DNA from: a virus
Reading direction: 5' to 3' (one strand)
Virus record (IMG/VR): IMGVR_UViG_3300043449_001239
Span: 1 to 45,427 of that record
Length of the DNA stretch: 45,427 bases
A model generated the notes under the pieces. That model ran no database searches. It was not told the origin of the DNA and was given only the letters and a program-made list of their open reading frames with translations. The position numbers and the translations under genes were made by a program. This document shows positions 1 to 45,427 of this stretch, piece by piece. Position 1 is the stretch's first letter, and every line of letters begins with the position of its first letter.

Positions 1-110
1 GTTGAATCAGAGTCATTCTTGTCGATGGATTCCACGATCCCCGCGTAAAGTCCGTACGACTTGTTGGCGAGAATCGCGTACTGTTCAACTTTCTTCGTAG
101 CTTTCTTCAT
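1..110 (-). CDS. 5' part of a second DUF6948-like gene, cut by the window edge
   Basis: This stretch reads on the minus strand as the first 36 codons of the same protein encoded at 486-809, beginning MKKATKKVEQ, and is identical in bases to the 5' end of that gene. It lies directly downstream of the Gly-Tyr repeat gene and is preceded by the same ribosome-binding leader (CACAAGGAGATAAGCC). The matching 3' part is at 45321-45427. If the genome is circular the two pieces would be one gene lacking about 107 bases in the assembly. Joined directly they would be out of frame. Confidence 0.7.
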   Translation of the reverse strand, partial: MKKATKKVEQYAILANKSYGLYAGIVESIDKNDSDS

Positions 111-127
111 TGGCTTATCTCCTTGTG
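1..127. repeat. Direct repeat, left-end copy (identical to 700-826)
   Basis: Bases 1-127 match 700-826 without a difference; the match ends at 128 (G) versus 827 (A). The repeat covers the start of the DUF6948-like gene and its leader. A length of exactly 127 equals a commonly used maximum assembly k-mer, so the left end may be an assembly-graph boundary rather than a physical end. That interpretation is inference. Confidence 0.9.
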
Positions 128-138
128 GTTGTTCGTGT

Positions 139-489
139 TTAGGCTGACTCGCCGTGGCCGTAGCCGTAGCCGTCGCCGTCGCAGTCGCCGTAGCCGTAGC
201 CGGAGCCGTAGCCGGATCCGTCGCCGGAGCCGTCGCAGTCGCCGTAGCCGGCGCCGTAGCCGTAGCCGTGGCCGTAGCCGTAGCCGGAGCCGTAGCCGTC
301 GCAGTCGCCGTAGCCGGAGCCGTAGCCGGCGCCGTAGCCGTAGCCGTGGCCGTAGCCGTAGCCGGAGCCGTAGCCGTCGCAGTCGCCGTCGCAGTCGCCG
401 TAGCCGTAGCCGTCGCCGTAGCCGTGGCCGTAGCCGTAGCCGGAGCCGTAGCCGTCGCAGTCGCCGTAGCCGGAGCCGGAGCCGGTCAT
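139..489 (-). CDS. Gly-Tyr-Asp-Cys hexamer-repeat low-complexity protein, copy 1
   Basis: A 116-residue protein made almost wholly of Gly alternating with Tyr, Asp, Ser, His, Ala or Cys. Recurring GYGDCDG blocks follow an MTGSGSGYG start, and the tail is GHGESA. At DNA level it is a degenerate tandem repeat of GCCGTA-type hexamers. It starts with an ATGA overlap on the stop of the DUF6948-like gene, so it is probably translated by coupling, which argues that it is real despite its simplicity. The frame is kept open through many repeat-length changes, as in the second copy at 45004-45324. Function is unknown. Regular Asp-Cys-Asp blocks could bind metal, and Gly-Tyr repeats are typical of self-associating disordered proteins; both are inference. 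Confidence 0.7.
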   Translation of the reverse strand: MTGSGSGYGDCDGYGSGYGYGHGYGDGYGYGDCDGDCDGYGSGYGYGHGYGYGAGYGSGYGDCDGYGSGYGYGHGYGYGAGYGDCDGSGDGSGYGSGYGYGDCDGDGYGYGHGESA

Positions 490-809
490 TGCTGCGTCGC
501 GGCTTCGATAGACTTACGCGCCTCCGGCGTGCAGTTGAAAATGTTAACGATGCCCGTCAACGTTGCGCTCACAGGAGCGCCGATCCGGCTCTGAGCAGCG
601 TTCTGGCCGCACAGCCCATAAGCCGCAAGAGAGGTGATGCCGCCGGTCTTTCCATACCACCGCGCCACGTGGCGGCAGTCCTTGACCTTGACGGTCAACG
701 TTGAATCAGAGTCATTCTTGTCGATGGATTCCACGATCCCCGCGTAAAGTCCGTACGACTTGTTGGCGAGAATCGCGTACTGTTCAACTTTCTTCGTAGC
801 TTTCTTCAT
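486..809 (-). CDS. DUF6948-like phage protein
   Basis: A 107-residue protein with a basic N-terminus (MKKATKK) and a conserved-looking core containing CRHVARWYG, GGITSLAAYGLCG and SRIGAP. From memory this matches the DUF6948 family of small phage proteins that often sit near recombination genes; no biochemical role is known to me. It lies four bases downstream of the nuclease gene and overlaps the Gly-Tyr repeat gene by ATGA. Its leader CACAAGGAGATAAGCC supplies a strong Shine-Dalgarno. The 5' and 3' parts occur again at the two window ends, so the gene pair is duplicated. Confidence 0.8.
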   Translation of the reverse strand: MKKATKKVEQYAILANKSYGLYAGIVESIDKNDSDSTLTVKVKDCRHVARWYGKTGGITSLAAYGLCGQNAAQSRIGAPVSATLTGIVNIFNCTPEARKSIEAATQQ

Positions 810-826
810 TGGCTTATCTCCTTGTG
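700..826. repeat. Direct repeat, internal copy (identical to 1-127)
   Basis: Internal copy of the 127-base repeat found at the left end. It covers the first 110 bases of the DUF6948-like gene and its leader up to the nuclease stop. Confidence 0.9.
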
Positions 827-1434
827 AGGTTGTAGAAATCGCGAGTGGTCGCCCAATCGCGCAGAATGGAAGGCACGTCGTACTCGATCAGCTTCGGCTC
901 TTTGAAACGCTCGGTCACGTGGATGATCGCGGCCTTGTCGCTAGCAAGAAGAACCCCGTCACGGATCAATGACACATACCCGCCGAGTTGTATGGGGTAC
1001 GTCGGCAGCAAGCTGTACACCGTCTTCAGGTCGTACACCGCGTCAAGGGTCACGATGTCCGCCGTCCCCGCGATCTCGCCGTCATCGCACTGGACTTGAC
1101 ACCGCACATCAGCCGTCATCGGCATGTTGGCGTCTACCCACCAGTTGATTAGCTTTTTGGTGAGGGCCACCGCGTCGTTGCGGTAGCCCGTCACGTCGAT
1201 CTCCCCGAAGCCGCCGTTGACCCACGCGGAAAACATCGCGTCAACCTCGACGCCACGCTCGCGAGCGTTCTCCAGCACCGCATCCGACACGCCGGAGTAC
1301 GACGGCGGCCAAACTGCGCGGATGACGCTGGACACCGACGGCAGTTCGCGATCACCGCGCTTGTAGACGTGGTGGCAGTCGTGGAACCGCAGTTCGGATT
1401 CAGGTCCAACCGTGGCACACGTGCAGGCGCTCAT
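814..1434 (-). CDS. RecB/Cas4-like PD-(D/E)XK nuclease
   Basis: A 206-residue protein with the PD-(D/E)XK exonuclease signature: GTADIVTLDAVYDLKT about two thirds along (acidic Asp in GTAD, then Asp-Leu-Lys) followed by QLGGYV, which matches motif IV of RecB/Cas4/YqaJ-type nucleases. In phages this family resects duplex ends so that a single-strand annealing protein can load. The ERF-family annealing protein is encoded further along the same leftward transcription unit. The start at 1434 overlaps the small membrane gene upstream as ATGA. Family assignment is firm; precise polarity and substrate are inferred. Confidence 0.85.
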   Translation of the reverse strand: MSACTCATVGPESELRFHDCHHVYKRGDRELPSVSSVIRAVWPPSYSGVSDAVLENARERGVEVDAMFSAWVNGGFGEIDVTGYRNDAVALTKKLINWWVDANMPMTADVRCQVQCDDGEIAGTADIVTLDAVYDLKTVYSLLPTYPIQLGGYVSLIRDGVLLASDKAAIIHVTERFKEPKLIEYDVPSILRDWATTRDFYNLTRR

Positions 1435-1529
1435 CTGTCCCCCAGCAAATAGAGGACAAGTCCAATCGCGGCAAACACGACGGCCAATGCCAGTCCGGCA
1501 GCTACGATCACGTCAGCAATAGTGCACAC
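1431..1529 (-). CDS. Small single-pass membrane protein
   Basis: A 32-codon reading frame starting with GTG at 1529. It has a GGAGG ribosome-binding site at 1534-1538 and ends in an ATGA overlap with the nuclease start. The product (residues 4-30) is almost entirely hydrophobic (IADVIVAAGLALAVVF, then AIGLVLYLLG), predicting one transmembrane helix. Function is unknown. Position, Shine-Dalgarno and coupling support it. Confidence 0.6.
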   Translation of the reverse strand: MCTIADVIVAAGLALAVVFAAIGLVLYLLGDR

Positions 1530-1554
1530 TTTTCCTCCGGCACGTAGCGGCGGA

Positions 1555-1806
1555 TCATTCCACCCCCGCGAGCTTCTTAAGCCACTTCAATTGAAGCTCC
1601 GTGATGCGAAGCCGATCTTCGCCGTACTTCTCCAGGCGTTCCGACGTTTGCTCCACGAACGGCCGCGACTTGTCGTCGAGACTGTCGTAGTCGATGAGCC
1701 CGAGAAGCTCGCCGATGCCGCCGTGGCCTTCGATTCGCGGTGACGCGGATTGCGACTGACCGGCCACGGTCAGCCGGAGTTCGGTGTTGCACTTGGGGCA
1801 TCTCAT
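1555..1806 (-). CDS. Hypothetical protein with N-terminal CxxC
   Basis: An 83-residue protein starting MRCPKCNTELRL, a single CPKC knuckle like half of a zinc ribbon, followed by a helical charged C-terminal half (SERLEKYGEDRLRITELQLK). It overlaps the upstream gene by ATGA at 1803-1806. No family recognised beyond the zinc-knuckle-like start. Confidence 0.7.
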   Translation of the reverse strand: MRCPKCNTELRLTVAGQSQSASPRIEGHGGIGELLGLIDYDSLDDKSRPFVEQTSERLEKYGEDRLRITELQLKWLKKLAGVE

Positions 1807-2015
1807 GCGTCGAGCCTCCGGAGCACGTCCTTGAACGCGGACAGGCGGCCGCTGAGCAGGATGCAGTTCGCGTCCGCTGGAGCTTGCGGCAGCAGCGTGC
1901 CGAGGTCCTCAAGGGTTGCGATGGACGCCACGCAGTACGCGCGGAGTTCCTTCACGGTTGCGGCGTAATCGCGACGCCGTGCGCGCTGTCGTTTGGGCTT
2001 GTTTTCGGTCTCCAT
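1803..2015 (-). CDS. Hypothetical small basic protein
   Basis: A 70-residue protein with a very basic N-terminus (KPKRQRARRRDYAATVKEL), then a helical region. It is the first clear gene of the leftward recombination operon. It has a strong ribosome-binding site (AAAGGAG six bases before ATG) and lies about 190 bases from the divergent promoter block near 2223. No family recognised. Confidence 0.7.
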   Translation of the reverse strand: METENKPKRQRARRRDYAATVKELRAYCVASIATLEDLGTLLPQAPADANCILLSGRLSAFKDVLRRLDA

Positions 2016-2078
2016 GATTTCTCCTTTTGTGAAGTGCGTGCGGGCCGGGATAAACCGGCTAGCTGCTTTTGAGGTTTA

Positions 2079-2195
2079 TTACGCCCCTACCACGTTCCGT
2101 CCCATGTACGGCATTCCGGCACCGCATCTGATTGACGGCAGCTCCAAACTCTTCGCCGCCTCTTTGGGCGTGTCCTTCCACGCCGCCGCACGCAC
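2079..2195 (-). CDS. Possible short leftward gene, 38 codons
   Basis: A GTG-started frame (product VRAAAWKDTPKEAAKSLELP and on to GRNVVGA) just downstream of a minus-strand promoter candidate (TTGACA at 2223-2228, TAGAAA at 2200-2205). AAAGG lies close to the start. The helical segment resembles part of a small DNA-binding protein but is too short to assign. It may be only a shadow frame. Confidence 0.3.
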   Translation of the reverse strand: MRAAAWKDTPKEAAKSLELPSIRCGAGMPYMGRNVVGA

Positions 2196-2199
2196 GACC

Positions 2200-2269
2200 T
2201 TTCTACGCTTCGCCAAAACGCATGTCAACAAAAAAATGTTTGTGTTTGTTTCCGCTCCCTTGCTATGGT
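2200..2269. promoter_or_regulatory. Divergent promoter block A
   Basis: The gene-free stretch 2016-2276 holds a block almost identical to 43014-43063. On the plus strand there is an extended -10 (TGCTATGGT, -10 hexamer at 2264-2269) preceded by TTGTGT. On the minus strand there is TTGACA (2223-2228), 17 bases, then TAGAAA (2200-2205). AACA-N6-TGTT (2227-2230 and 2237-2240) is a small inverted repeat shared by both blocks and is a candidate operator. A hairpin GCCGG/CCGGC lies near 2045-2061 in the leftward leader. Confidence 0.55.
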
Positions 2270-2276
2270 GTGCGGC

Positions 2277-2375
2277 ATGAAGACGAACCAGGCTCTGACG
2301 AAAAGGCAGATCGAGAAGGCGGCGAAGCTTCACGTCGTGGACGAACTCCGCAAGATACGCCGGAGGGTGAAATGA
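2277..2375 (+). CDS. Small basic protein, probably leaderless start
   Basis: A 32-residue product (MKTNQALTKRQIEKAAKLHV, then VDELRKIRRRVK), helical and basic. The ATG sits 8 bases after the -10 hexamer of divergent promoter block A, where transcription should begin, so the message may be leaderless; I see no Shine-Dalgarno. It ends in an ATGA overlap with the next gene. It could be a small nucleic-acid-binding protein, but that is inference. Confidence 0.55.
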   Translation: MKTNQALTKRQIEKAAKLHVVDELRKIRRRVK

Positions 2376-2605
2376 AGACAAAGCCAGACCCAATCGGGCG
2401 CGACATCGAGGGCAATCCGTTTATGATCCCAGACGATCAGCACGACTTCATCGGGTTCAGCCATTGCTTTGGCTGCGCTCGGAAGGCATACGACGAACTT
2501 TCCAACGCTTATCGCAGCCTTCTTGGCGAAGTGGCGAGAGCGAAGTGTGAACCCACGCCGAAAGATGGAGCGATGCCGCTGCCGGCACCGCCGGAGGAGA
2601 AATGA
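2372..2605 (+). CDS. Hypothetical protein with CxxC
   Basis: A 77-residue protein starting MKTKPDPIGRDIEGNPF and containing CFGCARKAYDEL. The start at 2372 is chosen because it has GGAGG just upstream and an ATGA overlap with the previous gene; the longer open frame upstream reads through the promoter. It ends in an ATGA overlap with the ASCH-like gene. No family recognised. Confidence 0.7.
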   Translation: MKTKPDPIGRDIEGNPFMIPDDQHDFIGFSHCFGCARKAYDELSNAYRSLLGEVARAKCEPTPKDGAMPLPAPPEEK

Positions 2606-3216
2606 AAGAGCGACCGATCATCTTCAGCGCCGAGTCAGTGCGCGCGATCCTTGAAGGGCGGAAGACGCAGACGCGGCGAGTCTTGAAGGGTTCGACGGAA
2701 TTCAATGGGCCGTACAACCCGAACTATCTTCGCATCCATCAACACGAAGACGGATGGAAACGCATTTGTCCGCTCGGCGTCATCGGCGACCGGCTCTGGG
2801 TGCGGGAATCGCATCGCCTACTCGCATGCGCGTGCTCAGAAACATGCCGCGTAAAAGAGCATGTGTTTTACGAGGCGGATCAGTCGGGATATGAAGGCGC
2901 ATCAATGGAACGTCTTCGCTCGCCAATCCACATGCCGCGCTGGGCGTCACGCCTGACGCTGGAAATTACCGACGTGCGCGTCCAGCATCTTCAGGACATC
3001 ACCGAAGCCGATTCCATTGCCGAAGGGATGCACAAATTCAAACTACCCGTTGGCGATGTGTACGGATTCGATCCACGTGGTACGCCGGGGGCATGCGTTG
3101 GAGATAGCGCTGTTGATGCGTTCTCCCTAGCGTGGGACCATTTCAACGTCAAGCACGCTCCGTGGGCCTCAAATCCGTTGATTTGGGCCATCACTTTCAG
3201 AAAGGTATCCAAATGA
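2602..3216 (+). CDS. ASCH/PUA-like phage protein
   Basis: A 204-residue protein beginning with the hallmark of a widespread phage family, MKERPIIFSAESVRAILEGR followed by KTQTRRV. It then has GDRLWVRES, PRWASRLTLEITDVRVQHLQ, AFSLAWDHFN and SNPLIWAITFRKV. These segments match the small beta-barrel ASCH/PUA-like fold, sometimes annotated as a phage morphogenetic protein. The likely role is nucleic-acid or modified-base recognition, but no direct function is established. It is coupled to both neighbours by ATGA overlaps. Confidence 0.8.
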   Translation: MKERPIIFSAESVRAILEGRKTQTRRVLKGSTEFNGPYNPNYLRIHQHEDGWKRICPLGVIGDRLWVRESHRLLACACSETCRVKEHVFYEADQSGYEGASMERLRSPIHMPRWASRLTLEITDVRVQHLQDITEADSIAEGMHKFKLPVGDVYGFDPRGTPGACVGDSAVDAFSLAWDHFNVKHAPWASNPLIWAITFRKVSK

Positions 3217-3473
3217 CCTACGCCGAACTGACCGAAAAGGCCAAGCGCGGCATGCGTAGATCCCGCGTGGACGATCCCGCACTGCCGGTGCGCCTGCGCC
3301 TCGCCGAGATGCGCCACGAGGCGGGGCTGACCTCGTGGGCCGCGTTTGCCAAGCGGCATGGCGTGTCCGCGCAGTTGTTGCTGTACGTGTTGAGCGGCGT
3401 GCAGGAGCCTGGTCCGGCTGTGTTGCGGATCACCGGCTTTGAGAAAGTCGTGACTTACCGGAGGAAGAAATGA
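3213..3473 (+). CDS. Helix-turn-helix DNA-binding protein (XRE-like)
   Basis: An 86-residue protein. The middle (RLRLAEMRHEAGLTSWAAFA, then KRHGVSAQLLLYVLSGVQEP) has the spacing of a Cro/CI-type helix-turn-helix with a VSAQLLLYVLSG recognition region. It begins in an ATGA overlap with the ASCH-like gene. It may be the early-region regulator acting on the repeated promoter blocks, which is inference from position. The 3' end, KVVTYRRKK, encodes the ribosome-binding site of the next gene and is duplicated at the end of that gene. Confidence 0.7.
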   Translation: MTYAELTEKAKRGMRRSRVDDPALPVRLRLAEMRHEAGLTSWAAFAKRHGVSAQLLLYVLSGVQEPGPAVLRITGFEKVVTYRRKK

Positions 3474-3604
3474 CGGGACTCGCGATTGCGGCGGTAGCTA
3501 TTTTTGCGGCGGCGGGACTTATCAAGGCGACGTTGTTTCTATGGCTACTTTATGACGACCGCGAATTTCGGCAGAAGGTCGTGACATACCGGAGGCGGAA
3601 GTGA
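3470..3604 (+). CDS. Small membrane protein, 44 residues
   Basis: The product MTGLAIAAVAIFAAAGLIKA, then TLFLWLLYDDREFRQ and KVVTYRRRK, has one strong hydrophobic helix (residues 3-27) followed by a basic tail. It starts at ATGA with CCGGAGG upstream. Its last 32 bases are a near copy of the last 32 bases of the preceding gene (3442-3473 versus 3573-3604, five differences), so the membrane gene appears inserted with duplication of the gene junction. Confidence 0.6.
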   Translation: MTGLAIAAVAIFAAAGLIKATLFLWLLYDDREFRQKVVTYRRRK

Positions 3605-3813
3605 GTAAGCCGACGATCACCAATGTCGATGTCTGGCTGGTTTGTGTGCAAGCTTACGGCGCATGGTTCCCGCAAATGTCGCTGAATGGCTGGCAAAGGC
3701 AGGAAGATGCCGAAGAAAGCGCGGTTGAGTGGCGGCTGAAATTCCCGCACCGCAAATTCAAGGTAGTGCGCTACACACCGGCCGGTAATGCGCGCTCCAG
3801 CCGGAAGAAGTGA
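3601..3813 (+). CDS. Hypothetical protein, 70 residues
   Basis: It starts with GTG in a GTGA overlap and a GGAGG site eight bases upstream. The product contains VDVWLVCVQAYGAWFPQMSL and KFPHRKFKVVRYTPAG. The KFKVVRY segment near its C-terminus again resembles the KVVTYRR tails of the two genes upstream. It is the last gene of this rightward operon and faces the leftward operon end at 3823. No family recognised. Confidence 0.65.
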   Translation: MSKPTITNVDVWLVCVQAYGAWFPQMSLNGWQRQEDAEESAVEWRLKFPHRKFKVVRYTPAGNARSSRKK

Positions 3814-3822
3814 CGATGGCAA

Positions 3823-4026
3823 CTACTTAGTCGGGTCTTCGCAGTCCCACGAAGCATCTTCGATTTGCTTCTCCAGTTCGGCGATGCGCTTGTCCTTCTG
3901 AATCAGCCGCTCGTTCATGGCTTCGATGCGAGCGAAAAGCACCGCCACGCGCTCTTCGAGGTACCGCTCGCGTTCGGACATTTCCTGTGGCCCTCGGTTG
4001 TCAACGGTTCGTAGTGTCGTAGTCAT
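3823..4026 (-). CDS. Small coiled-coil protein
   Basis: A 67-residue protein, mainly one long heptad-like helix (SERERYLEERVAVLFARIEA, then MNERLIQKDKRIAELEKQIE), predicted to be a coiled coil. The start at 4026 (MTTTLRTVDN) overlaps the upstream stop as ATGA; the longer frame to 4122 lacks such support. It is the last gene of the long leftward operon. Function unknown. Confidence 0.65.
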   Translation of the reverse strand: MTTTLRTVDNRGPQEMSERERYLEERVAVLFARIEAMNERLIQKDKRIAELEKQIEDASWDCEDPTK

Positions 4027-4295
4027 TTCGTCCTCGCTTTCTTGAGTTCTTCGACCATGCAGCGAAACGCAGCCACAAGGCTGACCTGCGGACAGTCCTC
4101 CCTGTGCCCATAGCTGTCGCACTCATCAAGGCAGGGGAAGTTTGCCTCGTCGCTCAGCGCATCAGCCCAGAACGTTCGCAGCGACCAAAGTTCTCCCTCG
4201 ATGGATTGTCCGCGATGCGCCACAGAACGTGGCGGCAATGCCGGAGGATCGCCATTGTCTGCTTCTAGCCGCGCCAGCCGTTCTTCCGCCGTCAT
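4023..4295 (-). CDS. Hypothetical Cys-containing protein
   Basis: A 90-residue protein starting MTAEERLARLEADNGDPPAL. It contains FPCLDECDSYGHREDCPQVS, a possible metal-binding cluster, then a helical end. The start at 4295 is chosen for its ATGA overlap with the preceding membrane gene; an upstream ATG at 4358 is possible. Confidence 0.6.
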   Translation of the reverse strand: MTAEERLARLEADNGDPPALPPRSVAHRGQSIEGELWSLRTFWADALSDEANFPCLDECDSYGHREDCPQVSLVAAFRCMVEELKKARTK

Positions 4296-4393
4296 CGCGT
4301 ACGCTCCATCAGATGCGCCAACGCGTAGATAGAGAAAGTCATCGCAATCACGAGCCATCGGGGCAGCGGGATGTCCTCAGTAAGCCACTTCAT
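4292..4393 (-). CDS. Tiny membrane protein, 33 residues
   Basis: The product MKWLTEDIPLPRWLVIAMTF, then SIYALAHLMERTR, has one transmembrane helix. The start overlaps the previous stop (ATGA). Its last 17 bases (4292-4308) are identical to the end of the preceding gene (4390-4406); both products end in ERTR. This is another gene-junction duplication. Confidence 0.5.
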   Translation of the reverse strand: MKWLTEDIPLPRWLVIAMTFSIYALAHLMERTR

Positions 4394-4530
4394 CGCGTAC
4401 GCTCCACGGTAGTCGAAACGATGCGGCGGCACGTCGGCAGCTCCGCCATGATGAGAAAGCCGATTGCGAACCCGATGGAGTACAGCACCAAGTCTCGGCG
4501 TGTTATCAGTCCAGTCAGCCATGCGGTCAT
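4390..4530 (-). CDS. Tiny membrane protein, 46 residues
   Basis: The product starts MTAWLTGLITRRDLVLYSIG and continues FAIGFLIMAELPTC, with one hydrophobic segment, ending VERTR. The start at 4530 follows AAAGGAGACAAA, a strong ribosome-binding site, and overlaps the upstream stop. Its 3' end is duplicated in the next gene. Confidence 0.55.
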   Translation of the reverse strand: MTAWLTGLITRRDLVLYSIGFAIGFLIMAELPTCRRIVSTTVERTR

Positions 4531-4904
4531 TTTGTCTCCTTTGCTAGTGCAATCTGAAGGGCGCAGTTGACGACAGCATCCCGCTCGCTGTGGTTTGACC
4601 AACACGGTGGCATCATGTCATCGTTTACCTCATTCCGAATGCCGCACTCTGCGCTTCCATCGCTGAACACCTCAGTAAAGACGGAAACGCAGTCTGTCTT
4701 GAGTAAGTGTTCCGCGAACGCCGGCATCTTCCGCCGCAACTCCGCGCAGTCGGCATCGAATGTGAGCGGGTTCCAGCTACGTCGTGCTGCGAACTCCCCG
4801 TCGGGAGTTTGCCAATGAGGCATAACCCCAAGCTGCGGGATTAACCACCACCTCCACCCCATAATCTTGGTCGCGATCAGGTCGATCTTCTCCGCGTCGG
4901 TCAT
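4527..4904 (-). CDS. Phage ABA-sandwich (BC1872-like) protein
   Basis: A 125-residue protein beginning MTDAEKIDLIATKIMGWRWW, then NPLTFDADCAELRRKM, SVFTEVFSDGSAECG and HSERDAVVNCALQIALA. The ATKIMGW start and the final PERAI/CALQIALA-type helix match the small 'phage ABA sandwich' family of unknown function as I recall it. The ATG at 4904 overlaps the upstream stop (ATGA) and has GGAGGGC before it. An in-frame ATG at 4916 is less likely. Confidence 0.65.
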   Translation of the reverse strand: MTDAEKIDLIATKIMGWRWWLIPQLGVMPHWQTPDGEFAARRSWNPLTFDADCAELRRKMPAFAEHLLKTDCVSVFTEVFSDGSAECGIRNEVNDDMMPPCWSNHSERDAVVNCALQIALAKETK

Positions 4905-5146
4905 TTTGCCCTCCATCCGCCGGCCGGAGCCAGCGGCAATCTGATACGTGCGCGCCTCGCGGCCCTTGCCGCCTCGATGCTGTGCTGGCTTGGGGACTCA
5001 CGCGCAACGTCCGGCTTGCGGCACGCGGGGCAGCTAAACGCTGAGTCGTCGCACCATTTCGCCGTCATGAAAAACTTGCGGCAGATCTCGCACTTGCGAA
5101 GGTGCGGCTGCCGGAAGCGGTCACGGTCGCCGTTGTCGACGCTCAT
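4901..5146 (-). CDS. Small zinc-ribbon protein
   Basis: An 81-residue protein with two CxxC knuckles, CEICRKFFMTAKWC and FSCPACRK, roughly residues 19-43, then a basic Arg/Ala-rich tail. It is probably a zinc-binding accessory protein. The start overlaps the helicase stop by ATGA, placing it in the same operon. Confidence 0.65.
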   Translation of the reverse strand: MSVDNGDRDRFRQPHLRKCEICRKFFMTAKWCDDSAFSCPACRKPDVARESPSQHSIEAARAARRARIRLPLAPAGGWRAK

Positions 5147-7155
5147 CTAAACCTCCCGGTCACGCGATCGTAGTAGAGGGATACGGCACCGCCCGCGCGA
5201 CCAACTTCACGGAACCGTACTTTTTGGATGTGGACGTCGGAGCGTCCTGTCGTGTCGGCTTCATCGCGCCACACCGACAGCCCGTTGTCCGCCTTCGCGT
5301 ACCACTCGCTCGCGCCCTTGACGTCGTTCAGCGTAATCACCGGTTTCGGCTGTCCCGGGATGCGGTGGTACTTCGCTGGGTGCGCCACAATGAGCACATG
5401 GATCTGCGCCTGGCGCGCGAGCCAGCGGATCTTCGTCAACGCGTTCCCGATGAATTCGTCTTCGCGCATTTCCTTTGGTCGCGAGATGTCGAGTTCGTTC
5501 CACGGGTCGATGATGAGCCCGTCGAGGTCGTTGATCTGGGAAGCAATCTGGATAATCCGGTCGAGCGAGAATCTGTCCGCCGACGGCTGAATCAGGTGGA
5601 AGTGCTCGATCACCCACTCAAGGTGCTGGTCACGTTCGGCGACGGTCATACGCGGATGCGGCCCCTGGCGGAACGGCTTGTCGGCGTGAATCTCCATCAG
5701 TCCGGCGGCATACCGCGACGCCGGGAGATTTTCAGCACTGAAAGCCGCCCAACGCCAATTTTGGGTAGCCGCGAGGTTTACCATGAGGTTGTCAGCCCAA
5801 GAGCTGTTGTGCGTGGGGATGAATGCTTTTGAGCACAAGTAGAGATGCGATTGAGAATCGACTTTAATGCACCGCACCGGCACTGAAGGAACTGGATCAC
5901 ACGCGGTAATGCGTCGACATCCAAGGCGCGGAGTTGAAGTAACAGTGCGGACAGACTTACGTTCTAGAGCAAACACGGAGGCGTCAGGAGTAAACGTGAC
6001 CCGATACTTCGCTCCGCAGTCTTTTCCGCGAAGCATGGCGCGGCCTGTGATGATCTTCGGAATCCACCCGAGCGAGGCAACGAGTTCGGCAACGTTGTCA
6101 GCCAATCGTGGAATAATGGTTGTGAATTCACAGCGCCCGTACGGAGTGATGTATCCGTCTGTGTCCATGAGCCCCTTTAGGAGCTCTAGCCTTTGTTCGC
6201 GCGATGAGCGGAGATACACGGAAGGGATGTGTTTGTTTCCGAGAACTCCAAGAGTTCGTAGCTTGGCATGTAAGCTTGCCTGCGTCTTAGTCAGGCCGTA
6301 TCCCGCAACCCCAATCCCGTATGTTGCGGCTAATCCCTTGCCAAAGGACTTTCTAGGGGTAGTTGAGATCCCGCATTTTCGGATTGAATCCAATACGCCT
6401 TCATCGGCAGTTGTAATCGCCCCAGAGTTCGTATGCCCATCGCCAATCCATGCTCCGAGAACATACGGCGGAATTATGAATTCAGCTTCACGGCAATGAA
6501 TAGGCTTTGCCGTGACAATCGAATGATTCCGCCGCTTTCCATGCTCCGAAGTGAGGGTTAAATGGATATCTTTGGTGGATCGAGTTTTTGGCGGCGTTCG
6601 CTTATGTGTTTGGTCGGTGCCGCGCTGGCGCAGATACGGGAGTCGATTTTTAGCTTTAGCGTTCCTCACGCTGAGCCGCGCGCGGTAGTCCCAAGTAACC
6701 CATTGATGATCGCCGTCGGCAACAATTTGTGTTCCGTCTGAAAACGTCAGTTGAAAGCACTCGTGGCCATGCATCACTTCCGTTGCTCTGATTACCGTGC
6801 ATGGCAACCCTGATTCATCAAACACCACGTCTCCAGGCTGAATATCGCCCATCGTGGTCCACCCGTCAGGCGTTGGGATTGGCGTGTCTAGTGCCAGCGC
6901 TTTCCCGTGGCCGGGGATGCCCGTAATGACCGTGAGTTCGCCTTTACGAATAGTCCAGTGCTCGTCGAGTGTCGGCCAGCCGGTCGGCATCCCCTTGCGG
7001 TAACCGTTGATGTAGAAGTCGTCGATCTCGGCGCGTAGGGTCTCGGGGTCCACAAGCTCGCCGGGCCGAAGGTCGCCGAGCAGTTCGGGGTCCACGTAGT
7101 CGCCGGACTTGGACAGCGAGACGTAGGCGTTCCAGTCGATGTTCGTATTTCTCAT
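5143..7155 (-). CDS. DnaB-family replicative helicase interrupted by an intein
   Basis: A 670-residue precursor. Residues 1-85 and 451-670 form a RecA-fold helicase: Walker A GIPGHGK at 79-85 completed by Ser-Ser after the intein, Walker B-like DLDGLIIDPWNELD, IHVLIVAHPAK, DVKGASEWYAKADNG and a final IQKVRFREVGRAGG. This resembles the helicase half of phage primase-helicases and DnaB. There is no primase domain, so the mature protein is only about 305 residues. It would unwind DNA at the fork after intein removal. The ATG at 7155 overlaps the upstream stop (ATGA); a GTG at 7167 would add four residues. Confidence 0.85.
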   Translation of the reverse strand: MRNTNIDWNAYVSLSKSGDYVDPELLGDLRPGELVDPETLRAEIDDFYINGYRKGMPTGWPTLDEHWTIRKGELTVITGIPGHGKALALDTPIPTPDGWTTMGDIQPGDVVFDESGLPCTVIRATEVMHGHECFQLTFSDGTQIVADGDHQWVTWDYRARLSVRNAKAKNRLPYLRQRGTDQTHKRTPPKTRSTKDIHLTLTSEHGKRRNHSIVTAKPIHCREAEFIIPPYVLGAWIGDGHTNSGAITTADEGVLDSIRKCGISTTPRKSFGKGLAATYGIGVAGYGLTKTQASLHAKLRTLGVLGNKHIPSVYLRSSREQRLELLKGLMDTDGYITPYGRCEFTTIIPRLADNVAELVASLGWIPKIITGRAMLRGKDCGAKYRVTFTPDASVFALERKSVRTVTSTPRLGCRRITACDPVPSVPVRCIKVDSQSHLYLCSKAFIPTHNSSWADNLMVNLAATQNWRWAAFSAENLPASRYAAGLMEIHADKPFRQGPHPRMTVAERDQHLEWVIEHFHLIQPSADRFSLDRIIQIASQINDLDGLIIDPWNELDISRPKEMREDEFIGNALTKIRWLARQAQIHVLIVAHPAKYHRIPGQPKPVITLNDVKGASEWYAKADNGLSVWRDEADTTGRSDVHIQKVRFREVGRAGGAVSLYYDRVTGRFR
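5806..6900 (-). other. Intein with LAGLIDADG endonuclease, class 3 type
   Basis: A 365-residue insertion between the Lys and Ser of the helicase Walker A motif. It starts ALALDTPIPTPDGWTTMGDI (block A, with Ala in place of Cys1) and ends AFIPTHN before Ser+1. Block B has DGDHQW (His150, Trp152 of the precursor), block F has VRCIKVD (Cys429), and block G has PTHN (Thr448, Asn450). Trp-Cys-Thr at these places with a non-nucleophilic residue 1 is the signature of class 3 inteins. Two dodecapeptides, LGAWIGDG and LLKGLMDTDG, mark a LAGLIDADG homing endonuclease. Confidence 0.9.
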
Positions 7156-7577
7156 GCGAATTTCCACTCAATCCACATTCCAGAATCCGACCTAAACCAT
7201 TCATTCTTCATGACATCGGCGATAATCGATTCCCGCTTGGCCGGTGGACCGCGCATGATGACGTCCGCCTGCTCGTCGGTGCCGTACACCAAAACCGTCC
7301 AAATGGCCTCTAGGCGCGCGTTCTTGCCCTTCGAGGCTATCCGGGCGGCTACGGCGGTTGTGTGCGCGCTACGGGCCGTCTGGAACGCTTGGTAGCCGGT
7401 TACAGGCGGCTTTGGTATGCCGCGCCACAGGGCTTCGAGGAAAACGTGCAGGTTCTCCTCGGCCTCCCATGCGGCAATCTCGGCCGCGCAGCCTTCGGCC
7501 TGGATCGCGGCGCGCTCGTCGGCGTCAACCTGCCGGTCGTCGAGGTCGACGAGAAGGCGGTAGATTTCGGCTTTCAT
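7152..7577 (-). CDS. Hypothetical helical protein, 141 residues
   Basis: Mostly helical (MKAEIYRLLVDLDDRQVDAD, AAIQAEGCAAEIAAWEAEEN, GYQAFQTARSAHTTAVAARI). It starts and ends in ATGA overlaps with its neighbours, directly upstream of the helicase. Position suggests a replication-associated role such as a loader partner, but no family was recognised. Confidence 0.65.
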   Translation of the reverse strand: MKAEIYRLLVDLDDRQVDADERAAIQAEGCAAEIAAWEAEENLHVFLEALWRGIPKPPVTGYQAFQTARSAHTTAVAARIASKGKNARLEAIWTVLVYGTDEQADVIMRGPPAKRESIIADVMKNEWFRSDSGMWIEWKFA

Positions 7578-7759
7578 TGCGCTGCGTCCACCCAGATTTG
7601 GCAGGCAGCGATGAACACTTCAACGCGGGCGATGGCGTCCGGACCGCCGCGAGCAGTTCGCCGAAAGCCTGCCGAAGAATCCCACGGGCGCATTTCGCAC
7701 TCGCAGCAATCGCCTTCGTAGGTGCGGTCGCATTTGTTGTCGCAGTTCGCGCAGATCAT
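7574..7759 (-). CDS. Cys-rich zinc-binding protein, paralogue A
   Basis: A 61-residue protein starting MICANCDNKCDRTYEGDCCE, followed by CEMRPWDSS. It is clearly related to the gene at 10222-10410, which starts MTCESCEATCDRPRGECCEC then RMKPFQSS. The Cys spacing predicts a small metal-binding fold. The start at 7759 overlaps the upstream stop (ATGA). Confidence 0.6.
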   Translation of the reverse strand: MICANCDNKCDRTYEGDCCECEMRPWDSSAGFRRTARGGPDAIARVEVFIAACQIWVDAAQ

Positions 7760-7962
7760 AGACTTTCTTCTGTCTGAGAGAGATAGCACCCTTCACAAAC
7801 GTCAACGAAGCCGCCGTCGCATTCACGGCATTGCTCCATTTCGTCCAAGTCATCGCATCGCGACCGACCAAGGTATCTGCCTCTCTCTTGGCCGCCGAAC
7901 GAAAACCAAACATGGCCTGTCCCGCCGCATTCGCCGCAGGGCACGCATTCGCATTTATACAT
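7756..7962 (-). CDS. DnaJ-type Cys-rich protein
   Basis: A 68-residue protein with CGECGGTGHVWFSF and CRECDGGFVDVCEGC, the CxxCxGxG-like pattern of DnaJ zinc centres. The start MYKCECVPC at 7962 is preceded by GGAG about ten bases upstream and follows a small membrane gene. Confidence 0.6.
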   Translation of the reverse strand: MYKCECVPCGECGGTGHVWFSFGGQERGRYLGRSRCDDLDEMEQCRECDGGFVDVCEGCYLSQTEESL

Positions 7963-7970
7963 GTTAGGGG

Positions 7971-8120
7971 CTACTCCAGCCAGACCGTGAGACCCACGGT
8001 CCCGGCGATGATGATCGTCCACAAAAGCACCGCGAGAATGTCGCCGGTGCGAGAAGGGCGCGGCTCGAGTTCGTCGAAGTCGTGCCAGCAGGGCTCGGGG
8101 TCTTCATCGTGGCGCTTCAT
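7971..8120 (-). CDS. Small membrane protein, paralogue A
   Basis: A 49-residue product with PEPCWHDFDELEPRPSR then GDILAVLLWTIIIAGTVGLT, a single C-terminal transmembrane helix. It is strongly similar to the gene at 11014-11178. GGAGG lies six bases upstream of the ATG. A conserved soluble head on one membrane anchor suggests an inner-membrane-tethered accessory factor; the role is unknown. Confidence 0.65.
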   Translation of the reverse strand: MKRHDEDPEPCWHDFDELEPRPSRTGDILAVLLWTIIIAGTVGLTVWLE

Positions 8121-8232
8121 GCGGCCTCCAGAAGTTCGAGCACGCACATGTTGTCGTCGTGTCGATGCGCTCCAGCGCCGAGAGCATGGCGTTGCGGGAC
8201 GCGAGAAAGTCGCAAAGCGTTTGTTTGTTCAT
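8104..8232 (-). CDS. Possible small protein, 42 residues
   Basis: A frame starting MNKQTLCDFLASRNAMLSAL, then ERIDTTTTCACSN. It has AAAGGAAAGG upstream and overlaps the start of the membrane gene by 17 bases. Its N-terminal half looks like a genuine helix. The overlap is longer than is usual here, so the 3' part may be frameshifted or the gene spurious. Confidence 0.4.
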   Translation of the reverse strand: MNKQTLCDFLASRNAMLSALERIDTTTTCACSNFWRPHEAPR

Positions 8233-8256
8233 GTTTTCCTTTCCTTTCAGTTCCTT

Positions 8257-8529
8257 TCAGCATACGGGTATCAGCGGGCGCTGGGACGGCAGTTGCTGTA
8301 CAACTTCATCGGTCCAGCGCTCGCCTCGCAGCCAGGTTGCCGGCAGCGGTATGAACTGCCGTTGCCGGTCGAGCCACAGCGTCTTTTTCTGCGTCTTCAC
8401 CGCCGCGAGGAGTTCGCCGAAAAGCTCCTCGTCGGGGTTGATCTGCGTCCACGCCTTGAGCGCATCTTTGCGGGCTTCGTGACGCGGGTATTCGGAATAC
8501 CAGACGGCGAACATTTCGGCGCTTGTCAT
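8257..8529 (-). CDS. Replication-initiation / helicase-loader-like C-terminal domain protein
   Basis: A 90-residue protein with FAVWYSEYPRHEARKDALKA, WTQINPDEELFGELLAAV and QRQFIPLPATWLRGERWTDE. This is the conserved tail of many phage replisome-organiser proteins, where PxxxxKxxAxxAW and F(I/V)PxPxTWLxxxRWxDE recur. Here it stands alone. It probably helps recruit the helicase encoded downstream. ATGA overlap with the HNH gene. Confidence 0.65.
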   Translation of the reverse strand: MTSAEMFAVWYSEYPRHEARKDALKAWTQINPDEELFGELLAAVKTQKKTLWLDRQRQFIPLPATWLRGERWTDEVVQQLPSQRPLIPVC

Positions 8530-8933
8530 GCCCGCACCGCCGCTTTCTGTTCAAGTGATTCTCTTAGCGCGTCGAATTCTTTCGGTGACAGTTCATTGAC
8601 CAGAAATGCAAACTGGAGAATGTCCCGGAGTCCGAAGCGACGAAATGTGTCGCCTAGGCATAGCAACGACCAAAAATACTCGTCGCAGCCCTTAGTCAGG
8701 CGGGACGCGCCTTCATGACACGTTTCGCAAAGAGTTCGTAAGCCAAAGTCCGGAGTTGCCCATGGACAGCCATCTGCGTAGAACAGGTGATGCACGTTCA
8801 AGGTCTCACCGGTCTCTCCGCACTGGAGACACTTCCACCTATCCCGGTCCATGATTTCCAGACGTTTCTTTTGCCATCGCGGATCACGTAGCATTTCGCG
8901 ATATTTGTTGGCCCGGTTTTCGTAGTTGTTCAT
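8526..8933 (-). CDS. HNH endonuclease
   Basis: A 135-residue protein with DRDRWKCLQCGETGETLNVH followed by H and LFYADG, then LRTLCETCHEG. This is a complete HNH arrangement: CxxC zinc pair, the His-His catalytic core and the LCxxCH second pair. It may be a free-standing homing or nicking endonuclease. GAGG lies upstream of the ATG, and it follows a 480-base gene-free stretch. Confidence 0.8.
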   Translation of the reverse strand: MNNYENRANKYREMLRDPRWQKKRLEIMDRDRWKCLQCGETGETLNVHHLFYADGCPWATPDFGLRTLCETCHEGASRLTKGCDEYFWSLLCLGDTFRRFGLRDILQFAFLVNELSPKEFDALRESLEQKAAVRA

Positions 8934-9415
8934 TTTGACAGTTCCTCTACTTCTGAGTTCCCCTGAACCAGTGTTCCGTTTTCACCGATTGCCCTGCCTG
9001 TCCCTGTATCCAATCCCACCCAACCGCAGCTCAGAGTTTAGCGGCGAGTAGCTTGACCCTGCGGCGCGCGACGTAGACGCTACCGGAAGGCTCCCAGTCT
9101 GCAAGCTGGGCCGTTTACAGAGACTCGAACAGGTTCACAGCGCAGGTACGTTTCAAAATCGACCGATGCCGCGTTTTTTTTGCGCGTCCACCCTGCGTTA
9201 GGACGCCCGAAGGTTCACGGACAAAGCAACCTTCGCCGGAAACCGGCCTACGTCAGAGAGAACGCGAAACTTTGAAACTTGGAGCCCTCAACGTTCGTTC
9301 CCTCCTCAACTGAAATTATGTAGGGGCGGTTCGGGCAACCCGTTGAGGTAGGCTGTCCTTCATGGCTGAAGTAAGCCCAACCGCACTTTCCTTGTCTCAA
9401 ATCCCGGCGTGCGTG
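8934..9415. other. Gene-free hairpin-rich stretch, candidate structured RNA
   Basis: No credible reading frame in about 480 bases inside an otherwise tightly packed operon. Perfect inverted repeats include CCCAG/CTGGG near 9093-9110, GCGTCC (9184-9189)/GGACGC (9201-9206), GAAGGTT (9209-9215)/AACCTTC (9228-9234), GCCGG (9235-9239)/CCGGC (9243-9247), and CCTCAACG (9286-9293)/CGTTGAGG (9341-9348) enclosing GGTT/AACC. I looked for tRNA and group I intron hallmarks and found none. It could be a non-coding RNA, an mRNA leader of the HNH gene, or an origin region. Confidence 0.45.
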
Positions 9416-10222
9416 TCAAGTGTGAAAAACGCGGGCGATGTGCCGTGACAGCGGCAGCGGAATTTTCGCGATCATCGCGGATGCTGCCTTGCGCGCGGGT
9501 GATTTGCTTCCGGTCGTGAGCGATATCCCATCGCTGAACCAATCGCCGCCTTGCTTCGTGCCGTTCTCCTCCGGATTCGTCCAGTGTCCAGCGGGCGCGT
9601 ACGGTACGCCTTTCATGCCGCCAGCGGCCGCAACGCGCGTAAAGTCTTGACCGCGTAGTTCGCGATTCGACCAGTTCATTCCGGGAGCCTTGACGCCTTC
9701 CACTGCGGCCGTCTTACCGGAGCCATCGAAACGGAAGCTTGGAAATTTCGCGCTCTTCGCAATCGGCATGAGCGCCGGCACATCACCCCAGAGATGGAAC
9801 GATCCGTAGTGCCACGCCGAGCGCCCGACCCACGGCTGCGCGCCGCGCACGTTTTCGACGATCAGCGGGCATCCAGCCTCGGCTGCGATTCTGAAGCATG
9901 CGTCGAACAGCTCTGTCAGCTTACGGACATCACGCGTCCCGTCGCGATACTCCGCCGCGATCTTCTTCGCGCGACTCCACGGCATTGCCATGTAGCTGTA
10001 CTCCTGGCACGGGGGGCTCGCCACGATCAGCGACGCGTGGCCCCGGAACTGCCGCCCGGTAAGCGTGCGAACATCTTGAAGAACAAGCTGTGATGGGTAG
10101 CGATGATTCCCGTACACATGGCGCTCGATGTCGAATCCCACTACATCCCAGCCTTCGGCGAGCAATCCTTCGGACCATCCGCCGAGGCCGCAGAACAAGT
10201 CAATCGCGAGAGGCTTCATCAT
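9416..10222 (-). CDS. DNA (cytosine-5) methyltransferase
   Basis: A protein of about 267 residues with AdoMet motif I LAIDLFCGLGGWSEGL, motif IV ASPPCQEYS (the catalytic Cys of PCQ), motif VI LIVENVRG, and a C-terminal IPLPLSRHIARVF resembling motif X. It is short for the family, and no clear motif VIII or large target-recognition domain was seen. It would methylate cytosine, perhaps protecting phage DNA from host restriction. The start at 10222 or 10219 follows a TGATG overlap with the Cys-rich gene upstream. Confidence 0.85.
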   Translation of the reverse strand: MMKPLAIDLFCGLGGWSEGLLAEGWDVVGFDIERHVYGNHRYPSQLVLQDVRTLTGRQFRGHASLIVASPPCQEYSYMAMPWSRAKKIAAEYRDGTRDVRKLTELFDACFRIAAEAGCPLIVENVRGAQPWVGRSAWHYGSFHLWGDVPALMPIAKSAKFPSFRFDGSGKTAAVEGVKAPGMNWSNRELRGQDFTRVAAAGGMKGVPYAPAGHWTNPEENGTKQGGDWFSDGISLTTGSKSPARKAASAMIAKIPLPLSRHIARVFHT

Positions 10223-10410
10223 CAGTTCCACGCATCGCCGGGCTCGCCGCCGTTGCACTCGACGCACACGCAGTCGGTCTGATGGCGCTCCGACGCGCGC
10301 TCGGCGCACAGGTCGCAGAACGTGTCGGACGACTGGAACGGCTTCATGCGGCACTCGCAGCACTCGCCGCGTGGCCGGTCACATGTGGCTTCGCAGCTTT
10401 CGCAGGTCAT
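10222..10410 (-). CDS. Cys-rich zinc-binding protein, paralogue B
   Basis: A 62-residue protein with paired cysteines throughout (MTCESCEATCDRPRGECCEC, then FCDLCAERAS, CVCVECNGG). Its N-terminus is paralogous to the gene at 7574-7759. The start at 10410 follows GGAGTAGCGCC. Probably a small zinc protein; role unknown. Confidence 0.65.
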   Translation of the reverse strand: MTCESCEATCDRPRGECCECRMKPFQSSDTFCDLCAERASERHQTDCVCVECNGGEPGDAWN

Positions 10411-10415
10411 TGGCG

Positions 10416-11009
10416 CTACTCCTTTTTGAACGTATCGCTGGGCCACAAGGCTTGCATGCTCAGGTCACGTTCGGCGGTGCTGAAGCCATAGTCGCAATCC
10501 TCTAGCCCAGCACCAACGCCGTATCCTGACCACCCATGCCAAACCACGCCATTCGGCTGCGCTAACCTGGCGTACTGGTAGTGGTTGTCTTCGATCTGGA
10601 AGAACACCTCTAGCCGCCATCCATCAACCTCGAAAACACAGCATTCTCCCAAATCTTTAAAGTAGTCGTGATTCAAGTAAGACTTGCCGTCATAATCGAC
10701 AACAGCCTCGGGCGGCGCTCCCTTCAGGAAAGCTAATGGGTCTAAGCGCTCAGGGCCTCGACAGAGACTCACGCAACTTTGCTTGTAGAGCGCCACATAG
10801 ATAGGCCCATCGCCGAGCACGACATGCCCGCTCGGCCACTCCTGACGCTTGAGTAATTCATCCTTACCGCCTGCAAGCAACGCGGCAAATCCGGGCCACA
10901 TGCCGGGAGTCCCGAAAACGTCACCGTCTGGGCTGATTGTCGCGTCGCTACGTTCAGCGATTCGCGATCCATTTCGATAGGCGTATCCGCCGTAGTCGCT
11001 ATAAGACAT
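10416..11009 (-). CDS. Hypothetical protein, 197 residues
   Basis: It starts MSYSDYGGYAYRNGSRIAER after a GGAG site and contains PDGDVFGTPGMWPGFAALLA, VLGDGPIYVALYKQ and WRLEVFFQIEDNHYQYARLA. It looks like a folded soluble protein with immunity-like or phage-specific character, but I recognise no family. It lies between the two members of the paralogous membrane/Cys-rich set. Confidence 0.65.
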   Translation of the reverse strand: MSYSDYGGYAYRNGSRIAERSDATISPDGDVFGTPGMWPGFAALLAGGKDELLKRQEWPSGHVVLGDGPIYVALYKQSCVSLCRGPERLDPLAFLKGAPPEAVVDYDGKSYLNHDYFKDLGECCVFEVDGWRLEVFFQIEDNHYQYARLAQPNGVVWHGWSGYGVGAGLEDCDYGFSTAERDLSMQALWPSDTFKKE

Positions 11010-11013
11010 GGCG

Positions 11014-11178
11014 CTACTCCACAAGGAACGTGAGTCCCACGGTCCCGGCAATGATGATCGTCCACAGGAGCACCGCGAGGATATCGCCGGCGCGTGACGG
11101 GCGCGCTTCGAGTTCGTCGAAGTCGTGCCAGCAGGGTTCGGGCTCTTGCATTTGGCGATGTCGGCGTTGTTGGCTCAT
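11014..11178 (-). CDS. Small membrane protein, paralogue B
   Basis: A 54-residue product with PEPCWHDFDELEARPSR and GDILAVLLWTIIIAGTVGLT, nearly the same as the gene at 7971-8120. The start at 11178 has GGAGG upstream and an ATGA overlap with the preceding Cys-rich gene. Two copies in one operon indicate a segmental duplication. Confidence 0.65.
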   Translation of the reverse strand: MSQQRRHRQMQEPEPCWHDFDELEARPSRAGDILAVLLWTIIIAGTVGLTFLVE

Positions 11179-11339
11179 TGTTCCTCCGGTTCGTTTTCGT
11201 CGCACCATGGCGCGTGTCCGATTTCTCCGCAGCGGGTGCAGACCGCTTGCTGGCATGCGAGCCGATTGCACTCGCGGCATTCGGCGAAGATGCTAACGGC
11301 GTGGTCGCATTGGGCAACGGGCGCGATTGTCGTTGGCAT
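11175..11339 (-). CDS. Small Cys-rich protein, 54 residues
   Basis: A frame starting MPTTIAPVAQCDHAVSIFAE, then CRECNRLACQQAVCTRCGEI and PWCDE. Three CxxC-like pairs suggest zinc binding. AGGAGG lies about 10 bases before the ATG, and the 3' end contains the GGAGG of the next gene and the ATGA overlap. Confidence 0.6.
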   Translation of the reverse strand: MPTTIAPVAQCDHAVSIFAECRECNRLACQQAVCTRCGEIGHAPWCDENEPEEQ

Positions 11340-11342
11340 GTG

Positions 11343-11579
11343 TCAGTCCTCCTGCGGTTGAAACGTGTTGAACGGGCACCAGCCCGCGTGGAAGTCCGTT
11401 GATCGCGCGTAGCACTCTTCGCACCGTCCGGGATCTTCCACGATCATGACGTTGGCGCCGATTCGCAGGAAGTCCGCCGCGTCGGCAGTCACGCACAGAG
11501 TGACGGTCCCGAGTCCGGTATCCGGATCAACGTCGGTGATGCCGATGGTGCCATGGATGCCGTGAGGGTATGTGGTCAT
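11343..11579 (-). CDS. Hypothetical protein, 78 residues
   Basis: It contains GTIGITDVDPDTGLGTVTLC and RCEECYARSTDFHAGWCPFN. The beta-rich first half and Cys pairs are visible, but no family is recognised. ATGA overlap with the gene upstream. Confidence 0.6.
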   Translation of the reverse strand: MTTYPHGIHGTIGITDVDPDTGLGTVTLCVTADAADFLRIGANVMIVEDPGRCEECYARSTDFHAGWCPFNTFQPQED

Positions 11580-11779
11580 TTCTTGCCGCCTTTGTGGTCG
11601 AACGGTAGGGGCTGTCCTTCCAGGTGGCTGATAGCGTTCTCGACCGCGACTATGGCCGCGCCGATGAACGATGACGAGATGCTGCGGTAAGGGCCGTCCT
11701 TATCGTCGATGTCGCGCTGGGTGTCGGCGAGCACGGCGAGCACGGCCTGTAGAGTTTTGGCGTTGGTTTCGTAGGTCAT
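11576..11779 (-). CDS. Hypothetical helical protein, 67 residues
   Basis: It starts MTYETNAKTLQAVLAVLADT and ends HLEGQPLPFDHKGGKK. The start at 11779 has GGAGGAAAACGCT upstream and overlaps the preceding stop (ATGA). No family recognised. Confidence 0.6.
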   Translation of the reverse strand: MTYETNAKTLQAVLAVLADTQRDIDDKDGPYRSISSSFIGAAIVAVENAISHLEGQPLPFDHKGGKK

Positions 11780-12324
11780 AGCGTTTTCCTCCTGTTGTTG
11801 AGTCGTTCGGTGCAAGGGCCGCAGGGCGCAAATCCGCCGCCGCCTGATTCCATGGTGCACACGCAGCATGCAAGCTCATTCCATTGCGCGGTATCGCACG
11901 CGTGGGAGCACGTGGGGCACGGGACCAGGTGCCGCTTGGAGCATGCCGGATCGTTGCAGTTCCAGCGGGCGCAGATCGCATCCCATTGCACTTTATAGAA
12001 TGCGGGCGGCGCTTCCGGTGTGGGGATCGCGTTTAGGAGCCGGATTATTTCCGGCGAGCCGAGAATGCCGTCTAGAGTTCCGGCACCGCGCGCCCGCATG
12101 TCGCTCCCCGGAGTTCCGGCAGCAATGCCCATCGGCGCGTTGTGGAGCGCGTGCTTTGTGGCGTGCGTGAGCCTATCCCACGTTTGCCAATGCCGTTCGC
12201 CGTCGACGGCGGACAGGGCCTCAGCGGCGCGTGCCACGTGGCCCAGGACGGCTTCGGCGATGGGGCCGGACGGCGGGCCGTAGATGGAGCGCAGGACGGT
12301 GTAGGCGCGCTTGTGGCCGTTCAC
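11776..12324 (-). CDS. Hypothetical protein with C-terminal zinc-binding cysteines
   Basis: A 182-residue protein. The N-terminal half is helical (AIAEAVLGHVARAAEALSAV-type text), and the C-terminal half is Cys-rich (ARWNCNDPACSKRHLVPCPT, CSHACDTAQWNELACCVC, FAPCGPCTERL). Probably zinc-stabilised. It is coupled to both neighbours by ATGA. Confidence 0.6.
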   Translation of the reverse strand: MNGHKRAYTVLRSIYGPPSGPIAEAVLGHVARAAEALSAVDGERHWQTWDRLTHATKHALHNAPMGIAAGTPGSDMRARGAGTLDGILGSPEIIRLLNAIPTPEAPPAFYKVQWDAICARWNCNDPACSKRHLVPCPTCSHACDTAQWNELACCVCTMESGGGGFAPCGPCTERLNNRRKTL

Positions 12325-12584
12325 GATGCGGCCTCCGTTGGGATGTAGCGGTCCGTTACTTCACCCTTGGCGCGGGAAAATTCGAGGCATTCGACGCCTT
12401 CGTCGTCCGCCGCCTCGCACCCGAGTTTCCACGCGCGGGCCAGGCTTTTCGATCCGCCGATGCATCGGATTTCGTCGTCGTCGGAGTCGACGACGGAGAC
12501 GGAGTAGTAGTCATCGGTGTTGCGGTCGGCTGCGGCGAGATCGTCTCGCCATACGTGGATTGCTGCGACGTGGTTGCTTCTCAT
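12321..12584 (-). CDS. Hypothetical protein, first gene of the long leftward operon
   Basis: An 87-residue acidic protein (DDYYSVSVVDSDDDEIRCIG). It starts after TAGGAGGACCGC, the best Shine-Dalgarno in the operon, and ends in an ATGA overlap. A TTGCTATGTAT sequence near 12656-12666 on this strand resembles the extended -10 of the repeated promoter block. Confidence 0.65.
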   Translation of the reverse strand: MRSNHVAAIHVWRDDLAAADRNTDDYYSVSVVDSDDDEIRCIGGSKSLARAWKLGCEAADDEGVECLEFSRAKGEVTDRYIPTEAAS

Positions 12585-12900
12585 GCGGTCCTCCTAAATT
12601 CGGTCACAAGGTGTTTCGATCCGTGATTCTTCCCGCCACAACCGGCGGACACCAGATACATAGCAAGCGGCGCACCAAAGTGGTGGATCGAGCGTAAAGC
12701 ATTGAAAGGAAAGACATTGACAGAACGTCAAGTCACGTGGAAACGCTCAAATCCTGACACTTTGTACAAATCCACGCTGAAAGAGAGCGATCACCCTGGA
12801 CAAACCGTCACAAACCACATTCGAAAGCGGAATAACGGCGGACAATATGGCAATCGCGCTTGTGTCGTACAAACGATCGGTACCACAGGTTGTGGTAGGC
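12585..12900. promoter_or_regulatory. Central divergent control region
   Basis: About 316 gene-free bases separate the long leftward early operon from the rightward late region. It holds an inverted repeat TTGAC-N5-GTCAA (12717-12731) that recurs at 13648-13662, a 10-base palindrome TTTGTACAAA (12761-12770), and TACCACA-GGT-TGTGGTA (12881-12897). An extended -10-like TGCTATGTAT lies on the minus strand. A plus-strand open frame 12702-12911 starting with TTG has no ribosome-binding site and is not called. Confidence 0.55.
12881..12897. promoter_or_regulatory. Candidate operator TACCACA-GGT-TGTGGTA
   Basis: A perfect inverted repeat with 7-base arms and a 3-base centre, ending 10 bases before the first ATG of the helix-turn-helix gene. 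Its position suggests autoregulation by that gene or control by another repressor. Confidence 0.5.
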
Positions 12901-12907
12901 TTTGCAT

Positions 12908-13435
12908 ATGATGAATGCGTCAAACCCCATAACAGAAGACGGTCCTGTCCCTAAGCGGCGCACCCAAAAGCGCATCACTCCCGCCACACGCAAGGCCGCG
13001 ATCACGTCGCTACTTGCCTCAGGCATGTCCCAGACGGACGCAGCCACACAGCTAGGCATCAGCCGCAAGACCGTCACCCGCGACGTCGCAGAAGCCCGCG
13101 AAGGTCTACAACTCGCTGATTCCGTGCTCGCACGCGCTCAGGCTCACATCAAGGTGGCTAAGATCGAGGTTGAGCGCCGCGTCGAAAGGTACCGCGACAT
13201 CGCAGAGCAAGACGCCCAGCCAGCCGCAGCCCTCGCCGCACTGACCAGATTGGACGCGATTGATGGCTTGGTGCCGGAGATCGACCGCCTTCGGGCTCGC
13301 ATCCAGGACGATTCACGCCCCTCGCAGCCCATGTTCAGCGTTGTGGGCGCGGTCAGCGTCACTGTAAACGCTAACCCATCGCAGAATCAATCAGATACAG
13401 CGATTGACGTCACGCCTAAGCCGACTGACCATTAA
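12908..13435 (+). CDS. Helix-turn-helix protein, putative small terminase subunit
   Basis: A protein of about 175 residues with a basic leader (VPKRRTQKRITPATRKAAIT), a clear helix-turn-helix (MSQTDAATQLGISRKTVTRD), a long helical region (ARAQAHIKVAKIEVERRVER) and a disordered tail. An N-terminal HTH plus a central oligomerisation helix is the usual design of phage small terminases, and it is the first gene of the late region three genes before the large terminase. A transcription regulator is the alternative. Start codon ambiguous (12908 or 12911; TTG at 12902). Confidence 0.6.
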   Translation: MMNASNPITEDGPVPKRRTQKRITPATRKAAITSLLASGMSQTDAATQLGISRKTVTRDVAEAREGLQLADSVLARAQAHIKVAKIEVERRVERYRDIAEQDAQPAAALAALTRLDAIDGLVPEIDRLRARIQDDSRPSQPMFSVVGAVSVTVNANPSQNQSDTAIDVTPKPTDH

Positions 13436-13456
13436 CATAATGACCCTTATGCGACA

Positions 13457-13474
13457 TGACGAAGACCTTCGTCA
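13457..13474. promoter_or_regulatory. 18-base near-palindrome TGACGAAG-AC-CTTCGTCA
   Basis: Perfect 8-base arms around two bases, 22 bases after the stop of the putative small terminase gene. As RNA it would be a hairpin without a U-run; as DNA it could be a protein-binding or packaging-initiation site. Packaging sites often lie in or near the small terminase gene, so this is one candidate; that is inference. Confidence 0.35.
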
Positions 13475-13644
13475 ATGGCGTGGCTTTGGACGGGTGAGCC
13501 GACGTCAAGGCACCCCTACCCCCTCGCTTGACACCCGGCGACTGCGACGGCTACGGGTATCTCTGTAGACCCGAGACTGCCATGATTTGAGGAGTGGAGG
13601 CGTGGTGCGGATTTTTTTGGGAAGCAGAGGGGCACGGGTCTTGC

Positions 13645-13664
13645 AATTTGACATGTTGTCAATT
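13645..13664. promoter_or_regulatory. Candidate operator TTGACATGTTGTCAA in a gene-free stretch
   Basis: In the gene-free interval 13436-13780, TTGACA-TGT-TGTCAA (13648-13662) is a perfect inverted repeat flanked by AATT. The same TTGAC-N5-GTCAA pattern occurs at 12717-12731. Half sites TTGACATG also lie in the two divergent promoter blocks at 2220 and 43014. Confidence 0.45.
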
Positions 13665-13732
13665 ACAGTGGCAGCCGACATCGCGGGCGACGGAGGGGGA
13701 AGCAGCAGAGCTTTAGCGTCGCGGCTCCGGCC

Positions 13733-13782
13733 TTGACATAGGAACATTTTCTTATTGACGCTTTCTGGTGTTCCTGTAGGAT
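13733..13782 (+). promoter_or_regulatory. Promoter with flanking inverted repeat
   Basis: TTGACG (13755-13760), 16 bases, TAGGAT (13777-13782) is a plausible sigma70-type promoter; another TTGACA is at 13733-13738. AGGAACA (13740-13746) and TGTTCCT (13769-13775) form a perfect 7-base inverted repeat around the -35, a candidate regulator site. Transcription would begin near 13789, at a GTG in frame with the next gene. Confidence 0.5.
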
Positions 13783-14407
13783 GGCTGGAGTGACAAAAGA
13801 GCGCGCATGGTTCGATACGGAGCCGAAGTCACATTACCAGAGAAGGCATTGTTCGGAGTGCGGCCGTCCGGCTTGGTTTGATAATGGTATTTGCGCGTCG
13901 TGTGGACTGCCTGAGTTTCGATACGTTCCCCCAGCGCCACCACGCCCACAGATCATCCGTCCTTTGTTCAAGTGTCAGTCCTGTAATCGTAAACCTCGAT
14001 TTTCCGGTGACCGTTGCCCAAGCTGCAAAAAATACAGATACCAGCAGCCCGATGGTCGAATCATTCATCTTGACACTCGGCCAGCCTGCTGGGCCGATAC
14101 AGATATAGGCTATTTTGCGCCACCAAGAGAAGGGTGGAAGGCCCCGCAGCCGAATGACAGGTGGATGGAGAATCATTTCGGAGTGGACCCCTCGCCCGCT
14201 AACAAGTGGGACCGTATCCGCGTTCGCGCTCTTCTGCGCCGCGCTCACTGGAATTCGGTAACCGGACTCTATCGCCGCGAATACACCCCAAAAACGACGA
14301 AACTGACCACGAAGGACTTCATGAAGTGGGTGTACCGCGAGAATCGGAAACGCTTCGCGCTCGCCGTGGTCGATCTCTGTATTCGACTCGATATCGTCGA
14401 GGCTTGA
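13781..14407 (+). CDS. Double zinc-ribbon protein
   Basis: A protein of up to 208 residues. It has two zinc ribbons, CSECGRPAWFDNGICASCG and FKCQSCNRKPRFSGDRCPSC, then a region with MENHFGVDPSPANKWDRIRV and LTTKDFMKWVYRENRKRFAL. Zinc ribbons suggest nucleic-acid contact, and the position between the small and large terminase genes could mean a packaging or late-regulation role. The first ATG lies inside the predicted -10 hexamer, so GTG at 13790 may be the real start. No named family recognised. Confidence 0.65.
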   Translation: MAGVTKERAWFDTEPKSHYQRRHCSECGRPAWFDNGICASCGLPEFRYVPPAPPRPQIIRPLFKCQSCNRKPRFSGDRCPSCKKYRYQQPDGRIIHLDTRPACWADTDIGYFAPPREGWKAPQPNDRWMENHFGVDPSPANKWDRIRVRALLRRAHWNSVTGLYRREYTPKTTKLTTKDFMKWVYRENRKRFALAVVDLCIRLDIVEA

Positions 14408-14440
14408 CCTCGGTGCTAAGATTCCCCGCAAGGAGACTGA

Positions 14441-14719
14441 ATGAACGATCTGTGGAGTTTCAACTACCATAAGGGCCCCGCGATGTTGAATGGCGTGTGT
14501 CGTGCCGCCGACGAGGTGCAGGCGCTCGAAGTGGCGACCGCGTGGTGTCGCGCGAACAACTGCCGACCTCCGGCCGGCATCCGACCATTCATCCTGGCCG
14601 GTCCAGAGATTCTCGGCGTGAATGATGCGACACAAGCAAATGTCGGCGTCGTCGTCGAGACGAAGACGCCGACCAAGTTCACCGAGACCCTGAAAGCCGC
14701 TTTCGGCGTGACGTCGTGA
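14441..14719 (+). CDS. Hypothetical protein, 92 residues
   Basis: It starts MNDLWSFNYHKGPAMLNGVC after AAGGAGACTGA and contains ALEVATAWCRANNCRPPAGI and VGVVVETKTPTKF. A compact alpha/beta protein of unknown family. It ends in a GTGA overlap with the next gene. Confidence 0.65.
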   Translation: MNDLWSFNYHKGPAMLNGVCRAADEVQALEVATAWCRANNCRPPAGIRPFILAGPEILGVNDATQANVGVVVETKTPTKFTETLKAAFGVTS

Positions 14720-14886
14720 CCAACGAGCAAGCTCAATTTGTTGTGCAATGGCTGCGCGAGCAATTGGATACCGGCGCCGTAATCAAAAAGCAAGACGGAG
14801 CTGAGCGCTGCCTGATCGCACACAAGGATGGCAGCATCGACGGGTGTCTCTCGATTGACCTGAATGCCAGACCCCCGAACGCGTAA
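14716..14886 (+). CDS. Hypothetical protein, 56 residues
   Basis: A GTG-started frame, MTNEQAQFVVQWLREQLDTG, then AVIKKQDGAERCLIAHKDGS and CLSIDLNARPP. It is coupled to the gene before it (GTGA) and overlaps the start of the large terminase by 23 bases. Unknown function. Confidence 0.55.
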   Translation: MTNEQAQFVVQWLREQLDTGAVIKKQDGAERCLIAHKDGSIDGCLSIDLNARPPNA

Positions 14887-16651
14887 CACCCGTCATCTTG
14901 CCAAGGCCCCGGAAACGAAACCGCTCGACTTCGCCGGGCCGAAGCAAGAGGAAGCTTTCCGCTACGGTCCGTTCCCGACGTGTCTCTCCGGCGCCTTCAA
15001 TTCCGCCAAGACGGTTACGTTCGCCCTCAAAATGCTCTACATCGCCGACCAGTACCCCGGCTACCGGTGGTTCGTCGGACGCCGGATCTGGGATGAACTG
15101 CGGAAGACCACCATGGCGTCGTTCTTCAAATTCTGCCCCCGGCAGGCATGGGAGCCGAACGGGCGAAGATCGGATACCGAGAAGATCCTGCAACTGAACA
15201 ATGGATCCGAGTTCATCTGGTTCCACCTCGATGACCCGGACACCCTGTCGATCGTGCGTGGACTCGAAATCAACGGGTTCATGCTCGATCAGGCCGAAGA
15301 ACTCGACGAAGAGGTGTTCACGGTCCTGATGTCGCGCCTCGGCCGCTGGGACAAGGCGGAAGTCCCGCAGGCGATGCTCGATTTCCACGCCCTGACCTCC
15401 GGCGGTAAGCCATGGCCGTTCATCCATCCGGTGACCAAGCGGAACATGCCGCCGTCATACCCGTTGCTGACGTGCAACCCGGATCACGAGCTGCATTGGA
15501 TCTACACGCGCTTCCACCCGGACTCCCCGTCTCACGTCGAGAAGCGGCACATGATCGGACACGACTCCCCCGACTGCCCGAACGCGCAGATGGACCGCCT
15601 CGGCGGATGCAAGTGCGGACGCCTGCTCATCGACGGCTCTTGGGCGCATCCCGGCATGCGGATCAGCTACGCCGATATGGGCTACAAGATGTACGAGGTC
15701 TCGGCCTACGACAACAAGTACGCCACGCGCCAGACGTTGCAGGAGATGGAGTCGCAGGACGAGACGTGGAAACGCCGGTTCCTGTTTGGCAAGTGGGGCA
15801 TCCCTGAAGGCCAGATCCACAACGTGCGTGAATCCTCGATGCTGAAGCCATCCCCTGAGGTGCTCGCCCACATCCAGTATCGGTGCACACTACACCGCGC
15901 GATGGACCACGGCGACGAAGCGCCGTCCTGCTGCCTGTGGTTCGGAACGGATGCCGATGGGAATGTGTTTACCTATCGCGAGTACTACATGCCGAACAAA
16001 CTCATCTCGGAGCACCGCGTCAACATCTACGGATTGAGCCGCAACGAACGCTACCTGTCCAACATGGCGGACCCCGCGATATTCGGACCCACGATGCAGA
16101 AGCACGGCCAGCGTTGGTCCGTCGCTCAGGAGTACGCCGACGGCGTGAACCATCCGTTAGAGACGGTCATCTACTGGGAGCGCGGCGACAACGACGAGCT
16201 GGGGACCCGCAACAAGATCTCGGAGTACCTCCGCCCGTCGGGGCATTGGCAGATGGTCAACGGCGAGCCGGTCGAGGTTCCACGCCCGCATCCGATCACC
16301 AAAGAGATGGGCTTCTGGCCGCGTCTCTACTATGTGATGAAGACGCAGGACTACCCAAACGGCTGCGACCACGTCGTTCGTCAGACTAAAAGCGCGCGTC
16401 GACTGAAGCTCGGAACTGAGAATGGAAAGCCAATATTCAGCGACGAACGCGATCCGAAGGTCCCGGATCACGCTCTAGACCCTGAACGCTATTTTTTAGC
16501 TTCGATGCCATCTTTGCCGCATTCGATACCGAAAAAGTACGCGGCCAACAGTTTTATGGGTAGACGCAAGGCGGCAATCGAGTATAAGAAGCGTTTCAAG
16601 AACCGTCTGGCGATGGACGCCAAACGGGCTGCGGAGGCGAGATTTGGCTAA
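14864..16651 (+). CDS. terL: Terminase large subunit
   Basis: A 595-residue packaging ATPase/nuclease. Walker A-like LSGAFNSAKT lies at residues 41-50, Walker B at INGFMLDQAEELDEE with acidic residues, and a coupling region and nuclease half follow (GTDADGNVFTYREYYM, YLSNMADPAIFG, VPDHALDPERYFL resembling the final conserved DHxxDxxRY motif). It drives DNA into the prohead at the portal. The C-terminal residues EARFG and the stop region are duplicated at 17202-17222. Confidence 0.9.
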   Translation: MPDPRTRNTRHLAKAPETKPLDFAGPKQEEAFRYGPFPTCLSGAFNSAKTVTFALKMLYIADQYPGYRWFVGRRIWDELRKTTMASFFKFCPRQAWEPNGRRSDTEKILQLNNGSEFIWFHLDDPDTLSIVRGLEINGFMLDQAEELDEEVFTVLMSRLGRWDKAEVPQAMLDFHALTSGGKPWPFIHPVTKRNMPPSYPLLTCNPDHELHWIYTRFHPDSPSHVEKRHMIGHDSPDCPNAQMDRLGGCKCGRLLIDGSWAHPGMRISYADMGYKMYEVSAYDNKYATRQTLQEMESQDETWKRRFLFGKWGIPEGQIHNVRESSMLKPSPEVLAHIQYRCTLHRAMDHGDEAPSCCLWFGTDADGNVFTYREYYMPNKLISEHRVNIYGLSRNERYLSNMADPAIFGPTMQKHGQRWSVAQEYADGVNHPLETVIYWERGDNDELGTRNKISEYLRPSGHWQMVNGEPVEVPRPHPITKEMGFWPRLYYVMKTQDYPNGCDHVVRQTKSARRLKLGTENGKPIFSDERDPKVPDHALDPERYFLASMPSLPHSIPKKYAANSFMGRRKAAIEYKKRFKNRLAMDAKRAAEARFG

Positions 16652-16652
16652 G
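16632..16652 (+). repeat. Gene-junction repeat (large terminase end), copy 1
   Basis: A 21-base sequence from 16632 to 16652, spanning the terminase C-terminus, a GGAGG site and a TTG start. It is identical to 17202-17222, at the end of an inserted gene. Both copies serve as stop/start junctions for a following gene that begins MAK. Confidence 0.85.
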
Positions 16653-16961
16653 ACATCAAGACGAGGATTCCTTCAGGCGCTAACGGCTGCGCCAATAGCG
16701 GCTTCGGTAGTTCCTGTTCAATGGCCGACGGTCTTCATGGACGGTACCGGATTCACGGAACTTCGGTACGAAGGGAAGCCAATAGTTGCGGACTTCGAGT
16801 GCCACCTGTGCGGCGAAACTGGTCATCAAGTGGAGCGATGGTATAGGAAAAACGTCGTAAGCACAGAAGAGTTTGACGTAATTCCGGTCGCAGAGACGGC
16901 CCTATCATGCAAGAACAGGCCCATCGACTTGACAGGTTTCAGAAAGCTGAAAAATGGCTAA
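16644..16961 (+). CDS. Protein with twin-arginine-like signal, Cys-containing
   Basis: A 105-residue product from a TTG start with GGAGG eight bases upstream. The N-terminus MAKTSRRGFLQALTAAPIAA followed by SVVPV is a good Tat (twin-arginine) signal: S-R-R-G-F-L-Q, hydrophobic stretch and a possible cleavage region. The mature part has FECHLCGETGHQVERW and TALSCKNR. This is unexpected in a phage late operon. It is the first gene of the small-gene cassette between terminase and portal. Confidence 0.65.
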   Translation: MAKTSRRGFLQALTAAPIAASVVPVQWPTVFMDGTGFTELRYEGKPIVADFECHLCGETGHQVERWYRKNVVSTEEFDVIPVAETALSCKNRPIDLTGFRKLKNG

Positions 16962-17031
16962 GCCGACGGATAAGGACCGTGTGCAGGCGTGGGAAACCCG
17001 CGTCAAGCGGAGGCAATGTGAACGTTGTTGA
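16954..17031 (+). pseudogene. Duplicated start of the portal gene (remnant)
   Basis: The first 18 codons (MAKPTDKDRVQAWETRVK) copy the portal N-terminus encoded at 17806-17859, with the last 33 bases identical. The frame then ends after seven more codons. It overlaps the previous stop. It marks the old terminase-portal junction into which small genes were inserted; it could still be translated as a 25-residue peptide. Confidence 0.7.
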
Positions 17032-17221
17032 ATTCAAGCGCCAGTATCCAGGCTTGAAGTGCGTGAAGCGCTATCGGAGACGAAGTGCGCTACTTCGATG
17101 GAAGTACGCAATCCTGATGGCGTTCGGATTTCCGGAAGCTGAAGTTCGGTTTGTCGCTGAAAAACACAGATTGATCGACATTTTGGATTCGGAACTGTCA
17201 TCGGAGGCGAGATTTGGCTAA
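17018..17221 (+). CDS. Small basic protein of the terminase-portal cassette
   Basis: A 67-residue product from GTG with GGAGG upstream. It contains FKRQYPGLKCVKRYRRRSAL and FGFPEAEVRFVAEKHRL. The last residues SSEARFG and 21 bases at its 3' end are copied from the end of the large terminase. No family recognised. Confidence 0.6.
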   Translation: MNVVEFKRQYPGLKCVKRYRRRSALLRWKYAILMAFGFPEAEVRFVAEKHRLIDILDSELSSEARFG

Positions 17222-17222
17222 G
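17202..17222 (+). repeat. Gene-junction repeat (large terminase end), copy 2
   Basis: Identical to 16632-16652. It ends the gene before it and starts the next (TTG at 17214). Confidence 0.85.
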
Positions 17223-17450
17223 CCGGATTACGACGACATCAACATCGTTGCGATTACATCGGAGACTCTGCGTAAGTTGGAAATGGAACGCGCGGAAGAA
17301 GCTGAGTTTCAGCGACTGATTGACTTCATAGTTGCCAACCCTGTAAAGGCGGAAGGCTTTCAAATGTACGCGATTCGCGGGGTCCCGGTTCCTACCGATA
17401 AAGTCAATCGCGCGCTGACGGAGAGACTGGAGCGAATGCTCAATGGCTAA
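17214..17450 (+). CDS. Small cassette protein, paralogue A
   Basis: A 78-residue product starting MAKPDYDDINIVAITSETLR from TTG. Its second half (KAEGFQMYAIRGVPVPTDKV, then NRALTERLERMLNG) resembles the end of the gene at 17637-17825, so the two are paralogues. The start sits on the duplicated terminase-end sequence. Unknown function. Confidence 0.6.
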   Translation: MAKPDYDDINIVAITSETLRKLEMERAEEAEFQRLIDFIVANPVKAEGFQMYAIRGVPVPTDKVNRALTERLERMLNG

Positions 17451-17634
17451 TCCGACATCGGAAGTAGCAGTGTTCAAGGTGCCACAAGACTACGAAGGCG
17501 GCCTTTGTCCGGTATGCAAAGGACTGCATTCTGCTGGAGCTGCTATTAGCTGGGATTACAAGCGCGATTCAGCAGTCTATTGGTTCGTCTGTGAAAATGG
17601 AAAAATACTGCAAGAATCAGAAAAGGCGAACTGA
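17443..17634 (+). CDS. Small zinc-ribbon-like cassette protein
   Basis: A 63-residue product starting MANPTSEVAVF and containing GGLCPVCKGLHSAGAAISWD and AVYWFVCENGK. One CxxC pair and a further Cys suggest metal binding. It overlaps the preceding gene by 8 bases at an ATGGCTAA junction. Confidence 0.6.
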   Translation: MANPTSEVAVFKVPQDYEGGLCPVCKGLHSAGAAISWDYKRDSAVYWFVCENGKILQESEKAN

Positions 17635-17636
17635 CA

Positions 17637-17825
17637 ATGGCTAAGCCGACGGATAAAGAGTTGGCCCAACTGGCGGCGTATGTTCTCGATAGAGAAGCCG
17701 TCGACGAAGGCTACTGGATGCCCAGAGTGGGGTACTGCCTCAATGGTCGGCCGATCCCGTCGGCACTTGTAGAGAAAGCCATCGAGAAGCAACTGGAAAA
17801 GGGAAATGCCAAAACCAACGGATAA
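17637..17825 (+). CDS. Small cassette protein, paralogue B
   Basis: A 62-residue product starting MAKPTDKELAQLAAYVLDRE. Its first 20 bases equal the portal-start copy at 16954-16973. The end (GRPIPSALVEKAIEKQLEKG) is paralogous to 17214-17450. It overlaps the portal start by 20 bases. Confidence 0.6.
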   Translation: MAKPTDKELAQLAAYVLDREAVDEGYWMPRVGYCLNGRPIPSALVEKAIEKQLEKGNAKTNG

Positions 17826-19659
17826 AGACCGTGTGCAGGCGTGGGAAACCCGCGTCAAGATGGGCACGGACATGCACAAGGATTGGGCTGAGAAGTACTC
17901 CGTCGACATGCTGGAGAACTACTACTACGGACACCAGTGGCAAGGCGAATCGAGTGAATGGGAAGCCCGCAAGTACGTCATCAACATGTTCTTCCCGTCG
18001 ATCAACATTTCGTCGCCGTCGATGCTGTTCGAACTTCCCAAGTACACGGTTGCCCCGCGAATCACCCGCTCCGATGACCCATACTCCGATGTAGTCGCCC
18101 GCGCCAAACTGCAAGAAGACGTGCTCAACAACCGTGTACAGGAAACCGACCTCGGCTTCGAGAACGCCGTGGGGCTTGCGCTGTTCGATGCGCGCTTCCG
18201 GTTTGGCGTCGTCCAGGTTGGCTACAACGCCGATTTCGTCGAGAACCCGAACGCCGGCAAGCCGATCCTCCGCAACAGCGATGACGTGGCTTCCGCGATG
18301 ACCGACGAGAACGGCTTTGAAATCAAGCAGCCGTCGAAGCTGGTTGCCAAGGAATCACTGTTCCTGAAGTGGGTGCCTGCGAAGGATTTCCGCGTGTCCT
18401 CGCGTCAGGACAACCGGCTTGAAGCATGCGACTGGTGCGGGTATTCCGAATGGCACTATGTCGACGATCTGCAAGCGAACCCGAACTATAAGAACACGTC
18501 GAGCCTGAAGGCATCCGGCCGCATGAAGGGTGGCCCGAAGGAAGAAGACCTCGCCTACGACTCGGAGAAGAGGGACCTTCACCGTGGCATGGTTAAGGTC
18601 TGGTTCGTCTGGGACATGCGCGCCAAGATCAAACGCGTCTGGGTGAACGGATACGACAAGTTCCTTCAGGAGCGCCCGTACTCGTTTCTTCCGTTCGCGG
18701 TGTTGAACTTTCACCCGATTCTCGGGCAGTTCTACCCGCTGCCGCCGACGTACAACTGGACTCCGGCGCAGAACGAACTGAACGACACCCGCGAGATGCA
18801 GCGGATTCACCGCAAGCGTGCCGTCCGCCGGTACCTGCGAACGAGCCGTATCCGGCAGGAAGAGTTCGACAAGCTGCGCGATGGCGAGGACATGGTGTGC
18901 GCGGAGGTCGACGGCGGGACCACTGAAGGCGTGTTGACGCCGGTCGCGGATGCCCCTCTTGACGCGCAAGTGGCCCGCAACATCCCGCAATCGCAGGACG
19001 ACTTCTCGCGGATCTCCGGCATCTCCGGCGAAGCGCAGCAGGTCGCGCAGTCTGAGACCGCGACTCAGGCGAACCTGATCGCGTTGAACTCGCAGATCCG
19101 TGAATCGCACGACCGGATCAAGGTCGCCAAGTGGCTCGGCAAGATCGGCAAGCTGCTGCTCATGTCTTTGCGTGAGAATATGGTGCTGCCGTGGTGGATC
19201 AAGATCGCGGTGGACCCGACGTCACCGGCCGCCCAGATGGAAGCGCAGGAAGTCAACAAGCTCTGGATGCAGATTACGTCCGAAGAACTTGGCGACATTG
19301 ACATGGACATCGAGGTCGATCTCACCTCGATGTCTCCGGTATCCCGCGAGCAGGAGCGCACCAACTGGCTGACATTCCTCGGGCTCGTGACGAATCCACA
19401 GATGGGAATGGTCCTGATGGCGTCCCCGGCGCTGCTTCGCAAGACGGCCGGCCTCTTCGGGATTCACAACGAACGCGACCTCGTGGAACTCTCGATGGCG
19501 CTCCAGCAGGCCGCGCAGGCAGCGATGATGGCGCAGTCCGGGGGCGCGGGGATTTCCGGGGAGCCGGAGTCTGGCGGCGCCGCTCCCGGCCCGACGCCTG
19601 ACAACGACGACATCACCGGGCAATTGAAACAGCAACTCCCCGTGGAGGCGGTGCAGTAA
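17806..19659 (+). CDS. Portal protein
   Basis: A 617-residue protein of portal length. Typical segments are MHKDWAEKYSVDMLENYYYG, VKVWFVWDMRAKIKRVWVNG, FLPFAVLNFHPILGQFYPLP, FSRISGISGEAQQVAQSETA and a long helical hub (NLIALNSQIRESHDRIKVAK). It would form the dodecameric ring through which DNA enters and leaves. It lies after the large terminase and before the scaffold, as expected. The stop overlaps the next ATG as TAATG. Confidence 0.85.
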   Translation: MPKPTDKDRVQAWETRVKMGTDMHKDWAEKYSVDMLENYYYGHQWQGESSEWEARKYVINMFFPSINISSPSMLFELPKYTVAPRITRSDDPYSDVVARAKLQEDVLNNRVQETDLGFENAVGLALFDARFRFGVVQVGYNADFVENPNAGKPILRNSDDVASAMTDENGFEIKQPSKLVAKESLFLKWVPAKDFRVSSRQDNRLEACDWCGYSEWHYVDDLQANPNYKNTSSLKASGRMKGGPKEEDLAYDSEKRDLHRGMVKVWFVWDMRAKIKRVWVNGYDKFLQERPYSFLPFAVLNFHPILGQFYPLPPTYNWTPAQNELNDTREMQRIHRKRAVRRYLRTSRIRQEEFDKLRDGEDMVCAEVDGGTTEGVLTPVADAPLDAQVARNIPQSQDDFSRISGISGEAQQVAQSETATQANLIALNSQIRESHDRIKVAKWLGKIGKLLLMSLRENMVLPWWIKIAVDPTSPAAQMEAQEVNKLWMQITSEELGDIDMDIEVDLTSMSPVSREQERTNWLTFLGLVTNPQMGMVLMASPALLRKTAGLFGIHNERDLVELSMALQQAAQAAMMAQSGGAGISGEPESGGAAPGPTPDNDDITGQLKQQLPVEAVQ

Positions 19660-19907
19660 TGCCGCGAATCGGCTGCAAATACTGCGGTACCTACGACAAG
19701 CACGAGCCCTGCGAGAAATGTGGCGTGCCCATCCACATCGGCCACGACTACCGATGCCCGCATGAAAAAGCCTTGCCGACCAAAGGCTTTGAGCCGTATT
19801 TTGACATGGGTCTTGGGATTCAGGTGAACGGCCCCGGGGATCGACACAAGGCGATGCGGCCTCGATGGGAAGACGATCACGTTATCCACCTTCAGGAGCG
19901 TCGATGA
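19659..19907 (+). CDS. Small zinc-finger protein
   Basis: An 82-residue product. MPRIGCKYCGTYDKHEPCEK followed by CGVPIHIGHDYRCPHEK gives a Cys4/His-type zinc site. The rest has FEPYFDMGLGIQVNGPGDRH. It is coupled to the portal gene and may be a small virion or assembly factor. Confidence 0.65.
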   Translation: MPRIGCKYCGTYDKHEPCEKCGVPIHIGHDYRCPHEKALPTKGFEPYFDMGLGIQVNGPGDRHKAMRPRWEDDHVIHLQERR

Positions 19908-19993
19908 TGAAGAAAGCAAGCATGCAGCAGCACCTGTCGCAACTGAAGGCGAAGGGCAAGCTGAAGGGGAGCGGCAAGGGTAAATCCTGCTAG
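19904..19993 (+). CDS. Tiny basic peptide, 29 residues
   Basis: MMKKASMQQHLSQLKAKGKL then KGSGKGKSC. It overlaps the zinc-finger gene by ATGA (19904-19907), follows AGGAGCGTCG, and is Lys-rich. Short but supported by coupling. It is followed by a terminator. Confidence 0.5.
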   Translation: MMKKASMQQHLSQLKAKGKLKGSGKGKSC

Positions 19994-20057
19994 CGCGGTC
20001 CCAGCACAATTTTCCCGTCCGGGAGTAGCTACCCGCTGGCGGGACCAACAGCAACAG

Positions 20058-20100
20058 AAGGGCGTTCATCGTTCGAACGAAACGGTGGATGCCCTTTTTG
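20058..20100 (+). terminator. Rho-independent terminator before the scaffold gene
   Basis: AAGGGC (20058-20063) and GCCCTT (20091-20096) extend with wobble pairs into a 13-pair stem (through 20070 and 20084), followed by TTTTTG. The loop carries CGTTCGAACG. It separates portal-region from capsid-region transcription and may set their ratio. Confidence 0.75.
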
Positions 20101-20130
20101 TTGGAGCGAGCAACAAAGGAGCATGACGAT

Positions 20131-21075
20131 ATGTCCGAGACCACCGCAACCGTCGACACCGCAGCCCCCGCAGCGCCGCAGTCCATCCGCGAGCACTACG
20201 AGGCTGCTAAATCCGCACAGTCCACCATGGACCACGATGCGGCTGGGCCGACGAGCGGCGACACCCCGGATACGCCACCGGCTGAAGAAACCGATAAGGC
20301 AGCGGATCAGCCCGCCGAAACCGCCGAAACCGAAGACACGCAACTCCTAACCAAGGAAGAACTGGCTGCGCTCTCGCCGAAAGACCGTGCCAATGCCGAA
20401 AAATGGCAAGCCCGGCTCACGCAGAAGTCGCAGGCCATCGCCGCGCAATCCCGCGAGTTCGAGGAATGGAAAGGCGTCGCTCAGGCCCTGAAGTCGAACC
20501 CCGTTGAAACCCTGCAAGAACTTGCAAAGGCTAACGGGTGGACGATGCAGCAGGTCGCGAAAGACGCTGAAGCCGCCAAGACCATCACGGAAAGCGCCAT
20601 GGCGGAGTTGCCGGAAGAACTTCAGTTCATGAAGCCGTATTTCGATGCCGCTGTGAAGCAGGCCGTCGCGTCCATGCGTTCGGAGATTGCGCCTCTAAAG
20701 GAGTCGCATGCCCGGATGGCGGTGGAAGCCTCGGCCCGCGAGACAGAGGCGGTGATTGCGGCGTTCGGTGCCAAGCATCCCGGATGGGAAAAGTACGAAT
20801 CCGCGATGACGAAGCTCGGCGAAAAGCTCCAGCCCAATGGCATGGATGAGGGCGAGTACATGGAAACGCTCTACCACCTTGCCAGTCGGGGAGACGACGA
20901 AGCGCGCAAGACAGCGGCAGTCGTCAAGAAGATGGAGAATGCCGCCAAGGCATCCGAACCTTCAGGGGCGGGAGTTCCGGCAGCGCGTGTCGAACATGTC
21001 ATGCCGCAGGGAGCTGCGGGTGACATTCGGGCCGCATACGAAGCCGCCAAGCAGGGCGTCGTGTGGACCCGCTGA
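20131..21075 (+). CDS. Capsid scaffolding protein
   Basis: A 314-residue acidic, helix-rich protein starting MSETTATVDTAAPAAPQSIR after AAAGGAG. It contains LTKEELAALSPKDRANAEKW, a coiled-coil-like middle, EELQFMKPYFDAAVKQAVAS and a C-terminal GDIRAAYEAAKQG. Low-complexity N-terminus, charged helices and position between portal and major capsid protein are typical of scaffolds. An in-frame ATG at 20089 lies inside the terminator and is rejected. Confidence 0.75.
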   Translation: MSETTATVDTAAPAAPQSIREHYEAAKSAQSTMDHDAAGPTSGDTPDTPPAEETDKAADQPAETAETEDTQLLTKEELAALSPKDRANAEKWQARLTQKSQAIAAQSREFEEWKGVAQALKSNPVETLQELAKANGWTMQQVAKDAEAAKTITESAMAELPEELQFMKPYFDAAVKQAVASMRSEIAPLKESHARMAVEASARETEAVIAAFGAKHPGWEKYESAMTKLGEKLQPNGMDEGEYMETLYHLASRGDDEARKTAAVVKKMENAAKASEPSGAGVPAARVEHVMPQGAAGDIRAAYEAAKQGVVWTR

Positions 21076-21095
21076 CACGAAAGGTAGGGCAGTAA

Positions 21096-23020
21096 ATGCC
21101 TGCAACAAGCGAAACCAGAACTTACGATGCGCTGTTGTCCACGACCCTCGAAAATTGGGCCAAGGGCATCGGCGACACCATCACCACGTCCAACTTCTTC
21201 TACTACATGCTGAAGCGGTCGAAGAGCTGGATGGGCGTGGACAACCTCGGCGAACGTTGCCGCTACTCGCTGCGCTATGCCAACGGCAACGCAGACGTGT
21301 ACTCGGACTTGAACGTAGGTCCTGTGGTCGGCTTCGGCCGCGCGTAATACCTTGGAAGGTCAACGTGCTTGAGTTTCCACAGATTGCAGCCACGACAGAG
21401 CGTTTGGGCGTTGCTTCGGCCATTCGTCCCGCCATCGAAAATCGGGATGATGTGGTCGAGTTCCAAGTGCTCGGTGGTTCGGCAATAGGCGCAGAGCGTT
21501 CCGGTCCAATCGCGTCTTTGGCGTTTGGTAAACTGGGCACGATGGCGTCGAAACTCGGGCGGCTTTCTGAAGCGTTTAGGGGAACTAGATTGACCGGCAA
21601 TGATTCTGTCGCGGTGTTCGGCCCACATCAGGCGGGACGCTTCGGCGATGCGCTTGCGAGCTTCTTCGGTATGCCGATAGCCGAGAGCGTTAGTGTTGCC
21701 AGTGGCTTTTCCTTTCCTCGAAGCAGAGACAATTGCTTTGGTGGCATCAGTGTGATGTCGTCCCCAAAATTGGTTCCCGGTTCCTGTTTGCCGCTTCGCC
21801 ATGCAGGCGCGGGAGCAGGTAATGTGGGACCCCAAGGCAATATGAGAACGGCTTCGGTAGAAGGAAGTTCCGCAGATCGCGCAGTCAAAGTATTGGCCTT
21901 TTCGTGTATAAACGCGCACCATGCCTCCACAGCAAACGGGGTGAATTCAGGGAAACACTTAGACTCAACTCCAGAGTATAAGTCAATCCTGAGCCAAGCC
22001 AAAGCGGAAACGCCTTGGAAGGTGCAGAGACTAGGGGACGAGGCTAACGCGTCAAGCTATGCCAGTAACTCCCCCACGAGCGCCCTGCCCGAAAGGGATG
22101 ATATAGTCCGAGCTGCATGGCGACATGCAGAAGTAGGGAGTAAACGGCCCTACGATAACACTACTGACGACGTCATCGACACGACCCCCATGGACGGGAT
22201 CACGTCGGCATTCTTCAACTGGGTGCAGTTGGCGGTCTCGATCTCGATCTCTCGCATCGAAGAGCGGAAGAACAGCGGCGAATACGCCATGCTCGACTTG
22301 CTCGAAGAGAAGTCGAACCAGGCCATGGACGGCATCACGGAACGGTTCAACAAGGCGTTCTTGCAGGGCAACGGAATCAACTCCGCGACTGCGATCACCA
22401 CGCCGTTCACCAGCACGACCAACGGTTCGACGTTCTTCACGCCGCTGCCGTTGCTTGTCGGCCAGACACCAACCGCGGGCACCATTGGCAGCATCGCCGC
22501 CAACGTGTCCGACAACGGCGTGTCGTGGTGGGCGAACCAGAAGAGCGCCGCGACGGACACCAACTTCGCGAGCTTCTTCAAGGACCTCGACAAGCTGCGG
22601 AACAACTGCTCGAAGGGCGTTGGCGGAGCCCCCGACATTCACTTGGTCGATCAGTCGACATTCGAGCTGTACGTGGCCGCGCTCCGCAAGGACAACCGGT
22701 TCACGGACACCACGCGTGCCGACATTCCCTTCGACAACGTTGCCTTCCACGGCAAGCCGGTCACGTGGGATGAGTTCATGCCGAACTGGTCCGGAACCAC
22801 GACCGTGCAGAGCACGACTCAGGGTTCTTGGGTCATGCTGAACTCGAAGAACATCCAGGTGAAGTACGACAAGCAGACGAACTTCACGACTACGCCATTC
22901 GTTCGCCCTGAGAATCAGGACGCGAAGACGGCGCAGATCCTGTGGTACGGAACCCTCGGCTGCAACAACCGGCGCAAGCTGGGCGTGCTGTCCGACATCG
23001 ACACCACATTGACCTCCTAG
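21096..23020 (+). CDS. Major capsid protein, split by a group I intron
   Basis: Exon 1 (21096-21309) starts MPATSETRTYDALLSTTLEN and reaches RYANGNADVYSD. Exon 2 (22155-23020) continues YNTTDDVIDTTPMDGITSAF. Removing 21310-22154 joins them in frame (T|AT = Tyr72), giving 359 residues with no stop; without splicing exon 1 ends at a TAA at 21345-21347. Exon 2 has ISISRIEERKNSGEYAMLDL and FTTTPFVRPENQDAKTAQIL, as in phage major capsid proteins whose subunits build the shell. Splice points may be off by a few bases. Confidence 0.85.
21275..21922 (-). CDS. HNH homing endonuclease, antisense within the capsid-gene intron
   Basis: A 215-residue protein. It has an N-terminal zinc knuckle (FDCAICGTSFYRSRSHIALG, ITCSRAC), two NUMOD3-like repeats (GRHHTDATKAIVSASRKG and GYRHTEEARKRIAEASR), and a C-terminal HNH core (LCAYCRTTEHLELDHIIPIF, NAQTLCRGCNLWK). 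It should cut intron-less capsid genes so the intron is copied in. It is on the strand opposite the capsid gene, so it cannot be made from the late message, and its last 35 bases run into exon 1. Confidence 0.85.
   Translation of the reverse strand: MVRVYTRKGQYFDCAICGTSFYRSRSHIALGSHITCSRACMAKRQTGTGNQFWGRHHTDATKAIVSASRKGKATGNTNALGYRHTEEARKRIAEASRLMWAEHRDRIIAGQSSSPKRFRKPPEFRRHRAQFTKRQRRDWTGTLCAYCRTTEHLELDHIIPIFDGGTNGRSNAQTLCRGCNLWKLKHVDLPRYYARPKPTTGPTFKSEYTSALPLA
21310..22154 (+). ncRNA. Group I self-splicing intron in the capsid gene
   Basis: About 845 bases. Catalytic-core hallmarks: AATCCTGAGCCAAG (21985-21998, P3/P4 strand), a P5-like CCAAAGCG-GAAA-CGCCTTGG hairpin, GGTGCAGAGACTA with GACTA (22029-22033) pairing TAGTC (22104-22108) as P7, CCC-GAAA-GGG, and P9 CTGCATG-GCGA-CATGCAG (22113-22130). 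A P1 candidate pairs GGACTU at the exon end with AGGTCC, placing a U-G wobble at the cut after 21309. The intron would end with G22154. Boundaries are inferred from P1 and reading frame. Confidence 0.88.
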
Positions 23021-23107
23021 TGACGGGATAGCAAACAAGCGGCTGGAGCGTCACGACCCCAACCACAAAACGGCGAAAGCCAAAAACGCTTCCAAAAGGA
23101 GACACAC

Positions 23108-23563
23108 ATGTTATTTCAGAGAATCAATCGCGGATCGCCCGAGAAGATCTTCGTGGTGGTCTACAACTCGTACTCGACGGCTGCCATCACGAACGGTCAG
23201 TATGTCCCGTGGGACTCGCTGACCGACAGTGACGGGGTTAGCGTCACTATCCCGCAGGCCCGTACGTTGGGCGGCGGCATCGACGGGGCCGGGATCGTTG
23301 CCAGCGCGTCCATTGCGTCAGGCGACTACGGATTGGTGCAGGTGTACGGCTACCATTCCGCCACCCGCGTCCGGTCGTTCACCATCGGAATCCCGGCAAT
23401 CGCCAAGGGCACGCCTCTGTATGCCCCGGCGCTTGGCGTGTTCTGCTTGGAGAACGCGGTTTCCCATCAGACCGGCCTTCGCGTTTGGCCTATCGGGTTC
23501 GCTCTTGCGGCGAATTCTTCGTGGACCACTCTCGCAAAAGCCGTGTTCATCAAAGCTCTCTAG
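23108..23563 (+). CDS. Putative capsid decoration/cement protein
   Basis: A 151-residue protein starting MLFQRINRGSPEKIFVVVYN after AAAAGGAG. It is beta-rich (TNGQYVPWDSLTDSDGVSVT, YGLVQVYGYHSATRVRSFTI). Size, position right after the major capsid gene and composition resemble phage head decoration proteins; no defining motif. A strong terminator follows. Confidence 0.6.
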   Translation: MLFQRINRGSPEKIFVVVYNSYSTAAITNGQYVPWDSLTDSDGVSVTIPQARTLGGGIDGAGIVASASIASGDYGLVQVYGYHSATRVRSFTIGIPAIAKGTPLYAPALGVFCLENAVSHQTGLRVWPIGFALAANSSWTTLAKAVFIKAL

Positions 23564-23582
23564 TTAGAGGAGGGTTGAGGTT

Positions 23583-23607
23583 CAGGGAGGGGCAACCCTC
23601 CCTGTTT
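23583..23607 (+). terminator. Strong rho-independent terminator after capsid genes
   Basis: CAGGGAGGG (23583-23591), GCAA tetraloop, CCCTCCCTG (23596-23604), then TTT. A perfect 9-pair stem. It separates capsid genes from the sugar-modification module. Confidence 0.75.
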
Positions 23608-23618
23608 CCACAGTAGCA

Positions 23619-24248
23619 ATGACACCTACTTCACTTTCAATTCGCGAAACGATTCGCACCCAAGGATTCTTCCTATTCAAATCCGTCATCGACCCCTCGC
23701 TGCTTGAACACGCCCGAGTCAAGGCGTGGGAATCCGTGGCAGCCCATGCCGACAGACTCAAGGCGTTGGCTGAAGCCGGAGATCTGCCTTACTGCATCCC
23801 AATGCCGGTCAACGACCATGCTCCGCTTCTTGACCATGCAGAGGAACTTCTGAAGAGCATCGGCGCAGACCCGTATTGGCTGACAAACCTCATGCTCATA
23901 ATGAAAAATCCTCATGAGGGGCGGCGCTTTTGGCACACGGATTCGCCTGCGATTTTCGCCCCGTCCGAAGAGGACGCACCGGAACTGTTCGTACTGTACT
24001 TCCTTCAGAAGACAACGAAGGAGAACGGCGCGCTGTTGGTCGTTCCCGGATACGCCGAAGGACCTCAGCATAGCGAACGCGTAGCCACGCCAATAGAAGG
24101 CGAGCATGCGATTGAGACTGAACCTGGAGATGTTATCGTGTTTGATCCGCGACTACTTCACGGGTCGCTGGCGAACAATACCGATGAGCACAGGTTCAAC
24201 GTCAGGCTTTGGATTCAGACACGATGGAAGGAGAAGGATAAATGCTAG
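23619..24248 (+). CDS. PhyH-family Fe(II)/2-oxoglutarate dioxygenase
   Basis: A 209-residue protein with the phytanoyl-CoA dioxygenase layout: N-terminal RETIRTQGFFLFKSVIDPSL, the iron ligands H106 and D108 in RRFWHTDSP, a third ligand H181 in DPRLLHGSLANN, and a 2-oxoglutarate-binding Arg (R192 or R196 in HRFNVRLW). It would hydroxylate a small molecule, sugar, lipid or peptide. It opens the sugar module, just after a terminator, so it may modify the product of the downstream glycosyltransferases; that is inference. Confidence 0.8.
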   Translation: MTPTSLSIRETIRTQGFFLFKSVIDPSLLEHARVKAWESVAAHADRLKALAEAGDLPYCIPMPVNDHAPLLDHAEELLKSIGADPYWLTNLMLIMKNPHEGRRFWHTDSPAIFAPSEEDAPELFVLYFLQKTTKENGALLVVPGYAEGPQHSERVATPIEGEHAIETEPGDVIVFDPRLLHGSLANNTDEHRFNVRLWIQTRWKEKDKC

Positions 24249-24496
24249 GACGGGAACGGTACTACGTTGACGAGAATCGTGGTCACGACTACCTCATGCG
24301 CTGCAAGGACTGCCAAGCGCTCGTGACCTTCGACGTAATTACGAAGCTCGGTTGCTGCAACAAGTGCGGAAACAAGCGATTTGTGGAAATCACGCTCATG
24401 AACGACAAGGAAATGGCAGACGTCAAAAGCGGTGCCATTGATTTCGTTGACCGCGACAAGTTTCTTGCGGAGTTCACGGCGGTCGAGGGTTCTTGA
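24242..24496 (+). CDS. Small zinc-ribbon protein
   Basis: An 84-residue product with YLMRCKDCQALVTFDV and KLGCCNKCGNKRFVEI, two CxxC knuckles of a zinc ribbon, then DKEMADVKSGAIDFVDRDKF. It is coupled to the dioxygenase (7-base overlap) and the next gene (TTGA). Unknown role. Confidence 0.65.
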   Translation: MLGRERYYVDENRGHDYLMRCKDCQALVTFDVITKLGCCNKCGNKRFVEITLMNDKEMADVKSGAIDFVDRDKFLAEFTAVEGS

Positions 24497-25098
24497 ACAT
24501 CTGCGTGGCGGGCTGGTACTTCCGGCCTGCATTCCTTGAGTGCTTGGCTCGAAGCGGCTACGACACGTTTGTTGTCAAGCATCGCGAAGACATCTGCGGG
24601 CTTCCGTCGAAGCTGTACCCAAATGAAGGATTGGAGTTCGGGGCCTATCGTCAGTACGTTGAAAACCATTGGGATGGGGTCTCGGATGTGTTGTTCATTC
24701 ATGACGACGCAGAGTTGTCGTCGGTGGACGCCCTAGCCGACGTCGAAACCCTCGGGAGTCTCGGGGTGGAACAGGCATACATTTTCCCAGACGAAATTCA
24801 CGAGCTGGTTAACGGCGGCGCTCACGGACGAGCCATTTGGATGCGCGCAGACATCATCGCCAAGCTGAAAGACGATTTCCCTGCCGACATGCAGAATTCA
24901 GGCGTCAATGTTGGGCTCGAAGCCCAGCGTGGGATTCTCGCATTCCATAAGCGAATACTCGAATGTGGCAAGGACACGGGCGTCATTGCTATCGTCCCCC
25001 AGTTCACGTTCGGCCATCGTGGCCGGATTCATCAGCAAATGTTCGTCTATCGAAAAACCGGGCAGGTTCCGGGAGGTGTTGTGAATGTCAATGAATAG
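24493..25098 (+). CDS. Glycosyltransferase-like protein (GT-A type)
   Basis: A 201-residue product from a TTG start. MNICVAGWYFRPAFLECLAR resembles the nucleotide-sugar-binding start of small GT-A proteins. LYPNEGLEFGAYRQYVENHW and VLFIHDDAELSSVDALADVE give a DxD-like acidic site, and the C-terminal part has VPQFTFGHRGRIHQQMFVYR. It probably transfers a sugar, though the fold assignment is by pattern only. Confidence 0.6.
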   Translation: MNICVAGWYFRPAFLECLARSGYDTFVVKHREDICGLPSKLYPNEGLEFGAYRQYVENHWDGVSDVLFIHDDAELSSVDALADVETLGSLGVEQAYIFPDEIHELVNGGAHGRAIWMRADIIAKLKDDFPADMQNSGVNVGLEAQRGILAFHKRILECGKDTGVIAIVPQFTFGHRGRIHQQMFVYRKTGQVPGGVVNVNE

Positions 25099-26449
25099 CA
25101 GGATTCTCCTAGCGTCGCCGTGTTTTGGGAAAGTCGACCCGGAAATCCTCGAAGACTGGATGGCGCTGGCATACAACTGCGGCCGACGGATGCCAGAGTA
25201 CGACTTCTTCCTAGGGATCAAGTCGAAGTCAGAGCAATTTCGCGCACGCAACGTCATCGTCGAAGCCGCCCAACAGTACGACTGCGACCGGATACTGATG
25301 CTGGATGACGACATGGTGATTGACTGGGAGAGGAAGGGGCATCAAGCATATGAGTTTCTCCGCACGCTGATCGGCCACGACAAGGACATCTGCGGCATTC
25401 GCTACTATCAGCGCGGTCAGGAGTGCCTCCCTGTCTTGATGACGAAAATCAGCGATACCGGCTATCGCTTCCTGCGAGACGACGAAATCACTGGCGGCTT
25501 GCAGCAGGTCGACGTGGCAGGTGGTGGGTGCCTTCTCATCAAGACGAAGATTTTCGACCGAATCCCGTTCCCGTATTTCGATGCCGAGCACCAGTACGGG
25601 ACTGATGTTCAACTCTGCCGCAAGGCCGCTGAGAAAGGCTTCACCGTGTGGGCGGATACGTCCATCGAACTAGGCCACATGCGGAACGAGAAGACCGTTG
25701 TCACGAGCCGGAACCGGCATCAGTTTCAAGACAGCTTTTCGGCGCAGCCAGGCGTGAAGCGGACGTTTATCGCTTCTTCGCTCTACGAAGCGTTGATCGC
25801 TGATGCAATGGAGTACACAGATAACCCAAGCCGAGAAGCAGTAATTCATGGGAGCGCGTTCCTTGAAACCAGAAAAGAATCGGGACTGTCTGACCCGGAT
25901 TGGTATCGCGAGTTTCCGAAAGAGCGGATCTGTCGTCAGGTTTGGTTCAACGCCGAAAATGACCGCAAAAAGATGATGACCCAGTTCATTCTCGGGATGG
26001 TTCCGCCGAACACGCCGAAGCGTGTGCTGGATTTTGGATGCGGGATCGGGGTCACCGCCTTTGCGCTTGCAGAGAAGGGGCATCAGGTCACGGCGTGTGA
26101 TATTCGCGGCACAGGGACTCTTGAATTTCTGAAGTGGAGAACCGCCAAGTACAACGTGCCCATGACGTTTGTTGAATCGGAAGGGGGTCCGCCGGTTCTA
26201 GGTGACGGCAAGTTCGATTTCATCGTTGCCATGGACTCACTGGAGCATGTCGAGCAGTGGCGCGAAACTCTAGCAGTTTTGGCGAATCTTCTTAACCCCG
26301 GCGGGATTTTGTTCTCTAATAACGCGGTGTTGGATGATATGACGCAGCCTGAGCACTATGAACTCCACCCGAAGGATTTCATCAAGGCTTGCGTTGACGT
26401 GAACTTGATACCGCAAACGCACATCAGCTATCTCAAGACGGAGGGTTAG
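25085..26449 (+). CDS. Glycosyltransferase-methyltransferase fusion
   Basis: A 454-residue two-domain protein. The N-terminal half is a GT-A glycosyltransferase: RILLASPCFGKV, acidic DDD at 74-76 in RILMLDDDMVID, VDVAGGGCLLIKTKIFDRIP, GTDVQLCRKAAEKGFTVWAD. The C-terminal part (from about residue 310) is a class I AdoMet methyltransferase: RVLDFGCGIGVTAFALAEKG, VTACDIRG and FDFIVAMDSLEHVEQW. It could add a sugar and O-methylate it. The start at 25085 has GGGAGG upstream; ATG at 25091 is possible. Confidence 0.82.
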   Translation: MSMNSRILLASPCFGKVDPEILEDWMALAYNCGRRMPEYDFFLGIKSKSEQFRARNVIVEAAQQYDCDRILMLDDDMVIDWERKGHQAYEFLRTLIGHDKDICGIRYYQRGQECLPVLMTKISDTGYRFLRDDEITGGLQQVDVAGGGCLLIKTKIFDRIPFPYFDAEHQYGTDVQLCRKAAEKGFTVWADTSIELGHMRNEKTVVTSRNRHQFQDSFSAQPGVKRTFIASSLYEALIADAMEYTDNPSREAVIHGSAFLETRKESGLSDPDWYREFPKERICRQVWFNAENDRKKMMTQFILGMVPPNTPKRVLDFGCGIGVTAFALAEKGHQVTACDIRGTGTLEFLKWRTAKYNVPMTFVESEGGPPVLGDGKFDFIVAMDSLEHVEQWRETLAVLANLLNPGGILFSNNAVLDDMTQPEHYELHPKDFIKACVDVNLIPQTHISYLKTEG

Positions 26450-26453
26450 TCAC

Positions 26454-26756
26454 ATGCCTAAATCGCCGATTCGCTCACGAACCGTGTTCTTTTCCCCGAT
26501 GCGGGGGGTGGTGGATGCTTCCACCGGGGAACCGCCATTGCAGCGACTGGAATGGAACGCCGTGGACACGGATCTCGGGCCATGCGTGGAGCCGTACTCT
26601 CCTCCCCAGCTTGACGGTATTTCAGGGGGACAGCAAGTGGTTCAGGTGGACGCCGTGGACGCTTCTGCCTCCAGCGTCAAGATCATGGACAGCGGAGGGT
26701 TCCAGTCGCAATACGGAACCGGAGGCCCCATCGTTCCAACGGACTACAACGCGTAG
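26454..26756 (+). CDS. Hypothetical protein, 100 residues
   Basis: It starts MPKSPIRSRTVFFSPMRGVV five bases after the fusion gene and has VVQVDAVDASASSVKIMDSG. Low in charge, beta-like, perhaps a small virion protein. No family recognised. Confidence 0.55.
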   Translation: MPKSPIRSRTVFFSPMRGVVDASTGEPPLQRLEWNAVDTDLGPCVEPYSPPQLDGISGGQQVVQVDAVDASASSVKIMDSGGFQSQYGTGGPIVPTDYNA

Positions 26757-26764
26757 GCTTCTTC

Positions 26765-27547
26765 ATGAAGCCCACAGTCAAAATCTACGGATTCGGCTGG
26801 GTGGGGCGGGCGATGTTCGACTTGATTCCGTCTGCGTGGATTCACGATCCCATGCAGGGAATCAAGGAAGAGCGGACTGCGGATATTGCCGTCGTGGCGG
26901 TGCCGACGCCGCTCAAGAACGCCCGCTTGGATACGTCCATCGTTGCGGAAGTCATCGGGTCCTGCAAAGAGCCGCTGATCCTGTGCCGATCGACGGTCAT
27001 GCCGGGGTTCTGCGACTCCTTCCCGAACAAGGCCATCGTCTACCAGCCAGAGTACCTTGGGGAGACGGTCAAGCACCCGCTGCTCGACATGTCGGACCGT
27101 CCGTTCATGATTCTTGGCGGCAAGCCGGAGAACCGGCGCAAGATCATCGAGATGTACCAGTCCGCCTACAACGCGAATATCCGAATCCGGCAGGTGTCGA
27201 ACCTCGAAGCGGAGGTCATCAAGCTGTCGGAGAACCGGGCCATCGCGTTCAAGGTCGCGCAGTGCCAGGAACTGTACGATGCCTGCGAAGCGGCGGGGGT
27301 GGACTACTACACCATCCGGGACGCGGTGTACGGCGACGATCCGCGATTCAACCTGTTCTGGACGTTCATCTATCCCGACGCCCGGGGGTTCAACTCGAAG
27401 TGCATCCCGAAGGACGTGTACGGGTGGGCGGCATGGGCGGAGAGCCTCGGGATGAACCCGTCCCTGACGAACTCCATGCTGGCGATTAACGAACAGTACT
27501 TGGCGGCGCGGGCCTCAGCTGACGTCGTGGCAATGGCGCACCGATGA
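26765..27547 (+). CDS. UDP-glucose/GDP-mannose dehydrogenase-like protein, short
   Basis: A 260-residue NAD-dependent nucleotide-sugar dehydrogenase homologue: Rossmann KIYGFGWVGRAMFDL (residues 6-20), AVVAVPTPL, CRSTVMPGF, QPEYLGE (family NPEFLRE), EAEVIKLSENRAIAFKVA, and SKCIPKD with the catalytic Cys213 (family GSCFPKD). Usual members are about 400 residues; the C-terminal UDP-binding domain is missing. It would oxidise a nucleotide sugar to a uronic acid donor, although truncation leaves activity uncertain. Confidence 0.8.
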   Translation: MKPTVKIYGFGWVGRAMFDLIPSAWIHDPMQGIKEERTADIAVVAVPTPLKNARLDTSIVAEVIGSCKEPLILCRSTVMPGFCDSFPNKAIVYQPEYLGETVKHPLLDMSDRPFMILGGKPENRRKIIEMYQSAYNANIRIRQVSNLEAEVIKLSENRAIAFKVAQCQELYDACEAAGVDYYTIRDAVYGDDPRFNLFWTFIYPDARGFNSKCIPKDVYGWAAWAESLGMNPSLTNSMLAINEQYLAARASADVVAMAHR

Positions 27548-28170
27548 CCTTCGCAGAACTCAAGGCGTCCGTCCGAACGGAACTTGGCGAATCGGGCACA
27601 GCTTTCTTCACCGACGACGACATCGCGGAAGCTGTGAACGAGGGGTACGCCGAGTTGGCGGATGGCGCTGAGTTCTACGAGCGGTTCTGGAACATCGAGC
27701 TGCTTGAAGGCTGCATGTACTACGACCTGACGACGGTGCTGCCGGACACGTTTCTGTCGCCCCGGCGGGCCTACAGCGTGGAGCGGTCGACGTGGCTTCA
27801 GCCGAGCGATTACCGCGAGAAGGACACTGGCCCTTACCGGCAGTGGGAATTGGTGACAGGCGCGCCGCAGGAGTATCTGCTTCGGGGAAACTGGTGGTTC
27901 GGTGTGTGGCCGAAACCTTCGGTCAGTGGGGGGGTGATCCGCTTCTACGGCACGGCAATCCCAGCGGCTTTGTCCACCTCGACGGATGAACCGCCGTTCC
28001 CGACCGAATATCAGCATGGGATCATCGAGTACGCCTTGTTCGACCTTCTGGCGCAGCAGCGGGAAACCAAGAAGGCGCTCGACAAGTGGGCCTCCTACAA
28101 GCGATACGAGGAAGGCTTGCGAGAGTACGCCTCCGGCCGGCAGGGGCTCGCGCGGCAGGTGTCGCTGTGA
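27544..28170 (+). CDS. Head-tail connector (adaptor) protein 1
   Basis: A 208-residue protein. The start TFAELKASVRTELGESGTAF then DDDIAEAVNEGYAELADGAE matches phage adaptor/connector proteins built of a helical bundle docking under the portal. LARQ-type tail. It overlaps the dehydrogenase stop by ATGA and the next gene by GTGA. The following gene opens with the same LASVRTELAQRLG pattern. Confidence 0.65.
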   Translation: MTFAELKASVRTELGESGTAFFTDDDIAEAVNEGYAELADGAEFYERFWNIELLEGCMYYDLTTVLPDTFLSPRRAYSVERSTWLQPSDYREKDTGPYRQWELVTGAPQEYLLRGNWWFGVWPKPSVSGGVIRFYGTAIPAALSTSTDEPPFPTEYQHGIIEYALFDLLAQQRETKKALDKWASYKRYEEGLREYASGRQGLARQVSL

Positions 28171-29210
28171 GCACGACGCTGGCAAGCGTTCGGACGGAGC
28201 TGGCGCAGCGCCTCGGCGATGCCTCTCACGTCATCTGGCCGGAAGCCGATCTGGACGACTACATCAAGGAAGGCTACAACCTGCTCGTCAAGGAGACGGG
28301 GTGCTTGTGGGCCACCGACGTCTTGCCAGACTACGGCACAGCGATGACCCACACAGGGAACGGTGGGTGGGAACTGGATTACTTCCCCGCAGACTTCATG
28401 GTTGGCGAATGCTGCCAGTTCACGTCGCTCTTTGAACGCGACTACCTCGACAACGCTTTCGGGCCTGCAAGCCACACGCAGCATTGGGAACAGAACGGCG
28501 ACTACGTGCTGACGGACTACGTGTCCGGAGTGGTGGATCTGCCCGAGGACGTGCTCCAGATTGAGCGGGCCACGTGGAACACCAAGCGGATTACGCCGCT
28601 GCGGTCTTCCGATGTGGAGTTTGACGACCGGCGCTACGAGCTGAATACCGGCATCGTTGAAGGCTACATGCAGGACAAGGACGGCCTCGGGAAGTTCCGC
28701 AAGTACCGCGTACCGTCATCGCCATACGATCCGTACGACGTGGACGCGGACTCGACCACGGGTATCCTGATTACGGTTTCCGACCTTACCAGCGATACGC
28801 CGCTTTTCGAGTGGGGCGACCTCGTGCAGATCCCGAACCAGCATGCTTTCGGTGATCCGTGGGGCGTGATCGTCGGCGTCTACACCGAGCCTTTGGCGGT
28901 GCGAATCGAGTACCAACGCCGGGGCGCCGAGCTGGGCGACGACCAGGACTTCGAGATTCCCGATCGGTACGTGATGTACGTACGTCATTGGGCGCAGTAC
29001 CGGTGTCTGGAGCGCGAAGGCAAAGGGCAGGAGCTGGAACTCGCGGCGCACTTCAAGAGTCGGTTCGAGGAAGGCGTAGCGCGGATGCTGAAGCGGAAGG
29101 CCGCGATGGGCTACCAGAAGGTTCAAGTGTTAGGTGGCGGTGGTCGCACGATCATCCGCAAAGACAGACGGGCAAGGCTACCGTGGCAATACGGCACGGT
29201 GGTGAGATGA
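28167..29210 (+). CDS. Head-tail connector-like protein 2
   Basis: A 347-residue product from GTG. Its N-terminus (TLASVRTELAQRLGDASHVI, then EADLDDYIKEGYNLLVKETG) is paralogous to the gene before it. A beta-rich insert (VDADSTTGILITVSDLTSDT) and a helical C-terminus (YVMYVRHWAQYRCLEREGKG) follow. Probably a second adaptor or tail-completion protein. The start is fixed by a GTGA overlap. Confidence 0.65.
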   Translation: MSTTLASVRTELAQRLGDASHVIWPEADLDDYIKEGYNLLVKETGCLWATDVLPDYGTAMTHTGNGGWELDYFPADFMVGECCQFTSLFERDYLDNAFGPASHTQHWEQNGDYVLTDYVSGVVDLPEDVLQIERATWNTKRITPLRSSDVEFDDRRYELNTGIVEGYMQDKDGLGKFRKYRVPSSPYDPYDVDADSTTGILITVSDLTSDTPLFEWGDLVQIPNQHAFGDPWGVIVGVYTEPLAVRIEYQRRGAELGDDQDFEIPDRYVMYVRHWAQYRCLEREGKGQELELAAHFKSRFEEGVARMLKRKAAMGYQKVQVLGGGGRTIIRKDRRARLPWQYGTVVR

Positions 29211-29389
29211 CGTCGATGGAAATCGTAGTTCTCCCGGTGTTCCAATGCCGAAAATGCTTGGACCCATTAGCGTGCAAAATCAGCGACGACAAAAAGACAA
29301 TCACGGTAACGCATATCGACCAAGGATGGCCGTGTCCTTATATCGGGGAAACGCGGCAATTGGAAATGGACCAGTTTTTGGTGAGGTGA
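29207..29389 (+). CDS. Small Cys-containing protein
   Basis: A 60-residue product starting MTSMEIVVLPVFQCRKCLDP and containing WPCPYIGETRQLEMD. A CRKC pair plus a later Cys suggest a zinc knuckle. ATGA overlap with the connector gene; four bases before the tailspike. Confidence 0.55.
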   Translation: MTSMEIVVLPVFQCRKCLDPLACKISDDKKTITVTHIDQGWPCPYIGETRQLEMDQFLVR

Positions 29390-29393
29390 CGCG

Positions 29394-31118
29394 ATGGCGC
29401 TACAACGACGCAAGATCCTGAAGGAAATGATGAACTTGGGGTACGGGACGACGACCGTACCCGATGACAGCGGTGGCACACGCACCGGCAACAAGATCGG
29501 GATTCACTCGTTCATGGGGTCTGCGTACTTGTCGGCAGCAGATATGTCGGGTGCGAATGCTGGAGCAAAGATTGCTTACGCGATGACTCAGCTTCCTTCA
29601 ACCGGTGGCGTAGTGGATGCGCGTAGTTTCTCCGGAACGCAAACGATTGAACAGAACATGTGGGCCGGAGCGACAGGCCCGGTCTATTTGATGCTGGGTC
29701 CGGGAACGTGGACTCTCGCTCTCGCGCAAACGCTCACCAGTACACATGCTGGATCGTGCATCGTCGGAATGGGACGTGGGCAGTCGATCCTGAGCATATC
29801 AGGCAACATTAATGGGATCGTGCTCGGCGCGGACGTACAGCGAATGTTGCTCAGCGGATTCCGGATGGTCGGCAACTCAACGACCGGCATGGGCGTCGTG
29901 TTCGACGAAGCCTACGAGAACATCATGGAGAACGTGACGATTTCCGGATGCAACCGCAACTTGGTATTCAAGGACAGCGGCTCGGTATCCGGATCGGCGT
30001 TCTCGAACACGGTGCGCGACTGCATTGTCATCTCGGCGACAGGTTCTGACGCCATCAACATCGACTTGCAGGCGAATTCCCACGATACCAGGCTCTATGG
30101 CGTGACGTTCGGCGGCGGTCCGGCGAAAGTCGGGATCAAGTGCGTGGATTCAACCGACCTTAAGGTGTTTGGCGGCGACTGCGAAGGTGTGTCGGTGAAT
30201 GCGATCTACTTGGATTCAAGCACGTCTGCGCTATATGGCGGGCATACCATCATGGGCGTGCATTTTGAGGGCAATACGTCAACAGGTGGTGATATTAAGA
30301 TTGGCGCAACAAACGCCCAGCACAATGTGAACATTGTCGGAAATTACTTCCACGCAGCCGCTAGCAACACATATCCAGTCAACATCGTCACCGGGAACAA
30401 CATCCACATGGAAAGCAATGTGGTGGGGAGTGGGTACTTTACGTCAAGCTATCCTTACCTCGGGACAACGAACGGTATCACCTCGCAAAACAACCGGTGG
30501 GGCGACCCCGGTGTTGATGGGTATTGGAGTTATCAAGTTGGGTCAAAGCTAAGGATTGGCGGGGACGGGACGACGCCTCCTTCTACCACGCTTGAGGTTC
30601 TAAGCGATGATGGCGTGACGATCTCGCGTAATGTCAATTCGACTGGCTCTGGAATGCCGTTGAAGTTCCGCCAGAAGAACGCGTCAAACACGTACAAGGA
30701 CTTCGCCCAGATCTATCAGAGGGCCACGTCGGTCACGGCAGGCGCGGAGATGGGGCAACTACTGTTCGACCTCATCATCAGCGGGGCCATGACGAATGTG
30801 CTCGACGTGAACCGGGTGGACATCCAGTCCAAGCGGTACACGCGGTTTGTGACCGGCACGCCGTCGATCTCTGGCACGGGAACGCTGAACACGGGGTCCT
30901 CGGACATGGCGGGCAAGGTCACGTCGAACACGACCGGCGCTTTCGATGTGACGCTGACCTTCTCGCAGGGCTCGTGGACGTACGCACCGGCTTGTGTGGC
31001 GAGCAACGAAACGACGGTTGCCAATCTGGTGAGCTGCACCAGCACAACCACGACGGTGCGGCTACGGGGCACGACCGTCAACAACGACGTCATCAGTTAC
31101 GTGTGCATCGGGTACTAA
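29394..31118 (+). CDS. Tailspike-like beta-helix protein
   Basis: A 574-residue protein with a pectate-lyase-type right-handed beta-helix: repeated short turns such as NGIVLGADVQRMLLSGFRMV, NIMENVTISGCNRNLVFKDS, HDTRLYGVTFGGG and AQHNVNIVGNYFHAA. The N-terminus likely attaches to the tail, and the C-terminal part (NTGSSDMAGKVTSNTTGAFD) is a beta-rich trimer end. It probably binds or degrades surface polysaccharide of the host. Confidence 0.75.
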   Translation: MALQRRKILKEMMNLGYGTTTVPDDSGGTRTGNKIGIHSFMGSAYLSAADMSGANAGAKIAYAMTQLPSTGGVVDARSFSGTQTIEQNMWAGATGPVYLMLGPGTWTLALAQTLTSTHAGSCIVGMGRGQSILSISGNINGIVLGADVQRMLLSGFRMVGNSTTGMGVVFDEAYENIMENVTISGCNRNLVFKDSGSVSGSAFSNTVRDCIVISATGSDAINIDLQANSHDTRLYGVTFGGGPAKVGIKCVDSTDLKVFGGDCEGVSVNAIYLDSSTSALYGGHTIMGVHFEGNTSTGGDIKIGATNAQHNVNIVGNYFHAAASNTYPVNIVTGNNIHMESNVVGSGYFTSSYPYLGTTNGITSQNNRWGDPGVDGYWSYQVGSKLRIGGDGTTPPSTTLEVLSDDGVTISRNVNSTGSGMPLKFRQKNASNTYKDFAQIYQRATSVTAGAEMGQLLFDLIISGAMTNVLDVNRVDIQSKRYTRFVTGTPSISGTGTLNTGSSDMAGKVTSNTTGAFDVTLTFSQGSWTYAPACVASNETTVANLVSCTSTTTTVRLRGTTVNNDVISYVCIGY

Positions 31119-31127
31119 GGAGCGCCA

Positions 31128-33860
31128 GTGGGCAGCTTGCGGCAGGACAACTTCAGCAGGGGATGGTTCCCGAGCGCGGATGCCGTCAACGCTCCTGCAA
31201 ACTCGCTGCTCCGGATGGACAACCTTGTGCTTGACTCCATTGGCGCTGTCTCGTTGCGACCAGGGTCCGTCAAGATCAACAGCACCGCCTTCTCCGATAC
31301 CGATGTGCATTCGCTGTTTACGACGACAATCAGCGGGACTCGGACGCGCATGTCCGGAGCGACTTCCGCCGTCTACGCAAATGGAACCTCGATAGCATCC
31401 AGCTTCGCGGGTACCGCGACAGACGACATCCAGTTCGGGGCGCACATGGGGCAGATCCTCATGGCGCGGTCCACGACCAAGAAGAAGTACGACGGGACAA
31501 CGGTGCGCACGTGGGGCATTGCGGCTCCGGGCGCAGCGCCTACTCTTTCCGGTCTTGCGGCGGACTCGAAGACGTTCGCGACGTGTGAATCGACCGAGTC
31601 GCCGATCATGACGAGCAACGAGGGGTCGCAGGCGTTTGTTACCGGGATCACCGGAGAAGCAATTGCTTTGACTCCGGATTCGATCACGGCGCGGGCCACG
31701 TCCACAAAAACTTTCGCGGCACCGACGAGTTTTGCGACTTACGATGCTGGACAGACCGGAGTTGACGAAGATCTCGTCGAGATGGACGTGTTCATCACCG
31801 AGCCGCAGTATCTCGACCGGATCACCTTAATGATCGACGTCAACGGCGGACTGTTTCAGTCCGACTATTACGTCTACGAGTTCATCAACGGACAGGCGAC
31901 CGAAATTCAGTTGCCCGGGGAAGAGATTCTGGCGTCGGACTACACCGCCGAAGGCTACGAACGGGCTGACGTGTTGTCGCGGACGGAAGATCGCGGAAAT
32001 CCCAAGAGCGTTTTCCGTGTTGATGAGCCGGTATCAAACTCCGGATGGAACCATTTCAGCGTGCCACGTGGAACCATGACGCGGGTAGGGGCGACCTCCG
32101 GCAAGAACTGGTCCACGGTAGAAGCCGTTAGGGTGACGTTCGTAGGGCTCTCTGGGGGCACCGGCGCAATTGTCAGGTTCGACAACATCAAGATTACCGG
32201 CGGCTCCCAACGGGCGCTCACGGGCAAGTACAAGGGCATAGTGGTGGCTGTCCGGAATGATGGCACTTACGAGGCGCTGTCAGCACCTTCGACGGCTTCG
32301 TCGGAGTACGAGGTCAAGGGGCAGGGCATCCGGGCTACGGTGGATTCGTCCACGGTCAGCGCGCTCGACACCCAGGTTAACGAACTGTGGCTGTTCCTGA
32401 TGGGCGGTCGGCTGGACGGCTACTACCGGGCCGCTACACTCACTGGCGGCCCATTCTCGGGAGCCCAGACCATCGACGCGGCAACCTCCGACAGGGCGAT
32501 TCTCATCGCCAATATCCGGCTGGAGACCGACAACACGACTCCGCCGGACACGATCATCGGCATCGACGGCCCGCACTACGATCGGACGATGTGTTTGACC
32601 TCGACCTACCTTTACCCGTCCCGGCAGCGCAACCCGGACAGTTATGCGTCCGGGGAGGTCATCCGGGTTGGTGATGCGACCGAAACGGCGCTCTGGGTCA
32701 AGAAGTCGCGTGAGAACCTGTACGTGGGGACTACGCGGGATATCTACCGGCTCGACGGAGACTTTACCGTCCTTCCGGACGGGACCATCAACGTTGCCAA
32801 GCGCCCGATGGGCGTGACCCGACCTCCGATTTCCTCGGCGGTGGCAATCGGTAATGTCAATGGGTCCGACGTTCTCGTGTATTTGGCTTCTGACGGGCCT
32901 CGGGTCCTGAACGGCGCTTTACTCGCTGACGATTCGGTATCGCTCCTATGGCGCGGCCAGACCCGCCACGGAGTGTCTGGGGTGAACACCTCAAGTACCG
33001 GGCGGTTTCGGATGGCGATTACCGACAACGTGCTCTACGTCCTGACCCCGGAGGGGGCGTCAACGACCTCCTCGACAGCCATCCATGCCTACCATTTTGG
33101 GTTTCAGCGGTGGTATCGGTTCACCTACCCGCAGGCATTCCGATCGGTAGCCGTGGAGCCAGACGGAACCTTGATAGCCGGAGACTCAAGCGGTTACGTC
33201 CGGGAGCTGGACGAAACCACGAATACGGACGACGGATCGGACATCTCGGTGGTGGTCCGGACGCCTGAATACGCTAACTCGTTGAATCCAAAGACAGCAC
33301 AGAACATCGTGGCGTCCGGGGACGCGGGGACGGCCGACATCACGGCTGCTATCCACATTGACGGCTCGGACACGGCCGCGCTGAGCACGTCGTTGCCGGT
33401 GTCCGACGAAGAAGCGGCCACGGTCAATATCTCGACAGTCGGCGACTTCCAGCGCATCCAGGTGCGCCTGTCAGGGTCCTATTCGACCTTGCTGTTCCGG
33501 TCGCTCATGCTCAAGTGGCTCGACCGGCCGCAGAAGCTCAAGTTCCACGATACAGGTTTCGTGCCTTTGACGGACACCATGGCATGGGTCCGGAAAGTGC
33601 GGATCAACGCCAGAGCGTCGGGGAACATCACCGTTACGCCTTATTGGGACGGCACGGTGGGCACGGCGCGGACGGTGACGGCGTACCCGAACAAGGAATA
33701 CGTCTACGTGTTGCCTCTCGGACGCGAAGACAAGGGAAGCACGGTGCGGGTGACGCTCGAAACGTCTGACGCGAGCGAAATCTACTGGGTGGAGTTCGAG
33801 TACAACGAAAGCGGGAAGACGCGCCAGAAACGCATCTCCATGATCCCGGAGGCGTCGTGA
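31128..33860 (+). CDS. Large tail/stopper structural protein
   Basis: A 910-residue protein from GTG. The start GSLRQDNFSRGWFPSADAVN then APANSLLRMDNLVLDSIGAV and SLRPGSVKIN is typical of large beta-propeller-like tail hub or nozzle proteins of short-tailed phages (GxxxDNxxxxxxGxxxxRPG). Repeats of beta segments follow through the protein. It probably forms the nozzle or central tail. Assignment is by pattern. Confidence 0.6.
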   Translation: MGSLRQDNFSRGWFPSADAVNAPANSLLRMDNLVLDSIGAVSLRPGSVKINSTAFSDTDVHSLFTTTISGTRTRMSGATSAVYANGTSIASSFAGTATDDIQFGAHMGQILMARSTTKKKYDGTTVRTWGIAAPGAAPTLSGLAADSKTFATCESTESPIMTSNEGSQAFVTGITGEAIALTPDSITARATSTKTFAAPTSFATYDAGQTGVDEDLVEMDVFITEPQYLDRITLMIDVNGGLFQSDYYVYEFINGQATEIQLPGEEILASDYTAEGYERADVLSRTEDRGNPKSVFRVDEPVSNSGWNHFSVPRGTMTRVGATSGKNWSTVEAVRVTFVGLSGGTGAIVRFDNIKITGGSQRALTGKYKGIVVAVRNDGTYEALSAPSTASSEYEVKGQGIRATVDSSTVSALDTQVNELWLFLMGGRLDGYYRAATLTGGPFSGAQTIDAATSDRAILIANIRLETDNTTPPDTIIGIDGPHYDRTMCLTSTYLYPSRQRNPDSYASGEVIRVGDATETALWVKKSRENLYVGTTRDIYRLDGDFTVLPDGTINVAKRPMGVTRPPISSAVAIGNVNGSDVLVYLASDGPRVLNGALLADDSVSLLWRGQTRHGVSGVNTSSTGRFRMAITDNVLYVLTPEGASTTSSTAIHAYHFGFQRWYRFTYPQAFRSVAVEPDGTLIAGDSSGYVRELDETTNTDDGSDISVVVRTPEYANSLNPKTAQNIVASGDAGTADITAAIHIDGSDTAALSTSLPVSDEEAATVNISTVGDFQRIQVRLSGSYSTLLFRSLMLKWLDRPQKLKFHDTGFVPLTDTMAWVRKVRINARASGNITVTPYWDGTVGTARTVTAYPNKEYVYVLPLGREDKGSTVRVTLETSDASEIYWVEFEYNESGKTRQKRISMIPEAS

Positions 33861-34810
33861 TTCCCCAATCGTTGACGCTATCCGAGATTCAGGCCGCATT
33901 CCGCGACCTCGAAACAAAGCTGATGCCGTGGTTGCTGGCGCAGCGGAACATCGACCTTCAGGGACGGCGGCTGATCGGCGCGGGCCGCGCGGTCGGAGCG
34001 TTCGATTACGTGACGAAGTTCGACTTGGAGCAGGCGCTGGCTCCGGTATCTGAAGGCGTGGAGTCGATCACGGGAAACGAAACCGCCCTCAACCAGATCA
34101 AGTCGGTACGTGTAGGGACCTATGCCGTGCGCGGAGCTGCCGTGGCGCATCCGGCCAGCATGTACCTGACATCCGATCGGGACTACATCAGCTTCGTGTC
34201 AGACGGCGCAAACTGGTACTTCAACGGCGGCGTTCATCGTGCCGCCTTTGCCGACCGCCCGACGCCAACGTCAACAGAGACGAACTACGCGTTCTTCGCC
34301 ACGGACACCTACCAGATGTTCTACTGGAGCGGATCGGCATGGGTGGAAGAGATTGCGCCCGCGCTACTAAAGTTTCTCGGAGAGACGAACAGTTTCCCGG
34401 CGTTGAAGCGCTCGTCGGCCATCTTGCAGGCCCGCTTGGCGGACGACTCGGCACACACGGACATCGAGGTTGCTGACGAAGCCTACAACGCGACGAACTG
34501 GAACGCGTCGCTGGAAGTCCCGACAAAGAACGCGGTTCGCGACAAGATCGAGACGGTGACTGGCGGCGAAGCGGCAGCGCTTGTGTCGGATACCGCCTAT
34601 GCGTCCAGTTGGAACGGGGTCACGACCATCGCGCCGTCAAAAAACGCGGTTTACGACAAGATCGAAACGTTGCTGGGGTCTACGGCTTATACTCCCACGA
34701 ACGTCACGACCGATCGGAGTTATGACGCGGATGCAACATCGGTAGCGGAACTGGCAGACGTACTCGGGACGTTGCTCGCCGACTTACAGGGAAAAGGGAT
34801 CTTGAGTTAG
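33857..34810 (+). CDS. Tail-fibre-like protein with trimerisation repeats
   Basis: A 317-residue protein. It starts MIPQSLTLSEIQAAFRDLET, has RLIGAGRAVGAFDYVTKFDL, and two copies of a fibre repeat (AYNATNWNASLEVPTKNAVR and AYASSWNGVTTIAPSKNAVY, each followed by DKIET) found in many phage fibres. A virion fibre or adaptor. ATGA overlap with the preceding gene. Confidence 0.7.
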   Translation: MIPQSLTLSEIQAAFRDLETKLMPWLLAQRNIDLQGRRLIGAGRAVGAFDYVTKFDLEQALAPVSEGVESITGNETALNQIKSVRVGTYAVRGAAVAHPASMYLTSDRDYISFVSDGANWYFNGGVHRAAFADRPTPTSTETNYAFFATDTYQMFYWSGSAWVEEIAPALLKFLGETNSFPALKRSSAILQARLADDSAHTDIEVADEAYNATNWNASLEVPTKNAVRDKIETVTGGEAAALVSDTAYASSWNGVTTIAPSKNAVYDKIETLLGSTAYTPTNVTTDRSYDADATSVAELADVLGTLLADLQGKGILS

Positions 34811-34819
34811 GAGCGCGAC

Positions 34820-35962
34820 ATGGCAATCGGTTCAATCTTACAGACACTCGGGAAGGTCGCGAAGAATCCGTACCTGCCTGCCGTGGCGGGCGGGATTGCC
34901 GGTGCCATTGGCGGGACTCAGGGCGGACGCACCGCGACTCAAATGCCGACCGTGGCCCGGGGCTACGAGACTTTCGGCGACCTCCTGAAGAACCGCATCC
35001 AGCAGCGGTTAATGACCGGTGCCGACATGGGCGGCTACGAGGCAACCGGCCTCCAGAACATCAACGAAGCCTTTGGCGGTGCCCAGCAGGCGCTGGACGC
35101 CTCGCTGACAAGCCGTGGGCTGGGGACCTCGCCCGTAGCCGGGGCGGCGGAAGGCAAGCTCCAGCAGGCGCGTGGCGGCGAGATGGCGCGGTTCTTGAAC
35201 ACGTTGCCGCTGTTGCAGCGTGAAATGCAGGCGCAGGACATCGGGATGGCGCAGAACCAGTTCCAGCAGGCTGGACTTGGACAGTCGGCGACGCAGCCCG
35301 GAGGGGTGCTCAGCGGGGCGTTTGACAATGTGGCCTCGCACCTCGGGTACCTAAATACGCTGAAGAACGCGGGCATGCTCGGTGGTGGGGCTGGTGCTGG
35401 CGGTGGTGGCCTTGCTGGACTCGATGCCATTGCGGGTGGCATTGCTCCAGCGTTTGGGGCGGCTGCCAGCACCGCCCTCCCCGCCGTTCCGGCGGCTTCA
35501 TTGCCCGGCATCGGGACCATCTTCAGCGGTTTTGGCGGATCGGCAGCGGCCGGAGGGGCTGGAGCCGGTGGAGCGGCGGCAGCGGGCGGCGTGCAAGGCG
35601 CGCTTGGGCTCGGTGGCGGGGCTGGGCTGTTCGGACTCGGCGCGGCCACAATCCCTGTCATCGGCGGCATCGCAGCAGGCGCAATCCTCGCCACGAAGCT
35701 CATCGGCCGTGGACGCAAGGCGGCAGACGTACTGACGCGCGACGGCGGTATGCAGAAGGAATTTGAAGGCGTGCTCGCGCAGATCGACTCCGACCCGTCG
35801 CTAAGCGCCGCGCAGAAAAAGTCCGCGAAGTTCTTGGAGTATCAGTCGCTCGTCAGGTTGGGGCTCGAACACGCACGACAGGGCTCCCAGCAGCAAAGGG
35901 TAGTGCGCCAGATGTTCAACACCATTTCGCCGCTATTCGGGCAGCCGAATCCGCTGGGGTGA
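34820..35962 (+). CDS. Gly/Ala-rich ejection-type virion protein
   Basis: A 380-residue protein with membrane-active-looking Gly/Ala segments (AVAGGIAGAIGGTQGGRTAT; GGGAGLFGLGAATIPVIGGI then AAGAILATKLIG) between helical parts (GYEATGLQNINEAFGGAQQA). It resembles internal proteins that short-tailed phages eject to cross the host envelope. First of three such genes. Confidence 0.6.
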   Translation: MAIGSILQTLGKVAKNPYLPAVAGGIAGAIGGTQGGRTATQMPTVARGYETFGDLLKNRIQQRLMTGADMGGYEATGLQNINEAFGGAQQALDASLTSRGLGTSPVAGAAEGKLQQARGGEMARFLNTLPLLQREMQAQDIGMAQNQFQQAGLGQSATQPGGVLSGAFDNVASHLGYLNTLKNAGMLGGGAGAGGGGLAGLDAIAGGIAPAFGAAASTALPAVPAASLPGIGTIFSGFGGSAAAGGAGAGGAAAAGGVQGALGLGGGAGLFGLGAATIPVIGGIAAGAILATKLIGRGRKAADVLTRDGGMQKEFEGVLAQIDSDPSLSAAQKKSAKFLEYQSLVRLGLEHARQGSQQQRVVRQMFNTISPLFGQPNPLG

Positions 35963-35965
35963 CGT

Positions 35966-37240
35966 ATGCCGTCGAACTTCACTGAAAACTACTTCCGCGG
36001 CGTCCAGATGGCAGAGCAGGAGATTGCTCGCCGTCGGCAGGATGACGAGCGCAAGACCATGCAGGCGGAACGGGCGAAACGTTTGCAATGGGAAGATGAG
36101 GACCGCCAGTTCTCAAAGCAAGAGCGCGACATCAAATTGCAGCTCGACATGGCGAAGCTCGCTGAAAGCCGCGCGAAGATGCTCGAAGGGCAGCCGGGGC
36201 CACGCTTCCAGACGCCCGGAGCCGCAATCTCGCGTCCCGGAGAGCCAACACCTACGGCTCCGCAAATGCAAGGTCCGGGGTTCGAAGGCTTGAACGCGGT
36301 TCTGGCCCAAGCGCGGAGTCGGCCGGTAGACGTGAACCTAGCGCCTGTCGGTGACTTCCAAGATGCTGAGTTCCACGCGCCGGTAAAGATCCCTGATATT
36401 GACTTCGGCGGTGGCAACGTGGTGCAGATGCCGTCGGTGAGACCGCGTACGCAGGCAGGCCAAGAATATGCGGCTATGCGCGAAACGCAGCGCCAGCGCG
36501 AAGCGAACACGTACACGATTACAGATCCGACGACTGGCAAGCCGATCAGCGGCCCGAAGGAGCTGCTCGACAACTTCATGACCCAGATTGGTCAGAATGC
36601 GCGGGATGCAGAAAACCGAACGGCGCGCGTTGCTGAAGCTGAGGCGGATCGTGCTGCGGCCGCAGAGCGCAATGAATCCGCGATCAATGCCCGGCTACAA
36701 ACGGCCCGCCTGAGTGCCACGGCGAGACTGGAAGCAGCGAGAATTGGCGGACAGAACGAAAAGGCAATCAGGTTTGCGAATTCCAAGGTTGAGCAGTTCT
36801 TGGGCTTGCCGCAAGTACGCAAGTACGCTGAAACCGCTGAAATTTCGGACTACATTACGTCGTTTCCGGTGAAACAGGCCACCGCGTCGGACGATTACGA
36901 TTTGCTCGTGACGCACGCCAAAGCCGTCGATCCTGGGTCTGTCGCCCGCGAAGGCGAGGTTGCGGCGGCGACGAAGTACGCACAGTCGTTGCTCGAATCG
37001 TTTGGCATGAGCGCGCAGCGGGTGTTAAGCAACCAGCAGGCGTTGACAGAATCTGCAAGGAAAGCTGTCATTGAAGCCATCAAGCGCAAGATCGCTCCGA
37101 ATGAACAAGCGTTTAAGAACATGCGGCAATTCTACAAAACGCAGATTGCGGCGCAAGGTCTTGGCCCTGAATATGCCGAAAGCATTCTCCCGAATTTTAG
37201 CCTTAGCGAGAAAACGTTGGACTGGTCGGAGTTGCAGTGA
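35966..37240 (+). CDS. Coiled-coil ejection-type virion protein
   Basis: A 424-residue protein. The N-terminal charged coiled coil (AEQEIARRRQDDERKTMQAE) and a later helix (ARVAEAEADRAAAAERNESA) surround a Pro/Gly-rich linker. No membrane segment. Likely an internal virion protein ejected with DNA, by position between two similar genes. Confidence 0.55.
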   Translation: MPSNFTENYFRGVQMAEQEIARRRQDDERKTMQAERAKRLQWEDEDRQFSKQERDIKLQLDMAKLAESRAKMLEGQPGPRFQTPGAAISRPGEPTPTAPQMQGPGFEGLNAVLAQARSRPVDVNLAPVGDFQDAEFHAPVKIPDIDFGGGNVVQMPSVRPRTQAGQEYAAMRETQRQREANTYTITDPTTGKPISGPKELLDNFMTQIGQNARDAENRTARVAEAEADRAAAAERNESAINARLQTARLSATARLEAARIGGQNEKAIRFANSKVEQFLGLPQVRKYAETAEISDYITSFPVKQATASDDYDLLVTHAKAVDPGSVAREGEVAAATKYAQSLLESFGMSAQRVLSNQQALTESARKAVIEAIKRKIAPNEQAFKNMRQFYKTQIAAQGLGPEYAESILPNFSLSEKTLDWSELQ

Positions 37241-38730
37241 TGCAGGGCACCTTCAACGTCAGAATGCCTGACGGGACAATGATAAGGAACATTCCTGAAG
37301 GCACGCCGCGTGAAGAGATTGCCCGTCGCTATTCAGCGATGACCGGCAAAGCGGCTCCATCAACAACGGCTGATCCTGAAGCCGTGAAGCGCGCGCAGTC
37401 GGCGAACCCCATCGTGCAGGCGCAGGCCGCGAAGTTCCCGGCACCGGAAAAACTCGGCGTTGGGTTTGGCCCTGACACTACGCTTGAAAACGACGCCCTG
37501 AAGGCGATTTCGGACGTCGGGATTGGGCTGGCAGTTAAGGGGCCGCTGAAAACTGCACTTGGCGTTAGCCAGCTATTGAATCGTGCGTCTGGCGGCCGTC
37601 TCGGAGTCCCGCCATCAGTTACGCAAGAAGACGTTGGGATTGCACCAACGAATACAGCCCAGCGTGTTGGCCAGACGGTCGAACAGATCGGAGAGTTTTT
37701 CGTACCAGGTGGAGCAGTAGCGAAGGGCGGCAAAGCCGTCGAAGCTCTCAAGATTCCTGCGGCGCTGAAGACTGTTGGGAAGGCGGCGATGGAAGGAGTA
37801 GCGGCGGGCGGTGTCGCAGCGGCACAAACCGGATCTCCGACGACCGGAGCGGTTGCCGGTGCGACAGCAGCGACGTTTTCGGCGGCAATCCCGATGGCGT
37901 TGAAAGCCATGGGATCGGCGGCTGAGAAGATCGAGACGACGTTGATTAAGCCGACTATCAGAGATTCCCAGAACGGCTTCAAGGCTCGGAATGTCTTCAA
38001 GCATCGCGTTGGCGGAACTCTCGAACAAACAGCACGAAAAACGCAGACGAAGATCGACGCCTTGGTGCAGGAGGCCAAGACAATCCGTGACGCAGGGACA
38101 GCGGGAGTTGTTCCGGCAGGAGCCCCGGCGGGGCCAACTGTCAATTTGAAAGATGCGTTGATTGACGCTGCAAACGAACTGAAAGCGAAAATCCCGAAAC
38201 ACTACGGGTCAAATTCGCCGATAGAGAAGGCGCTGATTGACAACGTGAAGGAATTCGACCACATGATTGCCGGCGGTTTCATGTCGAAGACTGGCGACGC
38301 GCCTATCAATGTGGCGCATGAGGTTCTTCAGGCGGTCGGCAGAGACGGAGCGTGGAAGTACGGCATGCGCGATCCGGCGTCGGCTGCGGCTGAAAGGGTT
38401 GCAAACTCGCTGTATTCCGCGCTACGACGTCGAATCGAAGCCTCAAGCGCGGACGGAACAAGGCTCAATGCGATCAACCGGGACATCGGCGAACTCATCG
38501 CGATCAAGCAGGCGGTTATTCGCAGGATTCCCGTTGAGCAGCGGAACCAGTTCTTGCACCTGAGTGACATCGTGTCGTTTGCGAGCGGTAACTGGAAATT
38601 GGCACTTGGAAACAGGGCGCTCAGAAGCGGAACGGTTGCGCGCGGACTGGCGTCTGCGTCGGAGTCGACGGCTCCGGGCCTTGTTGCTCCAAAACTTGGC
38701 GCTGCGGCAGCGGCAGAGGTGGTGAAGTAA
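37237..38730 (+). CDS. Large ejection-type virion protein
   Basis: A 497-residue protein. The start (FNVRMPDGTMIRNIPEGTPR then EEIARRYSAMTG) is a small conserved domain found at the N-terminus of large phage internal proteins. A long Ala/Gly-rich, partly hydrophobic middle (TGAVAGATAATFSAAIPMAL) and helices follow. Possibly ejected to form a DNA channel. No lytic transglycosylase motif was seen. Confidence 0.6.
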   Translation: MMQGTFNVRMPDGTMIRNIPEGTPREEIARRYSAMTGKAAPSTTADPEAVKRAQSANPIVQAQAAKFPAPEKLGVGFGPDTTLENDALKAISDVGIGLAVKGPLKTALGVSQLLNRASGGRLGVPPSVTQEDVGIAPTNTAQRVGQTVEQIGEFFVPGGAVAKGGKAVEALKIPAALKTVGKAAMEGVAAGGVAAAQTGSPTTGAVAGATAATFSAAIPMALKAMGSAAEKIETTLIKPTIRDSQNGFKARNVFKHRVGGTLEQTARKTQTKIDALVQEAKTIRDAGTAGVVPAGAPAGPTVNLKDALIDAANELKAKIPKHYGSNSPIEKALIDNVKEFDHMIAGGFMSKTGDAPINVAHEVLQAVGRDGAWKYGMRDPASAAAERVANSLYSALRRRIEASSADGTRLNAINRDIGELIAIKQAVIRRIPVEQRNQFLHLSDIVSFASGNWKLALGNRALRSGTVARGLASASESTAPGLVAPKLGAAAAAEVVK

Positions 38731-39329
38731 TGGCGCAAGAACCTGTACTTGGATCAACGGCAATCTGCGCGGTCAAGCCGCTGGCGGACGCGAACGGCAA
38801 ATGGGTTCCCGTGCGGCTTGTGGCGGACGACGCGTACGACCCGCCTCGGCTCATCGTGGAGTTGCCGGACCGAGCGTTGCGGGATCTCGGCATCGTCGAT
38901 GCGCTGCTTACCGGGCTAGCGGGGGATGCGCTGCAAACCGTCGTGGCGGCAGGGGCTACCGTCCAGATCGCGGCCGACCGATACGGCAGGCTCAAGGTCG
39001 CACGGCCAAAGCTGTCGCACGCTTCCTCGAACACGACAGCGATCACGACCGCAACAGGGACCACGGTGGTCAACGCGCCAGCAGCCAGCACACACCTGCG
39101 AATCTGGCGGTTCCATGCGTCTAACAGCGGAGCAACATCCACTTGGGTGTACTTGCGGGATGGAGCGGCTGGGACGCGCTACTACCCGACGTACTTGCCG
39201 ACAAACGGCGTGATCTCGATTCGGATTGACGGCGGGCTGGACCTGACCACGGCCACGGCGGCTATCCTGACCACGAGCGCGGCAGGCAACGTCGAATGGC
39301 ACATTGAATACGAGACGGTGGCGGACTAA
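38730..39329 (+). CDS. Virion-associated hypothetical protein, 199 residues
   Basis: Beta-rich, Thr/Ala-rich protein with KVARPKLSHASSNTTAITTA and STHLRIWRFHASNSGATSTW. Its composition matches virion surface proteins. It starts in a TAATG overlap and ends likewise. No family recognised. Confidence 0.6.
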   Translation: MAQEPVLGSTAICAVKPLADANGKWVPVRLVADDAYDPPRLIVELPDRALRDLGIVDALLTGLAGDALQTVVAAGATVQIAADRYGRLKVARPKLSHASSNTTAITTATGTTVVNAPAASTHLRIWRFHASNSGATSTWVYLRDGAAGTRYYPTYLPTNGVISIRIDGGLDLTTATAAILTTSAAGNVEWHIEYETVAD

Positions 39330-39946
39330 TGGCTGACACGATCACGAGCGCGAACAGCCCAACAAGCTGTGTGCATTTCGTCATTGGCGGCACCGACGAG
39401 AGCGGCGCGTGGTCCGGGCTTCAGGTCACCGAAGCGGACCTTCAGATTCCATTGACTGCCGAAGAGAAAACGACGCTGCGCCTGCTACTGGCGCGCACTC
39501 TTCGGCAAAAGGGCGTCACGCTCGCGCAGTTCGCGAACAGAGTTCTGAGAGGCGAGGAGGCAACCAACGTGAAAGTCTATGATCTGATTGCGCCCGGAGT
39601 GGCGATCTCGAAAACGAACATCGGGACGGCGTACGTGAACATCTCTCCGCGCCTGAATGGTGAGCGGACGTTGATCGACTTCACAGGTTGCACGCAGTAT
39701 CGCCTTGTGGCCTTCGCCAACTTTGTCGGCACCGGACCTTTCGGCATGAGGGTAGTTCGCGATTCTGACAACGCGGTGTTGTTCGAGAACGCCAACCTCG
39801 CGCAGACAGGGGAACGCGAACTAGACACGGACTGGCAGACTCTCCCGGCACAAGCCGCGGGACTGATCTTTGTCCGTGTGCAAGCGAAATCCATCGTCGC
39901 TGCGGACGATCCCGTGTTCGGCGCAATCAGGATGGCGGTGCGATAA
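39329..39946 (+). CDS. Virion-associated hypothetical protein, 205 residues
   Basis: The N-terminal half is helical (LTAEEKTTLRLLLARTLRQK), and the C-terminal half beta-rich (YVNISPRLNGERTLIDFTGC, GTGPFGMRVVRDSDNAVLFE). It could be a fibre or appendage attachment protein. It overlaps the preceding gene by TAATG. Confidence 0.6.
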   Translation: MADTITSANSPTSCVHFVIGGTDESGAWSGLQVTEADLQIPLTAEEKTTLRLLLARTLRQKGVTLAQFANRVLRGEEATNVKVYDLIAPGVAISKTNIGTAYVNISPRLNGERTLIDFTGCTQYRLVAFANFVGTGPFGMRVVRDSDNAVLFENANLAQTGERELDTDWQTLPAQAAGLIFVRVQAKSIVAADDPVFGAIRMAVR

Positions 39947-41035
39947 ATGGCATTGCAGTCGTTTGGCGGAATCATATTTGCGCCTGATTACCCGCCTCGA
40001 TTTACTGGCAACGCACCGGCTTTCGGAGATGGGCCAGTTGACGCCGATGGGGAGGGACGCGGAATGGTGTTCGAGTGCCCCGAAACAGGAACGATCACGG
40101 GCATGGGCGCAATGTTCTCGACAATTACCACAGGCGACACCGGACTTTTATGGCAACTAACGGCTGTTGATGTCACGGCTACGCCGGGAATCCCTAACAC
40201 AGCGTCAATTCACGCGACAACAACACTGAATCCCACGGCCAGCGCATGGAATGATGCGACGTTTGACGCCAGCTATTCTGCGACGAAGGGTGATCTTCTC
40301 GCGGTTATTATCCGCCGCCCATCTTCTGGCGCATTCAATGGCAATATCCGACACCTTGCCCAACTTGATGCTGGAAACGCAGGCAACAACTTCCCATACA
40401 TGGTCACCAACACCGGGGCTGGATGGGTCGCCAATTTCGGCGCTGCGCCAGTGTTCGCAGTGAACTTCGGCGGCACGTATTACCAGATCAAGGGGTCGTA
40501 CCCAATTTCTGCGGTGAACACTACGTCAGTCAATAGCGGGGCGACTCCTGATGTAGTCGGCGCTCGATGGATACCGCGCTTCAAGTGTCGAGTTACTGGA
40601 TGCTGGTTGTTCTTGACGAACGGGGCCTCGACTGGAACATTCAACGTCAAGTTTTACGATACCGACGGAACTACCGTGCTTGCGACAGCGCTGTGGACAC
40701 AGCATGCACGCGCAGTCTCTGGATTGCCCGGCTCGTGGTTTTTGCCGTTCAGCACGACGATAACGCCAACGGTTGGATCGACATACTGGATAGGGATTGA
40801 GCCCACGACGGCGACCGCAGTTGCTCTATATGATTTCACAATTCCAAGTGCCGCGATCATGGCTTCGCTTAGCCTTAAGTCGGACTTTGCTTATGATTCA
40901 TCGAAAGACCCTAGCGGAACCGGAAGCTGGACTGGATACAGTGCTACCCGTAAACCATTGATGGGGGTTGCGATAGACCAGTTTGATGACGGGGTCGGTG
41001 GTGGTTCTGGTTCAATCTTCAACATCATGGAGTAA
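39947..41035 (+). CDS. Beta-rich virion appendage protein
   Basis: A 362-residue protein with repeated beta segments: CPETGTITGMGAMFSTITTG, FKCRVTGCWLFLTNGASTGT, FNVKFYDTDGTTVLATALWT, PTVGSTYWIGIEPTTATAVA. The pattern resembles jelly-roll surface or carbohydrate-binding appendages of virions. It begins directly after the preceding stop. Confidence 0.6.
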   Translation: MALQSFGGIIFAPDYPPRFTGNAPAFGDGPVDADGEGRGMVFECPETGTITGMGAMFSTITTGDTGLLWQLTAVDVTATPGIPNTASIHATTTLNPTASAWNDATFDASYSATKGDLLAVIIRRPSSGAFNGNIRHLAQLDAGNAGNNFPYMVTNTGAGWVANFGAAPVFAVNFGGTYYQIKGSYPISAVNTTSVNSGATPDVVGARWIPRFKCRVTGCWLFLTNGASTGTFNVKFYDTDGTTVLATALWTQHARAVSGLPGSWFLPFSTTITPTVGSTYWIGIEPTTATAVALYDFTIPSAAIMASLSLKSDFAYDSSKDPSGTGSWTGYSATRKPLMGVAIDQFDDGVGGGSGSIFNIME

Positions 41036-41037
41036 AT

Positions 41038-41682
41038 GTGCGCGAATGGATCTTGGGTATCGTGAAGGCTGCGCTGGAACCGTACTTTGACGTTCTGAAC
41101 GCGCGGCTGACACGTATTACGAATGACACCGAAGTGCAGATTTCCCACATTGCCGTCGATGTCCTCGAAGCGAAAGCGCGGGCGCATCAGGCCCTGAACT
41201 CCGTTGAGGCGCTGGCGGATCAGGTTGCGGGGGTAACGTCAAGGCTCGGCGTAATTCAAGGCGACAGCGCGCAAACGGCAATGGCCATGTCGGGGCTTCG
41301 GGAGACGCTGGACCGCATCGGTGACGCCATGACGAAGGACGTGTACCGCATAGTGGCACAAGTAGTCGCGGCGGAGTCTTCCGCTGTGCGGACCACGCAG
41401 CAGGCGACGGAAGCGGTTATCGGCGCAGTCCAGACCTCGGCAAAAGAGACGGGCGAGCAAGTCCGAGCGTTGAACCGGGTACCGGCGATGACCCCTGCGG
41501 CACTCTACGTCTGGGATGCAGTATCCTACGCGGCGGGCAAGTGGGCGCGTGACCCCGGAAAGCCGGACGACAGGCAGCGCGAGGTGTTCCAGTGGTCGCG
41601 TTTGGCGCTCGCCGAGAAGCACAAAGAAGCAACGGACGCGGAGCTGGAAACGTTTCTCGCGATCTACGACTACATGCACTAG
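41038..41682 (+). CDS. Helical hypothetical protein before the lysis area
   Basis: A 214-residue product from GTG with GGAG upstream. A long helical region (VLEAKARAHQALNSVEALAD, DRIGDAMTKDVYRIVAQVVA) follows an amphipathic start REWILGIVKAALEPYFDVLN. The C-terminal part has FQWSRLALAEKHKEATDAEL. It could be a coiled-coil virion or lysis accessory protein. Confidence 0.55.
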   Translation: MREWILGIVKAALEPYFDVLNARLTRITNDTEVQISHIAVDVLEAKARAHQALNSVEALADQVAGVTSRLGVIQGDSAQTAMAMSGLRETLDRIGDAMTKDVYRIVAQVVAAESSAVRTTQQATEAVIGAVQTSAKETGEQVRALNRVPAMTPAALYVWDAVSYAAGKWARDPGKPDDRQREVFQWSRLALAEKHKEATDAELETFLAIYDYMH

Positions 41683-41690
41683 GAGGCATC

Positions 41691-41852
41691 ATGAAGAACT
41701 GGAAGACGACTCTCGCTGGACTCGGTGTCGGGTTTCTAAACCTGTACGCCAATGGGATGAGCGCGAAGACAGCCGCTTTGTCGGTTGGGCTCGCGGCGCT
41801 GGGAGTGTTCGCGAAAGACGCGAATGTCACCGGCGGCACAGTGAGGCAGTAG
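41691..41852 (+). CDS. Small membrane protein, holin-like
   Basis: A 53-residue product starting MKNWKTTLAGLGVGFLNLYA and containing AALSVGLAALGVFAKDAN, two weakly hydrophobic segments. AGGAGG lies before the ATG. Small two-segment membrane proteins at this site are typical holin or antiholin candidates, but similar short proteins also occur elsewhere in virions. Confidence 0.55.
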   Translation: MKNWKTTLAGLGVGFLNLYANGMSAKTAALSVGLAALGVFAKDANVTGGTVRQ

Positions 41853-41861
41853 GCGGATTGC

Positions 41862-42413
41862 ATGATTCCCAACGTAGGACGGCTTGGGGGAACGACTCCA
41901 GCGGCTGGCGGAGTGCCGGTATCTGGAGGCTTGACGGGAGGTCTCAATGCCGATCAATTGGGGAGAGCTGCTGAGCGCATTGGGAGTTCTCGCGGCGATT
42001 TGTACGGGCGTCCAGTGGTTGATTGCAAAGGCTCTTGTCGAGCCTATGCACCGAAGGTCTATCGAGGAGTTGAAAGTATGGATAGCCGCGTCGTTCCCCT
42101 CCAAGGATCAGTTTCAAGCGCACTGCCAGATCGACGAGGAACGGATGGAGTCCATTCATCGGGACTTGGATCATCTGCGACACCAGACCGGGAACGGCGC
42201 GCCTCAACGATAGATCATCTTGCAAAGGCGCAGGCGCTAAGCACGATGGTGTTCGTTCTCGGCGCCGTTTCGATGGTCGGCTACGTCATCGGGCAAGCGA
42301 CGCTGTACACGTGGGCGGAAGGCGTCGCCATGGCGTTCCCCACGGCGATGGGGTTCATGTGCGCGGGGGCCGCGCAATACTTCTTGACGCGGGTGTGTGA
42401 CCGCCGGCGGTAA
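41862..42413 (+). CDS. Overlapping frame with C-terminal holin-like membrane domain
   Basis: A 183-codon open frame that fully contains the 88-residue gene at 41947-42213 in another frame. Its first part (MIPNVGRLGGTTPAAGGVPV) is Gly/Pro-rich. Its last 55 residues (MVFVLGAVSMVGYVIGQATL, TYTW-like, then MAFPTAMGFMCAGAAQYFL) hold two transmembrane helices and look real. The working start may be 42078 (ATG with GAGGAG nine bases upstream) or 42246. Holin-like by topology only. Confidence 0.45.
   Translation: MIPNVGRLGGTTPAAGGVPVSGGLTGGLNADQLGRAAERIGSSRGDLYGRPVVDCKGSCRAYAPKVYRGVESMDSRVVPLQGSVSSALPDRRGTDGVHSSGLGSSATPDRERRASTIDHLAKAQALSTMVFVLGAVSMVGYVIGQATLYTWAEGVAMAFPTAMGFMCAGAAQYFLTRVCDRRR
41947..42213 (+). 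CDS. Membrane-anchored helical protein, spanin- or holin-associated
   Basis: An 88-residue product starting MPINWGELLSALGVLAAICT then GVQWLIAKALVEPMHRRSIE. One N-terminal transmembrane helix is followed by a charged helical domain. GGGAGG lies six bases upstream of the ATG. This topology occurs in inner-membrane spanin subunits and in small phage lysis accessory proteins. No endolysin was found beside it. Confidence 0.6.
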   Translation: MPINWGELLSALGVLAAICTGVQWLIAKALVEPMHRRSIEELKVWIAASFPSKDQFQAHCQIDEERMESIHRDLDHLRHQTGNGAPQR

Positions 42414-42597
42414 GGCGTTCGATCTCGCGTTTCGCGTTCCGAATCCATGGCAGGATGGCTGGGGCAACAGCATCGCCAAGCCTCAACCCGATCTCTTCAC
42501 CAATCGTCTGCGTGGGAAGTTCATTTATGGCGCGAAGCGCGCTCCGTCTCCATGCCCTGAGCCGCTTAATTTCCTGTTTCAGCTTCTTCTTTTTCAT
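42355..42597 (-). CDS. Small basic helical protein
   Basis: An 80-residue product starting MKKKKLKQEIKRLRAWRRSA, then LRAINELPTQTIGEE and IRNAKREIERLT. Highly basic, coiled-coil-like. It converges on and overlaps the end of the late region (42355-42413). GGAGGAG lies upstream. The ATG overlaps the stop of a 12-codon remnant frame. Confidence 0.6.
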   Translation of the reverse strand: MKKKKLKQEIKRLRAWRRSALRAINELPTQTIGEEIGLRLGDAVAPAILPWIRNAKREIERLTAGGHTPASRSIARPPRT

Positions 42598-42632
42598 CGG
42601 TGAATTGCTCCTCCAGCTTTAGGCGTTGTCAT
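42594..42632 (-). pseudogene. 12-codon remnant of a gene start (MTTPK scar)
   Basis: The frame MTTPKAGGAIHR begins with the same sequence as the gene at 42619-42834 (MTTPK) but stops in an ATGA overlap with the next gene. It arises because 42618-42637 copies 42820-42839 exactly (20 bases). It is a scar of junction duplication, perhaps kept as a coupling leader. Confidence 0.55.
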
Positions 42633-42834
42633 GCGGCTCCGGGCAAGTAATCGCGGGATTTGCGGCTGCGATGGTGTCCTGTTCCTTTCGCCACTTACTG
42701 AACTCTTCCAGCACCATCATGCGCGAGCATGCCTCAAGCGCATTCATCTCACCGCAGAGCGACAGGAGGTTTTGGTTCTTTGCGTGGAGGTAATCCAGAA
42801 ACGCGTTCAGGTCGATCGTTTTAGGCGTTGTCAT
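42619..42834 (-). CDS. Hypothetical protein, 71 residues
   Basis: It starts MTTPKTIDLNAFLDYLHAKN and ends CPEPHDNA. Helical, acidic. Its start overlaps the end of the gene before it by 14 bases, and its end repeats that same junction sequence. No family recognised. Confidence 0.6.
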   Translation of the reverse strand: MTTPKTIDLNAFLDYLHAKNQNLLSLCGEMNALEACSRMMVLEEFSKWRKEQDTIAAANPAITCPEPHDNA

Positions 42835-42988
42835 GCGGCGTCTCCGTTTCGTCGATTGGCTTGCGGTTCATCGCTTCAACCAACATCGTGATCGTGCGAT
42901 ACGCGGAACTCCACTGCTTCGAGGTTTCTTCGATGGCGCGCTGGACCTGAGTCCATTCGTCAGCGGATAGGGCGTCAGGCTTGGTCAT
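42821..42988 (-). CDS. Hypothetical protein, 55 residues
   Basis: It starts MTKPDALSADEWTQVQRAIE and ends ETETPHDNA. The ATG at 42988 lies where transcription from the minus-strand promoter of block B (TTGACA at 43017-43022) should begin, so a leaderless message is likely; an upstream ATG at 43003 would not be on it. Confidence 0.55.
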   Translation of the reverse strand: MTKPDALSADEWTQVQRAIEETSKQWSSAYRTITMLVEAMNRKPIDETETPHDNA

Positions 42989-43013
42989 GCCGCCATTCTC
43001 CACACAGCCGCAC

Positions 43014-43063
43014 GCATGTCAACAGAAAAATGTTCTTGTGTTGTCCCGCCGCTGTGCTACGAT
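43014..43063. promoter_or_regulatory. Divergent promoter block B
   Basis: It aligns base for base in spacing with block A at 2220-2269. Extended -10 TGCTACGAT (hexamer 43058-43063) on the plus strand with TTGTG upstream; TTGACA on the minus strand (43017-43022) with GAGAAT 16 bases on. The shared AACA-N6-TGTT element (43021-43024, 43031-43034) is a candidate operator. Two copies imply shared control of two early gene sets. Confidence 0.6.
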
Positions 43064-43105
43064 GCGCTGGTCGTCTTGGTCTAAGGACGGCATTTCTCCT
43101 GTGTT

Positions 43106-43138
43106 GGGCGGCGTCTTGGCAGGCGTCGCCCGTTTTTT
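43106..43138 (+). terminator. Leader terminator, possible attenuator
   Basis: GGGCGGCG (43106-43113) pairs with CGTCGCCC, followed by TTTTTT. It lies between promoter block B and the TTG start at 43151, and the ribosome-binding site GGAGGAG directly follows the T-run. A preceding hairpin (CGTCTT/AGGACG near 43071-43089) and TTTCTCC, which could pair with GGAGGA, suggest alternative folds. Confidence 0.6.
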
Positions 43139-43150
43139 GGAGGAGCACAC

Positions 43151-43411
43151 TTGCGCATTTACGACATCGACGAGTACGCAGATCTATATGTGGCGTTCGA
43201 AAAGTTGCCGGAAATACCCTCGCCGGAAATCCTGAATTTGCTCGGCCGACTCCCGGTGCGGCATGAGTCCATGGCGTTCTGGGAACTCGGAAAGCAGTTG
43301 CAGCGGACTAATCTCGGCGAGGTTCCTCCTAATTTTGAATGCGAAAAAGGCGCGGGGCTGTGGTCTGTGATTCGCGCGGCAATTTTGGCAGTCAAGCGCG
43401 AGTCTGCATGA
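43151..43411 (+). CDS. Hypothetical protein, 86 residues
   Basis: A TTG-started product (MRIYDIDEYADLYVAFEKLP) with GGAGGAG seven bases upstream. It contains LLGRLPVRHESMAFWELGKQ. It ends in an ATGA overlap with the DUF1064-like gene. No family recognised. Confidence 0.6.
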   Translation: MRIYDIDEYADLYVAFEKLPEIPSPEILNLLGRLPVRHESMAFWELGKQLQRTNLGEVPPNFECEKGAGLWSVIRAAILAVKRESA

Positions 43412-43806
43412 GAGCGCGTTCCCGCAAGGTCGTCTTCGACGGCCACACCTTTGACAGCCAGTCCGAGCGCGACCGCTATATTGTTCTGCGCGACATGCAG
43501 CGCAAAGGCGAAATCTCGCAGCTTCAGATCCATCCGCAGTTCAACTTTTTTTGGCCCGGAAACAACGTCAAGATCGGACGCGGCTATCGTCCAGATTTCT
43601 CGTATGTCCGGCATGTCCCAGACGTGTACGACGTAGACGACAATCGCGTGGTGGTCAAGGGGACATCGGAGCACATCGTCGAGGACGTGAAGGGCTGGAA
43701 GAAGTCACCGAAGACCGGAAAGCTCCTGCCGCGCGTCGACAAGGGCTTCCGTCTTCGGTGCGATCTGATGCTGGCGTGCTATGGGCTCAAGGTCGTGCTG
43801 GTGTAA
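43408..43806 (+). CDS. DUF1064-like nuclease-fold protein
   Basis: A 132-residue protein starting MRARSRKVVFDGHTFDSQSE. The opening F-D-S-x-x-E and the pairs RGYRPDFSYV and EHIVEDVKGWK match the DUF1064 / PD-(D/E)XK pattern of phage proteins proposed to act on recombination intermediates: E in SQSERD, D in YRPDF, ExxDVK. It fits with the ERF and nuclease genes nearby. The start is fixed by an ATGA overlap. Confidence 0.7.
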   Translation: MRARSRKVVFDGHTFDSQSERDRYIVLRDMQRKGEISQLQIHPQFNFFWPGNNVKIGRGYRPDFSYVRHVPDVYDVDDNRVVVKGTSEHIVEDVKGWKKSPKTGKLLPRVDKGFRLRCDLMLACYGLKVVLV

Positions 43807-43813
43807 GTCGGGA

Positions 43814-44017
43814 TCACAGCTTGCCTCCGGCATTCACGGCCTTCAGCAAGTCTTTGAGCCTCTTCCATTCTTCCCTTGCCAGATACATGCCTCCCCAGTC
43901 CATTGGTTCGTCCTGCTGAAAGGTGCAACCTTCTTCGTGCTCCTCGACGCCGGAAGTAGCGCAACACGGGCAGTCCGTAAGGCCATGGAAAAATGGAAAG
44001 TCGTCAACCGTAATCAC
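43814..44017 (-). CDS. Small Cys-containing protein after the ERF gene
   Basis: A 67-residue product from GTG (GTGA overlap with the ERF stop), starting MITVDDFPFFHGLTDCPCCA. It has HEEGCTFQQDEPMDWGG and ends LLKAVNAGGKL. That ending copies the ERF C-terminus LLKAANNGGVL: 43813-43849 and 44013-44049 align exactly 200 bases apart with a few differences. Confidence 0.6.
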   Translation of the reverse strand: MITVDDFPFFHGLTDCPCCATSGVEEHEEGCTFQQDEPMDWGGMYLAREEWKRLKDLLKAVNAGGKL

Positions 44018-44976
44018 AGCACACCCCCGTTGTTCGCGGCCTTCAGCAACGTTGCCCGCACGTCGGCGTACTGGCTTTGCTGGATCGCCTTCGTGGATCC
44101 GTTGCCATCCGTTCCGACGTAGCCAAGCGCTTTCAGGTTCGCCGCCATCGCGCTCTGTGCCTGCCGCTTGTCGCCCTTGTAGGCTTCCTTGTAGTCGATG
44201 TGGAGCGCACGCTGGAGCGGTAGCCCGATAGGGCGGTCGTCGATGTAGCCGGTCGGCGTGGGATCGTCGTCGTCTGACCCAGGCTCGCGCTCGAAATGCG
44301 CCGAGGCGTCGGGAAACTTCGCCTTCGGCAGTTGCGCCACACTGGCTTCGAGCTGGTCGATGAAGCTGGTGGGCGCAGGGGTTACGGGAGGCGGCGCGGG
44401 GTCGTCGTAGGAGGAAACGGGAGGCTTCGGCGCTGAAGATTGGTACTTACTTGTGTCGATGCGCTTCACATTTGGAGTTCCGATCTTGGTTGGCGCGGTC
44501 GTGCGCGCGGGTCCGTCGTTCATCGACTGTTCATCGCCTTCTTCCATTGCAGCATACGGGATGCAGAACACGATATTCATGGCGTACTTGAATGCGAACG
44601 ACATTGCCTTGTTGGTGGCCTTGTCGCTGGTGTCCATCGCTTCACCGTATGTGACCGCTTCAACGAAAGATCCGTCCGACGCGTAGAAACGATGCCGCAC
44701 TTGAATCACAACGCGGAACATGGTGTTGCCGCTCTTGGTGAGCTTCTCCGTTGTCACGTGGTCGATGATTTCCGGCACGCAGAACACGCCGTGCTCCATC
44801 ATCGCTGGGTGAGCCGCATTCATCAACTCGGCGATACCGCGAAACTTGTAGTTTTGGTCGCGGTTTTGCTGCGTCTTCCCGACGGCTCCGATAGAAGCAG
44901 AGACCTTCGGGATCAAGGCGTAAATTTGAGCCATCTGGACAGGCATGCGCTTGTTGTCGTTCGTCGGTTCGTTCAT
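44014..44976 (-). CDS. erf: ERF-family single-strand annealing protein
   Basis: A 320-residue protein. The ERF core is clear: QIYALIPKVSASIGAVGKTQ, NYKFRGIAELMNAAHPAMME, VVIQVRHRFYASDGSFVEAV and TYGEAMDTSDKATNKAMSFA followed by FKYAMNIVFCIP. It would anneal single strands for recombination and genome circularisation, working with the PD-(D/E)XK nuclease at 814-1434. A Pro-rich linker and a helical C-terminus follow. Leader CACAAGGAGATAAGCC gives a strong ribosome-binding site. Confidence 0.9.
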   Translation of the reverse strand: MNEPTNDNKRMPVQMAQIYALIPKVSASIGAVGKTQQNRDQNYKFRGIAELMNAAHPAMMEHGVFCVPEIIDHVTTEKLTKSGNTMFRVVIQVRHRFYASDGSFVEAVTYGEAMDTSDKATNKAMSFAFKYAMNIVFCIPYAAMEEGDEQSMNDGPARTTAPTKIGTPNVKRIDTSKYQSSAPKPPVSSYDDPAPPPVTPAPTSFIDQLEASVAQLPKAKFPDASAHFEREPGSDDDDPTPTGYIDDRPIGLPLQRALHIDYKEAYKGDKRQAQSAMAANLKALGYVGTDGNGSTKAIQQSQYADVRATLLKAANNGGVL

Positions 44977-45003
44977 GGCTTATCTCCTTGTGGTTGTTCG
45001 TGT

Positions 45004-45324
45004 TTAGGCTGACTCGCCGTGGCCGTAGCCGTAGCCGTAGCCGTAGCCGTCGCAGTCGCCGTAGCCGGAGCCGTAGCCGTAGCCGGATCCGGAGCCGTAG
45101 CCGTCGCAGTCGCCGTAGCCGGCGCCGTAGCCGTAGCCGTCGCCGTCGCAGTCGCCGTAGCCGTAGCCGTAGCCGTAGCCGGATCCGTCGCCGTAGCCGG
45201 ATCCGGAGCCGTCGCAGTCGCCGTAGCCGGCGCCGTAGCCGTAGCCGTCGCCGTCGCCGTCGCAGTTGCCGTAGCCGTAGCCGTAGCCGTAGCCGTCGCC
45301 GTAGCCGGATCCGGAGCCGGTCAT
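45004..45324 (-). CDS. Gly-Tyr-Asp-Cys hexamer-repeat low-complexity protein, copy 2
   Basis: A 106-residue version of the protein at 139-489, with the same start (MTGSGSGYG) and tail (GHGESA) but different order and number of GYG, GDCDG and GAGYGDCDG units. It lies directly upstream of the ERF gene, with the same 28-base spacer and leader as copy 1. Unequal repeat exchange with an intact frame is evident. Confidence 0.7.
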   Translation of the reverse strand: MTGSGSGYGDGYGYGYGYGNCDGDGDGYGYGAGYGDCDGSGSGYGDGSGYGYGYGYGDCDGDGYGYGAGYGDCDGYGSGSGYGYGSGYGDCDGYGYGYGYGHGESA

Positions 45325-45427
45325 TGCTGCGTCGCGGCTTCGATAGACTTACGCGCCTCCGGCGTGCAGTTGAAAATGTTAACGATGCCCGTCAACGTTG
45401 CGCTCACAGGAGCGCCGATCCGGCTCT
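45316..45427. repeat. Right-end repeat (identical to 481-592)
   Basis: The last 112 bases equal 481-592, and similarity continues left through the degenerate hexamer repeat. With the 127-base left-end repeat it shows that both window ends lie in a duplicated gene pair; bases equivalent to 593-699 are absent between them. Confidence 0.9.
45321..45427 (-). CDS. 3' part of a second DUF6948-like gene, cut by the window edge
   Basis: It encodes the last 35 residues of the DUF6948-like protein (SRIGAPVSATLTGIVNIFNC through IEAATQQ), identical in bases to 486-592. It ends in an ATGA overlap with the second Gly-Tyr repeat gene. It pairs with the 5' fragment at 1-110. Confidence 0.75.
   Translation of the reverse strand, partial: SRIGAPVSATLTGIVNIFNCTPEARKSIEAATQQ

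Follow-up and report, generated by a model that had tools for sequence, protein, structure and literature searches.

A phage major capsid gene interrupted by a probably mobile group I intron with an antisense HNH/NUMOD3 nuclease gene

The interrupted capsid gene and its relatives

The DNA considered here, called the window throughout, is the whole 45,427-nucleotide stretch of IMG/VR virus record IMGVR_UViG_3300043449_001239. Its major capsid gene lies on the + strand in two exons, 21096..21309 (codons 1-71 and the first base of Tyr72) and 22167..23020 (the remainder of Tyr72 to the stop), assigned by alignment with homologues and separated by a predicted group I intron of 857 nt (21310..22166, +). 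The joined exons have the 'major head protein' family phrog_9953 as best match (5e-38). Upstream are a portal-like gene (17806-19659; phrog_156, 2e-9) and a further gene (20089-21075). Judging by the ORF layout, a + strand structural arm appears to begin at ~14.8 kb, and both ends carry replication-type genes on the - strand. On the - strand, largely within the intron, lies an HNH/NUMOD3 homing endonuclease gene (21275..21919). Elsewhere in the window, a 674-aa ORF (5143-7167, -) matches terminase large-subunit families over residues ~79-463 and primase/helicase families over ~455-673.

Searching IMG/VR with the HNH protein recovered two relatives, L001 (63% identity) and L002 (52%), and a search with the three-sequence HNH alignment added L007, L008 and L009 (41%), the last two being identical across the locus. 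In all of them the HNH gene lies antisense inside or adjoining a related capsid gene, and the antisense orientation holds for every full-length relative; capsid identity to the window is ~50% for L001 and 23-26% for L008. The contig of L002, designated L006, passes at ~14865-15390 from capsid intron into AT-rich phage sequence carrying GIY-YIG genes. It looks chimeric, the AT-rich phage after the HNH N-terminus being unrelated, and was thus left out of the 3'-end analysis. GTDB genomes searched with the HNH alignment gave no confirmed relative. RF00028 found a group I intron in only one of 45 records that carry more distant HNH relatives, so that this HNH domain by itself resides mostly outside introns. 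The spliced capsid protein, used alone as query against IMG/VR, gave no confirmed match; a capsid alignment was needed to reach homologues, of which at least 80 are uninterrupted among the matches listed.

The group I ribozyme

The preliminary description had placed a group I intron with hallmark core sequences and a P9 hairpin in the capsid gene, and had called for a covariance-model search. Run with the Rfam group I model RF00028, this search matches the + strand at 21890-22130 with 64.1 bits (E 4e-14), over the curated (gathering) cut-off of 50, and supports the group I fold; the rest of the window gave no further Rfam match at cut-off. The cores of L001 and L008 score 41.0 and 46.7 bits, below the curated cut-off but at E 1e-8 or better in the stretch searched. 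At the gathering threshold Rfam missed L001 and L002, and relaxed searches recovered L001 and L008; the L002 contig gave no match.

The catalytic core (21937..22108, +) was delimited by RF00028 and a hand-written alignment structure comprising P3, P4, P5, P6, P7, P8, P9, P9.2 and P9.0. It contains P3 (21937-21943/22081-22087), P4 (21947-21952/21987-21992), P5 (21957-21961/21979-21983), P7 (22029-22033/22104-22108) and P8 (22088-22090/22095-22097), all on the + strand, and is followed by a 3' domain (22111..22165, +) with P9.0 (AG 22111-22112 with CU 22164-22165), P9 (22113-22130) and P9.2 (22133-22138/22148-22153). Across the window, L001, L008 and L007, 98.3% of cells in the hand-written structure are paired, and sliding the partner by 1-3 columns lowers pairing to 33-38%. 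Double compensatory changes occur in 15 of the 43 pairs, against 7.4 +/- 1.7 in shuffles, and are found in each of P9.0, P9 and P9.2; RNAalifold, unaided, places such changes in 22 of 52 pairs. L007 and L008 are close, so this alignment represents only three independent lineages. The P3-P7-P8 core and P4-P6 are thus present and backed by covariation, to which P7, invariant across the alignment, contributes no evidence. Some 45 nt with weak consensus pairing are inserted between P7 and P3, at the position where subgroup IA has P7.1/P7.2. P10 was sought by eye and none was found. Taken together, model match and covarying core support the element being a group I intron, for which self-splicing is predicted.

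Splice sites and the spliced product

The 5' boundary, 21309|21310, is backed by a P1 with U-G at the splice site, in which exon GGACU (21305-21309, +) pairs with guide GGUCC (21318-21322, +). The guide begins 8 nt inside the intron, at the same offset and with covarying pairs in L001 (GGGU/GCCC) and L002 (GGAU/GUCC); in L008 the helix CGGU/GCCG lies past an additional stem. Since the chance of some 4-bp P1 within 40 nt is 0.43-0.86, the weight of this evidence lies in the common offset and the covariation.

The 3' boundary had been placed at 22154, with removal of 845 bases restoring a frame of 359 residues. The arithmetic of that proposal is sound: the frame is open both ways, as 12 nt are four codons, and G22154 stands immediately 3' of P9.2. 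Splicing there would, however, leave Asn-Thr-Thr-Asp (NTTD) after Tyr72 in the window product, and the equivalent site would leave Asn-Asn-Thr-Asp in L001 and Asn-Ile-Phe-Asp in L008, opposite which the uninterrupted homologues shown have a four-residue gap. Shifting the splice 12 nt downstream removes the insert in all three alike and, for each of the three capsids, scores higher against 80 of the 80 listed uninterrupted homologues (mean +13.3 to +13.7). Furthermore, the ATAACANNNNNG stretch recurs in every related intron and is absent from capsid homologues, and P9.0 sits immediately before G22166, pairing the dinucleotide there with the two bases before P9 in compensatory fashion (AG/CU in the window and L001, GA/UC in L008). 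The covarying P9.0 and the 80 of 80 listed homologues thus define an intron of 21310-22166, 857 nt, with a product of 355 aa and a terminal G at 22166. A 359-aa capsid protein made by the same intron through the 22154 site is very unlikely.

With the predicted 3' splice site at 22166, as these alignments show, and not at 22154, the junction at Asp71-Tyr72 stays as described earlier, now followed by Asp-Val-Ile rather than Asn-Thr-Thr-Asp. The junction of the 355-aa product reads ADVYSDYDVIDTTP, compared with ADSYSGYDQLDTTP in the intron-free L091. The two sites predict different ligated cDNAs, GGACT|ACGACGTC for 22166 and GGACT|ATAACACT for 22154, and different tryptic peptides, one beginning YANGNADVYSDYDVIDTTPMDG for 22166 and ...SDYNTTDDVID for 22154. 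There is a practical trap here, in that a G right behind the final hairpin may pass for the splice site; intron-free homologues and P9.0 covariation settle the matter.

The locus comes from one metagenomic virus record, and the related contig L006 does look chimeric, so an HNH-bearing intron fragment misjoined into the capsid gene during assembly has to be weighed. Such an artefact is hardly credible given that the core is complete, P1 and P9.0 match these very exons, the same architecture recurs on other distinct contigs and the joined exons yield a capsid aligning gap-free at the junction.

The antisense nuclease gene

As the preliminary description held, an HNH gene is encoded inside the intron on the opposite strand. 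It sits between P1 and P3, antisense to capsid gene and ribozyme. The probable start is GTG 21919, giving 214 aa; the ORF from ATG 21922 (21922..21275, -) has 215 aa and carries domains over their cut-offs (HNH_5 1.7e-9, HNH 1.2e-8 and NUMOD3 1.6e-5). Wherever they are present, the HNH-motif and zinc-ligand positions show no variation among the five sequences, and the protein thus combines an HNH domain whose catalytic and zinc-ligand residues are intact with a NUMOD DNA-binding motif. Against L001, pN is 0.26 and pS 0.79, with synonymous sites saturated. An AlphaFold model of the nuclease from the five sequences was unusable (mean pLDDT 43.8).

The ORF runs on into exon 1 by 35 bp (21275..21309, -), and the 35-base extension noted earlier is real as an ORF. 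The further claim, that capsid codons constrain the HNH C-terminus, does not hold: conservation of the protein stops at about residue 194 (window ~21341), and in two of the three distinct relatives the gene ends inside the intron, by 6 nt in L001 and 20 nt in L008, with only L002 reaching exon 1 as well (16 nt). The overlap, which is not conserved, is best read from these alignments as a chance product of the position of the next stop codon, with no conserved dual-coding constraint.

A Shine-Dalgarno sequence, GGAGG (21924..21928, -), lies 4 nt before the GTG. The same motif and spacing precede GTG in L001 and ATG in L007 and L008. Seen on the sense strand, the 7-mer GCCUCCA forms a conservation island. 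The 7-mer is missing in L189, a sister ribozyme with its nuclease in sense orientation, and on that ground is probably a site for the ribosome rather than an element of the ribozyme. This conserved antisense signal supports antisense expression of the gene. Upstream of the nuclease, the antisense promoter scan gave a sole match, TTGGCT-16-TATACT (21975..22002, -), about what chance would give (1 found, 0.8 expected). Since the region near 21-22 kb shows no other recognised - strand gene, transcription would need a local promoter or a long read-through. The earlier statement that the gene needs its own antisense promoter is thus plausible in view of its + strand surroundings and the conserved Shine-Dalgarno sequence, whereas the promoter match itself lends it nothing beyond chance.

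Read in the frame of exon 2, the sense strand stays open over most of the intron in the window (20837-23020, +), L001 (1909-3555, -) and L008 (1945-3504, -). In these three diverged introns the codons of the open frame are in complementary register to those of the HNH gene, and the window gene has no TTA, CTA or TCA among its 26 Leu and Ser codons, compared with ~10% in the genome. The open sense frame is probably a shadow of the HNH gene.

ORFs in complementary register can themselves be shadows, and the antisense HNH ORF might then be a chance ORF or a decaying passenger, unexpressed within a real ribozyme. Retention of its frame at 41-63% identity with catalytic positions intact, a pN well below pS and the retained antisense Shine-Dalgarno sequence make this improbable, even with an unconserved C-terminal tail and no convincing promoter found.

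Mobility of the intron

The intron is sporadically present at a conserved capsid site, at which the listed homologues mentioned above are uninterrupted. On the protein alignment, the introns of the window and L001 coincide, that of L008 lies three codons (9 nt) farther upstream without a change of phase and that of L002 14 nt downstream in a different phase, its position being taken from exon 1 alone on a contig that looks chimeric. The introns thus occupy three positions within 23 nt of one capsid segment. Furthermore, L007 and L008 are ~5% divergent either side of a 1284-nt block that spans the intron and both exon edges and holds 13 differences, compared with 62 expected (Fisher p ~1e-9, an optimistic value, as the borders were picked after seeing the data). 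Such a block is what co-conversion in homing would leave. No near-identical intron-free sister phage was found among the relatives recovered. Sporadic presence, the three closely spaced positions and the co-conversion-like block together indicate that the intron is probably mobile.

Our overall reading, which we hold to be highly probable, is that a mobile group I intron interrupts the capsid gene and carries a separately expressed antisense HNH/NUMOD3 nuclease. The capsid transcript would fold into the ribozyme, which would excise 21310-22166 and ligate the exons at Asp71-Tyr72 to give the 355-aa protein. The nuclease would be made from a separate antisense RNA, transcribed from a putative promoter of its own and translated from its own ribosome-binding site, and would most likely cut intron-free capsid alleles near the conserved segment; repair would then copy the intron and some flanking exon into the cut alleles.

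Comparison with known systems

The closest described arrangement is that of mycobacteriophage LittleE, where splicing of the intron in the capsid gene gp13 was proven by RT-PCR and protein sequencing, and a bottom-strand nuclease, gp14, lies within the spliced intron (PMC3706429; annotation JF937101). Both elements are group I-like introns that interrupt a phage major capsid gene and have their nuclease encoded on the opposite strand. The LittleE nuclease, on the other hand, is LAGLIDADG-type (LAGLIDADG_3) and lies 3' of the core, whereas the window has an HNH/NUMOD3 nuclease between P1 and P3, and the two proteins show no similarity. The window intron was thus rejected as a LittleE-type element on nuclease family and position in the intron, alike though the arrangement is. 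In Didymium, nucleases coded antisense within group I introns (I-DsqI and I-DirII) are expressed in vivo (PMC9548176, PMC3073962); these introns reside, however, in nuclear rDNA, with His-Cys box nucleases and a eukaryotic expression route.

Two further sets of IMG/VR loci bear comparison. L189 (571-1590, -) has a closely related core, the same 3' end (ATAACA...G) and a position at a Tyr codon of a capsid-like gene, but that gene is different, its nuclease is a sense LAGLIDADG-like gene and the antisense Shine-Dalgarno sequence is absent. Nuclease family and orientation are thus swapped on related ribozymes, which makes L189 a ready-made control for antisense nuclease expression; a check of its splicing against phage homologues gave no match. 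Among 80 IMG/VR contigs matching a group I core motif, seven (L170, L178, L179, L192, L211, L237 and L241) carry, like the window, an antisense HNH gene upstream of the core and adjoining capsid exon 2. They differ in having HNH_3 with HTH_38, and all lie beside one other capsid family, which is unrelated (QENDFPKILGAELYRPHPAY...). In L172 (~3000-5700, -), by eye, a capsid homologue seemingly contains a pair of group I introns whose nuclease-like ORFs are HNH in one and LAGLIDADG-looking in the other. That antisense nucleases might be confined to capsid introns was considered and rejected, since introns beside capsid genes also carry sense nucleases (L172, L189 and L213).

LittleE, the window HNH/NUMOD3 gene and the HNH_3 group thus amount to at least three nuclease families antisense in phage capsid introns. 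As a tentative proposal, somewhat less likely to hold than to fail, the antisense-HNH lineage may re-insert across one capsid segment (-9, 0 and +14 nt), the guide changing to match, and antisense placement of the nuclease may recur in phage capsid introns as a way to uncouple its expression from the RNA that has to be spliced. The arrangement is rare and already described in LittleE. The window is a convincing further example, adding with its relatives divergent natural cases of a layout in which a homing nuclease is encoded opposite a ribozyme, within a gene whose expression is normally very high.
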